Below are positions 1 through 64,000 of a stretch of 64,000 nucleotides of DNA, piece after piece; position 1 is the stretch's first letter, and each line of letters opens with the position of its first letter. The position numbers and the translations under genes are program-made. Below the pieces are notes generated by a model, which was given only the letters and a program-made list of their open reading frames with translations, had not been told where the DNA came from and ran no database searches. The stretch comes from Limnobaculum xujianqingii. GTDB lineage: Bacteria; Pseudomonadota; Gammaproteobacteria; Enterobacterales; Enterobacteriaceae. The stretch covers positions 62,001-126,000 of the forward strand of contig NZ_JABMLK010000002.1 in NCBI RefSeq assembly GCF_013394855.1, given 5' to 3'.

Positions 1-32
1 GTGATTCAACTGCGGGAATATTGATAAAAATT

Positions 33-67
33 CAGGCTGCTCTGTTTACAGAACAGCCTGTTTTTTT
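33..67 (+). terminator. Rho-independent terminator of an upstream gene
   Basis: A 7-bp perfect stem (CAGGCTG at 33-39, CAGCCTG at 54-60) is followed directly by seven T residues. It ends transcription entering from the left. The left side is A-rich, so it may also work on the other strand. Confidence 0.85.
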
Positions 68-269
68 CTGCAACCGCGGTGTTTCTGGCTAATGAAAGGA
101 TTAGATTGATTTGGTTTTGAATAATGAGAACACGAGTAAGCAAAAGAGGATCTTTTGCATTATGAGTGATTGAAATAAAATTGATTCCCTCCACTTAACT
201 TATTATTGGAATCAGTGCGTTTTCTTTATAAGTCGGTATACTTATCGGCTATAAATGAATGAGGTTTAT

Positions 270-1010
270 ATGTTAGTTATTTTGCGTGCTTTGATTGTTA
301 TTCCATTTTGTATTTTGGTCTGTCTGGGTGGCTCGATATATTGTCTTTTTAGCCCGCGCAATCCTCGTCATTCCTATACTTTCGGTCGACTGTTTGGTCG
401 TCTGGCACCGGTATTTGGCTTAACCGTCGAAACACGGGTTAATCCGGCGGTTAAAGCTGACGGAAACTGTATCTATATCGCTAATCATCAGAATAATTAC
501 GATATGGTAACGGCGGCCGCTGCGGTACAGCCAAGAACGGTGACAGTGGGTAAAAAGAGCCTGCTGTGGATTCCTTTCTTCGGCCCTTTCTATTGGCTGA
601 CTGGTAATATCTTGATTGATCGCAATAATAAAACCAAATCTCGCGGTACCATTTACCAAATTATCGAGCAGATGAAAAAACGGGATATTTCGGTGTGGAT
701 GTTTCCGGAAGGAACACGCAGTAGAGGACGGGGTTTATTACCGTTCAAAACCGGAGCTTTTCATGCGGCTATTGCGGCTGGCGTGCCGGTTGTACCTATT
801 TGTGTTTCCAGTACCAGCGGTAAAATAAAGCTAAATCGTTGGAACAATGGTCATGCGATTGTGGAAATGATGTCTCCTATTGATACCAGCGTTTATGATA
901 AAGATCAGGTGCGTGAACTGGCGCAACACTGCCATGACATCATGACAAAAAAATTGGCACAGCTGGATCAGGAAGTTGCTGAGCGTGAGGCAGCGGATCG
1001 CCAACGTTAA
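270..1010 (+). CDS. plsC: 1-acyl-sn-glycerol-3-phosphate acyltransferase
   Basis: PlsC acylates lysophosphatidic acid at sn-2 to give phosphatidic acid, the second acylation of membrane phospholipid synthesis, at the inner membrane. The 246-residue protein has an N-terminal membrane segment (about residues 3-25). It carries the acyltransferase motif NHQNNYD with H73 and D78, and FPEGTR at 145-150 for glycerol-phosphate binding. It aligns with E. coli PlsC from residue 1 (MLxIxR... LFSPRNPRH). I chose the ATG at 270 over the one at 255 because GAGG at 261-264 is correctly spaced for it. It stands upstream of ftsP on the same strand, as in E. coli. Confidence 0.95.
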   Translation: MLVILRALIVIPFCILVCLGGSIYCLFSPRNPRHSYTFGRLFGRLAPVFGLTVETRVNPAVKADGNCIYIANHQNNYDMVTAAAAVQPRTVTVGKKSLLWIPFFGPFYWLTGNILIDRNNKTKSRGTIYQIIEQMKKRDISVWMFPEGTRSRGRGLLPFKTGAFHAAIAAGVPVVPICVSSTSGKIKLNRWNNGHAIVEMMSPIDTSVYDKDQVRELAQHCHDIMTKKLAQLDQEVAEREAADRQR

Positions 1011-1214
1011 CAGCGTTTATCACTTTTATTGGTGATTTTTAAGGTAGCGATTGAAATGTGTGTGCTGGGGTTTTTCTCCAGTGCACATTTGTGATCCTGC
1101 CATTTTTTCTTTGCATAACGTGATACCAACACATTGGCGTGATGATGTTTGCGCTGACAATATAAAGTGGATCGGGATTGATCTCTTTAGCTGATATACA
1201 CGAAGGTTGTTTGA

Positions 1215-2654
1215 ATGGTTGCTAAGATTAACAACAAAATGATACCGATTAGCCGCCGCCGCTTGTTGCAGGCGACAGGGGCCGCACTGGGTGCAAGCAT
1301 GGTTTCTCCGGCGTTTGCCGCCGCCCCTCAGGCAGCGTTGCCTGTTCCTCCTTTGCTGGAAAGCCGTAAGGGCCAGCCGCTTTATCTCTCGCTTCAACGT
1401 ACCCACTGGGAGTTTATCTCCGGCTCCCGGGTTAGTACTATGGGTTTTAATGGCCGCTATTTGGGGCCCACGGTAAGGGTTCGTAATGGTGATGACGTCA
1501 AAATGGTGTACAGCAATCGCTTAAGCGATCCGGTCGCTGTAACAGTGAGTGGGCTTCAGGTTCCCGGTACTTTAATGGGAAATGCAGCGCGAATGATGTC
1601 ACCGGGCGTGGACTGGTCACCGATTATTCCAGTGCGCCAACAGGCAGCAACCTGTTGGTATCATGCCATTACACCAAACAAAGTTGCTTCTGATATCTAC
1701 AACGGTCTGGCCGGTATGTGGATTATTGAAGATGATATTACTCGTGGTTTAACCATTCCCAATCAGTATGGTGTGAATGATTTTCCCGTTATCTTGCAGG
1801 ACAAGCACTTTAGCTCTTTTGGTCAGCCGGAATATTCTATTAGCGGTACCAATGAGTCTGGCTTTCTGGGGGATACCTTATTAACCAACGGCGTTAGTGG
1901 GCCTTATGTTGAGGTTGGCCGCGGTTGGGTCAGATTACGTTTGTTGAATGCCTCTAATTCCCGACGCTATACCCTAACGTTGAGCGATAACCGGCCATTC
2001 AATCTGATTGCAAATGACACAGGCTTGTTGACGGCTCCGGTTGCCGTTCCTCAGCTGAATTTAGCGCCGGGTGAACGCCGTGAAGTGCTTATCGATATGT
2101 CGAAAGGGGAAGAAGTCTCCATTTCCGCCGGACTTTCTGCCGGTGTTGTTGACAGGCTACGTAGCTTCTTTGAACCATCGAGTATTCTGAATTCATCTCT
2201 GGTGTTAACCATTAAGCCAACGGGATTGATGGCGCTGGTAACGGATAAACTGCCAGCCAGCCTGAAGCCGGTAGATGTATTGGATGGCAGCATTACCCGT
2301 TCGCGTGAATTTGTGTTGGGTAGCGATATTCCGGGCATTAATGGTGCTATCTGGGATCCATTACGTATCGACACTAAAGTGAAGTTAGGTACATGGGAAC
2401 GTTGGATTGTCAGCGCAGCTAAGCCCCAGGCATTTCATATTCAGGGCGCTTCATTTTTTGTCAGCTCAGTCAACGGTGCGAATCCTTCATTGGAAGACAG
2501 CGGCTGGAAAGATACCGTTTGGATTGAAGGCAAAGTCGAACTGCTGGTGAAGTTTAACCAACCATCGTCGCCGCATTTCCCGTTTATGTACTATAGCCAG
2601 AATCTGGAGCTTGCTGACCGCGGGAATATCGGGCAGTTGTTGGTTGAAGAGTAA
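1215..2654 (+). CDS. ftsP: Cell division protein FtsP (SufI), Tat-exported cupredoxin
   Basis: FtsP is a periplasmic multicopper-oxidase-fold protein that stabilises the divisome under stress and is a classic Tat substrate. A twin-arginine signal (SRRRLLQ, about residues 13-19) is followed by a hydrophobic stretch and an AFA cleavage site. The body carries E. coli SufI signatures such as NGRYLGPT, YNGLAGMW, LLNASNSRRY, FFEPSSIL and a C-terminal ADRGxIGQLLV. The 479-residue length is close to the 470 of E. coli. GAAGG at 1202-1206 supports the ATG at 1215; an internal ATG at 1239 is possible and would still keep the Tat motif. As in the family, it lacks a full set of copper ligands. Confidence 0.93.
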   Translation: MVAKINNKMIPISRRRLLQATGAALGASMVSPAFAAAPQAALPVPPLLESRKGQPLYLSLQRTHWEFISGSRVSTMGFNGRYLGPTVRVRNGDDVKMVYSNRLSDPVAVTVSGLQVPGTLMGNAARMMSPGVDWSPIIPVRQQAATCWYHAITPNKVASDIYNGLAGMWIIEDDITRGLTIPNQYGVNDFPVILQDKHFSSFGQPEYSISGTNESGFLGDTLLTNGVSGPYVEVGRGWVRLRLLNASNSRRYTLTLSDNRPFNLIANDTGLLTAPVAVPQLNLAPGERREVLIDMSKGEEVSISAGLSAGVVDRLRSFFEPSSILNSSLVLTIKPTGLMALVTDKLPASLKPVDVLDGSITRSREFVLGSDIPGINGAIWDPLRIDTKVKLGTWERWIVSAAKPQAFHIQGASFFVSSVNGANPSLEDSGWKDTVWIEGKVELLVKFNQPSSPHFPFMYYSQNLELADRGNIGQLLVEE

Positions 2655-2670
2655 TATTGATATTAGCTTC

Positions 2671-2848
2671 AGTGAATATTCCGGCCGTAATGGCATTGCG
2701 CTTATATTGGCGTAGTGCCCGGCCGGAAAACAATCTGACTTTGGTATCCGAGTGCGTCGGGCCTAGCCGGGCTAGGGGCGCTCCGGCAGCTAAAGCTGCT
2801 ACGACCCCAACGCCCGTCTCTCCCTCCGATTAGCTGAGTTAAAGACCA
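2671..2848. repeat. Family-1 palindromic repeat, copy A
   Basis: The element opens with TTCCGGCCG (2679-2687) and its inverse CGGCCGGAA (2720-2728). A GC-rich block follows with the nested palindrome GCAGCTaaAGCTGC, ending near a GATTAGCT motif. The same order recurs at 17392-17575, and parts recur at 24551-24830 and 38616-39175. It lies between the convergent genes ftsP and ybhR. Confidence 0.8.
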
Positions 2849-2856
2849 ATATCTTG

Positions 2857-3984
2857 TTAACTAATCTTCCTCCTGAACATCCAATACGCAATACTCCCCG
2901 TGGTAACGGTAATCACCAACAGCGGCCACAGGCTTCCCCAGATAATTGAGAAATCGGCGTCTTTCAGGTAAATCTGTTTGGTGATATCGGTGAAGTGGCG
3001 GATTGGATTAATCCAGGTGAGGTTTTGTAGCCATACCGGCATATTCTCTACCGGTGAGACATAACCGGACAGCAGAATTGCCGGCATCATAAAGACAAAC
3101 ACACCAATAAATGCCTGTTGTTGTGTCGCGCACAGCGAAGAGATCAGCAGGCCAAATCCTACCAGTGACAGGGTATAAATCAGCATGGTGCTGTAAAACA
3201 GCATCAGCGAGCCGGCAAAAGGGATCTGATAGAAAAAGATCCCGATGATCAGGACGATTGAAGCCTGAAACATCGCCACAATCATAGCCGGAACGGCTTT
3301 ACCGATAAATATTTGCCAGGTGGTCAGTGGGGAAACTAATAGTTGCTCTAGGGTTCCCTGCTCGCGCTCGCGGGCTACGGAAAGTGAAGTCACAATCAGT
3401 ACGCCGATGGTGACAATCATGGCAATCAATGATGGCACCACAAACCATTTGTAATCCAGATTAGGGTTATACCAGTTGCGTACCACCGGTTGGCTATTGT
3501 TCTGCTTAGGTATTGAAGCGCTCAGTTCTGACTGGTATTGCTTAACAATCTGTTGAATATAGTTAGCGGCAATTTGTGCACTGTTAGAGCGTCGGCCATC
3601 GAGAATAATTTGCAGTGGTGTGGTTTGGCCGTTTTCAATAAGGCGGGAAAAATCTGCCGGGAAGCGCACCAGCAGCAGTGCTTTTTGCTGATTAATAGTC
3701 GGTTCTATTTCTTGTGAACTGTGCAACAGAATGACGTTGCTGAAGGCTTTCGCTTTGGCAATTCGTTGGGTCAGCTCAACGGAGGCTTTACCATTATCCT
3801 CACTGTAGATAGCAATACTGGCATTAGTCACTTCTAACGTTGCGGCAAACGGAAACAGAATAACCTGCATTAATACCGGTAATACCAGAATGGCTCTGGT
3901 TTGTGGATCGCGCAGCAGTGACTGTAGTTCTTTGGCTATCAGCGACAGCATGCGATGAAGTATGGTCAGGGTATCTCTGGTCAT
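2857..3984 (-). CDS. ybhR: ABC-2 type transporter permease YbhR
   Basis: This is one of two inner-membrane permeases of the YbhFSR ABC exporter, an ABC-2 drug/cation efflux family. An N-terminal membrane helix ([17 protein letters not shown] region) precedes a large periplasmic domain with the family signature [14 protein letters not shown]. Five or six C-terminal helices follow, with [17 protein letters not shown] and [13 protein letters not shown]. It aligns along its length with E. coli YbhR. The gene starts three bases after the ybhS stop, so it is the last gene of the operon. Confidence 0.9.
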
Positions 3985-3987
3985 AGA

Positions 3988-5142
3988 TTAGTCCAGCCGC
4001 CTTCTGGTTTTCAGTGCTGTTAGCCCAATAAAGAAAACCGCTGATGCAATCAGGAACAGCAAATTAACAAACAGAATAGGGCCAATATTTCCGGCCAGAA
4101 ACAGGGTTTGTAGGGTACTGACAAAATAACGGGCGGGAATGATATAAGTTACTGCCCGAACGACCTCTGGCATGCTGTCGATTTCAAATATGAAGCCGGA
4201 TAGCATCACCGCTGGCAGAAACGCCGCATTCAGTGCCACCATAGCCGCATTAAACTGATTGCGGGTTAAGGTGGATATCAACAGTCCCATACCCAGCGTG
4301 CTGGCAAGAAACAGACTGCTCATACCAAACAGAATTGGTAATGATCCCCGATAGGGAACATCCATAACCAGCACGGCTACCACCACACAAAGCGCCATAG
4401 CAATCATACCGAGGAAATAATAAGGAATTAGCTTGGATAATAACAGCTCCCCACGGGTAACCTGAGTTGAAAGCAAGGCTTCCATAGTGCCGCGTTCCCA
4501 TTCGCGGGCGATGACCAATGAGGTAAGAATGGCTCCAATTACCGTCATGATAATAGTGATTGCACCGGGAATAATAAAATTGCGGCTGATGGCTGAAGGG
4601 TTAAACCAGTAGCGTAGTTGAACATCGATTAACCCTTGAGGTTTTTCTCCCCGGTCGATAGCCTGATTTCGCTGCCAGATTTGCCAGATACCTTCTGCGT
4701 ATCCCTGAGCGAAGTTAGCGGTATTGGGTTCACTACCATCGGTGATCACTTGAATTGGTGTGGTGTCTTCTGGTCGCAGCAGGTGCTGTGAAAAATCTGA
4801 AGGAATTACCACTAAGCCGCGAATTTCACCAGCTTGCAGTTTATGGATAAGCTCGCGACGGTCGGTACTGATGGTGGGAGCGATATAGGCGGAACCAATA
4901 AAAGCATCCACCAGATGGCGAGCTTCCGGGGTTTGCTGCTCCATTAAAATACCAATCTTCAATTTGCTGGAATCCAGATTGATACCATAACCAAAAATAA
5001 ACAGCAGCATCAGTGGGATCACAAAGGCGATCAGACCGCTGCTGGGATCCCGCAAGATTTGATAAGTCTCTTTACGGCACAGGGCGAACAGGCGACGCAG
5101 GGAGAAAAAGGTATTTGGTTTTTTGACCGGGGAATCACTCAC
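3988..5142 (-). CDS. ybhS: ABC-2 type transporter permease YbhS
   Basis: This is the second permease of the YbhFSR exporter, sharing the ABC-2 topology: one N-terminal helix ([21 protein letters not shown]), a periplasmic loop with [17 protein letters not shown], then a helical bundle with [17 protein letters not shown] place the start at GTG 5142, giving 384 residues. The perfect ribosome site AAGGAGG lies six bases upstream, inside the last codons of ybhF, so the two genes overlap by 8 bases and are probably translationally coupled. An ATG at 5160 is in frame, but the ribosome site would then fall inside the coding region. It aligns with E. coli YbhS. Confidence 0.9.
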
Positions 5143-6889
5143 TTTCAACCTCCTTGTCATAACCTAATACTAAATCAATAAATGCCTGCTCCATGGTGGG
5201 ATTAGGGTTATCTGGGGTGGCAATCTGCTGTTTAAGGTCGTCAGGTGAGCCAGCAGCAATGATTTTTCCCCGATAAACCAGACCAATACGGTCGCAGTAT
5301 TCAGCTTCGTCCATAAAATGGGTAGTTACCATCACCGTTACCCCTTTTTCTACCATGCCGTTAATATGCAGCCAAAACTCCCGGCGGGTAACGGGATCGA
5401 CACCAGAGGTAGGTTCATCGAGAAACAGAATATCAGGCTCATGCATCAGTGCGCAGGAGAGGGCCAGTCGCTGTTTAAATCCTAAGGGTAAAGCATTTGG
5501 TTCTTGCTTAAGGATTGGCGTGAAGCTAAATGCTTTGGTCATATCGGCTATCTTATTTTTCTGTTTCTCGCCATACAGACCGTAGGCACCGGAAAAGAAT
5601 TTCAGATTTTGTTCTACAGTCAGATTGCCATATAGCGAGAACTTTTGAGCCATATATCCTAATCGCTGGCGCGCTTTACCGGAGCTGGTTTTCAGGTCCA
5701 TATTCAATACCAGCGCTTTTCCGCTAGTGGGTACCAGCAAACCACACATCATTTTAAAGGTAGTGGATTTACCCGCACCATTAGGGCCTAACAAACCAAA
5801 AATTTCTCCCCGCTTCACCTGAAAGCTCACGTTATCCGTTGCGGCAAAACTGCCAAACTTTTTAGTCAGAGAGATAGCTTCGATCACCACCTCCTGAGGA
5901 TTGCCTTCAACGCTTGGCATAATTTGCCCCAGAGCGGATTCACTGGCCGGGTTTCCCCCTAATAAATCTATAAAGGCATCTTCAAATCGGGGCTCTGCTT
6001 CTTCAACTTGAGCGTCAGGCTGACCAAGCCATTCGGGGAGTTTGCTGTGATCCTCTCCTTCACGCAGAATCAGGCGAACGGATTTCCCCTGAATGACGCC
6101 ATCGCTAACCTGCGGCAGAGACAGCGCTTTTTGCAACATTTTGCGGTTGGTTCCCTGAGTAGCTGCAATCAGAACGCTTCGACCTGCCATGCGCTGGGTT
6201 AACTCCTGAGGGGGGCCGTTAAAAATTAGCTCTCCCTCATTCATTAACAGCACCTGACGGCATTGCTCCGCTTCATCCAGATAAGAGGTGCTCCACAGGA
6301 TCAGCATGCCTTCATCCGCCAGTTCATGCACCATCTTCCACAGTTCGCGGCGGGAGATGGGATCAACACCAACGCCGGGTTCGTCCAATAGCAGAACTTT
6401 TGGCTGGCCGATCAACGTACAGGCCAGACCCAGTTTTTGTTTCATACCGCCAGAGAGCTTACCCGCCAGTCGATCGGTAAAACGGGAGAGATCGGTGAAC
6501 GTCAGCAGTTTTTCAAATACGGCTTTGCGTTCTTCGCCAATAACACCGCGCAGTTCTGCATACAGATTCAGGTTTTCTATGACTGACAGATCTTCATACA
6601 GGCCAAATTTTTGCGGCATATAGCCCAAAACCGCATGCAGCTCGCCATCATCTTTAATGGGGTCGAGACCGACAACCCGAATGGTTCCTGCATCTGGCTT
6701 CAGTAAACCCGCCAGCATGCGGATTAAGGTGGTTTTACCGGCACCATCTGGTCCGACTAATCCCATAACTGCACCGCTGTCAATTTGTGTTGTCAGGCTG
6801 GCGACAGCGGGTTTAGTTAATCCTTTAAAGCTTTTCTCAACGTTATCCAGAACAATATGGTGGACGTTTGCTGAGTCAGTATCACTCAT
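5135..6889 (-). CDS. ybhF: ABC transporter fused ATPase YbhF
   Basis: The 584-residue protein holds two ATP-binding cassettes in tandem. Each has Walker A (GPDGAGKTT about residue 46; GPNGAGKST about residue 369), a signature motif (LSGGMKQ in the first; a degenerate LPLGFKQ in the second) and Walker B ([22 protein letters not shown]). The second signature's loss of the SGG core is also typical of fused exporters. It powers the YbhS/YbhR permeases. It follows ybhG with a 9-base gap and overlaps ybhS. In E. coli this system is linked to cefoperazone and chloramphenicol sensitivity and alkali cation export; substrate here is unknown. Confidence 0.92.
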
Positions 6890-6898
6890 GGCGTAGCC

Positions 6899-7885
6899 TT
6901 AACGGGCAGGAAAAACGATAGTGACCGGCATACCCTGGCGTAAATTATCATCCGGATCGGAAACTATAATACGCAGGCGATATACCAGATCGGTACGAAG
7001 TTCAGGGGTTTCGACACTTTTCGGTGTAAATTCTGCATTAGGCGAAACAAAACCAATGGTGCCATGATAAGGCTTATCGGGACGTGCATCGGTATAGATT
7101 TCAAGCTCAGTACCGGGAACTGCTTTGGCCAGATTGACTTCATTCACATAGGCCCGTACCCATACCGGATTGGTTAATGACAGGCTAAATACCGTATTAC
7201 TGGCGCTCAGCATGCTGCCGGGTTCGAGGGCACGGGTAAGAATGGTTCCTTCGGAAGGAGACAATAAGGTGGTATCTGACAAATTCAGTTCAGCCTGAGC
7301 TAAAGCCGCTTCAGCCTGAGACAAGTTGGCTTTGGCTTCAGCAATTTCTTGCGGGCGACTACCAGTTTCAAACTGTGCCAGCTTATCTTTAGCGGATTGT
7401 AAGGTGGCTTTGGCCTGATCCCTTGCATTGCGGGAATCATCCAGGGTATTTGCGGAGACAGATCGAGTTTTCCACAGGCCCAACTGACGTTGATAGAAGC
7501 TTTCAGCATATTGATAAGCGGCCTGGCTCTGCTCTACTGCAGCTTTGACCTGTGCAATCTCTTCTGTGCGATAGCCTTCTTGTACCAGCGCCAGACGGGC
7601 TTTCAGTGATTCAACATTAGCTTTGGCTTGCTGTAACGCATTGATATAAGGCGCATCGTCCAGCCGGCCAAGAATTTGCCCTGGTTTTACCCGGTCGCCT
7701 TCATCAACGGTTAATGAAGCCAGACGTCCACCAACGCGAAAATTTAGATTTACCGTTCTGATATCAACGTTGCCATAGAGAGATAGCGATGAGTTTCGGC
7801 TGTTGTTATAGCCATTCCATGAGTAAAAGGCGGCAATGGAGCAGAGGATGACAACAATAATCAGAAGGAGTTTTTTCTTGGACAT
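6899..7885 (-). CDS. ybhG: HlyD-family membrane fusion protein YbhG
   Basis: This is the periplasmic adaptor linking the YbhFSR pump to an outer-membrane channel. An N-terminal membrane anchor (residues 4-22) is followed by the lipoyl half-motif [18 protein letters not shown] and a long alpha-hairpin rich in Ala/Gln (about 75-205). The second lipoyl part and beta-barrel follow, with [38 protein letters not shown] in order. It aligns closely with E. coli YbhG over 328 residues and is the first gene of the four-gene operon. The TetR regulator cecR, which sits upstream in E. coli, is absent here. Confidence 0.92.
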
Positions 7886-8097
7886 AATATGCTGGTTCCG
7901 TCTCGATTTTGGTTCGATTAACCATAGCGTAATGTCATTAACGTTAGCATAAACAAGGAAGGGTTATGAATGTATATTTGAGCGAAAACTTTATCTAAAT
8001 GAGCGAATAAGCTAAATGGCGGTGAAAGAAGACAGGGTGAATGATGGAGGTAGCCCGAATAACGAGTGGTATATCCGGGCCAGAAAGAGTGGGGAAA

Positions 8098-8529
8098 TTA
8101 ACGGTAGTCAGGGCCGACAACAGAATAGCGGCCGCTGCCCAGCAGCATGGTGGCAATAGCACCAAAGAAATAGAGCGCTTCGGTTTCTAAGCCCCAGGCT
8201 CCGACTTTTGTTAGCGTGTATATTTTGGCAGTGCCTACCATTAAAGTCGCTACCAGCAAGGTGAAAGCGACAATTAATGCTGCCGGACGAGTGAAGATGC
8301 CAAGAATAATCAGTATTGGGGCAACAATTTCACCAATAAAAACGCCGTAAGCAATGAAATAAGGTAATCCCTGACCAACTAACATGTCACCAATCCAGCC
8401 AACCCCATGATCTATTTTAGCTACGCCGTGAAATATCATAAGTACAGAAAATACGACTCTTAAAAGAAGCTTTCCACCGTCCTGATGGTCTGTCAGGCGT
8501 GTAAATGACTGATTCAGTTTTGCAAGCAT
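8098..8529 (-). CDS. DoxX family membrane protein
   Basis: A 143-residue integral membrane protein with four predicted helices and the DoxX pattern: LLLRVVFSVLMIFHGVAKI at the start, an EIVAPILIILGIFTRPAAL central segment and a C-terminal ALYFFGAIATMLLGSGRYS. DoxX-family proteins are small inner-membrane proteins, some tied to redox or thiol stress, but many have no known role. It stands alone, 213 bases downstream of ybhG's start in the same direction, and may have its own promoter. Confidence 0.8.
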   Translation of the reverse strand: MLAKLNQSFTRLTDHQDGGKLLLRVVFSVLMIFHGVAKIDHGVGWIGDMLVGQGLPYFIAYGVFIGEIVAPILIILGIFTRPAALIVAFTLLVATLMVGTAKIYTLTKVGAWGLETEALYFFGAIATMLLGSGRYSVVGPDYR

Positions 8530-9052
8530 GGTTTTCGTCCTGTTTTGCTATCATTGATAATGTATATATTGGGTTATTGGCTAATTTCTAGACTTATATC
8601 TCGATATATTGTCCGAGAATGGATGAAAACCCACCCCCACTGGGATGAAGTATAGTTGAATTGTTCCAGTTATCCAGATGTTGAGAGATTTATTTTGTTT
8701 GGAAAAATAAGCGTTGTAATAACCTGAATGCATTGCAACATAAAAAATTATATCTTACGCAATGAATGGTTTTTAAGATCGAGTTTTTATGATTATTTTA
8801 TGGATTATTCCATTTTTCATCCTATGAGAGAGGATAAACCCAAAACATTTTACCAAAATATTCGAAAGTTTATTCCGGAAGGCTCTATATGTGGTTATTG
8901 AATATACACAGGTGGGGTATTTATATTTATTTAGCAGAGTGAAATATTGGTAATTATGACAGTATATCTTATTACAAGATGGGGCTATGCTATGTAGATA
9001 CAGTGTGGACGATGAATATATTCGGCGTCAGAATTAGAGGTAGCAATAGATT
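8530..9052. other. AT-rich intergenic region between doxX-like and luxR-like genes
   Basis: This 523-base gap separates two divergent genes and should hold both promoters. It is strongly AT-rich. I see no convincing lux-box-type 20-bp palindrome, no tRNA and no open reading frame with a ribosome site. Confidence 0.5.
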
Positions 9053-9736
9053 ATGGGGCCTTTGAAAAATGATAAAAGTATTAAGTTACTTTTAGAAAGA
9101 CAATTACAGTCATATGGTATTAACCATTATTGTTATTTTCTACTCCCTAAGTATGCGCAGACTTCACCAGTCATCCTCTCAAACTACCCGGAAGAGTGGT
9201 TATCATGTTATATCGCCGCGGAACTTTATCTTTTCGATCCGGTAGTAGTGCACGCAAAACAGACAATACTTCCTTTTGCATGGAGTGACATTCTGGCACC
9301 GACTAAAAGTACCACCAATGGCAGTATGGATACTTTTGCTTCACGTTATAATGTTTTTGATGGTTTTACTTTTACACTCCGGGATGCTAATAATCGTCTG
9401 GCTTTGCTAAGTTTTTGCAATATAAACGAAGATGATAACTTCCACGATAATATTCAAAAGAATCTGGCAGATATACAACTTTTACTAATTAAAACTCATG
9501 ATAAAGTTATTAATGACAACCAACTTATTGAGAGTGAGGGTTCAATATTATCATCGCGGGAGTTAGAGATATTGCAATGGGTTAGTATGGGTAAAACCTA
9601 TATTGAATCAGCCATAATTTTAGGTATTCGTGAAAGAACGATTAAATTTCATATGAAGAATATTGTAAATAAACTGAATGTTTCAAATGCCAGACATGCA
9701 ATAAAGAAAGCGATTGAGCTGAATTTACTTAATTAG
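9053..9736 (+). CDS. LuxR-family quorum-sensing regulator (solo)
   Basis: The protein has an N-terminal acyl-homoserine-lactone-binding domain (about residues 10-155) and a C-terminal LuxR-type helix-turn-helix (about 163-225; LSSRELEILQWVSMGKTYIESA). The conserved autoinducer-domain residues are present: W and Y in NYPEEWLSCY, the DP pair in LFDPVV, W in FAWSDI and G in FDGFTF. Lactone binding therefore looks possible. No luxI-type synthase occurs in the window, so it is an orphan (solo) receptor, closer in pattern to ExpR/YenR types than to SdiA. GAGGT upstream supports this start. The targets cannot be told from sequence. Confidence 0.85.
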   Translation: MGPLKNDKSIKLLLERQLQSYGINHYCYFLLPKYAQTSPVILSNYPEEWLSCYIAAELYLFDPVVVHAKQTILPFAWSDILAPTKSTTNGSMDTFASRYNVFDGFTFTLRDANNRLALLSFCNINEDDNFHDNIQKNLADIQLLLIKTHDKVINDNQLIESEGSILSSRELEILQWVSMGKTYIESAIILGIRERTIKFHMKNIVNKLNVSNARHAIKKAIELNLLN

Positions 9737-10120
9737 ACAGGCTATGGTTGGGAACGCTGCAATTACCCTGTCAAAAAACTGTTCGAAATATGAACGTTTC
9801 AGTGAGTAATTTTGGTATGGGAAATAAGTTGTGAGAAAAGCTATTCCTCATCATCATGATTTTTAGTTTATATTCAACGTGTTGTGTGCAGAATGTAGCT
9901 ATTCAACCTGAATAAAAATCAGATAAAATAATCCCACCTCGTTGATTATCCTGATATTTCTATCCGACATTTTTTATTTTTCACTACGTGTTTATTCTCT
10001 TGAAAGTAGTAAACAGGAACTCAGAAAGATATTACTCTATGAATTTGTTGGTTTTCAGGGCAGAACCTTGAGGTGGGAAAACCACATCTTTCACTAAACT
10101 AACAAATATTTCGTCAGGCA
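9737..10120. other. Convergent intergenic region, AT-rich
   Basis: This gap lies between the 3' ends of the LuxR and ROK genes. It contains a weak hairpin (GACAGG near 9735, CCTGTC near 9768, then A-rich) that could end transcription, and a short GAGGTGGGaaaACCACATC palindrome near 10070. No repeat copy or gene is seen. Confidence 0.45.
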
Positions 10121-11329
10121 TTAATCATTCATCTCCTTGAGTGCCTGTTCGACATATAAGTAAGCAATTCCCATTATTTGCTGCTGGCGGGAAAGATGAC
10201 CAAAACTAATATTAGTGGCATTAATAAGCACGGTATCCGTTTGGTCAAATGGGTTAAAACCCGTTTGCTCCTGAATCAGCTGTAGCCACTCTTTACCAAA
10301 TCCACAGCTGCGCCCATAAAGATATATTTGATTGATATTTAATATATTTAAAAAGTTATACAGGCTGAGTCCAATAGAGCGAGCCGCTTTGTTTACCATA
10401 CTTCGCAGTTCCTCATCTCCCCGATGGTAATGAGTAATCAGCCATTCAGTGGTAGGTGTTGCTGACAGACTCTGCTCCTGAGTTGGCCGGGCATGGACTT
10501 TACGCATCTTACGCGCCATTTTCTTTAACGCAGAAAGAGAGGCCACCGTCTCCAGGCAACCATAGCGACCACAATCACACTGGCTACCATCAGGATCGAT
10601 AATGGTGTGCCCTATCTGCCCACTGCCATAGAGACTTCCCCGATAAATTTGATGGTTAATCACGAATGATGAGCCAATGCCATAATCTACATTAATGACG
10701 CAAAAATCCTGAAAGTTATGATGGTTTTGCCACTTTTCAGCCAGTGCCAGCATAATGCAGTCATTATCGATAAGTAACTCGGTGTTTAGTCGCTCTTCCA
10801 GCAGATATTTGATCTCTATAGGGTCATTCCATGGTGCCTGAGGCATATTCTGTGAGACACCAGTGACCGGGTTAACCTGGCCATGAATTGACAGCGCCAG
10901 TCGCAATGGTTGAGGACGATTGAGCTGATAATACTCCCGATATAAGCGTTCAATTTCTGTCAGTAATGCTTCTGGCGTTGTGGCCTTGATGCTGGTGGAT
11001 TTCAGGGCGGATTGAGGCGTAATCCAGCCATCAACTAAAACGCTTTCAATCATATAGGGAGTAACGTTAAGGCACAGGATAAAACCCGGCTCTGGCGTAA
11101 TACGATAGCTGCCACCGCTATTTCCTCTGGCATGAAGGCTTTCTTGTTGGTGAGAGACTTTATTTTCCTGTTCCAGTTCCGACAGGATCTTACTTACGGC
11201 AGGAATTGAAAGCTGGGATCGTTTCGCCAGCGTAGATTTACTGGCGATCTTTTCCCGATACAGAATTTCTAACAGTACGCTTTTGTTGTGATGTCGTATG
11301 CGTTGATTGTTGAGTCCGTAAGCTGGCAT
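10121..11329 (-). CDS. ROK-family transcriptional repressor
   Basis: An N-terminal winged helix-turn-helix (about residues 12-70; REKIASKSTLAKRSQLSIPAVSKILSELE) is fused to a ROK sugar-kinase-like domain. It carries the zinc site CDCGRYGCLE (about 247-256), as in NagC, Mlc and XylR. Such proteins repress sugar-use genes until a sugar or sugar phosphate binds. It is transcribed away from the DUF5107/epimerase/sugar-porter genes with 116 bases between, so it most likely controls them. The inducer is unknown. Confidence 0.85.
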   Translation of the reverse strand: MPAYGLNNQRIRHHNKSVLLEILYREKIASKSTLAKRSQLSIPAVSKILSELEQENKVSHQQESLHARGNSGGSYRITPEPGFILCLNVTPYMIESVLVDGWITPQSALKSTSIKATTPEALLTEIERLYREYYQLNRPQPLRLALSIHGQVNPVTGVSQNMPQAPWNDPIEIKYLLEERLNTELLIDNDCIMLALAEKWQNHHNFQDFCVINVDYGIGSSFVINHQIYRGSLYGSGQIGHTIIDPDGSQCDCGRYGCLETVASLSALKKMARKMRKVHARPTQEQSLSATPTTEWLITHYHRGDEELRSMVNKAARSIGLSLYNFLNILNINQIYLYGRSCGFGKEWLQLIQEQTGFNPFDQTDTVLINATNISFGHLSRQQQIMGIAYLYVEQALKEMND

Positions 11330-11445
11330 ATCACTTAACTCCGTTAACTATAATGCGTGATCATTGTGCATAACTTGCGCATTTTTGTCTATTAGACTGG
11401 CCCAAACTTATTTTTCAGTATTACTGGTTAAATTTGAGGGACGTT
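11330..11445. promoter_or_regulatory. Divergent promoter region of the ROK-regulated sugar cluster
   Basis: This 116-base gap must carry both promoters. It contains a TATAAT hexamer (11349-11354) and spaced dyad elements of the form ATGCG...TGCAT and TGTGCAT...GCGCAT (about 11352-11385), which could be the ROK operator. This is inference; no ROK binding site is proven here. Confidence 0.4.
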
Positions 11446-14400
11446 ATGAGTCAGGTAAAAGTTTGGCAGGAAATGGTAGATATTCCGACTTATGAAGCGG
11501 GAGCTCAGGATGTTCATCCCATGTTTCTGGAACATCGAGTCTATCAGGGATCGTCCGGTGCGGTTTATCCCTATGGCGTAACGGATGTGCTTAGTGATGA
11601 AAAAGTGATGAAGTCCTATCGGGCTTTGTGGCTGGAAAATGACTACCTGAAAGTGATGCTGCTCCCTGAGTTAGGTGGGAGAGTACATAAAGCCTGGGAT
11701 AAAGTTAAACAGCGGGATTTTGTCTACCACAACGATGTGATTAAACCTGCGTTGGTTGGGCTGTTAGGGCCATGGATCTCTGGCGGTATTGAGTTCAACT
11801 GGCCGCAACACCATCGTCCAACTACCTTTATGCCGGTGGACTACTTTATACAGGAACAGGAAGACGGCTCGAAAACCGTCTGGATGGGAGAGATGGAACC
11901 CATGCGTGGCCTGCAGGTAATGACCGGTTTCACTCTTCATCCTAATCGTGCTCTGCTGGAAATCGTATCAAAAGTTTATAACGGTAACCCAACGCCGCGT
12001 CATTTCTTATGGTGGGCTAACCCGGCAGTAAAAGGGGGCGATGGCCATCAGAGCGTTTTTCCTCCGGATGTGACAGCGGTATTTGACCACGGTAAACGTG
12101 CAGTTTCCTCTTTCCCTATTGCCACAGGCACCTACTATAAAGTGGATTACTCTGCGGGCGTGGATATCTCTCGTTATAAAAATGTCCCGGTACCAACTTC
12201 CTATATGGCTGAAAAGTCAGACTATGACTTTGTCGGTGCTTATTGCCATGATGAAGATGGCGGCTTGCTGCATGTAGCAGATCATCACTATTCACCGGGC
12301 AAAAAACAGTGGTCCTGGGGGTATAGTGAGTTTGGTCAGGCGTGGGATCGTAACCTGACGGATGAGAACGGACCCTATATCGAGCTGATGACCGGCGTAT
12401 TTACCGATAATCAACCCGATTTCACCTGGCTGGATGCCTGGGAAGAGAAACAGTTTGTGCAGAACTTTCTGCCTTACAACTCGCTGGGAACTATCCAGAA
12501 TGCATCTTGTGATGCCCTGTTAAAACTGGAGCGGGAGAAAAACCAAATCGTATGGGGCGTATATGCTGTTGCTCCGCTGACTAATCATCGTTTGGTCATA
12601 ACCAGCGATAAGCACCCGTCACCTCTATTAGATACTGCGATTACCCTGCAGCCAGGCAAGGTGCAGAAAGATGTATTACCCGCAAACCATGATGGTCGCT
12701 TAACCATTACTCTGTTTGATGCACAGTCTAAAGCCATATTGAGTTATACCGAACATCAGCCGCAAGAAACACCACTGCCGGAAGTGGCTAAAGCGCCATT
12801 ACCTGCAGCGGAAATAACCAGTACTGATGAAACCTGGTTTATCGGTCAACATTTGGAGCAGTATAACCACGCCAGCCGTTCGGCGTTTGACTATTACCTG
12901 CGCGGTGTTGAGCTGGATCCATTGGATTATCGTAATAATTTGGCGTTGGCTACGTTGGAATACAATCGTGCTAACTACTCACAGGCCATTGAATATGCAT
13001 CTCAGGCACTAAAACGTGCTCATAAACTGAATAAGAATCCGGCATGTGGGTTGGCCAGTCTGGTCAGAGCTAATGCTTATGAACGTCAGGGAGAGCTTGA
13101 GTTAGCCATAGAGGATTACTACCGCGCCACATGGAGCGGTAATGGTAAGTCCGGTGGCTATTTGGGCCTGGCTCGTCTGGCAACTCGCGATGGGGACTAC
13201 CAGCAGGCACTCTCTTTCTGTCACCAGAGCCTATTAAGTAATGCAGCTAACCAGACGGTAATTTGTCTGAAAGGTCTGGTGCTGCAACTGGCAGGGCAAC
13301 AGCAGGAGAGCCAACAATGGCTGACGCGCTGGTGTGCTGAGTATCCGTTAAATCCAACCTTACATTATCTGCTTTGGCGGCAATATGGTGATAGCGCTCA
13401 TCTGGAACAGTGGCGTCAGGTTTCAGGTGGTCGCGGAATTAACTCACTGTTGACGGCCGGATTGATGCTGTCTTGCGGCCAGCGTGAGCTGGCTCAGGAA
13501 GTGTTGTCGCTACTCAATAGTCAGGAAACTCTGCCACTTTATCTTCATGCCAGTATGTTACCGGTTGCTGAGCGCGTATCGCTATTGGCGGACGCCCGTG
13601 CAGCTTTCCCGGTTTATGTACGTTTCCCTAATACATTAGACGAAGTGGACATGCTGGAAAGCCTGACTGAATGCTACTTTGCCCGCCATCTTCTGGCCTG
13701 CTTCCACTACAGCAAGCGTAACTATCAGCGCGCTGTTGAGTTGTGGCGTGAATGCACTGACATGCAGCCTGATTTTGCCGATGCATGGCGTGGTTTAGGT
13801 ATTTATGCATGGAATAAACAGCGGGATGGAAAGCTGGCTGAAGAGTATCTGGAGCGGGCATTTAATCTTGTTCCACAGGATGCCCGACTGCTGTTTGAAC
13901 GGGATTTGCTGGACAAGTTACGGGCTATGGACCCGCAAATGCGGCTCAACCGGTTAGAGAAGCATTTTACCGTTGCGCTACAAAGGGACGATCTGACGGC
14001 AGAAATGCTGGGCCTGCATAACCAACTGGGAAAATGGCAACAGGCGGCGGAGATCCTTCAGCAGCGTAAGTTCCATCCGTGGGAAGGTGGTGAAGGCAAA
14101 GTCACCGGACAATATATTTCTAATCTGCTGTTACGTGCTTTCCAACATCTGACACAGCAACAACCGGATCGGGCCGTTGAGTTGCTGCAACAGGCGCTGC
14201 ATTATCCGGAAAATCTCAGTGAAGGGCGGCTTTCAGGACAAACGGATAACGATATTTGGTTCTGGTTGGGAGTTTGTGCTCAACAGCAGGGGCAAAGCTC
14301 ATTAGCTCACGATTGCTTTATCAAAGCCAGTGCAGGCGACAGGGTGATAAATGTTCATCGTTACTATAACGATCAGCCGGTTGATTATCTGTTCTATCAG

Positions 14401-14775
14401 GGGGTTGCGCTGCGCTGTCTTGGTGATAATCAGGGCGCTTCAACCCTGTTCAGCAGTATGGCTGACTGGGCGGATGAAATGACAAAGCAAACCGTTAGCC
14501 GTGACTTCTTTGCGGTTTCACAACCGGATCTGTTAGCTCTGGATAGCGATCTACAACAACAGCATCAGGAAAATTGCTTGTTCATCCGGGCACTAGCTCA
14601 CCTGGGGCAGGCGGAATTACCCGCCTTTGAGCAACACATAGACCGCCTGCTGTCATTAAACCCGGCACATAGTCGTGCTCATCAATTTAAGCTGCTGTCC
14701 GGAATGCTGGCGGAGTTTGCCGGTTATTCACCACAAACGGCTCATCAGAAGGAAAGTCAGTTAATCAGAACATAG
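11446..14775 (+). CDS. DUF5107 domain protein with C-terminal TPR repeats
   Basis: This 1109-residue protein has two parts. Residues of about 30-420 form the DUF5107 domain, which looks like the galactose-mutarotase/glycosidase-clan beta fold (YRALWLENDYLKVMLLPELGGRVHKAWDK, then GGIEFNWPQHHRPTTF). From about 450 onward it is built of tetratricopeptide-type helix pairs (for example SAFDYYLRGVELDPLDYRNN and YQQALSFCHQSLL). No signal peptide is seen, so it is probably cytoplasmic. ATG 11446 has GAGGG at 11436-11440; an in-frame TTG at 11434 is less likely. It is the first gene of the operon with an epimerase-like gene and a sugar porter. It probably acts on a carbohydrate; the substrate is unknown. 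Confidence 0.8.
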   Translation: MSQVKVWQEMVDIPTYEAGAQDVHPMFLEHRVYQGSSGAVYPYGVTDVLSDEKVMKSYRALWLENDYLKVMLLPELGGRVHKAWDKVKQRDFVYHNDVIKPALVGLLGPWISGGIEFNWPQHHRPTTFMPVDYFIQEQEDGSKTVWMGEMEPMRGLQVMTGFTLHPNRALLEIVSKVYNGNPTPRHFLWWANPAVKGGDGHQSVFPPDVTAVFDHGKRAVSSFPIATGTYYKVDYSAGVDISRYKNVPVPTSYMAEKSDYDFVGAYCHDEDGGLLHVADHHYSPGKKQWSWGYSEFGQAWDRNLTDENGPYIELMTGVFTDNQPDFTWLDAWEEKQFVQNFLPYNSLGTIQNASCDALLKLEREKNQIVWGVYAVAPLTNHRLVITSDKHPSPLLDTAITLQPGKVQKDVLPANHDGRLTITLFDAQSKAILSYTEHQPQETPLPEVAKAPLPAAEITSTDETWFIGQHLEQYNHASRSAFDYYLRGVELDPLDYRNNLALATLEYNRANYSQAIEYASQALKRAHKLNKNPACGLASLVRANAYERQGELELAIEDYYRATWSGNGKSGGYLGLARLATRDGDYQQALSFCHQSLLSNAANQTVICLKGLVLQLAGQQQESQQWLTRWCAEYPLNPTLHYLLWRQYGDSAHLEQWRQVSGGRGINSLLTAGLMLSCGQRELAQEVLSLLNSQETLPLYLHASMLPVAERVSLLADARAAFPVYVRFPNTLDEVDMLESLTECYFARHLLACFHYSKRNYQRAVELWRECTDMQPDFADAWRGLGIYAWNKQRDGKLAEEYLERAFNLVPQDARLLFERDLLDKLRAMDPQMRLNRLEKHFTVALQRDDLTAEMLGLHNQLGKWQQAAEILQQRKFHPWEGGEGKVTGQYISNLLLRAFQHLTQQQPDRAVELLQQALHYPENLSEGRLSGQTDNDIWFWLGVCAQQQGQSSLAHDCFIKASAGDRVINVHRYYNDQPVDYLFYQGVALRCLGDNQGASTLFSSMADWADEMTKQTVSRDFFAVSQPDLLALDSDLQQQHQENCLFIRALAHLGQAELPAFEQHIDRLLSLNPAHSRAHQFKLLSGMLAEFAGYSPQTAHQKESQLIRT

Positions 14776-14869
14776 TTCCGGCAATAAAACGAAGGGCAAT
14801 TGGGAGAGACAAACCGATTGTCCAACCGGAAATAGCGATAACGGGCAATCAACAATGGTGAGGCAGGTA

Positions 14870-15763
14870 ATGGATATCACGCTTTTTACACTGACAAATG
14901 AGGCGCTAATGGTGAAAGTTTCTTCGATGGGAGGAACGATTGAGGCGCTGTATGGCTGTCACGATGGGCGTCAGGTTCCTTTGCTGAGGCCGGGAGCGGC
15001 AACAGGAAACGCCGGACAATCCAGCTGTTTTCCTTTAGTGCCATTCGGTAATCGGGTTAAGGGAAACCGATTCTCTTTTGAAGGTGAAACCTATGCCCTG
15101 ACGCCGAATACCGAGTGGGATTCGCATTATCTGCACGGCGATGGTTGGCTAAACCCATGGCAGTGTCTGGAACAGAGCTCAAAACAACTGGTGCTGGAGT
15201 ATCAGCACCGTTCAGAACTCTACAGCTATACCGCTCGCCAGTGTTTTGAACTACAGGCATCTTCACTGGTGGTTAGCCTGACGGTCACTAATCAAGGGGA
15301 ACAGGCATTGCCCTTTGGATTGGGCTGGCATCCCTACTTTTCATTAACCGAACAAACCAGGTTGCAGGCTAAAGCAGGAGGTTACTGGCTGGAAGACGAT
15401 CAATGGCTGGCGGGTGAACATCAGACAGTATTGCCTACAGAACTTGATTTTAACCAGCCGGCATCGCTTCCGCGCCGCTGGATTAATAACGGATTTTCTC
15501 AATGGGATGGCCGTGCTCAAATTCATTGGCCTGAGCATCGCTGGTCATTAACCATGACAACTGAGCCTGCGGCACCTTGCTATTTCATCTTTGTCTCTGA
15601 CCCATCGTTTGATGAGGGTTATCAGTTTGATTACTTCTGTGTTGAACCCATGAGCCACGCCGCCAACGGCCATCACCTGGAACAGGGCGGAGGGCTTAAA
15701 CGACTGGCTCCGGGAGAGACATTACATCAAACCATGCGCTTAATCAGCCAGCCGGAGGTGTAA
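14870..15763 (+). CDS. Aldose 1-epimerase family protein
   Basis: A 297-residue galactose-mutarotase-like protein. It shows the family order: MGGTIEALY near the start, CFPLVPFGNRVKGNRF, HYLHGDGWLNPW with the conserved His, LGWHPYFSL with the second His of the family, and a C-terminal EPMSHAANGHH segment with an acidic residue. These enzymes interconvert alpha and beta anomers of free sugars. I prefer ATG 14870 to ATG 14855 because GGTGAGG (14857-14863) sits six bases before it. It is 94 bases after the DUF5107 gene and precedes the sugar porter, so it likely works on the same imported sugar. Confidence 0.85.
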   Translation: MDITLFTLTNEALMVKVSSMGGTIEALYGCHDGRQVPLLRPGAATGNAGQSSCFPLVPFGNRVKGNRFSFEGETYALTPNTEWDSHYLHGDGWLNPWQCLEQSSKQLVLEYQHRSELYSYTARQCFELQASSLVVSLTVTNQGEQALPFGLGWHPYFSLTEQTRLQAKAGGYWLEDDQWLAGEHQTVLPTELDFNQPASLPRRWINNGFSQWDGRAQIHWPEHRWSLTMTTEPAAPCYFIFVSDPSFDEGYQFDYFCVEPMSHAANGHHLEQGGGLKRLAPGETLHQTMRLISQPEV

Positions 15764-15982
15764 CTCAACAGGAGCATTCTGAACTTATGAAAACAGTTTT
15801 ATCAATTAGCTGGTAGTGCACTGATTTTAAATATTTTATCGACAGCAATCGTAGGTGATATTTATTGCGGTACTGATAGCGTTTTGCAGCTTTATTAGTT
15901 TCCCCAGTCTGCTGTCCGATTTCCAATAATGAGAGGAAGAATATGGCAAGGGCAACAAATCAGTTGAATATGGGATATATGG

Positions 15983-17383
15983 ATGATGTGCCTGGTGGCA
16001 GCCTGTGGTGGTTTGCTGTTTGGCTATGACTGGGTGGTTATCGGCGGTGCGAAACCGTTCTATGAAGCTTACTTTTCTATTACCGATCCGGCCCAATCTG
16101 GCTGGGCGATGAGTTCAGCGTTGGTAGGCTGTGTGTTTGGTGCACTGATTTCCGGCTGGTGTGCCGATCGCTTAGGCCGCAAGCGTCCTCTGATTCTGGC
16201 TGCAATACTGTTTGCCGTTTCATCATGGGGAACCGCTATTGCAGGCAGTTTTGATGAGTTTGTACTTTACCGCATTATGGGTGGAGTAGGGATTGGTCTG
16301 GCTTCCGCTTTGAGTCCGATGTATATCGCAGAGGTAAGTCCGGCGGATAAACGCGGAAAGTTCGTGGCGGTTAACCAGCTTACCATTGTGATTGGCGTAC
16401 TGGCTGCTCAACTGGTTAATTTGTTGATTGCTGAACCGGTAGAGTCTTCCGCGACGACAGCTGATTTATTACAAAGCTGGAATGGTCAAACCGGCTGGCG
16501 CTGGATGTTTGGTGCGGAACTGGTACCCGCATTAGCCTTTTTAGTATTGATGTTTTTTGTTCCTGAATCACCGCGCTGGCTGGCAAAAGCAGGCAAAGTT
16601 GAGAAAGCCAGAGGCGTATTACAGCGTATTGGTAACCAGCATTATGCGCAAACCACGCTGGATGACATTCTTCGTACCCTGGGAAGTGATTCGCAGAAGG
16701 TTCCGGTGACGGAATTACTCAATCCTAAGGTTCGTCCGATTATCGTGATTGGTATTGTGCTGGCGATGTTCCAGCAGTGGTGCGGCATCAACGTTATCTT
16801 TAACTATGCTCAGGAGATTTTTGCTTCTGCCGGATTTGATATTAACGATACGTTAAAATCTATCGTGGCAACCGGATTGATTAATCTGATCTTTACTATT
16901 CTGGCGTTGCCGCTGGTTGATAAATTAGGGCGTCGTAAATTGATGCTAATCGGTTCCCTTGGGCTAACCATTATCTATGTACTGATTGCCGGAGCTTACG
17001 CCTTTGGTGTTCTGGGATTACCAGTTCTGCTGCTGGTGCTGGCTGCCATTGCAATCTATGCCCTGACGCTGGCCCCGGTGACTTGGGTATTACTGTCAGA
17101 GATTTTCCCTAACCGCATCCGCGGTATGGCCATGGCGGTAGGCACCTTCTCATTGTGGATTGCTTGCTTCTTACTCACCTACACCTTCCCATTGCTCAAC
17201 GCCGGTCTGGGAGCTTCAGGCAGCTTCCTGCTGTACGGTGTTATCTGTATGGCTGGGTTTGTGTTTATCCGCGCCCGGGTACCAGAAACTAAAGGTGTAA
17301 CTCTGGAAGCCTTAGAAGATGTGTTGAGTGGCGGTGGACAGAGTACCAGTGGTAATAATGAGGGTATGGTTGAGGTTAAGTAG
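15983..17383 (+). CDS. MFS sugar porter, N-terminus apparently frameshifted
   Basis: A 12-helix sugar porter of the major facilitator superfamily, with the signatures GGLLFGYDWVVIGG, DRLGRKRP, RIMGGVGIGLASALSPMYIAEVSP, PESPRWL, QQWCGINVIFNYAQEIF, DKLGRRKL and PETKGVTLE. It should import a monosaccharide by proton symport. The oddity is at the start. An ATG at 15943 with a strong AGGA ribosome site opens another frame (MARATNQLNMGY...) that stops at 16027. Dropping one G near 15981 would join that frame to this one just before helix 1. As it stands, translation would have to begin at 15983, after a weak GGGA. It is either a one-base insertion or a sequence error. Confidence 0.82.
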   Translation: MMCLVAACGGLLFGYDWVVIGGAKPFYEAYFSITDPAQSGWAMSSALVGCVFGALISGWCADRLGRKRPLILAAILFAVSSWGTAIAGSFDEFVLYRIMGGVGIGLASALSPMYIAEVSPADKRGKFVAVNQLTIVIGVLAAQLVNLLIAEPVESSATTADLLQSWNGQTGWRWMFGAELVPALAFLVLMFFVPESPRWLAKAGKVEKARGVLQRIGNQHYAQTTLDDILRTLGSDSQKVPVTELLNPKVRPIIVIGIVLAMFQQWCGINVIFNYAQEIFASAGFDINDTLKSIVATGLINLIFTILALPLVDKLGRRKLMLIGSLGLTIIYVLIAGAYAFGVLGLPVLLLVLAAIAIYALTLAPVTWVLLSEIFPNRIRGMAMAVGTFSLWIACFLLTYTFPLLNAGLGASGSFLLYGVICMAGFVFIRARVPETKGVTLEALEDVLSGGGQSTSGNNEGMVEVK

Positions 17384-17391
17384 CGTTTTGA

Positions 17392-17850
17392 TTCAGTGGG
17401 TATTCCGGCCGTAACTGCGATGTGTACATATGAGCATGGTGCCCGGCCGGAAGTGCATCAGTATTTAAGTCTGGAGTGCGTTGGGCCTGGTCGGGTTAGG
17501 GGCGCTCCGGCAGCTAAAGCTGCTACGACCCCAACACCCGCCCCTCCCAACGATTAGCTATCTTAAGGTATTAAACTGAACTATCAGACTTTGTTTTTAA
17601 ATATAGCCCATTGTCGGGAGGGGCTCCCATGGGGGTCGACTTGGCGTAAGCCAACGACAAACAGGTCAAGCCTGTTTGAACAGCGCTAGCGCTGGCCCGA
17701 AGGGCAAAACACCGAAGGTGTTTTGTAACGGCCCGTAGGGAGACCAGGCCCGACACGCACAGAAGCCAAGTACAGGTTGTATTCCGGCCGAGCACCATGC
17801 TCATATGTACATATAGTACTTACGGCCGGAATACCCACAGAAGCTGATAA
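17392..17850. repeat. Family-1 palindromic repeats, copies B and B' in inverted orientation
   Basis: Copy B (about 17392-17575) repeats copy A: TTCCGGCCG, its inverse, then GCAGCTaaAGCTGC. Copy B' (about 17605-17843) is a second element reading the other way and closing with the same CGGCCGGAATAC end. B' holds a row of hairpins: TTGGCgtaaGCCAA, CAAACAGG/CCTGTTTG, CAGCGC/GCGCTG, GGCCC/GGG and AAAACACC/GGTGTTTT. The whole block fills the gap between the convergent sugar porter and eptB genes and contains no credible gene. Confidence 0.8.
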
Positions 17851-17909
17851 CTTCATACACCGTTCTATACCTACTGGATGTACTCATTTAATTAGAAAGC
17901 CAAAAAAAC

Positions 17910-19577
17910 TTACGAAGCCCCCGGCTTACCACACCAGTTATTTGCTTGCTTAATCCCACCATTTGGTGAGCTATATCCTAAACAACCCAGCATAGAATCA
18001 AAAATCTCTTTGTGATTTAGCGTCGCGCCTGTCCGATGTTTGGCTTTTAGTCTTTCAAATGCGTCATGACGTTCTGGCTGTTTTAAAAAACTGTCGGAAG
18101 CCCAAACCATAATCGGTACACGGAACTGTTCTGGTGGAGCCATTTCTCTTGGAGTTGCATGGAAGTGTGCATTATTACTAATGGATTCCCCATGATCGGC
18201 GGCGTAGAACACCAGTGCATTCTTGTCCCGCATTTGCTCAATCACATTAGCGATAAAGGTATCAACATACAGCACGCTGTTATCAAAGGAGTTAATTAAT
18301 TGCGCTTTGGTACATGAACGGTCAATGCCCATACACTCAGGCGTATAGCGAGCAAAACTGGCTGGATAACGTTGAGAGTAAAGATAGTGAGAGCCTTTAG
18401 TATGCAGAATCACTAAGTGTTTACCGTTAGGGTAACGCTGTAGTGATTTCTGTAGTTCATTGACTAACAGCATATCATCGACAGGTTTGCCATCGTTGCG
18501 CTTCTCTGAAGCAATGGTTTCACGGAACTGGTAGTCGTTAACATTGGTGTCGTTATAGAACCACAGTTCGCTTTGCATAGCGAAAAGCTCAGAGGTAAAA
18601 CCTAATGACTTCATTACTGAAAACACATTTTTTTCTTGTAATGTACGTTGGGCATTATCTTTAGTACCCCCTTCACGTACAAACATGCAGAGTAGTGAGA
18701 GCTTGGTTGCAGTATCGCAAGACTTACCTTTAAACATCAGGAGATTATCTTCTTTCTCCATTTTCGGCGTAGTCTGACGGTAATAACCCAGCATACCCAT
18801 ATGGTCCCAACGGGTGGTTTCCCCAATAATAAATACTACATAGGTATCGTCGATATCTGCCGGAGGAACATAGGTAAATTGTTTAGCGGGATCGAACAGA
18901 TCCTGAGTGTTTTGGCTGCCTTCAGCCTTGGTATAGGCAAACAAACCGAGTGCCGCCAGCCAGTTAGAAGGAAGATAGGAGTGAGCTACTACACCACCAT
19001 AACTTGGCAGATCGGTATTTGATTGTATCTCTTCACTTTTTTGCTCATAGCCTTGCAGATGAAGCGGTAACCATACTAACACCGCAGCTATCAGCAGGAT
19101 GGCAAATGGTTTTTTACGCTGGCCTGGTGTTTTGATCTGCTCCATTAGGGTATGGCGTAAATTGTTTTTCCAGATCAATAACAACGGCAGGGCACTAACC
19201 AACACCATCCACAGAATCAAATGCCAGCCGATGGACTCTTTATTCATATCCATATCGGTAGTGAGCACGGATATCACAACACCATAGCCAATAACCACGT
19301 TGAAAAAAATCATGTAGTAGCTGGCAGCGACGGATATTAATACAAACAGGGTGGCGGTTATGCGATAAAACAGTTTTCCCCCAAGGGATAACAGACGCAT
19401 AAGGAAAAAAGTAAAAAGAACAATAACCAGAACTTCGGTAGCAGCTTCGATGACTTTATCAAAACTCAAGCTGTGGCTAAAGCGGCGGTAGAATACTGAG
19501 AGGTTAAGGAAAATACCAATATAAATGGCTAATATTAAAGATATTTTTTGTTGTGATAACGCTTTGAGTCTGTTCAT
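17910..19577 (-). CDS. eptB: Kdo2-lipid A phosphoethanolamine 7''-transferase EptB
   Basis: EptB moves phosphoethanolamine from phosphatidylethanolamine to the outer Kdo of lipopolysaccharide, at the periplasmic face. Five N-terminal membrane helices precede an alkaline-phosphatase-like catalytic domain. It carries the metal motif FIIGETTRWDHMG, the nucleophile Thr in SCDTATKLS, and YAADHGES. The sequence follows E. coli EptB closely, including FLNLSVFYRRF near the start and SYGGVVAxSYLPSNWL. I start at ATG 19577 (555 residues), which aligns with the E. coli start; an in-frame TTG at 19640 lacks a ribosome site. In E. coli the gene is under sigma-E and MgrR control; I see no such signal here. 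Confidence 0.92.
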   Translation of the reverse strand: MNRLKALSQQKISLILAIYIGIFLNLSVFYRRFSHSLSFDKVIEAATEVLVIVLFTFFLMRLLSLGGKLFYRITATLFVLISVAASYYMIFFNVVIGYGVVISVLTTDMDMNKESIGWHLILWMVLVSALPLLLIWKNNLRHTLMEQIKTPGQRKKPFAILLIAAVLVWLPLHLQGYEQKSEEIQSNTDLPSYGGVVAHSYLPSNWLAALGLFAYTKAEGSQNTQDLFDPAKQFTYVPPADIDDTYVVFIIGETTRWDHMGMLGYYRQTTPKMEKEDNLLMFKGKSCDTATKLSLLCMFVREGGTKDNAQRTLQEKNVFSVMKSLGFTSELFAMQSELWFYNDTNVNDYQFRETIASEKRNDGKPVDDMLLVNELQKSLQRYPNGKHLVILHTKGSHYLYSQRYPASFARYTPECMGIDRSCTKAQLINSFDNSVLYVDTFIANVIEQMRDKNALVFYAADHGESISNNAHFHATPREMAPPEQFRVPIMVWASDSFLKQPERHDAFERLKAKHRTGATLNHKEIFDSMLGCLGYSSPNGGIKQANNWCGKPGAS

Positions 19578-19859
19578 AAAGTTGATGTATCGGGTTGGCT
19601 CATCCGGTTTAGCTCTGTGATGGTCAGACAGTGTATACAAAAATTAGTGCAATTAATTTTTATTATTATTAAATAACAATGTGTTGTAAAAAAAATCAGC
19701 CAGTTTATATAAACAATTCAGCCTGTTAACCTTAGGGAAATAACTAAATGAACCGGTGGCTGAAACCGCTATTTCCCTGACTCTGTCGTTTTTATACCTG
19801 AAAGTGTTGCATTGCCGCGCTACAGGTATTGATATGAAACCAACAGATAGTGAAGGCGA

Positions 19860-20366
19860 TTACTTGGGTTCATCCCAGGCAGAGAGATCAATGTCGGTGA
19901 CTTTGTCCTGTATGCGATGAATCTTCCATACGTTATGTTCTAACCGCAGAGAGATATACAAAGTCTGTTGAAAGTCATTAGCCTTACCTAAGCGAATATC
20001 CACTTCGGCGTTAGTACCATTAATTGACTCACGTAATACTTCGATCTCGGTGCCCCAGTCGTCACCATAATCCTGAGCGCTGAGATAATAATCGGCATCT
20101 AATGGATCCTCACTGTTATTTATTTTATTTAACAGGTTAAGGGTTTCCTGACTGATGTATTTCTCGAAAGTTTTCTGATCTTCCGGATCTGCTGATGGCA
20201 GGCGTTCAATATTGGTCATATACCATTGATAAAATGCAGTAACTTGCTGCTGTGGCGTAGCCTGTTTTTCAACTTCAACTGTCTGTTCTGTAGCCAGTGT
20301 GCTTTGCCATACGGCTGGTGTTGATAGTAGCAATACCAATAAGACAATTTTTCTCAACATAGTCAT
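19860..20366 (-). CDS. Exported DUF3828-type protein
   Basis: A 168-residue protein with a clear signal peptide (MTMLRKIVLLVLLLSTPAVWQSTLA). The mature part begins with a QQVTAFYQWYMTNIE helix and continues with LNLLNKINNSEDPLDADYYLSAQDYGDDW, ending in a beta-rich VWKIHRIQDKV. This matches the layout of DUF3828 proteins, small periplasmic NTF2-like proteins of unknown role. The start at 20366 is chosen for the signal peptide; upstream residues of the longer frame look non-coding. It lies downstream of the kduD terminator on the same strand and probably has its own promoter. Confidence 0.65.
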   Translation of the reverse strand: MTMLRKIVLLVLLLSTPAVWQSTLATEQTVEVEKQATPQQQVTAFYQWYMTNIERLPSADPEDQKTFEKYISQETLNLLNKINNSEDPLDADYYLSAQDYGDDWGTEIEVLRESINGTNAEVDIRLGKANDFQQTLYISLRLEHNVWKIHRIQDKVTDIDLSAWDEPK

Positions 20367-20460
20367 TTCAGCGTTGTGCCTGATTAAATTGAAACGGTAG
20401 GAGATTTTAGGGGACAAAATGGCAGGATAAAAGAGGTGGTAAAGAATATAAAAACGGCCA

Positions 20461-20489
20461 ATAAAAAAGGGGTGCAGGAGCACCCCAAA
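20461..20489 (-). terminator. Rho-independent terminator after kduD
   Basis: On the minus strand the perfect 7-bp stem GGGGTGC/GCACCCC (20469-20486, four-base loop) is followed by six T residues. It marks the end of the kdgT-kduI-kduD transcript. Confidence 0.88.
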
Positions 20490-20512
20490 ATCCTACAGAG
20501 AGGAGGTGGAAC

Positions 20513-21274
20513 TTAGCGAGCTAACCAGCCGCCATCAACGGCAATAGTGTAACCATTAATATAGTCAGAAGCCGGAGATGACAGGAATACTGCCGGGCCC
20601 ATCAGATCGTCAGGTAAACCCCAACGGCCAGCCGGGATACGATCCAGAATTTCTGCACTGCGGCTTTCGTCAGCACGTAGCTGTTGAGTATTGTTAGTTG
20701 CCATGTAGCCCGGTGCGATAGCATTAACGTTAATACCGTGTTTTGCCCACTCGTTAGCTAACAGACGGGTAACTCCCATCACTGCACTTTTTGATGCAGT
20801 ATAAGAAGGAACACGGATACCACCCTGATAAGAGAGCATCGATGCGATATTGATGATTTTACCGCCGTGGCCTTGCTTGATAAATTGACGGGCAACTGCC
20901 TGAGACATAAAGAACACGGTTTTGATGTTAATGTTCATCACATCGTCCCAATTCTTTTCGGTGAAATCGATAGCATCTTCACGGCGAATAATACCGGCAT
21001 TGTTCACCAGAATGTCGATTTTGCCGTATTCAACCAGTGCTTTTTCCAGCAGGCCAGGGATGCATTCAATGCTGCTCAGGTCAGCAGTCAGGCTTAAGAA
21101 ACGGCGACCCAGTGCTTTAACTTTTTCGATAGTTTCGGTTGGTTCGGTGATGTTCACGCCAACAATGTCACAGCCGGCTTGTGCCAGACCTACAGCCATA
21201 CCCTGACCTAAACCGGTATCACAACCGGTTACCATCGCTACTTTACCTTTCAAATTGAAGGAATCTAAAATCAT
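20513..21274 (-). CDS. kduD: 2-dehydro-3-deoxy-D-gluconate 5-dehydrogenase
   Basis: KduD reduces 5-keto-4-deoxyuronate-derived diketogluconate to 2-keto-3-deoxygluconate (KDG) in pectin and hexuronate breakdown. It is a 253-residue short-chain dehydrogenase, the same length as E. coli KduD. It has the Rossmann motif TGCDTGLGQG, NNAG, the catalytic Ser in NIASMLS and YTASK, and the family end DGGWLAR. The ATG at 21274 follows GGGAG. It is the last gene of the kdu set, after kduI and before the terminator. Confidence 0.95.
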   Translation of the reverse strand: MILDSFNLKGKVAMVTGCDTGLGQGMAVGLAQAGCDIVGVNITEPTETIEKVKALGRRFLSLTADLSSIECIPGLLEKALVEYGKIDILVNNAGIIRREDAIDFTEKNWDDVMNINIKTVFFMSQAVARQFIKQGHGGKIINIASMLSYQGGIRVPSYTASKSAVMGVTRLLANEWAKHGINVNAIAPGYMATNNTQQLRADESRSAEILDRIPAGRWGLPDDLMGPAVFLSSPASDYINGYTIAVDGGWLAR

Positions 21275-21320
21275 GACAAAATCTCCCTGGTGGGCAGCCC
21301 TGAGGTTGCCCATTTTGATA

Positions 21321-21345
21321 TAAAAGCGGCCGGTATCACCGGCCG
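21321..21345 (-). terminator. Intercistronic hairpin between kduI and kduD
   Basis: The perfect stem CGGCCGGT/ACCGGCCG (21327-21345, three-base loop) is followed on the minus strand by CTTTTATAT. It could cause partial termination or set mRNA ends, lowering kduD relative to kduI. Confidence 0.6.
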
Positions 21346-21361
21346 ATAACAGATGAATGAA

Positions 21362-22198
21362 TTAACGGATATCTTTGATCTTCACATGGTCCATATCATC
21401 GTAGGTTTGGTTTTCACCAATCATGCCCCAGATGAAGGTATAATTTTTAGTACCCACACCGGAGTGAATTGACCAGCTTGGTGAAAGTACAGCCTGTTCG
21501 TTGTGTACCAGAATGTGACGGGTTTCTTGTGGTTGGCCCATCATATGGAATACGGCATTTTCTTCATCGATATTGAAGTAGAAATAGGCTTCCATACGGC
21601 GCTCATGGGTGTGAGTTGGCATGGTGTTCCATAAGCTACCTTCGGCCAGTTTGGTTAAGCCCATGCTTAACTGGCAGGTTTCTACCACTTCAGGAATCAG
21701 GTATTTGTTAATGGTGCGCAGGTTGCTGGTTTCCGGGCTACCTACGGTCATCGGAGTAACATCAGCACGGGTAATCAGTTTGGTTGGATAAGCCATATGG
21801 GCCGGTGCGCAGTTATAATAGAACTTAGCTGGTTTAGCGGCATCAACACTGTTGAAAATAACTTCTTTTGCCCCTTTACCGATGTAGATAGCTTCTTCAT
21901 TACCGACTTCATAACGAGTGCCGTCAACGGTAATGATACCTGCACCACCGATATTAATTGCACCGAACTCACGACGCTCAAGGAAGTAGCTAACCCCTAA
22001 TTGTTTACCCACTTCAGTACCGATAGTGACGCTTTTGCTGACCGGCATGATGCCACCGACGATGATGCGGTCGATGTGGCTGTAAGTCATGGTGTATTGG
22101 TCCGCTTCAAAGATTTTTTCAATCAGGAATTCGCGGCGTAGTTCAGTGGTATCCAGTTTTTTAGCGTGATCGCTGTGAATACTTTGACGAACTTGCAT
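21362..22198 (-). CDS. kduI: 5-dehydro-4-deoxy-D-glucuronate isomerase
   Basis: KduI isomerises 5-keto-4-deoxyuronate (from pectin lyase products) to the substrate of KduD. The 278-residue length equals that of E. coli KduI. Cupin-type metal ligands are visible in [16 protein letters not shown] (His, His, Glu), with a further His in [13 protein letters not shown]. The ATG at 22198 has AGAGG upstream. It lies between the NTF2-like gene and kduD, all on the minus strand. Confidence 0.95.
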
Positions 22199-22303
22199 AT
22201 CAGAACCTCTTTAACAAAATGAATAACAAGGATTATTTATCTCATCTCCGCCATGCGGTAGGCTAATCCACTGTCTTTATCAGGAATCAATCCTGTTAGT
22301 GTA

Positions 22304-22327
22304 GCCGCCATTTAAAATCATGGCGGC
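22304..22327. repeat. Intercistronic hairpin upstream of kduI
   Basis: The stem GCCGCCAT/ATGGCGGC is perfect over 8 bp with an 8-base loop and has no T tract. It lies just after the NTF2-like stop codon, a place where such hairpins protect upstream mRNA. Confidence 0.55.
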
Positions 22328-22338
22328 ACCTGTCATGC

Positions 22339-22782
22339 TTATTGTGGCTGTGGAAGTTTATAAGCCTGGCGAGCTAGCAGTTTCCAGTCTCCGGCTTTAT
22401 CTTTTTTCCAGGTCTGCATGACGCCAATTTTAACTTCACCGGGTTTACCGCTGTCGTTGGTTTTGGCTTCAAAAATGTGTCGAACAATAGCGACATCACC
22501 ATCTACGTTGACCGTTTGATCATTCAGGTTTAGCGTCACAAAGCTGGATTTGCCAGTAACAATCGCGTCAACAAACTCGGCGTTGTTTTCAACGCGACCA
22601 CTGGAGTGACCGTAGCTGAGGTTTGGCGATCCCACTTTTTCCAGCTCGGCTTTCTTAGCGCTTAACATCGCCTGACGCATATTTTCGACTGCATTATTTA
22701 CCGCTGTGACATCTGCATTTTGAGCAAAGCATGTACCGCTGATTAACAATGAGAACAGTGCTGCACCTAATATTTTTTTCAT
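22339..22782 (-). CDS. Exported NTF2-like (DUF4440/SnoaL-type) protein
   Basis: A 147-residue protein with a signal peptide (MKKILGAALFSLLISGTCFAQ) and an NTF2-like domain: an N-terminal helix (NAVENMRQAMLSAKKAELEKV), then PNLSYGHSSGRVENNAEFVDAI, and strands ending in VMQTWKKDKAGDWKLLARQAYKL. That order is typical of DUF4440/SnoaL-like ketosteroid-isomerase-fold proteins. It sits between kdgT and kduI on the same strand, so it may be co-expressed with hexuronate genes and bind or turn over a periplasmic sugar derivative. That role is inference; catalysis is not shown. Confidence 0.72.
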   Translation of the reverse strand: MKKILGAALFSLLISGTCFAQNADVTAVNNAVENMRQAMLSAKKAELEKVGSPNLSYGHSSGRVENNAEFVDAIVTGKSSFVTLNLNDQTVNVDGDVAIVRHIFEAKTNDSGKPGEVKIGVMQTWKKDKAGDWKLLARQAYKLPQPQ

Positions 22783-22875
22783 GTTTCTTATCCCGTATCC
22801 TTGATTAAATAACCCAGAGTTCAAAACAACGTAGATAGTGTGTAAACCTTATGCTTTATCTGCCGCACCAGCGGT

Positions 22876-23844
22876 TTAAGCTTCTTTTACTGGCATCTTA
22901 TTGCCCATGCGTTTTGCCCACATAGCGGTAATAATTGGTACCAGAACTGAAGTAACGATAACCGAAGTAGCAACCAACGCAGTGGCAGCAGGAGCAACTG
23001 GCTTAAATTGAGGCAGCATTTCCGCAATCAGTACTGGTGTAGCAACCGCTGCACCAGCAGTACTTGAAGCCGCGACTCCCGCAGTACCGTTACCTCCACC
23101 GATAAACTTGTCGGCAATGATTAATGGGATACCGGTGACAACAATGACACCCACACCTAACAGAATGCCTAACAGACCGGTTTCCAGAATAACGCCCAGG
23201 TTGATGGTGTTACCCAATGCGAAGGCAAAGAATGGAATCAGGGTATGTACTGCTTTGCTGAAGAACTCACGCAGTTCAGGATCCAGGTTACCCAAGGCAA
23301 AACCGATCAGGAATGGCAGAACGGCACCAACGAAAGCTTGCGGTTCGAAGGAGGCAATACCGGCAGTACCCAGAATGATCATGGTCATTAACGGACCGGA
23401 TTCAACGGACATCAGTACGAATGCACCGGCTTCTTCTTTTGAACCGTATTGCTGCATGATAGAGGCGTACAGGCCACCGTTAGTCATGTCCATTGCGGCA
23501 ACTAATGCCAGAGTGGACATACCTGCGAAGAAGCCAACTTCAACACCATGTTCAGGAATGATTTGTGATGCAACGGCTGCAACCACCCAGGCGGTAGCGA
23601 TTTTAGTAATAACCAGCGTACCAGACTTACGTAATACGGTACCCGTTGCGCTCAGCTGAATGGATGCTCCCATACAGAAGAACCAGACTGCCAGAATTGG
23701 TACGGTACCTGTGATTAAACCGTTAGTGAATGAACCAAAATATTTACCCGCGCCAGGAGACAGAGTATGGCAAAGAGCACCTAAAAACAGAGGAACCAGC
23801 ATCAATCCGCCAGGGATTTTGTCAATTGCCTGTTTGATTTTCAT
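22876..23844 (-). CDS. kdgT: 2-keto-3-deoxygluconate permease
   Basis: KdgT imports 2-keto-3-deoxygluconate by proton symport. The 322-residue membrane protein matches E. coli KdgT almost throughout, from [19 protein letters not shown] to the glycine-rich [29 protein letters not shown], with about ten helices. It is the first gene of the kdgT-(NTF2-like)-kduI-kduD run. A KdgR-type operator and a CRP-like site lie upstream at 24293-24347, consistent with repression relieved by KDG and with catabolite control. Confidence 0.95.
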
Positions 23845-24292
23845 ATTATTTCCACCTAGTCAGTAAGTTATTTTCAATAACGATAAGTGTGTGATTGATA
23901 TCGTTGCTGAATAAACCAAAAAGTATCCTGTGACCACGCAATAATGACAGTATCAATTATTGTGTAGCTTGATGTTTTTAATTTAAGTAGTTGCGACTGC
24001 TCTTTTAAGATAAGTTCAGAAAAATATCCCTTTTTTAGTCAGGGTTTATATCTGCCTGATTTATCTTTGCTATTAGTTAATAGATTCTGGTTAAGAGTAG
24101 TTGGCTCCTTATGGCGTTGTTGGTTCCAATAATTAAAAGTAAATGAAATTCTTTAACATTTTCTGCGATATTTAATTTTAAAATAAATCATCTTATTGAT
24201 ATGCAATGAATTATTTCTTATTTCTGATCTTGTTCCATTTCGCAGCTTTAGTTTAGTTGGTGCAATCCTAGCTAATTATGATGGTGGTTAGC

Positions 24293-24308
24293 TGTGATCT
24301 GAGTCATA
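24293..24308. promoter_or_regulatory. CRP-like site upstream of kdgT
   Basis: TGTGA-N6-TCATA matches the CRP consensus TGTGA-N6-TCACA except one base of the second half. It lies 25 bases from the KdgR-like box, and kdg/kdu genes are known CRP targets in enterics. Confidence 0.5.
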
Positions 24309-24332
24309 CAAATTATATTTTGTTTGTAAATA

Positions 24333-24347
24333 TGAAACATCGTTTCA
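24333..24347. promoter_or_regulatory. KdgR-type operator
   Basis: TGAAACATCGTTTCA is an almost perfect dyad that fits the enteric KdgR box TGAAA-N5-TTTCA, flanked by A/T as expected. KdgR represses pectin and KDG genes. It is the only match I noticed in the window and lies upstream of kdgT. Confidence 0.72.
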
Positions 24348-24550
24348 AAATTATAATTACGCTATTTCACAAAAATCAGTCTGCCGTGCCGATGCTGTCT
24401 GTAATGTGCTGGTTTTGTAGTTTTATTTATCTTTTGGCTAAACTTAAAAAGTTCTAAGTCAGAACTATTCAGAATGAAAGTGATTCTAAAGCGTGGTAAT
24501 AATTCTGTGGGTGATTATTGTGGTGGTTGGTAAATCAGATACATTGGCCT

Positions 24551-24830
24551 CAATGAATATTCCGGTCGTAAAATCTAATATGCTTATAATGGCTTTGTGC
24601 TCGACCGGAAGACCATCTGTACTTGGTTTTAGTGTGTGTCGGGCCTACCTTTCCTATGGGCAGTTATGAAACACCTTACGGTGTTTCACCCTTCGGGCCA
24701 GCGCAAGCGCTGTTCAAACAGGCTTTGCCTGTTTGTCGTTGGCTGACGCCAAGTCGACCCAAACGGAAAGGTCTCCCTCCAATTGCCCACGTTAAGGTAT
24801 AAAACTGAACTATCAAACTTTGTCATCAAT
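24551..24830. repeat. Family-1 palindromic repeat, copy C
   Basis: The element opens with ATTCCGGTCG and its inverse CGACCGGAA (near 24600); both arms changed together relative to other copies (GGCCG to GGTCG, CGGCC to CGACC). The body is the reverse of copy B': AAACACC/GGTGTTT, GGCC/GGG, CAGCGC/GCGCTG, CAAACAGG/CCTGTTTG and TTGGCtgacGCCAA hairpins follow. It ends with the AAACTGAACTATCAAACTTTG-like tail also seen after copy B. Confidence 0.78.
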
Positions 24831-24889
24831 TTGTATTGGTTGTTCCATAAAATGATTAGTTAAGGTTTTAGCTGGTATCAGGGGCGCTG

Positions 24890-24909
24890 GAGCAACATCC
24901 ATGTTGCTC
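24890..24909. repeat. Hairpin shared with family-2 repeats, next to acnA 3' end
   Basis: GAGCAACA/TGTTGCTC with the loop TCCA. The same loop and frame occur at 33281-33300 (GAGCAGCA/TGCTGCTC) and 38436-38451 (ACCGCA/TGCGGT), so stem bases change in pairs. It lies just downstream of the acnA stop. Confidence 0.7.
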
Positions 24910-24931
24910 GTAGCAGTTTCAGGTTTTGTTG

Positions 24932-27604
24932 TTACAGCATTTTCCTGATCACATAATGCAAAATACCGCCGTTCTGGTAATAGGTAAGTTCATTGCCAGT
25001 ATCAATACGGCAGCGCGTGTTAATGATGTCATGGTGACCATCGGCGTGAGTGATCACTACCGTCACGGTTTGGCCCGGTTGCAGGGTAGCCAGTCCGGTA
25101 ACAGTGATGGCTTCATCACCAGTTAAACCCAGAGTTTTACGAGTAACTCCCGGAGCGAACTCCAGCGGTAAAATACCCATGCCAATCAGGTTAGAGCGGT
25201 GGATACGTTCAAAAGATTCGGCAATAACCACGCGGACTCCCAGCAACATAGGGCCTTTTGCTGCCCAGTCGCGGCTGGAGCCGGAGCCATACTCTTTACC
25301 CACAATCACTGCCAGTGGCACATTGTCTTGCTGGTAACGCATGGCAGCATCGTAAATTGGCAGAGTTTCTTTGGTTGGAACATAACGGGTAAAACCACCC
25401 TCAACTCCGGGTACCATCTCATTACGAATACGGATATTGGCAAAGGTGCCGCGCATCATTACTTCATGATTACCCCGGCGTGAGCCGTAAGAGTTGAAAT
25501 CTTTAGCTTCAATGCCGTGGTTATTGAGATAGATTCCCGCCGGACTGTTGGCTTTAATATTGCCTGCCGGAGAGATATGGTCGGTGGTAACGGAGTCTCC
25601 CAGCAATGCCAGAATACGGGCATCATGAATATCCTGTACTGCTTCTGGTGTTGCCTGCATGCTGGTAAAAAATGGAGGATGGCGAATGTAGGTGGAATCT
25701 TCCTGCCAGTGATAAGTTTGTGACGCTTCAATCTTGATGGATTGCCACTCTTCATCGCCATCAAACACTTCCGCGTACTCTTTACGGTACATAGCTGCGG
25801 TAACCCCTTCAACCGCCTGAGCGATTTCATGGGAGGAAGGCCAGATATCTTTCAGATAAACCGGATGCCCCTGTTTATCATGTCCCAGAGGGTCCTGAGA
25901 TAAATCGACGTTCATATTACCTGCCAGCGCATAGGCCACTACCAGCGGTGGAGAGGCCAGCCAGTTAGTTTTTACCAGTGGATGAATACGACCTTCAAAG
26001 TTACGGTTACCGGATAACACCGCCCCAACGGTTAAGTCCCCTTGTTTGATGGCTTCCTCGATTGGCGCTAATAGCGGACCGGAGTTACCGATACAGGTAG
26101 TACAGCCATAGCCAACCAGGTTGAACCCAAGCATTTCCAGATAAGGAGTCAGCCCGGCGGCGTTCAGATAATCGGTAACCACTTTAGAACCGGGAGCCAG
26201 TGAAGATTTCATCCAAGGTTGACGCTGTAAGCCTTTCTCAACGGCCTTTTTAGCCAGTAATCCTGCTGCCAGCATTACGCCGGGGTTGGAAGTATTGGTA
26301 CAAGAAGTGATAGCGGCGATAGCCACCGCTCCCTGTTTCAGGGCAAAGGTATTTTCTTTCAGGGTGACGGGCACCTGTTCGATACGCGGTGTTCGTGCGG
26401 TAGTATCCAATTGGGTATAGGATTCAAACGCTTGCTTAACGCCACTTAATGTCACGCGGTCCTGAGGGCGTTTTGGACCCGCCAGACTGGCCTCTACGCT
26501 GGATAAATCCAGCGACAGGGTGCTGGTAAATATGGGTTCATCCCCAGGATTGCGCCATAATCCCTGTGCTTTACTGTAGGCTTCAACCAGTGCTATTTGT
26601 TGTTCGGCACGACCGGACAGGCGCATATAGCGTAATGTCTCTTCATCGACCGGGAAGAAACCGCAGGTCGCACCAAATTCTGGTGACATATTACCGATAG
26701 TGGCACGATCCGCCAGCGTCAGGCGAGCCAGACCATCTCCGTAGAATTCAACAAATTTGCCCACCACACCGTGTTGGCGCAACATTTGGGTTACGGTTAA
26801 TACCAGATCGGTGGCAGTGATACCTTCCCGTAACTGGCCGGTCATTTTAAAACCGACCACATCGGGAATTAGCATTGAAACGGGCTGGCCCAGCATGGCA
26901 GCTTCGGCTTCAATACCGCCAACGCCCCAACCCAGAATACCCAATCCATTAATCATCGTGGTATGGGAGTCAGTACCTACCAGAGTATCCGGATAGACCA
27001 TCAGCTTATCATCCTGCTGCTCCTGCCAGACGGTTTGTCCCAAATATTCAAGGTTAACCTGATGACAAATACCGGTTCCCGGCGGCACTACGCGGAATCG
27101 ACTAAAGGCTTTTTGCCCCCAACGCAGGAAAGCGTATCGTTCGTGGTTGCGCTGCATTTCCAGCATCACGTTAGTGGTAAAGGCTTGGGAATTGGCGTAA
27201 TCATCGACAGTAACCGAGTGGTCGATGACCAGATCGGCAGGTGAAAGAGGATTGACTTTACTGGCATCACCACCGAGCCGGTGAACGGCTTCCCGCATAG
27301 CGGCCAGATCGACAATGGCCGGAACGCCGGTAAAATCTTGCATTAATACTCGCGCCGGACGATAGGCAATTTCACGATCCGCATGGCCGCTTTCCAGCCA
27401 CTTAACCAGTTCAGCCAGATCGGCTTCCTGTACCGTATCGCCGTCGATAAAGCGCAGCAAATTTTCTAATAAAACTTTAAGAGATTTAGGCAGGCGTTCA
27501 ATATTGCCCAGCTGAGTGGCGGCTTTCGACAGGCTGTAATAGTGATATTTCTGTTGGCCGACCGTTAGGGTGTCAAGACTCAGTTGACGTAGATCAGATG
27601 ACAT
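24932..27604 (-). CDS. acnA: Aconitate hydratase A
   Basis: AcnA interconverts citrate and isocitrate with a 4Fe-4S cluster; in E. coli it is the stress- and stationary-phase aconitase. The 890-residue protein matches the E. coli enzyme (891). It has the cluster Cys in SCTNTSN and in [27 protein letters not shown] near the N-terminus, DSHTTM, and [15 protein letters not shown] in the swivel domain. The start ATG at 27604 has GGAGG directly upstream; a longer frame to 27637 is unlikely. It is a single-gene unit. Confidence 0.95.
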
Positions 27605-27810
27605 AGCTCCTCCATTAATTACCGATATTGCTGGCATCCGCCAGTCGTTATTTTTGAAGTGCTGCTTGGCTGTATTAAAGATAACACAAATATTTCACAA
27701 CATTTGGTTAACATTTGTAAAGATCGGTGGGGCTATCAATGGAATAGGCGGAGGGAGTGAGTCTACTGCAATCAGAAACAATATTGAGCGTAGCAGTGGT
27801 GAAAACAGAA

Positions 27811-27835
27811 GCGTCGGGTTGGGCCCGACGCGTTT
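27811..27835 (+). terminator. Strong GC hairpin between tqsA and acnA
   Basis: GCGTCGGG/CCCGACGC (27811-27831) is followed on the plus strand by GTTTT. Both neighbours are on the minus strand, so it may instead be a fragment of the family-1 repeats, which contain similar GTCGGGCC/GGCCCGAC arms. Confidence 0.45.
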
Positions 27836-27876
27836 TAATGAGAGTAACTAATCTGAGAGTAACTACAGGTGAGCGT

Positions 27877-28959
27877 TTACTTACCATCTCCCAGCATAAT
27901 AGCCAGTCGTTGTCCGGAGGGAGTTGCTTCCAGCATGATTTTTGCCACTATGGTCAGCGGAACGGAAAGCAGCATTCCTACAGGCCCCAATAGCCAACCC
28001 CAAAATATTAGCGAGAGGAAAACTACCAGGGTAGACAGGCCCAGCCCTCGCCCCATGACTCGCGGCTCAATGACATTACCAATCAGAATATTCACCACGA
28101 TAAAACAGGCGGTCACTACCAGCGCATCGGATAACCCACTAAACAGCAGGGTTTGTAGCACTGGTGGGATGGCGGCAATCACCGAACCAATATTCGGAAT
28201 ATAGTTCAGCAAAAAGCCCAGTACGCCCCACAGCATGGCATATTTAACATCCAGTACTGAGAGAAATAGCCAGATTACCAGCCCGGTAGCCAGGCTGATT
28301 GCGGTTTTGATGGTCATATAACGGCTGATGCTATCCAGTGCGGCCTGAATTCCCAACATTCCCTGTTGTGGATTATTTAGCGCTTTTCCCAGTTTGCCGG
28401 GAAGGGTTTGAACTTCCAGTAGCATAAAGACCACGGTCATTAATAGTAAAAAGATATTGGTCATCATGCCGGAAAATCCCGACAGCATACGGGTAATAAA
28501 GCTGACCAGAGCGCTGGGGTCGAAATACTGCATCAGCTCTTCATTAGATATATGGATATTCACCTGCGCCGCATAAGCCTGGAAAGTACGTAAGTGTTCA
28601 CTAATTGGGCCACGATACTGGGGCAGTGTACGGGTAAATTCATTCAGTGAAGATCCCAACAGGCTGGCGGTCATAAACATACCGATCACGATGGCAACAA
28701 TAATGATTAATACTGAAAGCACCGAAGGTATACGCCAGCGCGCCATCATTCGCACCAAAGGATAGAGAACGATAGACAGAAAAAGTGCCAGCAAAAAAGG
28801 AACCACAATCTGGGAAGCCGCCTTGATGCCGGAAAGAATAATGACCACTGAGGCGAGCATTAACAGGGTGCGTAACCCCATAGCGGATAAATCAGTTTTC
28901 AATCCTGTTTCTCTTTTGTAATAGGTAAATCGAAGGTCATTATGGCATAAACCAGACAT
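27877..28959 (-). CDS. tqsA: AI-2E family exporter TqsA
   Basis: TqsA exports autoinducer-2 in E. coli. The membrane protein has about eight helices. It shares long stretches with TqsA: LNEFTRTLPQYR, FLLNYIPNIGSVIAAIPP and GRGLGLSTLVVFLSLIFWGWLLGPVGMLLSVPLT. These place it with TqsA rather than the paralogues PerM, YdiK or YhhT. The start is uncertain: ATG 28959 gives 360 residues, but homology begins about 20 residues in, near a TTG at 28902. It stands alone on the minus strand. Confidence 0.82.
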   Translation of the reverse strand: MSGLCHNDLRFTYYKRETGLKTDLSAMGLRTLLMLASVVIILSGIKAASQIVVPFLLALFLSIVLYPLVRMMARWRIPSVLSVLIIIVAIVIGMFMTASLLGSSLNEFTRTLPQYRGPISEHLRTFQAYAAQVNIHISNEELMQYFDPSALVSFITRMLSGFSGMMTNIFLLLMTVVFMLLEVQTLPGKLGKALNNPQQGMLGIQAALDSISRYMTIKTAISLATGLVIWLFLSVLDVKYAMLWGVLGFLLNYIPNIGSVIAAIPPVLQTLLFSGLSDALVVTACFIVVNILIGNVIEPRVMGRGLGLSTLVVFLSLIFWGWLLGPVGMLLSVPLTIVAKIMLEATPSGQRLAIMLGDGK

Positions 28960-29022
28960 TCACGCCTGTTTGATGATTTTGCTGCTTTATCGGCGGATAT
29001 TGCTGGTTTATTCCGTAAATTG

Positions 29023-30561
29023 TTAGCACGATAAGTTATTTAGTTTTCTGGTATCGGGCTTGCCCACTGCCGTTAGCGGGATTTCTTCAATCAACTCGAT
29101 ACTAACCGGCATTTGATAGCGGGCAACCCGAGGTTTTAACCATTGTATTAGCGCTTGCACATCAATATTTCCATCGGGATGAATAACGACAAATGCCTTT
29201 AATCGCTGACCAAACTCTTTATCTTCAATACCGATTATTACGCACTCCCTGACCAATGGATGCTCAGCCAGAACCTTTTCCAGTTCAATGGGATAGATAT
29301 TTTCACCACCGGAAACGATCATGTCATCGCCTCGGCCGCTTAGAAAGTAGTAGCCATTAGCATCGCGAAAGGCCAGATCGCCGGTTGCCACTAAATCATC
29401 GGTTTGTTGAGCTGCCCAGCGGCATTGAACCTGCAACAAACCAACGGTGTTATTACGGGTAATCAACTGGCCTGTGGCGGCATCGCGCAGGCAGATGGTC
29501 AATCCATCGATGGGTAATCCAATGGTATCTGCTGCATAAGCCAGATCGTCCGGGGTGGCAATAGTACAGACTCCCGCTTCTGAAGTGCCGTACAGGTTGA
29601 ATAGCCGCTTACCCAGCAGAGTTTGTGTTTCGCTAAACAGCGTTGGCGGAAGTGCGGCTCCGCCGGAAATAATACAGCGCAGTGATTTTAGACTGGTTGG
29701 ATAGCGATGCATCATACGGCTCAACATTAGCGGAACCAGTGTGACGACTTCTATTTGCTGTTGATTTATCAGTTCAGCCGCTTGCTGTGCTTCAAAACGA
29801 CGGGCCAAATAGATAGTGGAACCTAGCAGAGTGGCAATGCATAGGGTCGCCAGACCAAACCCATGGTAAATCGGCGTAGCAATATATAAAGAGCGGTACT
29901 GTTCCAGTTTTAACTTATCTAATAAAGCCATCAGCGGATTAAGAAAGGCAAACAATGACGGCTTACGTGCTGCTTGTTTGAATTCACCGCTGGTGCCACC
30001 GGTCAGCACCACAATTTTTCCCGGGCCATAGGTGATTTTGGCTATCGGTTTGACGGGCATTTGGCTATATGACTCAATGGATGGTTCTGAATCATGGCTG
30101 ACCGGTAAACATTGTCCGCTATAGCCTGCCTGTTGAATGACGGGAAATAGCTCCCGATCGTGAATAATTAAATGAAACTGATGCTGATGTATAAATGAAG
30201 CTAACTGCTGAGGGCTAATTTCGCTATTAATCAAACAAATATCTGCACCGGTAGCGGAGGTGGCGAACAGTGCCTTAAGTAATGATGCATGATTACGACA
30301 AATGATAGCTACTTGTCTGTGTGGTGCAATCTGGTGTTGCGATATAAGCAAACCGGCTACTGCCAGAGATTGTTGGTACAGTTGTTGATAGCTTAATGAT
30401 TGGTTCTCATCCTGAATCGCTTTGCGCTCGGGGTAACGTCGGGCGCTATAGCCTGATAAGGCCATTAAACTAATACCGTTAGCCCTGATTGAGGATATCA
30501 GCGCAGATATGCCTTTGAGCGATAATAAACCAATATTGTGCAGTAATTTAAACTTATTCAT
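29023..30561 (-). CDS. AMP-dependent acyl-CoA synthetase/ligase family protein
   Basis: A 512-residue adenylate-forming enzyme. Visible motifs in order are the phosphate loop LTGGTSGEFKQ (an altered form of TSGTTGxPK), YHGFGL, LYGTSEAGV, TGDLAFRDANGYYFLSGRGDDMIVSGGENIYP and the catalytic Lys in TAVGKPDTRKL. It probably activates a fatty or aromatic acid to its CoA ester. Its ATG overlaps the SDR stop by 8 bases, so it is translationally coupled as the third gene of an operon. No carrier-protein or polyketide gene is near. The substrate is unknown. Confidence 0.82.
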   Translation of the reverse strand: MNKFKLLHNIGLLSLKGISALISSIRANGISLMALSGYSARRYPERKAIQDENQSLSYQQLYQQSLAVAGLLISQHQIAPHRQVAIICRNHASLLKALFATSATGADICLINSEISPQQLASFIHQHQFHLIIHDRELFPVIQQAGYSGQCLPVSHDSEPSIESYSQMPVKPIAKITYGPGKIVVLTGGTSGEFKQAARKPSLFAFLNPLMALLDKLKLEQYRSLYIATPIYHGFGLATLCIATLLGSTIYLARRFEAQQAAELINQQQIEVVTLVPLMLSRMMHRYPTSLKSLRCIISGGAALPPTLFSETQTLLGKRLFNLYGTSEAGVCTIATPDDLAYAADTIGLPIDGLTICLRDAATGQLITRNNTVGLLQVQCRWAAQQTDDLVATGDLAFRDANGYYFLSGRGDDMIVSGGENIYPIELEKVLAEHPLVRECVIIGIEDKEFGQRLKAFVVIHPDGNIDVQALIQWLKPRVARYQMPVSIELIEEIPLTAVGKPDTRKLNNLSC

Positions 30562-31411
30562 CTGATTTACGTTTTACCGTTAAATAGTAGCCACAGCAGG
30601 CGGTCCATAGCCGATGGAAAATAACTGAGGCCACTTGAGCCAACATGGTCCACCAGGGACGGATGCAAGGTTTGCGAGTGTACAGGGCACGGCAGATGAT
30701 TTCCGCCGCTTGTTCAACTGACAGAGCAGGAACCGGTTTATCAGCATAAACTGGCGCTATCATGCGGGTTTTGACCAGTGGAAAGTAAATAGAACAGACG
30801 GCTATTTTTGCCTGTTTCAATTCTGGTTCCGCACAGCGTAGCCACTGGTCAAATGCGGTTTTCGAGGCCTGATATGCCGCCCAATAAGGGGTTGGTGCCA
30901 GCAGTACATTCAGAGCTGATATATTGATAATTTGTCCCTGAGTTTTTTCCAGTTGAGGGATCAAACTCAGGCAGAGCTGAACCGGAGCAAGATAGTTCAG
31001 GCGCATAGTGCGTTGAAAATCATGCAGCCTGTCCAGTGAATTCAGCAGCGGGCGGCAGATAGATTTCCCCGCATTGTTAATAAAGATATCAATATTGCCA
31101 AACTGCTGTAGTTGATTGAGTAGCCAGGAGCACTGTTCTTCACTGGTCAGGTCACAGGGAATAACATGGCAGTCAGAGGATCGGGATGCCAGCCGTTGCT
31201 GAATTTGCTGTAGTTTTTCTGCTGTGCGGGCAACCAGAATCAATCGAACCGGATAGTCTGCCAGCATTTCTGCTACTGTTTCCCCGATACCATAGCTGGC
31301 ACCGGTAATCAGAATAGTCTTATTTTGCAGGTAGCGGTTTAGCGCGGATTTATCCGGTTGGCGGTAGGGGAAGAGTAGGTATTTGGTTAGCATAGTGGAA
31401 GAGATAATCAT
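30554..31411 (-). CDS. Short-chain dehydrogenase/reductase
   Basis: A 285-residue classical-type SDR: cofactor motif TGASYGIG, NNAG, catalytic Ser in INISAL and YQASK. A C-terminal extension (about 255-285) contains a hydrophobic segment that may touch the membrane. The start at 31411 is chosen because its ATG overlaps the upstream stop as TGATG, a coupling arrangement; longer in-frame starts run far into the upstream gene. It may reduce a keto or aldehyde group in the same lipid-like pathway as the downstream ligase; the substrate is unknown. Confidence 0.82.
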   Translation of the reverse strand: MIISSTMLTKYLLFPYRQPDKSALNRYLQNKTILITGASYGIGETVAEMLADYPVRLILVARTAEKLQQIQQRLASRSSDCHVIPCDLTSEEQCSWLLNQLQQFGNIDIFINNAGKSICRPLLNSLDRLHDFQRTMRLNYLAPVQLCLSLIPQLEKTQGQIINISALNVLLAPTPYWAAYQASKTAFDQWLRCAEPELKQAKIAVCSIYFPLVKTRMIAPVYADKPVPALSVEQAAEIICRALYTRKPCIRPWWTMLAQVASVIFHRLWTACCGYYLTVKRKSDE

Positions 31412-32199
31412 CAATTCAGCCTCGATAATTGATGAGCTTTCAGCCATAGCTCCCTTCCCTGATAGCTTCGCATAGAGATTAGCGCTGTAAACTGGCAACA
31501 ATGGCAGACCTGAATTGTGACATAGCAACTGTTGGGTATAAAACTATATTGGGAGGCTTTTTGGGCCGCTTCAGCTTGTGCCATCTGCTTTTTATCAGGT
31601 ATTCCAGTATGGGAATATTGGGGGCAATAAGACAGATCAAAAAAGTTATCAGGCAGTTTCGATTCCAACAGAACTATAAATTGTTTTGCTGTATTAATAA
31701 TATATGAAACCTTATTGTCATTCGTGATGGCATGCCAGAGATAATACCCTTCTCCCATCTCAAATAACGTCAGATCCTCTCCCAGATCGCTCCATATTAT
31801 ATAAATAGGGTACTGATATTCTGTCTTATGGTTAAATTCAGAAAGCATGAAAGCTCCCTCGTCGGGAGAGATATGTGATGAGATAATTTTGCGACACAAA
31901 ACTTTAGCGTAATTCGCCAGAGCAACCGCATGATAAGGGGGAATAATGTCAGCGCTTTCTATATAACGTTGAAAATAAAACTCAACTTCCTGGCGATCTA
32001 ATTGCTTATCAAGTCCCAGACTCGCCAGTATCAGAATCGCTTCAGATTCAGAGCCATTAACTAACTGTTGTTCTGCCCAATCAGTATAGAAATGAGGCTT
32101 ATCGGTACCTAATGCTCTGCAGCCCCATATCTCATCCAGTTCCATAGCTTTCCCTGACAATAATCCAATATGCTGACAGAAATAACACGATGAAACCAT
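31411..32199 (-). CDS. Unknown protein with two CxxC motifs, first gene of SDR/ligase operon
   Basis: A 262-residue protein I do not recognise. It has no signal peptide or membrane segment. A CYFC pair lies at residues 5-8, another Cys at about 27, and a VCHCC cluster near residue 230, so it could bind zinc. The middle is acidic and helix-rich with SESEAILILASLGL and YAKVLCRKIISSHIS. Its stop overlaps the SDR start (TGATG), so it belongs to the same operon. It lacks similarity to a known lipid-modifying enzyme as far as I can see, and may be a partner or regulatory protein, or a captured unrelated gene. Confidence 0.7.
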   Translation of the reverse strand: MVSSCYFCQHIGLLSGKAMELDEIWGCRALGTDKPHFYTDWAEQQLVNGSESEAILILASLGLDKQLDRQEVEFYFQRYIESADIIPPYHAVALANYAKVLCRKIISSHISPDEGAFMLSEFNHKTEYQYPIYIIWSDLGEDLTLFEMGEGYYLWHAITNDNKVSYIINTAKQFIVLLESKLPDNFFDLSYCPQYSHTGIPDKKQMAQAEAAQKASQYSFIPNSCYVTIQVCHCCQFTALISMRSYQGRELWLKAHQLSRLN

Positions 32200-32327
32200 T
32201 TTCTCAATTCGGGATTAAGGGGTGAATAAAAGCATGCCGATAAAGCCAGAGTGGGTATAATGGAAAGACTTCAACTAAATAAATAGTAATTTACGATTTT
32301 TCAATTACTTACTTTGGGCTGACTGAG

Positions 32328-33074
32328 ATGAATGACACACACTCGACGTTGATTAGACAACTCTGCGAGCGTATTGCAGAGCCAGATAATACGCCGCTAT
32401 ATCTGAAGTTTGCTGAAACGGTCAAAATGGCAGTGCGAACGGGTATTTTGCCGCCAGGAAATATTCTGCCGGGAGAACGGGACTTAAGTCAGCTAACCGG
32501 AGTGTCGCGAATTACCGTACGTAAAGCCATGGAGATGCTGGATGAGCAGGGCGTAGTTATTCGTTCCCGCGGTTTTGGTACCCAAATTAACGATAAGTTT
32601 GAATACTCATTAAAAGAAGCCAAGGGGTTCTCCCAGCAGGTAGAGCTGCGGGGGAAAAAGCCAAATACCCTGTGGGTTAACAAGAGTATTGTTAAATGTT
32701 CTGATGAAGTTGCCGGGCAGCTAAAAATTCCGCTTAACAGTCAGGTGTTTATGCTTAAGCGCATTCGTTATGTGGATGATGACCCGGTTTCTATTGAAGA
32801 GTCCTATGTTCCGGTAGAGTTAATAAAAAATGTTGATGACATCGGTATGTCACTGTATGACTACTTTCGCAGCCAGAACATTATTCCTCAGCGAACTAAA
32901 AGCAAAGTCAGCGCCCGCATGCCGGACGTTGAGTTTCAGTCACATATTAAGCTGGATGAAGCAGTACCGGTGTTGGTGATTAAGCAGGTGGTGTTTGATC
33001 ATTTAAATCGACTGATTGAGTATAGTGTGAATTTGTGTCGTAGTGATATGTATGTGTTTGTTTCGGAAGAGTAA
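32328..33074 (+). CDS. yegW: GntR/HutC-family transcriptional regulator YegW
   Basis: An N-terminal GntR winged helix (about residues 20-90; GILPPGNILPGERDLSQLTGVSRITVRKAMEMLDEQGVV) is followed by a UTRA ligand-binding domain of the HutC/FarR type (about 100-240; IRYVDDDPVSIEESYVP). The 248-residue length equals E. coli YegW, and yegVUT lie next to it in the same arrangement. It probably controls yegTUV. The repeated AATACC half-sites upstream of yegT (36778-36825) are the best operator candidate. The ligand is unknown. Confidence 0.88.
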   Translation: MNDTHSTLIRQLCERIAEPDNTPLYLKFAETVKMAVRTGILPPGNILPGERDLSQLTGVSRITVRKAMEMLDEQGVVIRSRGFGTQINDKFEYSLKEAKGFSQQVELRGKKPNTLWVNKSIVKCSDEVAGQLKIPLNSQVFMLKRIRYVDDDPVSIEESYVPVELIKNVDDIGMSLYDYFRSQNIIPQRTKSKVSARMPDVEFQSHIKLDEAVPVLVIKQVVFDHLNRLIEYSVNLCRSDMYVFVSEE

Positions 33075-33112
33075 TTATCTTATTTCGAGTAGGTTTCGTC
33101 CGCAAATAATGT

Positions 33113-33408
33113 AGTGTCTTGCTTGACTAGTGTGCGGCGGCCGAGCAAGAGGCGTTAAGGCGAACGCCTCCTGCACCTCCGCGCCTTCGCACACGAATTC
33201 AGGTCGCTACGCGACTTCCTTCCTCCTTCTTTCGGCCTTAACGCACCGGCACTGATTCGCTCCCGGCGAAGCAGTGCCTCGAGCAGCATCCATGCTGCTC
33301 GTGCTGGCCTCTTTCAGTCGTCAGCTGAATTCCAGTGCTCCCTGGAAAGGGCAAACCAAAGACCAAAGACCAAAGACCAAAGACCAAAGATTAAGGGCTA
33401 AAGGTCAA
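33113..33408. repeat. Family-2 structured repeat, copy D, with AAAGACC heptamer tail
   Basis: This 300-base element fills the gap between the convergent genes yegW and yegV. In order it holds hairpins GAGGCGTT/AACGCCTC (33149-33170), GTCGC/GCGAC (33203-33215), GGCACTG/CAGTGCC (33248-33278, 17-base loop) and GAGCAGCA/TGCTGCTC (33281-33300). Four exact AAAGACC units (33358-33385) and degenerate ones follow. The copy at 38277-38566 has the same layout with changed but still paired stems. Confidence 0.82.
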
Positions 33409-33424
33409 TGGCCTGTTTTGTTGA

Positions 33425-34390
33425 TCAATTATATTGCTTAAGGTATTCCGATAACTCGGTTACTGATGGTGCGCAGTCGCCGCCGCGGTGGCTGACGACA
33501 TAGGAGGCTACCGCGTTGCCCAGTGTTACTGCATCAGCCAGTGACCAGCCGGAAGATAAGGCGGCGAGGACGCCGCCGGCGCCGATGGTGTCGACGACCT
33601 GAGCCGGGAACGGTTTTACCCAACCTTTTTGTTTACCGTCGTGATAACAGGCACCTTCTTTGTCTACCCGAATAATCAGTGGGCAGCCGTAGCGGTTGTA
33701 CCAATCATCTGCCAATGTTTCAGCACTCAGAACAGAAGTATGACCGGATATTCTGGTGTCCATTAATTCGGCTTCCTGACGGTTGAGAGATACCATTGGC
33801 TTGAGAGCCATCAGGCGAGCCAGTTGCTGCTCTGATATATCTTCAATACGCGGGCCGAAATCGATAAACAGTTCAATGTTGCTTTCTAATGACTCCAGCC
33901 AGTCAATCAATACTCCACCAGTGGCAGAGGCTAACTGATAGCCAGAAAGATAGATCAAAGTATCAGGCTGTAGCTTAAGGCTGCTCAGGGTTTCTTTATC
34001 CCACTGGTTTTCCACACCGCTAACGGACAGAAAAGTGCGTTCACCGTCGGGTTCCACTAAGGCCAGACACCAGCCGTTGTCGCCTTTATCGGTTTCCAGT
34101 GCGGAAACGATACCTTTTTCATTCAGGGTTTTGCGGATAATATCAGCCCAGATGCCTTGTCCCATCGGCAATGCATTAAGAGAAGATAACCCTAATCGAT
34201 GCAGGGTAATGGCAATATTCAGTGCACAACCCCCCACATTGACACCCTGCTGGTGCAGTTCAATATCACTGCCCCGATGAGGCAGTGAGTAAGCATCAGC
34301 AATTACATCAATCACTGCTGCACCAATCACACAAATTGGACGCTGATTAGTTAATGATGGAAGTTGGTTTTTCAGCTCAGCGGCGTTCAT
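33425..34390 (-). CDS. yegV: PfkB-family sugar or nucleoside kinase YegV
   Basis: A 321-residue ribokinase-family enzyme, equal in length to E. coli YegV. It has the substrate-binding N-terminal VIDVIADAYSLPHRGSDIEL and NVGGCALNIAITLHRLGL, and the C-terminal PfkB signature VDTIGAGGVLAALSSGWSLADA, where GAGG replaces the usual GAGD: the catalytic Asp position reads Gly. I note this as unusual; whether E. coli YegV shares it I cannot confirm. ATG 34390 lies inside the end of yegU (14-base overlap) with AGAGAGG before it. It likely phosphorylates a product released by YegU. Confidence 0.9.
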   Translation of the reverse strand: MNAAELKNQLPSLTNQRPICVIGAAVIDVIADAYSLPHRGSDIELHQQGVNVGGCALNIAITLHRLGLSSLNALPMGQGIWADIIRKTLNEKGIVSALETDKGDNGWCLALVEPDGERTFLSVSGVENQWDKETLSSLKLQPDTLIYLSGYQLASATGGVLIDWLESLESNIELFIDFGPRIEDISEQQLARLMALKPMVSLNRQEAELMDTRISGHTSVLSAETLADDWYNRYGCPLIIRVDKEGACYHDGKQKGWVKPFPAQVVDTIGAGGVLAALSSGWSLADAVTLGNAVASYVVSHRGGDCAPSVTELSEYLKQYN

Positions 34391-35399
34391 AAGTGGCCTC
34401 TCTTTGATGACGAAGCTGGACAAAGGTCTGACTGTAGCGGGTGAAGTCTAACTGATTGACCTGATCCAACTGCTGTTTTAATTGCGGGTCAATACGTTCA
34501 ATTCCGTGTAACGCGCCGCAAATGGCGGTTGCCATTGCACCAATTGTATCCGTATCACCGCCAAGGTTGGCACACAGAATAGCGCAGCGATTAGGATCGG
34601 TTTGTGCCAGTTCAACCATCGCGATGGCGGCAGGCACTGACTCAATGGTGCTGGTACCCGCACCTACCAAATGGTAAATCTGCTCCATGCCTTGTTCAAC
34701 GCCATCTGCCTGTCTGGCGGTGTGTAACGCCAGCTCGATTCTGGCAGCCATTGAAGCGCTAAAGGTGGTGATATGCTTTTCCTGTGCCGCTTTGGCAACC
34801 GCAGGAAGCTGATCGCAAATCTGTGACCAACTGATACCATCGATAGCTTTAGAAATAGCCCAGGCAATAGCGACTGCACCGGAAATCGCCACGTCAGACT
34901 TATGGGTTGGGCTGGAAGCTTTTGCCACATCGGCAATAAAATCATCCAGCGAATGGGTTGGCAACAGACAACCAAGCGGCGAAACCCGCATAGCAGCACC
35001 GTTAGTCACGCCATTATTCTCTAACCGATCAATTGGAGTACCTTTCTTAATGGCATTCAGTGCAATTTTGGAGGTTGGTCCTAACACGTTTTTATTGAAG
35101 GCATCAAACTCTTCTGCCCAGCTCATAATATTACGACCGATAATCGCAGGTTCGATTTCCCCTTTGCATTCAATAATGGCATCCGCCAGCGCCAGCGCCA
35201 TGGATGTATCATCGGTAAATTCGGCGGTATTAAAATAGCAGGCGGCGTTATTTTCAGCCGGTCCCGGTAAAAAGCGATCTATCCAGCCAAAATAGGATTT
35301 GACCCGAGAACGAGGCCACAACTCCGAGGGCATCCCCATCGCGTCGCCCAAAGCCTGGCCATAGAAGGCGCCTAAAATGCGGTTCTCTTTATTCATCAT
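34377..35399 (-). CDS. yegU: ADP-ribosylglycohydrolase-family protein YegU
   Basis: A 340-residue all-helical ADP-ribosylglycohydrolase-fold protein. It carries the metal-binding motifs GQALGDAMGMPSELW, EFTDDTSMA and, near the C-terminus, NLGGDTDTIGAMATAICGA. It matches E. coli YegU over its length. The family cleaves N-glycosidic ribose bonds; with a nucleoside transporter and a PfkB kinase as partners, YegU probably hydrolyses an imported nucleoside-like compound. Two ATGs occur at 35399 and 35396; AAGGG lies just upstream of both. Confidence 0.92.
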   Translation of the reverse strand: MMNKENRILGAFYGQALGDAMGMPSELWPRSRVKSYFGWIDRFLPGPAENNAACYFNTAEFTDDTSMALALADAIIECKGEIEPAIIGRNIMSWAEEFDAFNKNVLGPTSKIALNAIKKGTPIDRLENNGVTNGAAMRVSPLGCLLPTHSLDDFIADVAKASSPTHKSDVAISGAVAIAWAISKAIDGISWSQICDQLPAVAKAAQEKHITTFSASMAARIELALHTARQADGVEQGMEQIYHLVGAGTSTIESVPAAIAMVELAQTDPNRCAILCANLGGDTDTIGAMATAICGALHGIERIDPQLKQQLDQVNQLDFTRYSQTFVQLRHQREATYERR

Positions 35400-35473
35400 A
35401 AACCCTTAATATTGACTTTATTGCTGTACCGCGGAATTCACTGATTGAAGACCGCGGCGGATAACACTAACGA

Positions 35474-36745
35474 TTATGCTTCAACTGATTTAGCGTCTTG
35501 TGGTGCGACTTCAATGGTTTTGATTTCGCCATCGGACTCTTTAAAGAACAGCATAAACAGGATGGTAATCACCACGATCATAATGGCACCAAATCCCCAC
35601 ATACCTGCCCAGTTAAAGGTCTGGCCGTTAACTGGTTCAGAGTAGGCAAACATTTTTTCCATCATCTGACCGCCTAAACGGTAACCTAACAGGCTGCCAA
35701 AGCCCTGACAGCAAAGGGTAATCAGCCCTTGTGCTGCGGTGCGCATATGTACCGGTGCTTTTTTATCAACATAGATATAAGCGGTAACATAGTAGAAGTC
35801 GTAACTAACACCGTGCAGCAGAATGCCGAGGAATAACAGGCCGTAGGTAAAGATATGGTCGGCACCACCGTAGACGAAGAAGCCATAACGAATCGCCGCA
35901 GTCACTAAGCCCAGTAACAGCACCTTTTTGATACCAAAGCGCTTGGTAAAGAATGGCAGCGCCAGCATAAAGAAGATTTCAGAGAACTGACCCAGCGTCA
36001 TCCAACCGGTTGCATTTTTCATGCCTACTTCTGTCAGATAGCCATTGGCGAAGATATAGTAGAAAGCTAACGGCATAGCGAACAGGAATGAACAGAAGAA
36101 GAACACCAGGAAGTTGCGATCTTTTAACAGAACGATGGCGTCCAGCCCCAGCATTACCTTCACGCTCATCTTACCGGTACTCTTCGGCGGTGTATTTGGT
36201 AGCATCAGAGCAAATACCCCCAGCAGAGCGGAGCTGGCGGCGGTAATTAATAGAGGGATATTGCTGGCAGAGATATCGCCATAGCCCAGCATTCCCGGTA
36301 AGAAACCGCACACCAGACCAGAGGCGATCCAGCCGATAGTTCCCATTACCCGAATGCGCGGGAACTGACGTTCCACATCATCGACGTTAGAGAACGCAAT
36401 ACTGTTGGTTAGTGCGATGGTTGGCATATAGGTTAATGAATAGGCCAACAACAGCGGGAAGAAGGTATTGAACTGGGTTTGCTGTGCCGCCAGCCACATC
36501 AGTATGGCTCCGGCAAACATTAATACTGCCAGTACTTTTTGAGCTGCAAAAAAACGGTCTGTAATCGATCCCACTAATATAGGCGAGAGAATAGCGGCAA
36601 TCGCCGTACAGGCATAAGACCAGCCAATCTCTGTTGGGGTGAAACCGCTTGAATTCAGGAAAAGCCACAGAGGTACAAACCAGGCTCCCCAGATAAACCA
36701 TTCAATGAACATCATGAATGAGAGTTTTGCTATTGTTTTATTCAT
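35474..36745 (-). CDS. yegT: MFS nucleoside transporter YegT
   Basis: A 423-residue nucleoside:proton symporter family protein (NupG/XapB type), with 12 helices. It starts with LSFMMFIEWFIWGAWFVPLW, as in NupG, and carries a HGVSYDFYYVTAYIYVDK segment typical of this family. E. coli YegT has nearly the same length. It is the first gene of yegTUV; AAGGA lies eight bases before the ATG, and candidate GntR half-sites lie 30-80 bases upstream. The transported nucleoside is unknown. Confidence 0.92.
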   Translation of the reverse strand: MNKTIAKLSFMMFIEWFIWGAWFVPLWLFLNSSGFTPTEIGWSYACTAIAAILSPILVGSITDRFFAAQKVLAVLMFAGAILMWLAAQQTQFNTFFPLLLAYSLTYMPTIALTNSIAFSNVDDVERQFPRIRVMGTIGWIASGLVCGFLPGMLGYGDISASNIPLLITAASSALLGVFALMLPNTPPKSTGKMSVKVMLGLDAIVLLKDRNFLVFFFCSFLFAMPLAFYYIFANGYLTEVGMKNATGWMTLGQFSEIFFMLALPFFTKRFGIKKVLLLGLVTAAIRYGFFVYGGADHIFTYGLLFLGILLHGVSYDFYYVTAYIYVDKKAPVHMRTAAQGLITLCCQGFGSLLGYRLGGQMMEKMFAYSEPVNGQTFNWAGMWGFGAIMIVVITILFMLFFKESDGEIKTIEVAPQDAKSVEA

Positions 36746-37275
36746 GTTTCAGTCCTTTCATGATACTGCGTAGGGTAGGTATTGCTTACCATGACAATAC
36801 CATTTGATAATACCTTTACAATACCTTTGTGTGAAAACCTTGAACCAGATAACATTGTTGAAGGTTGTACCGGCGTAACTATTCTTCCTGTCAGCGATAA
36901 ATTCTTTTGATATCAATAGCAACAGTACCATTAGCCGTATTCCTGAAAGCGTGGTTTAATTTTTTCATGAATAACTTATTATATTTTAAAGGTTTTTTTA
37001 GGAAGAAAAGGCCTTAACCGGCTACCATCACTGGATGAGCCATAGGATAATCACAGAATTGTGCAACCTGCTGTAGAACTGAATCGATTTATTTAAAACG
37101 GTCAGTAACATCTCATGCTGAAAAAGTGCTTTTATATCCAAATATTACGCGTCGAATTGATATTTTGGTGAGATAATCGTTTTTTGTTACAACTTGCTAC
37201 TTTCAATTTATTTCTGCATCATCGACCATCTTAAATCGAAATCTGATTATTTTGTGAACTAGTTTTGGAGTTTTT
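36746..37275. other. Divergent intergenic region between yegT and bax
   Basis: This 530-base gap carries the yegT control region at its left end (listed separately) and the bax promoter at its right end. The middle is AT-rich, without repeats, RNA genes or open frames with a ribosome site that I can support. Confidence 0.5.
36778..36825. promoter_or_regulatory. Candidate YegW operator cluster
   Basis: The inverted pair GGTATTG (36778) and CAATACC (36795) is followed by direct copies TAATACC (36808) and CAATACC (36819). HutC-type GntR regulators bind GGTAT-type dyads. On the minus strand a possible promoter (TTGTAA, 16 bases, TATTGT) overlaps the copies, fitting repression of yegTUV. Confidence 0.55.
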
Positions 37276-38064
37276 ATGCCTTCACTTGTTTTAAAAATAA
37301 TAGGTTCAGCGTTTTTCCTTTTGAGTGTGAGTTCATCGGTCGGTTGGGCATCAACAGGGACAATGATCCATCAAGAGTATTCTCTCAATGATAAGCTTGA
37401 CAGCCTACCTGATTTGCGAAAATACCCTTCCGGCACTCAACGGAAAAAAGCATTTCTTAATGCCGTTGTACCTATTATTGATCAACAAAACAGTCAAATT
37501 CGCCAGGAACGCGAGTGGCTATTAAAGAAGCGTTCATCCCAGAGCTGGAGCTCACAGGACATCGTGCGGTTACAGCAAATCTGTAGTCGTTATCGTATGG
37601 AATGCACCTCAAATCCCAAGAAGGTGAAGTGGGATGAGCTGCTGAAACGCGTTGATGTTCTGCCGACTCATTTGGTGGTTGCTCAGGCAGCGACAGAGTC
37701 AGGCTGGGGAACCTCTAAGCTGGCGCAAACCAACAAGAATTTGTTTGGTATGCGCTGCGGTAGTAAAAGTTGTAATAGCAAAGGTGGAATAAAAGGTTAT
37801 TCATCCTACAACTCTGTAGATGATTCCGTCACTGCCTATTTGCTGAATATGAATACCCACGCGGCCTACAATAAACTGCGTGATTCACGGGCAGCGCTGA
37901 GAAGCCAGGGCGATACCGTGACGGCCGAGCACTTAGTGAATAAACTGGGACGCTACTCTGAACGAGGTGCGTCGTATAATCAGTTTTTACGCAAGATGCT
38001 GGACCATAATGAAGAGTTGATCCAGCAGGTGAGAACCGCATCAAGTGTTGATGTTGCTGGTTAG
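37276..38064 (+). CDS. bax: Glucosaminidase-domain protein Bax
   Basis: A 262-residue exported protein with a signal peptide ending at VGWA (residue 25) and a Bax/FlgJ-type glucosaminidase domain. It carries the E. coli Bax marks LPDLRKYPSGTxRKKAFL, the catalytic Glu in AATESGWGTSKLA, NLFGMRC, GYSSYNSVDDSVTAYLLNMNTH and a final YSERGASYNQFLRKM. It probably cleaves peptidoglycan glycan strands in the periplasm. It is a single gene with its own terminator. Confidence 0.9.
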   Translation: MPSLVLKIIGSAFFLLSVSSSVGWASTGTMIHQEYSLNDKLDSLPDLRKYPSGTQRKKAFLNAVVPIIDQQNSQIRQEREWLLKKRSSQSWSSQDIVRLQQICSRYRMECTSNPKKVKWDELLKRVDVLPTHLVVAQAATESGWGTSKLAQTNKNLFGMRCGSKSCNSKGGIKGYSSYNSVDDSVTAYLLNMNTHAAYNKLRDSRAALRSQGDTVTAEHLVNKLGRYSERGASYNQFLRKMLDHNEELIQQVRTASSVDVAG

Positions 38065-38081
38065 TTAGGGATTATAAATTT

Positions 38082-38113
38082 AAAAACCGGACAGTTATCT
38101 GTTCGGTTTTTTT
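38082..38113 (+). terminator. Rho-independent terminator after bax
   Basis: AAAAACCGGACAG pairs with CTGTTCGGTTTTT (one G-U pair, four-base loop), and T residues run to 38113. The A-rich left arm makes it able to work in both directions. Confidence 0.88.
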
Positions 38114-38152
38114 ATGGGTGGAATTCAAAGATAGTTTGATATTGTTTAGTTT

Positions 38153-38273
38153 GGTGTGAGTTTCGCCGCTTTTGATGCAGTGTTTATTTCGGCAGCTGCG
38201 TACCAGATGTTGATGTTTGAATATTTTGTTCGGTGTGAGTTTCGCCGCCTTTGATGAAGTGATTATCTCGGCA
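38153..38273. repeat. 43-bp direct repeat, two copies 79 bases apart
   Basis: The segment GGTGTGAGTTTCGCCGC... through TCGGCA occurs at 38153-38194 and 38232-38273 with few differences. The second copy leads into family-2 element E. Confidence 0.7.
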
Positions 38274-38276
38274 ATG

Positions 38277-38566
38277 GTGCTTGCGTCGAGCAAAGGGGCG
38301 TTGGGGCGAACGCCCCTTTGCACTCCCCGCGCCTGCGCAGCCGACTGTTGACCGCCGCGTTGCGGCGGCAACCTCAGTCAGCCCAGAGGCTTAACGCACC
38401 GGCATAGAGCCGCTCCCAGCGTCGCTATGCCTCTCACCGCATCCATGCGGTTCGTGCTGCCTCTGGTCTTCCTTCGGCAACATTCGGATGCTTTAACCTG
38501 AAGGGCAAAGGGCAAAGGGCAAAGGGCAAAGGGCAAAGGGCAAAGGGCAAAGGGCAAAGGGCAAAA
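38277..38566. repeat. Family-2 structured repeat, copy E, with GGGCAAA heptamer tail
   Basis: It has the same layout as copy D. Hairpins are AAGGGGCGTT/AACGCCCCTT (38293-38318), CCGCCGC/GCGGCGG (38352-38368), GGCATAG/CTATGCC (38401-38431, again a 17-base loop) and ACCGCA/TGCGGT (38436-38451). Nine exact GGGCAAA units (38504-38566) close it. It lies between the convergent genes bax and mtlR. Confidence 0.82.
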
Positions 38567-38615
38567 TATAAAAATGAATGTCCGAATGGAATACCTGATT
38601 GGTAGTTAGCATTGC

Positions 38616-39175
38616 CAATCGTCGGGCTTAGCCCGACGCACCCCAGATTAAAGTACAGACGGTCTACCGGCCGAGCACCATGCTTATATAAGCAATATCG
38701 CTTTTACGGCCGGAATATCCACAGCAGTTAACAGTAAAAAGTGCCAATCGTCGGGAGAGGCCGCCGTTGGGGTCGACTTGGCGTAAGCCAACGAAGCGCC
38801 CCTAGGCGGACTAGGCCCGACGCACCCCAGGCTAAAGTACAAACGGTCTACCGGCCGAGCACCAAGCCTATATAAGCAATACCGCCTTTACGGCCGGAAT
38901 ATTCACGGTAGCTAACAGTAAAAAATGTCAATCGTCGGGCCCAGCCCGACGCACTCCAGGCTAAAGTACAGATGGTCTACCGGCCGAGCACCAAGCCTAT
39001 ATAAGCAATACCGTCTTTACGGCCGGAATATCCACAGTAGCTAACAGTAAAAAATGTCAATCGTCGGACTAGGCCCGACGCACCCCAGGCTAAAGTACAA
39101 ACGGTCTACCGGCCGAGCACCAAGCCTATATAAGCAATACCGCCTTTACGGCCGGAATATCCACGGTAGCTAAAA
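38616..39175. repeat. Tandem array of four family-1 units, 129-bp period
   Basis: Units begin with CAATCGTCGG at 38616, 38745, 38929 and 39058. The spacing is 129, 184 and 129 bases; unit 2 is longer by 55 bases because it carries the TCGACTTGGCGTAAGCCAAC hairpin block found in copy B'. Each unit holds GTCGGGC/GCCCGAC-type arms and CCGGCCG...CGGCCGG arms around a TATATAAGCAATA core. Nothing in the array looks coding. Confidence 0.85.
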
Positions 39176-39188
39176 CAAATACCCTAAT

Positions 39189-39725
39189 TTAAAAAGCTTT
39201 CTTATGCCCCAACCGCGACAACAAATCCGTAATATACAACACTAACGTCGACCGAATAGCCTGCTGGTACCGCTGAAGCTGCATATCCACCAGTTTGTCA
39301 TCAATAACATCTTCCGGCAGGTTTAATACCGGAGGAGGGGGCAGGGTGATGCCGTGCAGCATATGCAATGGACCCAGCACTTCATCATCAGTAAAGCTGA
39401 GATTATCCTGAATATTAAGCAGCTCATTATTCAGCGCCAGTAACAGTTCAACATCCTCATACTCATCCCGGGTAATAACCCCAAGGGCATAAATCAGTTT
39501 CAAACGCACCGGAAGTGCTGCCAGAGGGCCAGAACCCTCCAGCAACGGTTCAACAGCATACTTAACGGCATAGTCATCTTTGCGGAATACCTGCAGGATC
39601 AACAAATCGACGGCATCGGCTAACAGGCTGACAGCAGCCTCGATAAAGCCTTTTACCGTTAATCTGGCATTCAGACGTTCCAGAATGCGATTTTCAAATA
39701 CCTGAGTTTCTTCCATTGTTGCCAT
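39189..39725 (-). CDS. mtlR: Mannitol operon repressor
   Basis: MtlR represses mannitol transport and use genes and in E. coli is the last gene of mtlADR. This 178-residue copy looks intact. It shares with E. coli MtlR the stretches FENRxLERLNA, LLxLQVFRKDDYAVKYAVEPLL, VRLKLIYxLGVIxRxEYED, FTDDEVLGP and the C-terminal MQLQRYQQAIRSTLVLYITDL; the E. coli protein has a longer N-terminus. Its partners mtlA and mtlD directly upstream are broken, so it may have lost its purpose or act elsewhere. Confidence 0.9.
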   Translation of the reverse strand: MATMEETQVFENRILERLNARLTVKGFIEAAVSLLADAVDLLILQVFRKDDYAVKYAVEPLLEGSGPLAALPVRLKLIYALGVITRDEYEDVELLLALNNELLNIQDNLSFTDDEVLGPLHMLHGITLPPPPVLNLPEDVIDDKLVDMQLQRYQQAIRSTLVLYITDLLSRLGHKKAF

Positions 39726-39821
39726 AGTTACTTTGCCAGCTAAATCTTTTTACCTGAATAACAGACATTGCTGCCTGAGGTGGTTATATAAAGGTGCATA
39801 ATCTCATGATACAGGCATCTG

Positions 39822-40094
39822 CTAGGTCTGATGTTGCATGGTGTTATACACATTTGTTATTTGTGCCACAACCTCCGGTTGATCCTGAAGGTGACAAACG
39901 TCTTGCAGGGTTTGCTCAATTCCCTTCGACGCCAACATGGCTGCCAGTTCTTGCGCCTGCGGATCTTGCTTACTGCGATAACTCAATGCAGCCGCAATAC
40001 CAATCAGTAAATTTTGATGAGGCAAACCGTACTCCAGCGTACCACGAAGCGGTTTAATTAGCCGATCTCCCTCACTCAGCTTACGCAATGGTTG
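39822..40094 (-). pseudogene. mtlD: mtlD remnant: C-terminal part of mannitol-1-phosphate 5-dehydrogenase
   Basis: Only the last 90 or so codons remain, beginning at [16 protein letters not shown] and ending near VYNTMQ. They match E. coli MtlD from about residue 298 of 382. The NAD-binding and catalytic domains are gone. The fragment runs straight out of the mtlA coding sequence in another frame, so it is the right side of a deletion junction. An ATG at 40088 is in frame but lacks meaning for a stable enzyme. Confidence 0.9.
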
Positions 40095-41607
40095 GCGGGG
40101 TCAAAATGTTCATCGTTAGCAGCGACAATGGTTTGGGTAATCAGTTTGCTGTCGTTAGCTGCCTGAGGATGTTTGGCCGCCAGCAGGCGAGCCGTTAAGT
40201 CGTTGTAAAGCTGACTGTCGAGAAAGTTTTTCAACGAGATATGTATAGCATGAGGCGCATGATCCATCGCCCGACGGGTAAGATCCTGATGGGTGATAAC
40301 CATATCCACGCCTTCCGGCAGACTATTAATCGCACAGTTAGCAACGGTAATATGGTTGAGTCCGGCATCTTTTACTTTTTTACGTAGTACTCCGGCCCCC
40401 ATCGCGCTGGACCCCATACCGGCATCACAGGCAACCATAATAGTGCGCACATAGCTTAAGTCTTTCACCATATCGCTTTTATGTAACGCCGGTTGTGCAG
40501 CACCGCCCTGAGCTTTATTGCCTTTGGACTGTTGCTTCATGCCTTGCATACGGCGAGTAGCGTCTGCCAGACCGTTGTTCTCTTCTTCTCCGGCAGGTAC
40601 GCGCTTAAGCATCACGGCTGAAATCAGGAAAGAGACAATACCAGAAGCCAGAATAGACAGAACTACGCCAATCAGTGATGACTTTGGTGTCATTAGCAGG
40701 ACGGCAAAAATAGAACCGGGAGACGCAGGAGAAACCAGTCCCGCATTAAACAGCGTTAGGGTAAATACACCCGTCATTCCGCCTAAAATCACCGCGATAA
40801 TCAAACGCGGGTTCATTAAAACGTAAGGGAAGTAGATCTCATGAATACCACCAAAAAAGTGGATAATCACCGCACCCGGAGCAGACTGTTTTGCACTGCC
40901 TTTACCAAAGAACATATAGGCCAATAGCACACCAAGGCCCGGACCCGGATTGGCTTCAATCAGGAAGAAAATGGATTTGCCCGTTTCTGTTGCCTGCTGA
41001 ATTCCCAGCGGAGAGAAGATCCCGTGGTTGATGGCGTTATTCAGGAACAGAATTTTTGCCGGTTCAACAAAAATAGAGGTTAACGGCAGCAGGTTGTTCT
41101 GCACCATAATGTTAACCCCGGCAGCCAGCAGCTTAGACAGGGATTCAACCAGCGGGCCGATAGCCATAAAAGCCAGGATAGCCAGTAACATACCAATGAT
41201 ACCGGCAGAGAAGTTATTCACTAACATCTCAAAACCGCTTTTGATTTTACCATCAACCCAGCGGTCAAAGCGGCGGATGGCATAGCCACCCAGCGGCCCC
41301 ACAATCATAGCCCCCATAAACATTGGCATATCGGCACCGATAACCACACCCATGGTGGTGCGCCTACAACGCCACCGCGTTCGTCACCAACCAGACGCCC
41401 ACCGGTGTAACCGATTAATAGCGGAAGTAAGTAGGTAATCATTGGGCCAACCAGTTTGGCTAAGGTTTCATTTGGTAGCCAACCGGTAGGAATAAACAGT
41501 GCGGTAATCAGCCCCCAGGCGATAAATGCGCCGATATTGGGCATCACCATGTTGCTGAGGAAGCGGCCAAAATTCTGTACCTTGACCTTTATATTTGGTG
41601 ATAACAT
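40076..41607 (-). pseudogene. mtlA: mtlA pseudogene: mannitol PTS EIICB, frameshifted and truncated
   Basis: MtlA is the mannitol-specific PTS EIICBA. This copy starts at ATG 41607 (GAGGGG upstream) with [28 protein letters not shown]. After [10 protein letters not shown] it loses frame: four bases, expected to encode part of ITT, are missing near 41365. The rest of EIIC and the EIIB domain (VACDAGMGSSAMG with its phospho-Cys) follow in another frame to about DEHFDPAN. There the sequence jumps to the end of mtlD. The EIIA domain with its His site is absent. Two separate lesions make function very unlikely. Confidence 0.92.
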
Positions 41608-41744
41608 AAAACACCCCTCGAGGTACGCGCAGATGATAGTGCACGTAGTAGTAGTCGGGACGGCTTCGCCAAAAACCGTCAATCATTTTCAATGCAGGCC
41701 GACTCTATCACGACATTTTTGTCTCGCGTACCCCGGGCGGACTT

Positions 41745-41921
41745 TGTGATCATGATCACTTAGTTACCCCCCTTGCTCTATGCTTGTTAGTGATATTGAT
41801 CACAAAAAATAGCTGTAAGAAAGTGACAATGTTAATAAAAGTACCGATTTGGTAATTTTTATGTGATGTTTATCACTATTTTTCTGATTGAGCTTGTTTG
41901 TCAAGTGTGATATTAATCACA
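41745..41921 (-). promoter_or_regulatory. mtl control region with four CRP sites
   Basis: Four TGTGA-N6-TCACA-type sites lie upstream of mtlA: 41745-41760 (second half TCACT), 41789-41804 (AGTGA first half), 41862-41877 (TCACT) and 41906-41921 (perfect). E. coli mtlA is known for an array of CRP sites in its promoter. A fifth, weaker candidate lies near 41821. The sites remain good although the operon is broken. Confidence 0.82.
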
Positions 41922-42288
41922 AAGTATTTTTCATTTCCCGCCTTGCCGATCGATAACTCCGTTTTCAGAACCTTCAGCTTCGATAGCCGATCGTTATTTC
42001 TGTAACTTAATTACAATTTATTGGTTTTTGGCGAGTTTTTTTCAGCAATGCCGCATGGCGATTGGCTTTTTCAGATGCTTTCTTTTATAGTAGCCACGCA
42101 TATAGTGCGTTATCACTTTTATTATCACTGTTTCACCGAGGCTTGCATGTTGGAGATTGCGTTAAACCATTGATATTGATCCCGAACTAAACCGGGCGAT
42201 ATCACAAATCCTGAGAATGATGAATATTCTGCGCTGCATATAGCGGGTGCGTAGAGGATTAGGTGTGGTTTTTAACGAGGTTTTCAAT
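41922..42288. other. Intergenic region between mtl control sites and the methyltransferase unit
   Basis: About 370 bases without a supported gene. It should hold the promoter of the methyltransferase unit. I see no repeat or RNA gene. Confidence 0.4.
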
Positions 42289-42459
42289 ATGACGCTTTTC
42301 ATCCGGAACGTGTCGTTCCTGCATCATCCTGTATTTAATTATCGACGCTGTCGCCACGGTTTGCTCGTGGTGTCGGTTCTCTGCTATCTGCCGATTTGTG
42401 CGGCTCATTCATCATTTATCCATTTTATTAATATTGTTAAAAAGGAAAATGACCAATGA
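42289..42459 (+). CDS. Possible 56-residue small protein, coupled to methyltransferase
   Basis: A short frame starting at ATG 42289 with GAGG eight bases upstream. It has a hydrophobic stretch (GLLVVSVLCYLPICAA) after a basic segment, so it could be a single-span membrane or exported peptide. Its stop overlaps the next ATG as ATGA, a coupling arrangement. I recognise no family. It may be a leader peptide or a chance frame. Confidence 0.35.
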   Translation: MTLFIRNVSFLHHPVFNYRRCRHGLLVVSVLCYLPICAAHSSFIHFINIVKKENDQ

Positions 42460-43169
42460 CGTCACCAATTAACCTATTATTTCAAGATTCATTTTTACGC
42501 CAACATATGATGGGTCCCAATGCTTTGCTCATCGCCCGGGAACTGACGCGAGATCTACCTTTGAAAAAAGGAATGCGTATTCTGGACTTAGGCTGTGGTG
42601 CAGGGATTACTTCATTGTTTCTGGCTCATCAATTTGACGCCACAATCTATGCGGTAGATTTATGGATTAGCTCCACTGACAACTGGCAGCGATTCAAGCA
42701 ATTTGGCATGGAGGATCGTATTATTCCGCTCAATCTTGATGCCCATGAATTGCCGTTTGCTGAAGGCTATTTTGATGCGGTGATTAGCATTGATGCTTAC
42801 CAATACTTTGGCCATAAGCCGGGTTATCTGGAAACTCACCTTGCTCCACTGGTAAAACCGGGTGGTCTAATTGCCGTAACGGTTCCCGGATTACAGCGTC
42901 CTTTAGTCAATGGACAACCGCCAGAAGAGATGCTCCCTTGGTGGCAAGAAGGGATGTATTTTTTTACCAGCGACTGGTGGAAAACCTTGTGGGAAGCTTC
43001 AGGTGCGGTATCAATTGAAACCTGCCGTGAAATGGACTGTTGTAAACAGGCCTGGGATGAGTGGCTACTGTGCGACAGTAATCCTTATGCGGTGAAGGAT
43101 AGAGATATGATGGCCGTTGAAAACGGACAATATTTCAATCTGGTTCAAATTGTCGGAAAAGTTAACTGA
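42456..43169 (+). CDS. Class I SAM-dependent methyltransferase
   Basis: A 237-residue methyltransferase of the UbiE-like class I fold. It has motif I ILDLGCGAGITS, an acidic end of strand 2 (YAVDLW), LDAHELPFAEGYFDAVISIDAYQYFG covering motifs II-III, and LVKPGGLIAVTVPG. The C-terminal third (WWQEGMYFFTSDWWKTLWEASG) probably holds the substrate lid. AGGA lies nine bases before the ATG. The acceptor is unknown, and the neighbours give no pathway clue. Confidence 0.85.
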   Translation: MTSPINLLFQDSFLRQHMMGPNALLIARELTRDLPLKKGMRILDLGCGAGITSLFLAHQFDATIYAVDLWISSTDNWQRFKQFGMEDRIIPLNLDAHELPFAEGYFDAVISIDAYQYFGHKPGYLETHLAPLVKPGGLIAVTVPGLQRPLVNGQPPEEMLPWWQEGMYFFTSDWWKTLWEASGAVSIETCREMDCCKQAWDEWLLCDSNPYAVKDRDMMAVENGQYFNLVQIVGKVN

Positions 43170-43187
43170 CTGATAATTTAGTAAAAC

Positions 43188-43213
43188 AGTGGCCTGACGA
43201 TGGTTAGGCCACT
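43188..43213 (+). terminator. Hairpin after the methyltransferase gene
   Basis: AGTGGCCT/AGGCCACT is a perfect 8-bp stem with a 10-base loop, 19 bases after the stop. The following AATTTA is only weakly T-rich, so termination is likely but not certain. Confidence 0.65.
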
Positions 43214-43504
43214 AATTTAAAATGTGATTTCCAGATAATTTTTTTAAATACTAATGGGTGTTTAAATAATTAAAAATTACTTTTATAACTGTTGATATTA
43301 TTGCATTTTTATTGTGTTTTTTCTGGTAATTGAATTCTTTTCCCCTTTATTATTGGGGTTTTTATTTTATTTATAAAAATCTTTAAATATCAATATACAA
43401 TTTTAATATTGGATGTTTATTGCCCTTAAAGCGTGGTTATTGTTAATTTTGTTTGTTAGCATATCAATCAATGGAGCTGTATTAATTGAGGGAACGACTT
43501 CAAT
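43214..43504. other. AT-rich promoter region of an autotransporter gene
   Basis: Nearly 290 bases of very AT-rich DNA precede the autotransporter start, a pattern often seen at H-NS-silenced surface genes. No gene or repeat is seen. Silencing is inference. Confidence 0.4.
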
Positions 43505-45106
43505 ATGAAAACCACATTATCTGCTTTAAGCATATTAATCCCTTTAGCGTTTTGCCAGACCGCTTTTGCGCTGAATACCACGATATCTGAAGGTGAAACT
43601 TCCTCTATTCGCTCTGGTGCCTATTTATCCGGCATGACATTGATTAATCATGGCGGAGAGCTGCGTCTGATGGCTAACGACGCCAGTGCACCAACTTATG
43701 CAGAATATGTTGAGCTAAACGGCGATGATGCACTAATGAAGATAACGGCAAATAGTGCAGATACGGATATGGTGAGCATTGGTACGCTGCGGGGCACGGG
43801 TAATGTCGTGTTTAATAGCATAATTAATGGTACTGCTGAGAGCGCAACATACTCTCATTTAAATATAGATACTCTGTCAGGCTGTATCACCTTCGATTTC
43901 AATACTGAGATTCAGCATGGACGTGGTGATTATCTGACAATTCGACAGGGTAGCGGTCGGCATCTGATTCGAGTGGCAGACTCTGGAGCAGAGATTACCA
44001 ATCCCGGAGATAAATCGCTGGATTTAATTACCGACCAAAGTGGCGGCAGCAGTTTTAATCTGACCAATGTTAATGGCGTCAATATTAATGCGGTAGATGG
44101 TGGTACCTATATCTATTCATTGTATAACCGCCCTGAAGCCAATGGAGAAGTTTGGTATCTCGGCGCAATTGATATGCGCGTTAATTCACCCAGCCTCAGC
44201 CCTGCAACGGATGCGATACTCTCCATGGCGGCAGCACCACAGCTGATTTTTAATAATGAACTTCAGAGTTTACGCTTCAGAAAAGGCTCCCTGCTACAAA
44301 ATGAAGGCAATGCCGGAGTCTGGATCAGAACCACCAGTGGAAAAAGCAATATCTCCGCCGATAATGCACACTTTAAGCTGGAACAGGCGGGTATTGAGCT
44401 GGGAGCTGACCGCATGGCGGATTATGAAAGTGGTAAAGCATTCTGGGGTGGTTTCACCAGCTATAGTAATTCCGATGTGAAACATGCTCGCGGGGGCACC
44501 AGCAATATAGATAGCTACAGTGCCGGACTTTACGGTACCTATTTTTATCAAAGCGGCTGGTATATTGATGGCGTATTGAAATACAGTCATTTCAGCAATG
44601 ACTTACAAGCCATCTCAACCAATGGCGCAGGTATTAAGGGTGACTACAGCCAGAATGCACTGGGTGGTTCGCTTGAGGTGGGATATAACGCATCGGTTGT
44701 AGCTGATATCTGGATTGAGCCCTACGTCCGCCTGGCCTATGTGCAGGTTGGTGGAGAAGACGTTAGGTTAAATAATGATATGAAAGCCAAAATTGACCAT
44801 CAGGATTCCCTGACCAGCGAATTGGGTTTTAGCCTGGGAAAAAGTTTCAGCACCGGCGAAAACAGCATGGTAACCCCTTATATTAAAGCCGCCTGGGTTC
44901 ATGAGTATATTGATAACAACAATACTGTAATTAACCAGCGTAACCAGTTTACAACTGATTTATCCGGCGATATGGCTAAAGTGGGGCTGGGTGTGGATGC
45001 CAGACTATCCCGACAGGTAACTTTGTTTGCCGAAGTTGATTATGCCAAAGGCAGCAAAATCGAAGTACCGGTTCAGGGGAATTTAGGATTGCGCTATAGC
45101 TTCTGA
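43505..45106 (+). CDS. Type V autotransporter with short passenger
   Basis: A 533-residue protein with a signal peptide (MKTTLSALSILIPLAFCQTAFA). A passenger of about 220 residues resembles pertactin-type beta-helix sequence (SGMTLINHGGELRLMAND, DYLTIRQGSG). A C-terminal 12-strand autotransporter barrel follows (about 255-533), with GVWIRTTSGKSN, DSYSAGLYGTYFYQSGWYIDGVLKYSHF, TSELGFSLGKSF and final Phe in GLRYSF. It should be displayed on the outer membrane. The passenger is short for the family, and no cleavage or adhesive motif is clear. Its function is unknown. Confidence 0.85.
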   Translation: MKTTLSALSILIPLAFCQTAFALNTTISEGETSSIRSGAYLSGMTLINHGGELRLMANDASAPTYAEYVELNGDDALMKITANSADTDMVSIGTLRGTGNVVFNSIINGTAESATYSHLNIDTLSGCITFDFNTEIQHGRGDYLTIRQGSGRHLIRVADSGAEITNPGDKSLDLITDQSGGSSFNLTNVNGVNINAVDGGTYIYSLYNRPEANGEVWYLGAIDMRVNSPSLSPATDAILSMAAAPQLIFNNELQSLRFRKGSLLQNEGNAGVWIRTTSGKSNISADNAHFKLEQAGIELGADRMADYESGKAFWGGFTSYSNSDVKHARGGTSNIDSYSAGLYGTYFYQSGWYIDGVLKYSHFSNDLQAISTNGAGIKGDYSQNALGGSLEVGYNASVVADIWIEPYVRLAYVQVGGEDVRLNNDMKAKIDHQDSLTSELGFSLGKSFSTGENSMVTPYIKAAWVHEYIDNNNTVINQRNQFTTDLSGDMAKVGLGVDARLSRQVTLFAEVDYAKGSKIEVPVQGNLGLRYSF

Positions 45107-45122
45107 TAATTTGATACCGGCC

Positions 45123-45170
45123 AGCCCGATGATGAAATCATTCTTTTTCTGTTTAGTCACCGGGCTTTTG
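45123..45170. terminator. Candidate terminator between convergent autotransporter and MFS genes
   Basis: AGCCCG (45123-45128) pairs with CGGGCT (45161-45166), followed by TTTTG on the plus strand. The loop is long but contains an inner TGAT/ATCA helix. Confidence 0.5.
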
Positions 45171-45180
45171 TTATTCCGAT

Positions 45181-46395
45181 TTATGATTTAACTGCCGCCG
45201 TTCTGCATAGTAAATAACTCAAAATAATCCCCAATGCCCCCCAGGCTCCGGTTAACAGCCAGACAGAACTCCAACCCTGAGTGTAATCCACCACTAAAGC
45301 GACAATAATTGGACCAGCAAACTGACCAAAGCTTATCCATTGCTGCAGCCAGCCAATGGTGACGGGAATATTTTGTACTGATGGTGTGACTTTAACTGCC
45401 AGATTGAATAGCGTTGCCGGAGCCAGCCCTCCGGCAGCAGAGAACAGAGTAATAGCAATAAACTGAGTCCAGGGAGAACTGTTCAGCCCAAAGGCAACAA
45501 AGGCGGACGCTATCATGGTAATGAAGGCAATATTTAACAGCAGATTGGCGGATACCTTTTGCTGTAACAATTTGCCCGCCAGTAAGTTACCAACAATATT
45601 GACCCCGGCCGCGATGGCGGTAAAGGTTCCCATTAACGCGCCAGAAATCCCCGCTTCGCGATAGATAATCGGTAAAAAGCTAATAATTGCAACCCACTGG
45701 CTGGTATACATGGAAAAGGTTACGGCGACCAGCCAGGGCTCTTTCACCGTCAGGGTTTGTTTAATTGATAACCAGGCTTGATGCAGCTGATTATGTCCGG
45801 GGGCATGGTCAGGGCGGTTCTCTTTAACCGTTCGCCATACCAGCAGAGCCATAATCAGAGTGATAATGCCAGAACCTGTCCACAGTACTGACCAGTCAAA
45901 ATAGTTGAGAATTGAAGCACCGGCAAATAGCGCAAATACCGTCGCGGTTGGTATATAGGCACTCCACAAAGCAACAAAGAAACTTAATCGGGCTTTAGGG
46001 GCGATATGTTTGATTAGCGCCGGGGCGGACATGGTGACCATTAGCAGGGCAAAGCCTTCTATAATGCGAAATACCAGCAGGGTGGCAATGCCGCTGGCGG
46101 TTGCTCCGGCGAAGGAGGCTGCCGATAAGACACAAAGCCCAATCAGGATACTTTGCTTTTGCCCGATACGTTGAACAAACAGGCCAAACACCAACCCCAG
46201 TAGCATTCCCGCCAGTTGAAATACAGAAATCAACCATCCAGCCTGTGAAAGGCTAAGCTCCAGCGTTTCCTGCAAAACGGGCAGTGCCGGAGGCAACTTC
46301 CAGATATGCAATGCGGCACTGACTCCCGCCAGAAAGACAATAAAAGCTTGAGTGGCGGAAGGCGTAACTTGTTGTTCCTGATGGCTGACTGACAT
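45181..46395 (-). CDS. MFS transporter, CynX/NimT-like
   Basis: A 404-residue, 12-helix major facilitator protein. The N-terminal half has LQETLELSLSQAGWLISVFQLAGMLLGLVFGLFVQRIGQK, matching the cyanate/nitroimidazole (CynX/NimT) branch. The start at 46395 is set by CAGGAG five bases upstream; longer frames add a stretch not typical of the family. No metabolic gene is adjacent, so the substrate cannot be predicted. Confidence 0.8.
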   Translation of the reverse strand: MSVSHQEQQVTPSATQAFIVFLAGVSAALHIWKLPPALPVLQETLELSLSQAGWLISVFQLAGMLLGLVFGLFVQRIGQKQSILIGLCVLSAASFAGATASGIATLLVFRIIEGFALLMVTMSAPALIKHIAPKARLSFFVALWSAYIPTATVFALFAGASILNYFDWSVLWTGSGIITLIMALLVWRTVKENRPDHAPGHNQLHQAWLSIKQTLTVKEPWLVAVTFSMYTSQWVAIISFLPIIYREAGISGALMGTFTAIAAGVNIVGNLLAGKLLQQKVSANLLLNIAFITMIASAFVAFGLNSSPWTQFIAITLFSAAGGLAPATLFNLAVKVTPSVQNIPVTIGWLQQWISFGQFAGPIIVALVVDYTQGWSSVWLLTGAWGALGIILSYLLCRTAAVKS

Positions 46396-46604
46396 AACGC
46401 TCCTGAATAATGATATCCATAACCCTGACAATAGTAGGGTGATGCAAAGTGTCGACCATAGCGTAAAAGAAAATAATTTATAACAATTAATTATCAAATT
46501 TGTTACATAAATCGTTTCAGGTACAGGATATGAAAGACAGGAAATCAGGCGCAGCGAGAGTGTTTACACAGGGAGAAAGGTTATCAGGAGATAGGCCTGT
46601 ATAA

Positions 46605-46937
46605 TTATTTTGATGCCATAGCAATAGACTGTTTGAGCAGCTCAATAAGCTCACTACCATCACGGGTGGTAAATTTTGCGCAGGGCTCATCCCAGTTATT
46701 ATCAGAAATGGTATAGATGATGAACTCTCCCTGCTCATCAAAAGAGGGGTACCAACCTACATCGACAATGTTTCCATTACTGAACTCTATTTGCAGTAAG
46801 TCTTCATCCAACTGGTCAATTATAGTAGGTAAAGATTGATTTAAATTTAATGAGGCGATCTGATTGTAGATACTTACGCTATTTTTTACTTTAACGCTGA
46901 CGCCACATACCATTATTTCTTTAGCCATGAAATCCAT
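46605..46937 (-). CDS. Unknown small acidic protein
   Basis: A 110-residue cytoplasmic protein I do not recognise. It has alternating beta-like segments (LLQIEFSNGNIVDVGWYPSFDEQGEFIIYTI) between helical ends. That layout is like small immunity or SMI1-type proteins, but no diagnostic motif is present. An internal ATG at 46928 is an alternative start. It stands alone between an MFS gene and a long AT-rich gap. Confidence 0.6.
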   Translation of the reverse strand: MDFMAKEIMVCGVSVKVKNSVSIYNQIASLNLNQSLPTIIDQLDEDLLQIEFSNGNIVDVGWYPSFDEQGEFIIYTISDNNWDEPCAKFTTRDGSELIELLKQSIAMASK

Positions 46938-47478
46938 CTCATTTTCATTAAAATCAATAAATTACATTTAAAAACACGCCTTTATCATAACGGTTTTGTA
47001 TTCATTAGTGAAACATTAATCTCAAAATTATTATAAAAATATTTAATTTATAATTATATTTAACTAACTAATTGTTATATATGAGATAAAGAAACAACGG
47101 TTTGATAAATGAGATTTTAATTTTTTATCACCAGAAGATAATTGATAAGTTATTGATGATGGTGATTTTTCATTCGGTTTGAACATAAAATCATCAAACT
47201 TTTAGGGGGAATGCAAACGCTGATTTTATTTTTCAGCGGGGAATATTGTTATCTGCCGATGGGTAATATTTTTTAATCAATGTGTTGCAGTCATGGGGTA
47301 ACCCGTATGTTTTTTTGCATCTGGTAAACGGTCAAAACGGCTCTGTTTGTTATGAACCATTCTTAAATAGAGATAATTTAGGGAAATGTTCTGGTTTTTG
47401 CTGGCAAATAAAGCACGATGACCTATTTTCAGTTGTGTGGTTTACAGTATGTCGAATTTACTGCTATAACTAGTATCT
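46938..47478. other. AT-rich intergenic region
   Basis: A stretch of more than 500 bases. It holds one notable hairpin near 47126-47170 (ATCACC ... GGTGAT with T residues after it) and a 63-codon frame from 47285 that has no ribosome site. I support no gene here. Confidence 0.45.
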
Positions 47479-47613
47479 AGTGACCATTCATAAAGCTACG
47501 CAATACTGACCGCGAATCAATGGATTGAGTGCCTTCAGCGACGGAACATCTCTGAACGATATATGCATTCCTGAGTTATTTTCCGGCTACGGAATGTGTG
47601 TGCGTTGGTCACT
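47479..47613 (+). ncRNA. Candidate structured leader RNA upstream of MHS transporter
   Basis: A 135-base segment is closed by a perfect 8-bp helix: AGTGACCA (47479-47486) with TGGTCACT (47606-47613). Inside, CATTCC/GGAATG (47566-47596) or the competing TTCCG/CGGAA can pair, as can TCAAT/ATTGA. Upstream, ACTAGtatCTAGT competes with the closing helix. It ends 74 bases before the transporter ATG and is less AT-rich than its surroundings. It matches no RNA class I know. The call is inference. Confidence 0.35.
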
Positions 47614-47687
47614 TTTGGAAACCTAATTAATAGATTTTTAGGCAAGTTTTTTGCAAATACAATAATTCGATAACAGGTTACAAGTAA

Positions 47688-49043
47688 ATGACAGCGTCTT
47701 CTCCCACAATAACTGGCCAGCCAAAAGCGCGACCGTTGAATAAAAATGATTATAAGACCTTAGGGTTATCCTCTCTTGGAGGCACTCTGGAGTTTTATGA
47801 TTTCGTTATCTTTGTTTTCTTTACCGGAACATTAACCCATCTGTTTTTCCCTGGTGACAATGAGTTTATTGCCCAGATGAAAACTTTGGGTATTTTTGCT
47901 GCCGGTTATCTGGCTCGTCCGCTCGGTGGGATTATTATGGCGCACTACGGTGATAAAATTGGCCGTAAGCGCATGTTCACCTTGAGTATTTTCCTGATGG
48001 CGTTGCCAACGCTGGTTATTGGCTTGCTGCCGACTTACGCTTCTATTGGTGTGATGGCACCGGTTCTTCTACTGCTAATGCGTATTCTACAGGGAGCAGC
48101 CATTGGTGGTGAAATGCCTGGAGCATGGGTATTTATTGCGGAGCATACCCCTGAGCAGCGTTATGGTTTAGGCGTTGGTACCTTAACGTCTGGTATTACC
48201 GGCGGCATTCTGTTGGGCTCAATTGTAGCTATCGTTATTCAGCGCAGTTACAGCACCGCAGAAATTAATGAATATGCATGGCGTATTCCGTTCATTCTGG
48301 GCGGCGTATTTGGTTTTATCTCGGTTTATCTGCGTAAGTTCCTGCAAGAAACCCCAATCTTTAAAGAGATGGCAGAGAAGCACGCACTGGCAAAAGAGCT
48401 TCCGGTTAAAACTGTTATCAGAAGTCATAAACAAGCCTGTGGTATTACCGCGATTTTAACCTGGTCGCTGTCTACTGCAATTGTAGTTACCATTCTGATG
48501 ACGCCTTCTGTAGTGGTTGAGAAGATGTATCAGGTGGACAGAACTATTTCTCTGGAAGCCAACTGTGTCGCTACGCTAATGTTAACGCTGGGATGTATTT
48601 TCTGGGGTTGGATTAGCGATAAATTAGGTACACGTATCTGTATGGCGGCTTCATGGGGCGGTCTGGCAATTACGGCCTACCATTTTTATAGTTCACTACA
48701 TCCGGAAATTGGTGCCGGAGAGCTGATGTTTAACTATGGTTTGATGGGGCTGTTTGTCGGTGCGATTGCCACTACACCAATTGTTGGTGCACGTGCATTC
48801 CCTCCGGCTATTCGCTTCTCCGGTTTATCATTTGCCTACAACCTGGCTTACGCGGTATTTGGTGGTTTAACGCCAATGATCACCGGCGCATGGTTACAGC
48901 AAAGCGCTATGGCACCGGCTTACTATGTAGGGATCGTTTCTCTGTTAGCCGTTGCGGTTGCTTTCCTGCCGTTGGCGTACAAAGGCTGGACAGCAAAAAA
49001 GCAGCCTGATGCAATTCCTGCGGCGCCGGTTATTGCTGATTAA
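47688..49043 (+). CDS. MHS-family MFS metabolite:proton symporter
   Basis: A 451-residue, 12-helix transporter of the metabolite:H+ symporter branch (ProP, ShiA, KgtP relatives). Signatures are SSLGGTLEFYDFVIFVFF at helix 1, YLARPLGGIIMAHYGDKIGRKR in loop 2-3, RILQGAAIGGEMPGAWVFIAEH and FLQETPIF after helix 6. It is a single gene with a strong terminator. The substrate, probably an organic acid or osmolyte, is not evident. Confidence 0.85.
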   Translation: MTASSPTITGQPKARPLNKNDYKTLGLSSLGGTLEFYDFVIFVFFTGTLTHLFFPGDNEFIAQMKTLGIFAAGYLARPLGGIIMAHYGDKIGRKRMFTLSIFLMALPTLVIGLLPTYASIGVMAPVLLLLMRILQGAAIGGEMPGAWVFIAEHTPEQRYGLGVGTLTSGITGGILLGSIVAIVIQRSYSTAEINEYAWRIPFILGGVFGFISVYLRKFLQETPIFKEMAEKHALAKELPVKTVIRSHKQACGITAILTWSLSTAIVVTILMTPSVVVEKMYQVDRTISLEANCVATLMLTLGCIFWGWISDKLGTRICMAASWGGLAITAYHFYSSLHPEIGAGELMFNYGLMGLFVGAIATTPIVGARAFPPAIRFSGLSFAYNLAYAVFGGLTPMITGAWLQQSAMAPAYYVGIVSLLAVAVAFLPLAYKGWTAKKQPDAIPAAPVIAD

Positions 49044-49131
49044 GGTGATATAACATGGAAACCGCCATTCAGCTAACTTCATTCGGTTAAGCAAAATGGA
49101 CGGTTGAACCATCTGGATGGCGTATCATATG

Positions 49132-49159
49132 AGCCCCTTATTTTTGACGGGGCTTTTTT
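49132..49159 (+). terminator. Rho-independent terminator after the MHS transporter
   Basis: AGCCCC (49132-49137) pairs with GGGGCT (49149-49154), followed by a run of T residues. Confidence 0.9.
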
Positions 49160-49170
49160 ATGCTTACTGG

Positions 49171-49201
49171 AAAAAGAAAACGGCCCAAGTAAGGGCCGTT
49201 T
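49171..49201 (-). terminator. Rho-independent terminator of the large autotransporter gene
   Basis: The perfect 9-bp stem AAACGGCCC/GGGCCGTTT has a six-base loop. On the minus strand it continues into TTTTCTTTTT. It serves the gene at 49298-51919. Confidence 0.85.
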
Positions 49202-49297
49202 GAAGCTCAAAAAGTAGTATCCCGTTCACTCAAAACATCTTAAATGAACATGTCCGAACATGGCCAGCTTTTGCTGAATCTTATCCGGCAACACTAA

Positions 49298-51919
49298 TTA
49301 GAATTGGTATTTAATTCCTAACATGGCAGAGGTATCGCTGTAACCGTTATCGCCAATCTGCTGAGCGGCGTTACCCCAAATGTTCAAACGTTTAGATAAC
49401 TGTCCTTCGACACCCAGTTTCAATTCGCCAATGTTTTTGGTACCACTCATTTCATCTCTGGTATCTGCAATCTGAACGGCATAATTGTTGGTATTATGGA
49501 TCCAGTTTGCTTCTACGAATGGCTGGAATTTACGATCTTTGCCATCATCCCAATGGCTGTGGCCGTTGATGTATGCTTTTAAACCAAGACGGGTTTGCAA
49601 ATTACCTTTAGTCTTATCAGACACCTTGGTGCGAGTACCAGTAACATCAGCTTGCTCATAATGATCTTTTGCCTGCACATCCATCCAGACTACTTGCGCT
49701 TTTGGTTGTAACCAGTAGCTGTCGCGGCCGTTTTCGCCTAGCTTAAAGCTATAACCACCTTCAAGCGATGCTGTAACACCACGTGATTTGTAGGTTTCAG
49801 TAGCTCGTTCATCGCCAGTGACTTCATTATCAAACCAGTTGTAAAGTACCCAGCTATCAATATAGGCACCGGTCTTATCTGCCTGATTGGCATACCAGGT
49901 TCCATACAGACCGGCGCTGTAGCCATCAACTTTACCGCGTGATTCGCGATTAATGACATGAGATTTGGTATTGCTCTGGTTGTTACCGTAACCAGCCATT
50001 GCACCTAAATGCCAGCGATCCAAACCGTCTGAACTCCACTGTGCTAAATCACCACCAATTTGTGCCACATAGCGATTACTTTGTGTTTTCAACTGCTCAT
50101 TACTATTTTTAAAACGGGTATGACCACCAACGTGACGCATCCACATGCTGGTGACCTTCTGCTCACCGGTTAATACATCGGTGTATTGAGTTTCACCTAA
50201 ACGATCGTGCAAGCGCATCAGGAACATGGTATTCGCTGCGTAATTGTTGGCCAAATAGCTGCCGAATTCAGGACGCAGAATCTGCTCATTGTTTGAATCT
50301 TCAGGTACTGGCGTGACCGGTGAACCCGGATTTGGCTCAACAGGTGAAACGGCGCTGCTTAAATACCAGTTTTCATCCGCAGTGCCTTTCGCGATTTGAT
50401 AGTCATAAGCACCGGCAACAATTCGGTTTTGTTGAACAAATTCCCCGATTGATTGACCGCCAACTTCAACGATCTTAATGCCATTGATGGTTTGCCCACC
50501 CGTACCGCCAATATTATTGATCGCAACTTTGGTGGTACCTGCTTCAACATTGCCCTGAACAATTAATTTATCGGTTACTGAATTATCATCACCTAACGCT
50601 GTATTCAGCACTAACACCGCATCGTTACCGGCATAATTTCCGGTAACCAATAATTCTTTTGGGGTAAATGTGCCTGTAGCTGGGGTGTTATAAGCAAGGG
50701 TTGCACCATTCAGGGACAGGTTAGATACCACAGAATCCCCCGCCATGTTCCAGATGCTTTGTGTACCATTCAGGGTGAGATCAATGGTACTGGCAGACGT
50801 GTCGAGCGAGGTAATGCCATTAAACACGGAGTTATCAGCCATTGTGATATTAATAGCACCATCATTTTCTGACATCATATTGCCATTAATCACATACTTT
50901 GCGTTATTGCCGGTAATCAGACTATCTGCACCATTTGCCAGAAAAGCATAGCCAGCATCAATATTAATATCAGCGCCGGTTAACGTAATATCGCTGCCAG
51001 AATAAACCGTAGCTGCGGCAGAATCACTGGCACCACCACTCAAAGTAATATTTGCGGTATCGGCAAAATCAATGCTACCGCCATCAGAGGCATACAAACC
51101 ATATAATATGGCCGATGAGTTATTGGTAATATTATTAATGGTGACTGCTTTTTGCGCGGTGATGTTAGAACCTGTTCTGTAAGCATTAATGGCAGTAGTG
51201 CGATCGCCCCCATTTAACAGATTTACGGTAGTTGTGCCGTTTAACGCAATCTCCCCTCCATCAACGCTTGATGAACCTCTCATCCACCCCTCTGCGGAAA
51301 CAGCACGAATATAGTTCGCGCCATTGGAGTTTATTTCAATCAGTAATCCATCCTGAGTTTCAATTTTTGAACCCGTTAAATAAGCAAATAGTCCTCTGGA
51401 GCCGATACCTGCATCATTTAATGTGATGGTGGTATTCTCATTGAGTTTCGCAGTCAAACTACCCGAACCACCATTAATATCGACACCAATAAGACGCATC
51501 TGATCGTTACCATTAATGGTAAATGATGAATTCGCAGCCAATTCGGCTGATATAATACTTGCTGTTGCTGCAGGGGAACCACTCTTTAATCTAACTGCAC
51601 TCACATCAGAAGCAGTCACGCCATTTTCGACATTAGCAACAATCGTTGTGCTGCCAAAAATGACATTACTATTAAATACCTGAATTACACCAACCTCACC
51701 CAACGCATTCGCTGTTAATTTATAATCAATTTTAATGTCATCGGAATAGTTAAACGACTGGTCCTGATATAGGTTTATCCCCCAGCTATTCTCAACATTA
51801 ACCTCACCTGCATGGGCTGCTAATGTTGCTTGATCGTTAACGGTTGTCGTGGCGGGTGCTGCATGAACAGTATTGCTTAAGATAAGACCAATACTAAAGG
51901 CGAGTAGAGTCCTTTTCAT
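49298..51919 (-). CDS. AidA/pertactin-type autotransporter
   Basis: An 873-residue type V secreted protein. A signal peptide (MKRTLLAFSIGLILSNTVHA) leads a passenger of about 530 residues with beta-helix character, rich in N, T, S and G with repeated ITLSGG/NITN-type strands and no cysteine. A linker with a Pro-rich turn (VEPNPGSPVTPVPED) precedes the 12-strand barrel (about 590-873). The barrel has TSMWMRHVGGHTRF, GYSAGLYGTWYANQ and the C-terminal Phe in LGIKYQF. It is likely a surface adhesin or aggregation factor; the exact role is unknown. Confidence 0.88.
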   Translation of the reverse strand: MKRTLLAFSIGLILSNTVHAAPATTTVNDQATLAAHAGEVNVENSWGINLYQDQSFNYSDDIKIDYKLTANALGEVGVIQVFNSNVIFGSTTIVANVENGVTASDVSAVRLKSGSPAATASIISAELAANSSFTINGNDQMRLIGVDINGGSGSLTAKLNENTTITLNDAGIGSRGLFAYLTGSKIETQDGLLIEINSNGANYIRAVSAEGWMRGSSSVDGGEIALNGTTTVNLLNGGDRTTAINAYRTGSNITAQKAVTINNITNNSSAILYGLYASDGGSIDFADTANITLSGGASDSAAATVYSGSDITLTGADINIDAGYAFLANGADSLITGNNAKYVINGNMMSENDGAINITMADNSVFNGITSLDTSASTIDLTLNGTQSIWNMAGDSVVSNLSLNGATLAYNTPATGTFTPKELLVTGNYAGNDAVLVLNTALGDDNSVTDKLIVQGNVEAGTTKVAINNIGGTGGQTINGIKIVEVGGQSIGEFVQQNRIVAGAYDYQIAKGTADENWYLSSAVSPVEPNPGSPVTPVPEDSNNEQILRPEFGSYLANNYAANTMFLMRLHDRLGETQYTDVLTGEQKVTSMWMRHVGGHTRFKNSNEQLKTQSNRYVAQIGGDLAQWSSDGLDRWHLGAMAGYGNNQSNTKSHVINRESRGKVDGYSAGLYGTWYANQADKTGAYIDSWVLYNWFDNEVTGDERATETYKSRGVTASLEGGYSFKLGENGRDSYWLQPKAQVVWMDVQAKDHYEQADVTGTRTKVSDKTKGNLQTRLGLKAYINGHSHWDDGKDRKFQPFVEANWIHNTNNYAVQIADTRDEMSGTKNIGELKLGVEGQLSKRLNIWGNAAQQIGDNGYSDTSAMLGIKYQF

Positions 51920-52500
51920 TACGTATCCTTACTATTAATTAAATGTTCATCATTTAATAAATGAACGGTATTATTCAATAAATTAATAACAACTCATTCG
52001 TATTTATTTTTTAATCGTCGGCATAATAATTGAGAAGTGTTGCTAAAACCAGAAAAAATTAATTTGTAATGATTTAAATCAAAAATAAAAATATAACAGC
52101 AACTATTTCGTGGTTATTTTTATTGCTGATAAATTGAATTTCATTGCGATATTATTAATAAGATGGTTAATAATGGAGAGGGTAAACAATTCTGTTTAAC
52201 TGGCATTCTGGCGAATCATGCTGTCCGGTGATTCAATGGTATTCGTGTTATGGATAATCGGGTGGATAACTGAAGAGCATGTTGAGCTTTTTCTGGGGGT
52301 GTTTTGTCGGAGCCTGGTGGCTGCCTTTGGTTCGGTGGTCAGTATTTTGCAGGCTTTTCATGATACCAGTTCGTACCATAGGGATGATGCCGAGCTGGAG
52401 ATGAGCATGGGGCTAGACGCTGTTTATTGAGTCAGGGAAAGGCTTTCTGTCTGTCGACACAGGGAATTACACAATCTGAAGGGTAAGACAGGCTTTAATA
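51920..52500. other. Intergenic region upstream of the large autotransporter
   Basis: The left 250 bases are AT-rich and should hold the autotransporter promoter. A 70-codon frame at 52218-52430 has no ribosome site and is not called. No repeat copies are seen. Confidence 0.45.
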
Positions 52501-52543
52501 ATAAAAACCCCGCTTACTCAAGTCATCTTAAGTAAACGGGGTT
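52501..52543 (-). terminator. Rho-independent terminator after yiiG-like gene
   Basis: AACCCCG (52506-52512) pairs with CGGGGTT (52537-52543), and an inner TTACT/AGTAA helix extends the stem. On the minus strand it runs into TTTTTAT. Confidence 0.85.
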
Positions 52544-52600
52544 AGTTGAACAGAAATTTTTAAACGCTAAATTTTCTGCGATGTTATTACAAGGTTCTTA

Positions 52601-53626
52601 TTAACGAATACTGTTATAAGTATCAATCGCGCTGTTAAAGTCTTTCACCAGATTATTAGCATAAGAGCCCGGTTTCTTTCTGGCATCGCGATAGGTACCG
52701 ACAAATTTAACCAGACGGTCGTTAACGCGAGAGTAGCCTGAGTCGACTTTTTTACCTTCTTCTTTTGCTTTGTTGTATTCAGCAGTTTGCAGCTCTAATT
52801 TTTCTTCCAGCTCTGCCAGATACTTGTTTGCCTGATCAATTTTAGCTTTATCTTTATAATCTTTAAGGGTGGAGAATTGTCCCACGATAGAACGGGCTAG
52901 CTCCAGAGACTCTTCGGTATACAGCTCCAGCAGACGACCTTCTTTTTTATAATTTTCAATGCGTTTCTGTTTCATCTCTTCACTGGCAACGCGAATTTCA
53001 GCTTCCAGCGCTTTGTATTGTTCATTCACCTGATTAAAACCAGGGGTGAAGACCTCCATCAGCTCTTTACCTTTAGCGCCATTGTCATCTTCATACTTCT
53101 TCATTTTGTTGTACTTCTCAAGCTCTTCCCATACCGGAAGCAGCTTGTCGATAGAGGCCACAATGGCTTCAGCTTTAGGGTCAATATTGTCAATATTCAC
53201 TTCAGTAACCTTCAGCGCTTTTTTCAGGTTATTGCTTAAGCTGCTGTAAGGACGAGAGCTGAAATAGAGCCAGGATTCGATAACGCGATAATCCTTTTTC
53301 TCAATACCGGCTTTGACCTTTTTCTCTTTGTCAGGCCAGGATGATGTACCGTCAAGAACCCCACCACCATAAGCATTGGTGGCTTTTACATAATAAGAGA
53401 CTTTTTCAGATAGCTTATAAGCTGCCTTTTCATCGCTGATGGCAGGTTTTTTAGCTTCTGATTTATTGGCTTCTGGTGCAGACGATTTTTTAGCGGATGT
53501 TGAATTTTGAGTGGTTGGAGCGCCAGGTGAGGCTTTAGGTGCTTCTGGTTTGTCATCACAACCTGCCAGTAATGCAGTATTAAAAACCAGCGTACCAAAT
53601 AGTAATGCTTTACCTATCTTTTTCAT
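52601..53626 (-). CDS. yiiG: YiiG-family lipoprotein (DUF3829)
   Basis: A 341-residue lipoprotein with a lipobox ALLAGC at the end of its signal peptide (Cys about 23). A low-complexity Ala/Pro/Lys linker runs to about residue 65. An all-helical, highly charged DUF3829 domain follows, with KLSEKVSYYVKATNAYGG, YKALEAEIRVASEEMKQKRIENYKKEGR and FNSAIDTYNSIR at the end. The order matches E. coli YiiG. Asp directly after the lipid-bearing Cys (CDDK) suggests retention in the inner membrane by the +2 rule. Its function is unknown. Confidence 0.82.
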   Translation of the reverse strand: MKKIGKALLFGTLVFNTALLAGCDDKPEAPKASPGAPTTQNSTSAKKSSAPEANKSEAKKPAISDEKAAYKLSEKVSYYVKATNAYGGGVLDGTSSWPDKEKKVKAGIEKKDYRVIESWLYFSSRPYSSLSNNLKKALKVTEVNIDNIDPKAEAIVASIDKLLPVWEELEKYNKMKKYEDDNGAKGKELMEVFTPGFNQVNEQYKALEAEIRVASEEMKQKRIENYKKEGRLLELYTEESLELARSIVGQFSTLKDYKDKAKIDQANKYLAELEEKLELQTAEYNKAKEEGKKVDSGYSRVNDRLVKFVGTYRDARKKPGSYANNLVKDFNSAIDTYNSIR

Positions 53627-53972
53627 TATATTCCCTTATAAGTTACCAGCACTAAATTATTCAAGAATGAATTATTTAGTATTTTCCATTTAAATCAATG
53701 CGTTTTATGGTAATTATTTTGGGAGATTAAGTAAATGCTGAATTTTATGATTTTTCAGGATTATGGCGTGTTTGTGATTTTTATTTATTGATTTATATCT
53801 GTTTTTTATCCGGCCGGGATAGGTTTGTTATTGTCTGTGATCCAATACTTTTATGGTTATTATCGGTTGGTAATATAATCTTGTTACATCAGCCATCCTG
53901 TTAGTGTTTTTTTGTTTGGTGTTAGTTAATTATTAGGGGTAAATAGATATATCATGTTGGAAATATGATGTA
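53627..53972. other. AT-rich gap before the fimbrial island
   Basis: 346 bases with no supported gene. At its right edge the imperfect dyad GATATATCAT/ATGATGTATC (53946-53974) overlaps the recombinase stop and may end its transcript. Confidence 0.45.
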
Positions 53973-54527
53973 TCAATCTACATTGAATTTAATACTGTTA
54001 AATCGGGCGCTATTCGTCGCAGTATAAAGCACAGTATGTTGAATATTGCGGTGACCAAGATAATCCTGAATCAGACGCGTATCCTTTCCCGCATCCGCTA
54101 AAGAGAAGCCACAGGCATGACGTAACATATGGGGATGCGCCTTAATATCCAGCTTTGCTGCCATACCATATTTTTTGATTAATTCATAAAACTGCTGGCG
54201 GGATAGCGGGTTGCCATGTTGGGATAAAAACAGCCATTGGGTATCACTGTTAAGCCATGCTTTACGCTGTTTTAACCACAGACTAATGGCTTCCTGCTCG
54301 CATTTTTGTAAAGGATGAGTGGTGGATAACCCTCTTTTCAGACGAGAAATAAAAATATGTTCTCCTTGAATATCGGTAATTCTCAGGCGACATAATTCAC
54401 TGGCCCGTAATCCGTGGAAATAACACATCATAATTAAACAACGATCGCGATAATAATTGGTGCCCTTAGGAACGGCGTTAATCATGGCTTCGACTTCGTT
54501 AGCACTCAGGTATTTTCTCTGTGACAT
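53973..54527 (-). CDS. FimB/FimE-type tyrosine recombinase 1
   Basis: A 184-residue tyrosine recombinase of the Fim type, which carries only the catalytic domain. Catalytic residues are visible: Arg in GLRASEL, Lys in SRLKRGLSTTHPL, the HxxR box in HPHMLRH, His in LGHRN and the nucleophile Tyr in TVLYTATN. Fim recombinases invert a short promoter segment to switch fimbriae on and off. I start at ATG 54527 because MSQRKYLSANEVE aligns with FimB; a longer frame to 54578 adds an atypical tail. It points away from the fimbrial genes, separated by the LysR gene. Confidence 0.85.
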   Translation of the reverse strand: MSQRKYLSANEVEAMINAVPKGTNYYRDRCLIMMCYFHGLRASELCRLRITDIQGEHIFISRLKRGLSTTHPLQKCEQEAISLWLKQRKAWLNSDTQWLFLSQHGNPLSRQQFYELIKKYGMAAKLDIKAHPHMLRHACGFSLADAGKDTRLIQDYLGHRNIQHTVLYTATNSARFNSIKFNVD

Positions 54528-54701
54528 TTTTTCACTCTCATTAAGGGTTCTTACATGTGAACCGGGAACGAGTTGCAATTTACAGGGGGAACTGGGCTAA
54601 GGGTATCCTCTATGGCGGAAACTCACTTTCTGGAAATAAGAAAGCGTTTTTTAAACAATGGACTATGATTTAAATATGTGTTTTTTCTTGCCGGAATAAG
54701 T

Positions 54702-55604
54702 ATGCAATCAAAATTGGATCTAAATCTTGCCCGTATTCTTTATGAGATTATTGATAGTGGTTCAGTTTCTGCCGCAGCGGAAAGCCTGAAGATGAATATA
54801 TCTGCTATAAGCACCGGACTAAATAAGTTGCGAAGCTACCATAATAATGTTCTTTTTTTCAGACAGGGAAATGGTATGCAGCCGACCGCATTAGCGTTGG
54901 AGTTATATAAGTTTTATCGACCAGCATTAAACCTGCTTGATGAGGCAGACAAACTAAAAAATAGTACCTTACAGGTAGCCACTTCACCAAAATTGCGCAT
55001 TGCGACCATACCTTTGTTAGATCTATTTCTTGCGGATAAATTTCTTGATGAACCGAGTTTTTGTGATGGAAGTAACTGGGATATTATTTCAATTCCCCGA
55101 GATCCTGATATGCGCGTAGAACATTTACGTAGAAAGCAAATTGATATTGATATTGGCGTTGGATTGCCCAAAGATAAATCGCTTCTTAGTTACCTGCTTT
55201 TTGACTGTGGCTGGGTAATGGTATGTAAAAAAGATCATCCGCGAATTAAGCAACGAATAACATTGGAGCAATATAAGCAGGAATCGTTGTTAGGTTTAAT
55301 TTCTGCAGGTGAAAAATTTGGCAAAGAGTTACCAATATTCCAGTATGAGGATGGTTCTCTCCTGATTAAACGTTTCCGTTCTTCCTCTATGGTTACTGTG
55401 CTGCTTCAGGTTTCTACCAGAGAACTTGTTACTGTAGTTCCTACGGTCTTCGCGCCCTGGGCTTGTAAAAGGTTTAATTTACGTACAGTTGAATATGATT
55501 TTTTTATTAATGATTTTGTCGCGATGTATGCATATATTCATCATTCAGAAAAAAACAATTTGATGTTAAAGAAAATAATTAAATTTTTCTCTGATTTAAA
55601 ATAA
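54702..55604 (+). CDS. LysR-family transcriptional regulator
   Basis: A 300-residue regulator with an N-terminal LysR helix-turn-helix (LDLNLARILYEIIDSGSVSAAAESLKMNISAISTGLNKLRSYHNNVLFFR, about residues 4-55) and a type-2 periplasmic-binding-like effector domain. Its position between two Fim-type recombinases suggests it controls the recombinases or the fimbrial genes. I prefer ATG 54702 to GTG 54678 on the family alignment and the GGA upstream. It is AT-rich, unlike the fimbrial genes that follow, a possible sign of separate origin. Confidence 0.82.
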   Translation: MQSKLDLNLARILYEIIDSGSVSAAAESLKMNISAISTGLNKLRSYHNNVLFFRQGNGMQPTALALELYKFYRPALNLLDEADKLKNSTLQVATSPKLRIATIPLLDLFLADKFLDEPSFCDGSNWDIISIPRDPDMRVEHLRRKQIDIDIGVGLPKDKSLLSYLLFDCGWVMVCKKDHPRIKQRITLEQYKQESLLGLISAGEKFGKELPIFQYEDGSLLIKRFRSSSMVTVLLQVSTRELVTVVPTVFAPWACKRFNLRTVEYDFFINDFVAMYAYIHHSEKNNLMLKKIIKFFSDLK

Positions 55605-55774
55605 ATTTTATATTTGAATTCTTCTTCATTTGAAAAGTTCAAATGCATTTAATCATCTCCAGTATATACTTAATGAGTACGGAACAAGGTCATGCCTGTA
55701 AATGAGGTATGATTATCTATTGATATAAATAAGGATATTTACGCGCTCATACTGTTTTTATTGAAGAGGTCTCT

Positions 55775-56323
55775 ATGACAAACCGCAAATATCTTACTGC
55801 CAGTGAGATTGAACGCCTGTTAGATGTATCCCGACAGGGTTCTAATCCGGAAAGGGATTATTGTTTAATCCGAATGTGTTTTATCCACGGCTGTCGAGTC
55901 AGTGAAATTAACAGCTGGCGTCTTTCAGATATTGATTTAGCCCATAACCGAATATTTATCCGGCGATTAAAGAACGGGCTTTCTACCATTCACCCCCTGT
56001 ATGAACTTGAACGTGATGCATTATCTGCCTGGTTAAATGTACGCGCCCGGCATCGCTATACGGCTAAAGAGTGGCTGTTTTTATCGCAGAAGGGCAATCG
56101 ACTTTCACGCCAACGAATTTATGAGATTTTGCGTGACTGTGGTCGCCGGGCAGGGTTGGATGTGAATGCACACCCGCATATGCTGCGGCATGCCTGTGGT
56201 TATGCCCTGGCAGATAAAGGTATGGATACGCGGTTAATACAGGATTATTTGGGGCACCGTAATATTCAGCATACGGTACTTTATACCGCCACAAATGCTC
56301 AGCGATTTCTGCGGGCCTGGTAA
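55775..56323 (+). CDS. FimB/FimE-type tyrosine recombinase 2
   Basis: A 182-residue Fim-type tyrosine recombinase with all catalytic residues: Arg in GCRVSEI, Lys in RRLKNGLSTIHPL, HPHMLRH, LGHRN and Tyr in TVLYTATN. Its C-terminal half is nearly identical to recombinase 1, so the two are paralogues like FimB and FimE. It ends 67 bases before the left arm of a candidate invertible element and points toward the pilin gene, as fimE does in E. coli. Confidence 0.88.
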   Translation: MTNRKYLTASEIERLLDVSRQGSNPERDYCLIRMCFIHGCRVSEINSWRLSDIDLAHNRIFIRRLKNGLSTIHPLYELERDALSAWLNVRARHRYTAKEWLFLSQKGNRLSRQRIYEILRDCGRRAGLDVNAHPHMLRHACGYALADKGMDTRLIQDYLGHRNIQHTVLYTATNAQRFLRAW

Positions 56324-56807
56324 TTAACTTAAAAGGAGAATACTAACTCGGAAGGTGTGTAAGCGTTTGTAACGCTCTGGACAAATTGTTCCAAACTGAA
56401 CGCAATATTAATTACTAATAATTTTCTTGTCAATCTCCGCTATTTATCTAAATGTAGAAATATATTTATCAGTTATAAATCAATTCATTGTATCTGTTTC
56501 AGCCAATAACCCATTCTGTTTACCCACTTAATATTTTCATCTTTTTAACAAAGAGAAAATATTAGCTAGTGACTTTGTTAAAAATGAAATTGAAATAAAA
56601 AACTGTCTGCCCTTAAAAATACAGTCAAAAAAAACAGAGAATCACTAACTCATCAGGCTAATCCAGCGACAAACACCAAACCAGTCAATTTGGAGCATAA
56701 TGACCAGTTAGTTGCTCATTTGTTAACCAGACAAACCAAGGAATATATGCATATAAATGCATATTTATCAAATAGATGCTTGCATCTTAATATAAAGGAA
56801 GAGTTAA
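56324..56807. other. Pilin upstream region
   Basis: This 484-base gap between recombinase 2 and the pilin gene holds the candidate switch (separate entry). Between the switch and the pilin it has AT-rich palindromes: ATATGCATAT (56745-56754) with a second ATGCATAT nearby, and AGATGC/GCATCT (56774-56787) just before the AAGGAAGAG ribosome site. The last hairpin could affect translation of the pilin mRNA. Confidence 0.5.
56390..56694. promoter_or_regulatory. Candidate fimS-like invertible promoter element
   Basis: Imperfect inverted arms TCCAAACTGA (56390-56399) and TCAATTTGGA (56685-56694) match at nine of ten positions and lie 305 bases apart, close to the 314 bp of E. coli fimS. From memory, E. 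coli's left arm continues CCAAACTG and its right arm reads AGTCAAAATGG; here CCAAACTG and AGTCAATTTGG occur in the same order. A possible promoter inside (TTGAAA at 56590, AT-rich -10 near 56613) points to the pilin gene. The central dyad TTTTTAACAAAG/CTTTGTTAAAAA (56542-56584) is perfect. Confidence 0.45.
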
Positions 56808-57332
56808 ATGAAAAAGAATCTGATTGTTGCTGCTCTGGTTGCTACTGTTTCAATGTCTGCTGTTTCTGCATTTGCTGCTGACAGTAAAATCAACTTTGTT
56901 GGTTCGATTACCGATGATGCCTGCACCATCGTTAACGACATGAGCAACCCACTGACCGTGACGCTGGGTACTGTATCCAGCAAATCGTTCAAAGCCGCTG
57001 GTGATGTTGCAGCACCAACCAAATTTACTATCGCTCTGAAAAACTGCCCGGCTACCGCAACTTCTGCAGTAGTGAAGTTTGACGGTACTGCTGATGCTAA
57101 CGTGAATACCATTCTGGCCCTGACTCAGGAAACCGGCGTGGCAACTAACGTGGGCATTCAGTTAACTGACAGCAAAAACATCGTTGTTCCGTTATACACC
57201 GCATCTTCATCTTATCCGCTGAAGACGGGTGATAACAGCCTCGACTTCGTTGCCCGTTACTATGCTACTGCCGCCACGGTAACTGCAGGTCCGGCAAACT
57301 CTACCAGTAACTTCACTGTCGTTTACAACTAA
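56808..57332 (+). CDS. Major type 1-like fimbrial subunit
   Basis: A 174-residue chaperone-usher pilin. The signal peptide ends at SAFAA. The mature part has the pilin Cys pair (DACTIV and LKNCPA), a donor-strand-accepting groove sequence and the C-terminal beta-zipper with penultimate Tyr (NFTVVYN). It is first in the fimbrial operon with the AAGGAAGAG ribosome site, and is followed by strong hairpins that would raise its share of the mRNA. It polymerises into the fimbrial rod. Confidence 0.9.
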   Translation: MKKNLIVAALVATVSMSAVSAFAADSKINFVGSITDDACTIVNDMSNPLTVTLGTVSSKSFKAAGDVAAPTKFTIALKNCPATATSAVVKFDGTADANVNTILALTQETGVATNVGIQLTDSKNIVVPLYTASSSYPLKTGDNSLDFVARYYATAATVTAGPANSTSNFTVVYN

Positions 57333-57342
57333 TCCGTTGTGG

Positions 57343-57409
57343 CTTCCCGTTCTTCTGGAATGGGAAGTTCTTTCTAACAGGCCAGCTTTGGCTGGTCTGC
57401 CTTTTTTGG
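57343..57409 (+). terminator. Two hairpins after the pilin gene, likely attenuator
   Basis: CTTCCC-g-TTC pairs with GAA-t-GGGAAG (57343-57367). A second hairpin based on CCAGC/GCTGG (near 57379-57392) is followed by GTCTGCC and six T residues. Such structures after the first pilin gene usually give partial termination, so the rod subunit exceeds the other products. Confidence 0.7.
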
Positions 57410-57423
57410 AGCATTGCGTTTTT

Positions 57424-58110
57424 ATGAATATCTGGTTTAAAGCCCTTTTTATCCCGCTGTTATTGAGCGGTACGCTGGTTCAGGCGGCCGAAACAGGTGG
57501 CGTTACCGTGGGTGGTACCCGCGTGATTTATAACGGTGGCAAAAAAGAGGCTTCACTAAGCGTCAGTAATACGGATACCAACCCTTATCTCATTCAGTCC
57601 TGGGCAGAAACCCAAACCAGTGGCGCTGAGAAAGCCCCTTTCATTATTACCCCTCCGCTATTTCGTCTGGAAGGGAACCAGCAGAACGTGCTGCGCATTG
57701 TACGCACCGGCGGCAACCTGCCGGAAGATCGCGAGTCACTTTACTGGCTTAACGTGAAATCAATTCCGGCTGGTAGCAAAAACGGTGCGGCGAATACCCT
57801 GCAAATTGCAGTGAAAACCCGCATTAAGCTGATTTATCGCCCACAGGATCTGAAGAGTGTACCTGAGGATGTGACTAACAAACTGACCTGGAGCCAGCAG
57901 GGGAACCAGCTGACCGTCAATAACCCGACACCGTTTTACATGAACTTTAATCAGGTGAAAGTGGGCGGGCGTGAAGTGAAAGACGTGACCTATGTGGCAC
58001 CGATGAGTCAGGCCACCTTTACCGCACCGGCAGGCGCATCCGGCTCCGTAACCTGGAAGATTATTTCCGACTACGGCGGTGTGGGTGACGAACATTCTCC
58101 TGGAAAATAA
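57424..58110 (+). CDS. Periplasmic fimbrial chaperone
   Basis: A 228-residue PapD/FimC-type chaperone. The signal peptide ends at LVQAA. Markers are GVTVGGTRVIYNGGKKEASLSVSNTD, the G1-strand Lys/Arg pocket (RVIY and the IKLIYRP segment), PPLFRLEGNQQNVLRIVRTGG, ESLYWLNVKSIP and the C-terminal ISDYGG. It shields pilin subunits until they reach the usher. The start at 57424 gives a proper signal peptide; longer frames run into the preceding hairpins. Confidence 0.92.
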   Translation: MNIWFKALFIPLLLSGTLVQAAETGGVTVGGTRVIYNGGKKEASLSVSNTDTNPYLIQSWAETQTSGAEKAPFIITPPLFRLEGNQQNVLRIVRTGGNLPEDRESLYWLNVKSIPAGSKNGAANTLQIAVKTRIKLIYRPQDLKSVPEDVTNKLTWSQQGNQLTVNNPTPFYMNFNQVKVGGREVKDVTYVAPMSQATFTAPAGASGSVTWKIISDYGGVGDEHSPGK

Positions 58111-58179
58111 ATAAGTTAACCCTACGACAAGGAATAAGGGAAACCGCAGAGTTTTCCTCAGGCAACGGAGCAATTAAGG

Positions 58180-60801
58180 ATGAAGAATACTAAAAGTGGC
58201 AGTACAGGACTGCGTTTAAGCAAAATAGCCTGTTTTGTCGCTGCCCAACTGGTATTGCCAGCAGGAACAATGATAGATGCTCAGGCACAGGATTACTTCA
58301 ACCCTGCTCTGTTGGAGCTGGGTACGCAGGGGCAAAAGGCCGTTGACCTGTCAGCGTTTGAAAACAAAGGGGGGCAGATACCGGGTACCTATATGGTGGA
58401 TGTCTACCTCAATAATGAAAGAATGGAAACCCGCAACGTTGAATTTCGCATGATTAAGGATGCGAAGGGCAACGAGAGCTTACAACCCTGTATTCCGGTG
58501 GACGATCTGGAGAGCTGGGGGGTATTAACCAAAAAGCATCCTGAAATTGGTGCGCCGGGCAGTGCCTGCGGTGACTTAACCGCTATTCCTCAGGCCAGCA
58601 GCGATTTTCGCTTTGATCGTCAACTACTGCTGCTGAGCCTACCTCAGTCAGCGGTGAACAACTCCGCCCGCGGCTGGGTGGATCCAAAACAGTGGGATCA
58701 GGGGATCCCGGCGATTTTGCTTAACTATAGCGTAAGCGGCGCCAATAACTATGCTAAAGACGGCAATGGCTCTGACAGCAACAGCCAGTACGTTAACCTG
58801 CGTCCGGGGGTCAATATTGGTGGATGGCGGCTGCGTAACTACACCACCTGGAGCCGTTCAGCCAGTGATGATGCCAACAGTGAAACCAAAGATAAGTGGG
58901 ATACGGTGTATACCTATGCCCAGCGCGATATTACCGCACTTAAAAGCCAGCTGACGGCGGGAGACAGTACCGCGCCGTCCGATGTGTTTGACAGTATTCC
59001 GTTCCGTGGTCTGCAACTGGCATCCGATGATGACATGTTACCCGACAGTCTGAAGGGCTATGCGCCGATTGTGCGCGGTATTGCCCGTACTAATGCTCAG
59101 GTCACCATTCGCCAGAACGGCTATGAGATCTATCAAACCTATGTATCGCCGGGCAGTTTTGAAATTACCGATATGTACCCTACCGGCGGTTCCGGTGACC
59201 TGCATGTCACCATTAAAGAGTCTGACGGTAGCGAACAATTGCTGATTGTTCCTTATGCAGCACTGCCGGTTCTTCAGCGGGAAGGTCGCCTGAAGTACAG
59301 CATCACCAGCGGGGTATACCGCGCCTATGATTCAAGTATCGAACAAACGCCGCTGACAGAAGCCACCGCCATGTATGGCCTGCCAGCGGGATTTACCCTC
59401 TATGGTGGCGGTCAGTTCAGCAGTAAATATCAGTCGGTTGCGGTGGGTGTGGGTAAAAACCTGGGTGATTTAGGTGCCGTATCGGTGGATGTGACTCAGG
59501 CCTGGTCGCGCAGAAATGACCAACCGTGGTCGGCTTCAAATCAGGATCATAAAACCCGCGAAAGCGGTCAGTCATGGCGCATTCGCTACAGTAAAAACTT
59601 TGTTGAGACCGGCACTAACTTCGCCATTGCCGGTTACCGTTATGCCACCGATGGTTACTGGGGCATGCAGGAAGTACTGGATACCTACACCAGCGGCAGC
59701 AGCTATCGGGTGCAGGAACGTCGGCGCAATCGCGCTGAGCTGACCATGACGCAGGATCTGTGGCAGGGCGGCGGCAATATTGCATTAAGTGCAGTACGTG
59801 AGGATTACTGGAATACCGAACAAAAGATGGAGTCTTACGGTGCCAGCTATAACAACTCGTGGAACGGTATCAGCTATGGCCTCAGCTATACCTATAACCG
59901 AAATTCTAATGTCAATTATGGTGCAGACAACAGCAACGGCAAACGTATTTATGATAACGACCAACTGTTCGCTTTCAACGTCAGCATTCCGCTGAATTTG
60001 TTTGATAACAAACATCCGACCTATGTCAACTACATGCTCAATACCAGCAAAAATGGTAATACCACCAATAACGTCAGCGTGGGTGGCACCTTGCTGGAAG
60101 ACAACAACCTGAGCTGGAGCGTTCAGCAGGGCTATGGTTCACAGGGGCAGGGTAACAGCGGCAACGTTAATGCCGACTGGCGGGCCACTTACGGTGAACT
60201 GACCGGCGGTTATGCTTATGACGATAACAGTCAGCGCCTGAACTACGGTTTACAGGGTGGCATCATTGCTCATGGCGATGGCATCACTCTGAGCCAGCCA
60301 TTTGGTGAAACCGTGACGTTGGTTGCCGCGCCGGGCGCGCAGGGCGTGAATGTGCAGGGCCAGACCGGGGTGAAAACCGACTTCCGTGGCTACACCGTAG
60401 TGCCGTATGCCAGCCCGTACCGTAAAAATGATGTCACGCTGAATACCGAAACCTTTGGTGATGATACCGAAGTGGCGATTACCACTCAAACCGTGGTGCC
60501 AACCCGGGGTGCGGTCGTCAAAGCCAGCTATCAGACCAGCGTGGGTGGTCGGGTATTAATGACATTACTGAGAGCCAACGGACAGCCGGTGCCATTTGGT
60601 GCCATGGTGGTGGATTTAGCCGCTAAAAATGAGCAGGGCTTTATTGTTGGTGATGCCGGGCAGGTCTATCTGACCGGGTTGGATGAGAGCGGTCAGCTTA
60701 AAGTGCAGTGGGGCAGTGAGTCGGATGAACAGTGCCATGTGAGCTATAACCTGCCGCAGAATGAAAATGGCATTGTGAATATTAATGGACTGTGCCAGTG
60801 A
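58180..60801 (+). CDS. Outer-membrane fimbrial usher
   Basis: An 873-residue FimD/PapC-type usher. It has a signal peptide (to about residue 36), the N-terminal chaperone-binding domain starting DYFNPALLELG, a 24-strand barrel with a plug, and C-terminal domains with PFGAMVVDL and a Cys pair (DEQCHVSYN, INGLCQ). SFEITDMYPTGGSGDLHVTIKESDGS is a strongly conserved barrel segment. It assembles and exports the pilins delivered by the chaperone. GC content is higher than in the recombinases. Confidence 0.93.
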   Translation: MKNTKSGSTGLRLSKIACFVAAQLVLPAGTMIDAQAQDYFNPALLELGTQGQKAVDLSAFENKGGQIPGTYMVDVYLNNERMETRNVEFRMIKDAKGNESLQPCIPVDDLESWGVLTKKHPEIGAPGSACGDLTAIPQASSDFRFDRQLLLLSLPQSAVNNSARGWVDPKQWDQGIPAILLNYSVSGANNYAKDGNGSDSNSQYVNLRPGVNIGGWRLRNYTTWSRSASDDANSETKDKWDTVYTYAQRDITALKSQLTAGDSTAPSDVFDSIPFRGLQLASDDDMLPDSLKGYAPIVRGIARTNAQVTIRQNGYEIYQTYVSPGSFEITDMYPTGGSGDLHVTIKESDGSEQLLIVPYAALPVLQREGRLKYSITSGVYRAYDSSIEQTPLTEATAMYGLPAGFTLYGGGQFSSKYQSVAVGVGKNLGDLGAVSVDVTQAWSRRNDQPWSASNQDHKTRESGQSWRIRYSKNFVETGTNFAIAGYRYATDGYWGMQEVLDTYTSGSSYRVQERRRNRAELTMTQDLWQGGGNIALSAVREDYWNTEQKMESYGASYNNSWNGISYGLSYTYNRNSNVNYGADNSNGKRIYDNDQLFAFNVSIPLNLFDNKHPTYVNYMLNTSKNGNTTNNVSVGGTLLEDNNLSWSVQQGYGSQGQGNSGNVNADWRATYGELTGGYAYDDNSQRLNYGLQGGIIAHGDGITLSQPFGETVTLVAAPGAQGVNVQGQTGVKTDFRGYTVVPYASPYRKNDVTLNTETFGDDTEVAITTQTVVPTRGAVVKASYQTSVGGRVLMTLLRANGQPVPFGAMVVDLAAKNEQGFIVGDAGQVYLTGLDESGQLKVQWGSESDEQCHVSYNLPQNENGIVNINGLCQ

Positions 60802-60812
60802 GGAACAATGGA

Positions 60813-61757
60813 ATGAGAAAAACATATATTATTAAAATAGTGATGCTTATTTTCTTTAGCATCTCTGGTCAATCAGTTTGGGCTTCTTGTACTTTTATGT
60901 CTTTATATAGCGCCAATATAAATTTAGGAAGCCATGTAGTACAACGAGACTTGCCTGTAGGTAGTATCATTGCCACTATTACCGATCCTGGCAATCCTTC
61001 CCAGTATATAGGGTACTGCGCCAGCAAATCAGGGGGAGCTTATAATTTATTCTCCTATCCAAATTCATCCCTTACAGGAATTAGTAACGTCTATTCAACT
61101 AATATACCAGGGGTAGGTATTTCAATATCAAATAGCACCGGAATCTATTATTCTAATCCACCAAGCTATTCGTATAATACGACTACATATGTATATCCAT
61201 ATCCCAGAATTATAAAAATAGTTAAAACAGGTCCAATTACATCAGGTTCTTTTCAATTGGGATTGCTTGGAAGAAGTTATTTAGATGGAGATGGACGAGA
61301 TGCAATGCAATATCGTATTACAGGTGGAAGCGTTACACAGGTTGCATGCTCTATAACAACACCGAATGTTAATGTTCCTTTAGATTCCGTGTTAGCAAGT
61401 AGCTTTACCGGTGTTAACTCCACCAAAGGTGATAAACCTTTTACCATCGGCCTTAACTGTGATGCAGGCGCCCGTATTAATGCCTCATTAAGTTTCGACC
61501 AAAATACTGATACCTCTAACACCAGCGTTATCAAATTGACCGGTGCCGGTAGTGCTGGCATAGCCACCGGCGTTGGTATTCAGTTGTTATATGGCAGCAC
61601 GCCATTGCAGCGTAATACCAATATTGTGCTTAAAACCTCCACCGGTGGTCAGGAATTTCCGACGGGATCTTTTACCGCCCGCTATTTCCAGACCAAAAGT
61701 ACGGTGACCACTGGTGATGCTAACGCTACAGCAACCCTCAATCTGACTTATCAATAA
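60813..61757 (+). CDS. Two-domain fimbrial tip adhesin
   Basis: A 314-residue protein placed directly after the usher, with a signal peptide ending at SVWA. The C-terminal half (about 185-314) is a pilin domain with Cys pair (QVACSIT, GLNCDAG), GTGVGIQLLYGSTPL-like strands and the beta-zipper LNLTYQ. The N-terminal half (about 22-180) is a Tyr/Ser/Pro-rich lectin-like domain with no match I can name. Its coding DNA is AT-rich whereas the pilin half is not, suggesting the receptor-binding domain was swapped. ATG 60813 has GAGGA upstream; GTG 60792 overlaps the usher end. Confidence 0.82.
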   Translation: MRKTYIIKIVMLIFFSISGQSVWASCTFMSLYSANINLGSHVVQRDLPVGSIIATITDPGNPSQYIGYCASKSGGAYNLFSYPNSSLTGISNVYSTNIPGVGISISNSTGIYYSNPPSYSYNTTTYVYPYPRIIKIVKTGPITSGSFQLGLLGRSYLDGDGRDAMQYRITGGSVTQVACSITTPNVNVPLDSVLASSFTGVNSTKGDKPFTIGLNCDAGARINASLSFDQNTDTSNTSVIKLTGAGSAGIATGVGIQLLYGSTPLQRNTNIVLKTSTGGQEFPTGSFTARYFQTKSTVTTGDANATATLNLTYQ

Positions 61758-61822
61758 ACACAACTGGCCAATTAATTTAATTGGCCTACTAAACTACACG
61801 TTCAAAAATAAGGATATTTATT

Positions 61823-62314
61823 ATGTCGACTTTATCTAATTATAAAAAAGGATTAATCACTCTGGCGGTTATTGGTGGATTAATCAGTAGTAACGCATTT
61901 GCCGATCCGGTAACCATTAATATTACCGGTAAGGTGACCGCAGCAGCCTGTACTATCGATAACAGCGGGACCTATAACGTGGTTATGCCTGATGTGACTG
62001 CTGCAACCCTTAGTAGCGCCAACACATATGGTGACTGGAAAACCTTTGATGTGACTTTGAGTAACTGCCCTGCCGGTACCACCTCAGTGACCGCCAAATT
62101 TAGCGGTACCGGCTATGCCACTAACGTATCGGTTCAGGTACAAAACCGTTCAGGCACCGCTGCCGATAAAGGTAATAACAGCACCATGACGGTGAATGTT
62201 GATGGTAGCAGAAAGGCGACTTTTGACCTGCAGGCACACCCATACAGCACATCAGGCGGCGCTACGGTAGGTAATATCAAGACCGTGGCATTAATGGATT
62301 TCACCTATAACTGA
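61823..62314 (+). CDS. Minor fimbrial subunit 1
   Basis: A 163-residue type 1-like pilin. The signal peptide ends at NAFA, the Cys pair is in AAACTID and LSNCPAG, and the C-terminal zipper ends MDFTYN. It is less like the rod pilin than like the next gene, so it may be a tip or adaptor subunit. It is 65 bases after the adhesin gene, with AAGGATAT upstream. Confidence 0.88.
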   Translation: MSTLSNYKKGLITLAVIGGLISSNAFADPVTINITGKVTAAACTIDNSGTYNVVMPDVTAATLSSANTYGDWKTFDVTLSNCPAGTTSVTAKFSGTGYATNVSVQVQNRSGTAADKGNNSTMTVNVDGSRKATFDLQAHPYSTSGGATVGNIKTVALMDFTYN

Positions 62315-62343
62315 TACTTCAGTTAACTGGCGGGAGAGCCATT

Positions 62344-62874
62344 ATGTTAAAGCGCGTTTTTCTTCTCAATATGCTGCTTTCAGTCCTGGCTGTTTTATCG
62401 GGGCCGAAAGCATATGCCACCGATGTCAATATTAGCGGCAGGGTTACGGCCTCAGCATGTACCGTTAGCCCGATCCTTGCTGCCGGGCAGGAAGTTAATC
62501 TTGGCTCAGTGGGAAGAACGAAATTCCAGAATGCGAATGATACGGGCGACTGGAAAAGCTTTACCCTGAACTTAACCAACTGCCCGGCAGGTACCACCAA
62601 AAGCACAGTCACTTTTAACGGTACGCCGGACGGTACCGATAACACGCTGTTTGCCAATACCGAACCAGCAACCAGTGCGGCCACCCATATGGCCGTACAG
62701 CTGGCGCAAGATGCTGACCATAATGTCATTTTGTCCAACAACAGCACCATGACGGTCAACATTGACGCTGGTAGCGCGACATTTCCGCTGGCAGCCCGGT
62801 TGTATACCCCTTTGGGAACGGCTGGCGTAGGGCAGGTATCCAGCAGCGTGTTGGTTAATTTCACTTATCAGTAA
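62344..62874 (+). CDS. Minor fimbrial subunit 2
   Basis: A 176-residue type 1-like pilin with a signal peptide ending at AYA, the Cys pair in ASACTVS and LTNCPAGT, and a C-terminal VNFTYQ. It shares several stretches with minor subunit 1 (VTASACT/VTAAACT, NNSTMTVNVDG/NNSTMTVNIDA), so the two arose by duplication. It likely acts as an adaptor or terminator of the fimbria. Confidence 0.88.
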   Translation: MLKRVFLLNMLLSVLAVLSGPKAYATDVNISGRVTASACTVSPILAAGQEVNLGSVGRTKFQNANDTGDWKSFTLNLTNCPAGTTKSTVTFNGTPDGTDNTLFANTEPATSAATHMAVQLAQDADHNVILSNNSTMTVNIDAGSATFPLAARLYTPLGTAGVGQVSSSVLVNFTYQ

Positions 62875-62944
62875 TGCACTAATACCGCTGGCAGGAGTCA
62901 GGCGTTTCCTGCCAGCGAGTACAGAAAGATTTAACAGGAACATG

Positions 62945-63571
62945 ATGATGTCGTTAATAAAGAAAGATGCCGATAATTATGCTCACACCATTCTGGTACT
63001 GGAGCCTTGCGATCTGGCCTGGTTTGGTATTCAGCAAATGCTTCAGGCATTGCCAGAAAACAATATGATACTGATACGTATCCACGATACGGATAAACTG
63101 GCCGATGCGCTCTGTCAGCATCATGAGGCGGATACTTTACTGCTGACTAATATTGGTCGCGGCACCGATACTCTGGTGTTATTGCAACAGCTGACAACCA
63201 TCGCCACCTGTGAGCAGAAAATTCATATCGCAGCCTATTTATCTGACACCGTCTCTTATCTGAAGGATTTATTAGTCGGATTTGGTGTTAATGAAGTGTT
63301 CAGTATGCCGGCCGGCCCGGAGGAGTTTGTTGAGAGCATTATGCTGCGTAACAAGAAAGGGAGAGCTGCGGTTCTTAGTCCTCAGGAACGTTATATTACA
63401 CAGGCATTGCTGGCTGGGTTGAGTGTGGGAGACGTTGCCCAGCTATCTGGCAGGGATGTGCGCACTATCAGCACCCAAAAAAAATCGGTGATGAACAAGT
63501 TACATATGGCTAATCCCGGTGAGTTACAGGTATTAGGAGGACGAATGATGGCCAGAGAGATACTGATATAA
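62945..63571 (+). CDS. LuxR-type regulator of the fimbrial locus
   Basis: A 208-residue protein with an N-terminal receiver-like fold (TILVLEPCDLAWFGIQQML) lacking a clear phospho-acceptor Asp pocket, and a C-terminal LuxR helix-turn-helix (about 140-200; LSPQERYITQALLAGLSVGDVAQLSGRDVRTISTQKKSVMNKL). This matches RcsA/FimZ-like regulators that sit with fimbrial genes. Three ATGs occur at 62942, 62945 and 62948; AGGA (62936-62939) best fits the second or third. It lies 67 bases after the last pilin gene and probably regulates it. Confidence 0.82.
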   Translation: MMSLIKKDADNYAHTILVLEPCDLAWFGIQQMLQALPENNMILIRIHDTDKLADALCQHHEADTLLLTNIGRGTDTLVLLQQLTTIATCEQKIHIAAYLSDTVSYLKDLLVGFGVNEVFSMPAGPEEFVESIMLRNKKGRAAVLSPQERYITQALLAGLSVGDVAQLSGRDVRTISTQKKSVMNKLHMANPGELQVLGGRMMAREILI

Positions 63572-63589
63572 TGGAAAGTATTACCCCCG

Positions 63590-64000
63590 GTGGTAAAAAA
63601 AGGCATTGTAATGCACCCTTGCCCATTAGTTCGCCATGGACTACTGCATATTCTCAATACCTGTATGCCAGAGATAATCTTTCAGGCGGTAGAGTCTTTT
63701 AGCGTTATGGCTCGTACTCCCGGATTAGTTGAAGCGGATCTGGTGGTAAGCGATATTCGGGATAACGAAAAAGAGGCTATTGATGGCGTGGACTGGTTAT
63801 TGTGGCTGCAGTCGATACGTAGTGATAAGCCAATGTTAGTTATTACAAATTTATTGTCTGATGAGCAGATTAATAAATTATGCAAACAGCCTTTGATATC
63901 GATGTTAGCGTTGCAAACGCCGGAAACACAATTGCGTCAGCAAATTGAGAGCGTGTTATCCGGAGAGCTGGTAATTAGCCCGCTGCTCTACATGTCATCG
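63590..64000 (+). CDS. Second LuxR/response-regulator-like protein, cut by window end
   Basis: An open frame runs from GTG 63590 (or ATG 63611, with AAAGG seven bases before it) to the window end without a stop. The start reads IVMHPCPLVRHGLLHILN, followed by ADLVVSDIRD and PMLVITNLLSDEQI, the pattern of a FimZ/RcsA-like receiver domain. The DNA-binding domain would lie beyond 64000. It follows the previous regulator by 18 bases, so the two are probably co-transcribed. Confidence 0.65.
   Translation, partial: MVKKGIVMHPCPLVRHGLLHILNTCMPEIIFQAVESFSVMARTPGLVEADLVVSDIRDNEKEAIDGVDWLLWLQSIRSDKPMLVITNLLSDEQINKLCKQPLISMLALQTPETQLRQQIESVLSGELVISPLLYMSS

Follow-up and report, generated by a model that had tools for sequence, protein, structure and literature searches.

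The repeat and its copies

The window, a stretch of 64,000 nucleotides from Limnobaculum xujianqingii, contains two copies of a multi-hairpin repeat, to which we refer as copy A and copy B (Table 1). The original prediction had placed four hairpins in the same order in both copies. Inspection of the sequence confirmed these hairpins, their stems as quoted and both loops, one of 17 bases and one reading TCCA, and led us to adjust the limits. The conserved span begins 17 nt 5' of the motif TTTCG and extends to CAGTGCTC in A-type copies (those like the repeat at 33113) or to CATTCGGATGC in B-type copies (those like the repeat at 38277), and is followed by purine-rich tails. On the plus strand the order from 5' to 3' is P1, P2, a conserved linker and a 3' domain; the last has an outer helix, a small hairpin and a multiloop, which is closed by pairs of the GGCC/GGCC type and by GCAC/GTGC and bears the hairpins H5 and H6. 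P1, the multiloop helix GGCC/GGCC and the outer helix that closes the 3' domain are additional to the four hairpins first noticed. P1 has the consensus CGTCCRC/GYGGCCG, with approximately 33 variable bases between its arms; by eye, the arms read CTGC/GCAG in copies L012 and L018, and pairing is complete in L015 and L020. RNA folding of copies A and B, on each strand, gave z-scores of -3.5 to -4.6.

Table 1. Position of the two repeat copies and their parts within the window.
Feature	Position	Strand	Basis and remarks
Copy A (A-type), whole element	33077..33340	- (RNA strand taken as minus)	Conservation from 17 nt before TTTCG; model R1, 195.6 bits
Copy A, RF01731 match	33182-33347	minus	45.4 bits
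Copy A, P1, arms CGTCCGC / GCGGCCG	33097..33143	.	~33 variable bases between arms; by eye from sequence and A alignment; left out of pair counts
Copy A, P2 hairpin, GAGGCGTT/AACGCCTC	33145..33174	.	Sequence and pair counts; beyond the RF01731 match
Copy A, small hairpin GTCGC/GCGAC	33202..33217	.	Sequence and pair counts
Copy A, multiloop helix GGCC/GGCC and GCAC/GTGC	33234..33309	.	Encloses H5 and H6; alignment, pair counts
Copy A, H5 hairpin	33248..33278	-	GGGAG in minus-strand loop; sequence and pair counts
Copy A, H6 hairpin	33280..33301	-	Minus-strand loop CAUGGAUG; sequence and pair counts
Copy A, heptamer tail, chiefly (CAAAGAC)n	33341..33408	.	Purine-rich; sequence
Copy B (B-type), whole element	about 38223..38491	-	Model R1, 155.7 bits at 38287-38462
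Copy B, heptamer tail (AAGGGCA)n	38499..38565	.	Sequence

BLAST queries with the two copies yielded 43 and 49 matching stretches in the 4.76 Mb genome of the same organism (G000). After exclusion of L029, L030, L031, L040 and L041, which were fragments or gave no match, the curated set contained 38 copies, of which 30 were A-type and 8 were B-type. Model R1 found at least 39 matches in this genome among the best 46 candidates per genome that were scored.

Kinship with the TwoAYGGAY RNA

A default Rfam scan returned no match for the window copies; once the filters were relaxed, copy A matched RF01731 (TwoAYGGAY) on its minus strand with 45.4 bits, where the cut-off is 43. The element had been put forward as possibly undescribed, and this match rules that out: the repeats are a variant of TwoAYGGAY and do not form a new RNA class. 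As judged from the covariance models, the window repeats are very probably divergent and extended kin of the TwoAYGGAY-type RNA. Because the match lies on the minus strand, the hairpins were most likely first read on the complement of the RNA strand.

Matches to RF01731 varied widely among copies. Copy B gave none at E values up to 10, and a B-type copy from a sister species scored 48.6 bits. Among nine other loci searched at E values up to 1, L026 (44.5 bits), L022 (42.2 bits), L014 (38.6 bits) and a Shewanella copy (32.7 bits) were matched, with only L026 above 43, and L001, L002, L005, L008 and L083 were not. Weak matches were also obtained for Dickeya (37.8 bits) and for two E. coli loci (31.5 and 28.5 bits), and L046 gave no match at E values up to 5. 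When whole genomes were searched and the best 21 candidates per genome were considered, RF01731 matched at least 24 of 118 relatives, at least 13 of them above the cut-off, with at least 4 matches in the L. xujianqingii genome and none in 14 control genomes. Because these controls include E. coli, the kinship of the E. coli loci rests on BLAST and on model R1, which scored them at 48.2 and 45.6 bits.

Our own model found the family in at least 29 of 149 genomes of the GTDB family (best 18 candidates per genome), and a copy in Shewanella jiangmenensis, located through a pattern scan, scored 28.3 bits with it. In E. coli, the copy between asmA and yegH has some match in 5375 of 5426 complete genomes, 1454 of which cover at least 80% of the query; E. 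coli K-12 has lost the 3' half of this copy.

The element shares with TwoAYGGAY a score above the gathering threshold (copy A, minus strand), occurrence in gammaproteobacteria, and a branched fold in which two hairpins sit on a multiloop within an outer helix. Of the two AYGGAY terminal loops, it has one: AUGGAU, the H6 loop of copies A and B. The second loop, H5, is of the form NGGAGC (GGGAG in these copies). For this reason we speak of a variant and not of a plain member. A strict AYGGAY loop is found in H6 of 47 of 88 and 27 of 44 copies. The element further differs from TwoAYGGAY in that P1 and P2 (~105 nt) lie beyond the matched span, and in its heptamer tails, its approximately 40 copies per genome and its spread as a repeat, the last of which is absent from the passages on TwoAYGGAY that we drew upon.

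According to the passages that name it, TwoAYGGAY was listed in 2010 as probably RNA and not cis-regulatory (Weinberg et al. 2010, PMC2864571). Binding by CsrA was put forward in 2014 on the basis of loop motifs (PMC4333381), and the structure is treated in PMC11701678, PMC7657543 and PMC11661157. Such passages in the open-licence literature contain no description of TwoAYGGAY as a repeat or mobile element, and no function past the motif-based CsrA proposal. Titles and abstracts on repeat lists, on IS4 and terminators, and on CsrA and repeats likewise include no paper on this element. New here are the P1/P2 extension, the NGGAGC loop in place of one AYGGAY, the copy number, the exchange of hairpins among copies, and the connection with miniature elements of IS4 type that lie in terminators.

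Gene context and signs of spread

Copies of the element lie at the 3' ends of genes. In raw counts, with genes called from open reading frames and not from annotation, the 38 copies of the L. xujianqingii genome occupy 23 convergent gaps, 12 tandem gaps (6 in each orientation) and 3 divergent gaps. Copy A is flanked by convergent reading frames whose ends are at 33074 and 33425. Where a plus-strand gene lies at the left, TTTCG is within 60 nt of the end of the reading frame in 20 of 29 copies. A further 51 copies with both neighbours called, a set that includes same-site and clustered copies, comprise 23 convergent, 23 tandem and 5 divergent cases; of the tandem ones, 17 have the RNA strand in the direction of transcription and 6 have it the other way round. 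In the genome G022, copies are clustered in opposite orientations.

In other genomes the same structure is carried between transposon-like ends. Sequences of 18 bp, which we take to resemble the ends of IS4, surround the copies of genome G019, where such ends were matched 23 times, compared with 0 times in the control. Thirteen paired elements were assembled from such ends (12 in G019 and 1 in G011), with carriers of 361-518 bp, and target duplications of 11-13 bp accompany 9 of the 13 when one mismatch is allowed. The G019 and G011 copies therefore have the paired ends and the target-site duplications of an IS4-type MITE. At least 7 of the 13 contain a match to R1 or RF01731, 5 contain the element as recognised by eye, and 1 contains a piece of IS4. 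A 153-aa piece of an IS4 transposase, found between one pair of ends, scored 72.6 bits with NF033592 (below its cut-off of 115) and 38.1 bits with PF01609 (over its cut-off of 23). Two of the G019 copies are identical in the alignment and have different flanks. Most of these carriers are inserted in terminators: 10 of the 13 sites scored as terminator-like, against 283 of 2000 random positions, by a score that passes 14% of random positions and misses L228, L233 and L242, three of the 13 sites that are terminators by eye.

The window copies differ from these IS4-family elements in having neither such ends nor target duplications. The genome of L. xujianqingii contains no match to the IS4-like ends with up to 2 mismatches allowed, and the flanks of its 38 copies contain no excess of direct or inverted repeats (3 and 2 of 38, respectively, above the 95th percentile of cross-pairs); split terminators were not found in Limnobaculum. 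Since ends and duplications of this kind were not found in Limnobaculum, it is by inference from the G019 and G011 carriers that we consider the window copies to have once spread in a similar manner. Spread of the element as a mobile one is, in our judgement, probable.

REP/BIME, ERIC and other enterobacterial intergenic repeats are palindromic, intergenic and present in many copies. The window element shares these three properties and differs in its greater length (~265 nt), its branched fold and its fixed loops.

Several candidate empty sites were set aside. The flanks of L013 are approximately 8 kb apart in two sister species, which does not make a clean empty site. At L012, one sister species has the element and two have what appears to be another short hairpin element, with the 5' end reversed. 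At the E. coli proX-ygaY locus, where another strain has the element, K-12 carries a sequence that we read as BIME-like. As for carriage by plasmids, copy A had no match in plasmid records, and a G019-type copy matched 26 records at 60-80% identity, several of them chromosome-sized.

Covariation of the stems and conservation of the loops

The stems had been observed to differ between the two window copies and yet to stay paired, and the check proposed was a covariance model of all genomic copies with a test for covariation. We aligned 27 of the curated copies to the model, leaving out L006, L020, L024, L033 and L034-L039, which have inserts or rearrangements, and L027, a duplicate. Standard pairs made up 96.8% of 1130 stem cells, compared with 84.6% after shuffling and at most 51.2% when the partners were slid, and 24 of 42 pairs had changed on both sides, with 144 doubly changed cells against 40 in shuffles. 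Among 88 copies from four species, 96.5% of cells were paired, 25 of 42 pairs were two-sided, and 474 cells were doubly changed against 135 shuffled; among 42 distinct copies from other genera, including Pragia, Budvicia, Serratia, Dickeya, Symbiopectobacterium, Escherichia and Shewanella, the corresponding figures were 89.7%, 38 of 42, and 344 against 99. Alignments fitted to a model lean towards that model; as a control, moving the partners by 1 to 3 columns left no more than 51% of cells paired. The element is thus real and strongly structured, with a conserved fold.

How the pairs change within the genus is a separate matter. For at least 19 of the 38 copies, a sister species has a copy at the same site. 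We picked ortholog pairs by hand from flank matches; for a few of them a single flank of a short locus matched, and a longer version of that locus gave both flanks. In 23 of 38 comparisons a paralog equalled or exceeded the same-site copy in similarity, and the same-site copy was the closer one in 15. Across the 38 same-site comparisons there were 70 one-sided and 179 two-sided changes. Of 37 comparisons entered in a count of blocks, which omits L028/L167, doubly changed pairs were seen in P2 in 8, in H5 in 19 and in H6 in 24, always 2 to 6 together and never one; the multiloop helix is the exception, with one doubly changed pair in 7 of the 37. (We do not claim L028/L167 as a replacement of A-type by B-type, because L167 bears marks of both.) Counting minor variants, there are 25 alleles of P2, 21 of H5 and 40 of H6, and copies combine them in ways that indicate recombination, 5 of 6 helix pairs having four-gamete patterns; despite this recombination, the association between helix alleles remains above that in shuffles. 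Because P2, H5 and H6 change by two or more pairs together and their alleles are recombined, we conclude that hairpins within the genus are mostly exchanged or replaced as units, with few independent compensations.

The reading of matched changes as a mark of selection on the fold consequently holds in part: covariation far exceeds shuffled and slid controls, across genera as well, but within the genus the matched changes are mostly swaps of whole hairpins. It is the covariation across genera that is the stronger evidence for selection on structure. The block changes, the recombined alleles and the small share of sites at which the same-site copy is closest are also what plain gene conversion would produce, if a few ancestral hairpins were traded among paralogs and gave the appearance of compensation without any present selection on the fold. 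That explanation is weakened by the persistence of pairing and the conservation of loops in other genera, where the stems have diverged, and by the association that remains between helix alleles, and we regard it as very unlikely.

The loops are more constant than the stems. Read on the minus strand, 81 of 88 and 44 of 44 copies have CANGGANG as the loop of H6. In the loop of H5, GGGAGC or CANGGANG is present in 57 of 88 copies and in 40 of 44; among the H5 exceptions that were listed (8 of 31 and 4 of 4), GGA is kept in forms such as TGGAGC, AGGAGC, TGGAAC and CAGGAGC. H5 of the E. coli-type and G019-type copies contains UACAGGGAUGU, which is the core of the CsrA SELEX consensus. CsrA recognises fixed GGA loops on stems that are free to vary, and the L. 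xujianqingii genome encodes one CsrA match and one CsrB. The element has GGA in hairpin loops, as CsrA-binding sRNAs such as CsrB/RsmB and RsmX/Y/Z do, and RF01731 belongs to the same Rfam clan (CL00106) as CsrB (RF00018), although RF00018 itself had no match to the window copies in the Rfam scans. Unlike those RNAs, which have dedicated genes, it is a repeat dispersed over the 3' ends of other genes, and its binding of CsrA is a prediction. We give about even chances to the prediction that CsrA binds at least one loop, and a physiological role in Csr control is putative and less likely than not.

Wobble pairs bear on the strand. On the plus strand of the 3693 stem cells, A.C exceeded G.T by 84 to 24 (16 to 8 by columns), as expected if the RNA is the minus strand, on which A.C becomes G.U. 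Two columns contribute 48 of the 84 A.C cells, and without them the counts are 36 and 23, a weak strand signal; in the cross-genus set they are 52 and 37 of 1677 cells. The strand call accordingly rests mainly on the Rfam match and the loops, and a plus-strand RNA is not favoured, given the minus-strand match to RF01731 and the direction of the A.C excess.

The explanation that we favour, with some confidence, is that an extended TwoAYGGAY-type RNA, encoded on the opposite strand, has spread as a small repeat to the 3' ends of genes and has GGA loops that are read by a protein. The element would have been dispersed as a small non-autonomous repeat that takes up positions immediately 3' of genes, where its copies would be transcribed by read-through, as a 3' UTR or a convergent tail. 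The stems would be free to change, and recognition by a GGA-binding protein, most likely CsrA, would keep the GGA-bearing loops fixed.

Two other explanations were weighed. The hairpins may work as DNA, in single-stranded or cruciform form, when the repeat spreads, with any RNA incidental; hairpin DNA is involved in the spread of REP/BIME repeats. Wobble is indeed rare in the stems (G.T 0.65% and A.C 2.3%, compared with 4.2% G.U, or 26 of 617, in tRNAs of the same genome), tandem copies in L. xujianqingii have no strand preference, and both the oppositely oriented clusters in G022 and the BIME-like sequence of K-12 at proX-ygaY would suit a DNA element. On the other hand, block swapping of hairpins also accounts for rare wobble, what wobble there is leans to one strand, the Rfam family and clan indicate RNA, and the GGA loops are kept while stems vary, a constancy that a DNA hairpin is not known to require; we find this explanation rather doubtful. 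The element could instead act in cis at the 3' end, on mRNA stability or termination and not through CsrA. The closeness of TTTCG to the ends of reading frames and the 17 to 6 bias of the wider tandem set are in keeping with such an effect, but the even split of tandem copies in L. xujianqingii and the loss of half of the asmA-yegH copy in K-12 are not, and the fixed GGA loops would be left unexplained. A cis effect of this kind strikes us as unlikely, slightly more so than a DNA element.

A broader generalisation, that TwoAYGGAY elements are mobile CsrA-binding modules in the form of IS4-type miniature elements that insert into intrinsic terminators, is one that we offer as speculative and rather doubtful. 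Under that reading, a branched RNA with at least two GGA loops would be appended to the 3' ends of dozens of transcripts, where it would constitute a dispersed and evolvable CsrA sponge, or would place many genes under Csr control, with hairpins that recombine among copies. TwoAYGGAY has been an orphan RNA since 2010. Its relatives form a high-copy interspersed element that reaches past the Rfam match, nearly all complete E. coli genomes have some match to it, and one genome has it within IS4-like carriers in terminators; with these findings it becomes testable in E. coli K-12.

A minor variation concerns H5, within which 7 of the 38 copies hold a block of 70-80 nt with extra hairpins, whose minus-strand loops include CAUGGAUG and GCAGGAGC.

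The 5' half and an apparently exchangeable 3' domain

The C-rich arm of P2, a hairpin in the 5' half of the element, is repeated in the downstream linker (CCTCC TGCAC CTCC), both in the window and in related sequences, and by eye the linker 3' of P2 was judged to covary with this arm. Because the linker repeats the C-rich arm and varies alongside it, the G-rich arm of P2 could pair with either, and from the sequence it is possible that a choice between the two acts as a switch.

In Limnobaculum allomyrinae, locus L083 carries a tandem array that has the 5' half (P1, P2) in common with the element and a 3' half unlike it. Judging by this array, the 3' domain looks exchangeable.

Positions of the features discussed (in the window unless a locus is named)
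Feature	Position	Remark
P2 and linker	33150-33182
Purine-rich tail, copy A	33341-33408
Purine-rich tail, copy B	38499-38565
Lone 5' end of element	38145-38194	immediately upstream of copy B
Matching part of copy B	38224-38273	88% identity to lone 5' end
Second hairpin-bearing repeat	38614-38900	different, intergenic
Tandem array	L083 2500-3560	reverse orientation

Loop insertions and tails

The H5 loop of seven copies (L006, L033, L035-L039) holds an inserted block of 70-80 nt with extra hairpins, bringing additional GGA loops on the minus strand. Most copies inspected are closed by AAGGTCA-like purine-rich units, which differ from copy to copy and number from 1 to more than 20 (the latter at L002).

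Neighbouring repeats and apparent replacement at fixed sites

The second repeat (CGTCGGG...CCCGACGCACCCCAG) has two copies, 86% alike, and similar sequence follows element copies at L014, L016, L024 and L037. Opposite-orientation copies are clustered within about 1 kb at L067, L092-L096, L098 (in the relative G022), L049 and L061.

At the L012 site the element is present in L. xujianqingii. In its place, two sister species (L217, L218) carry what reads as a short hairpin, and after it comes an inverted 5' end of the element. From this comparison of sequences, intergenic repeats seem to replace each other at fixed sites.
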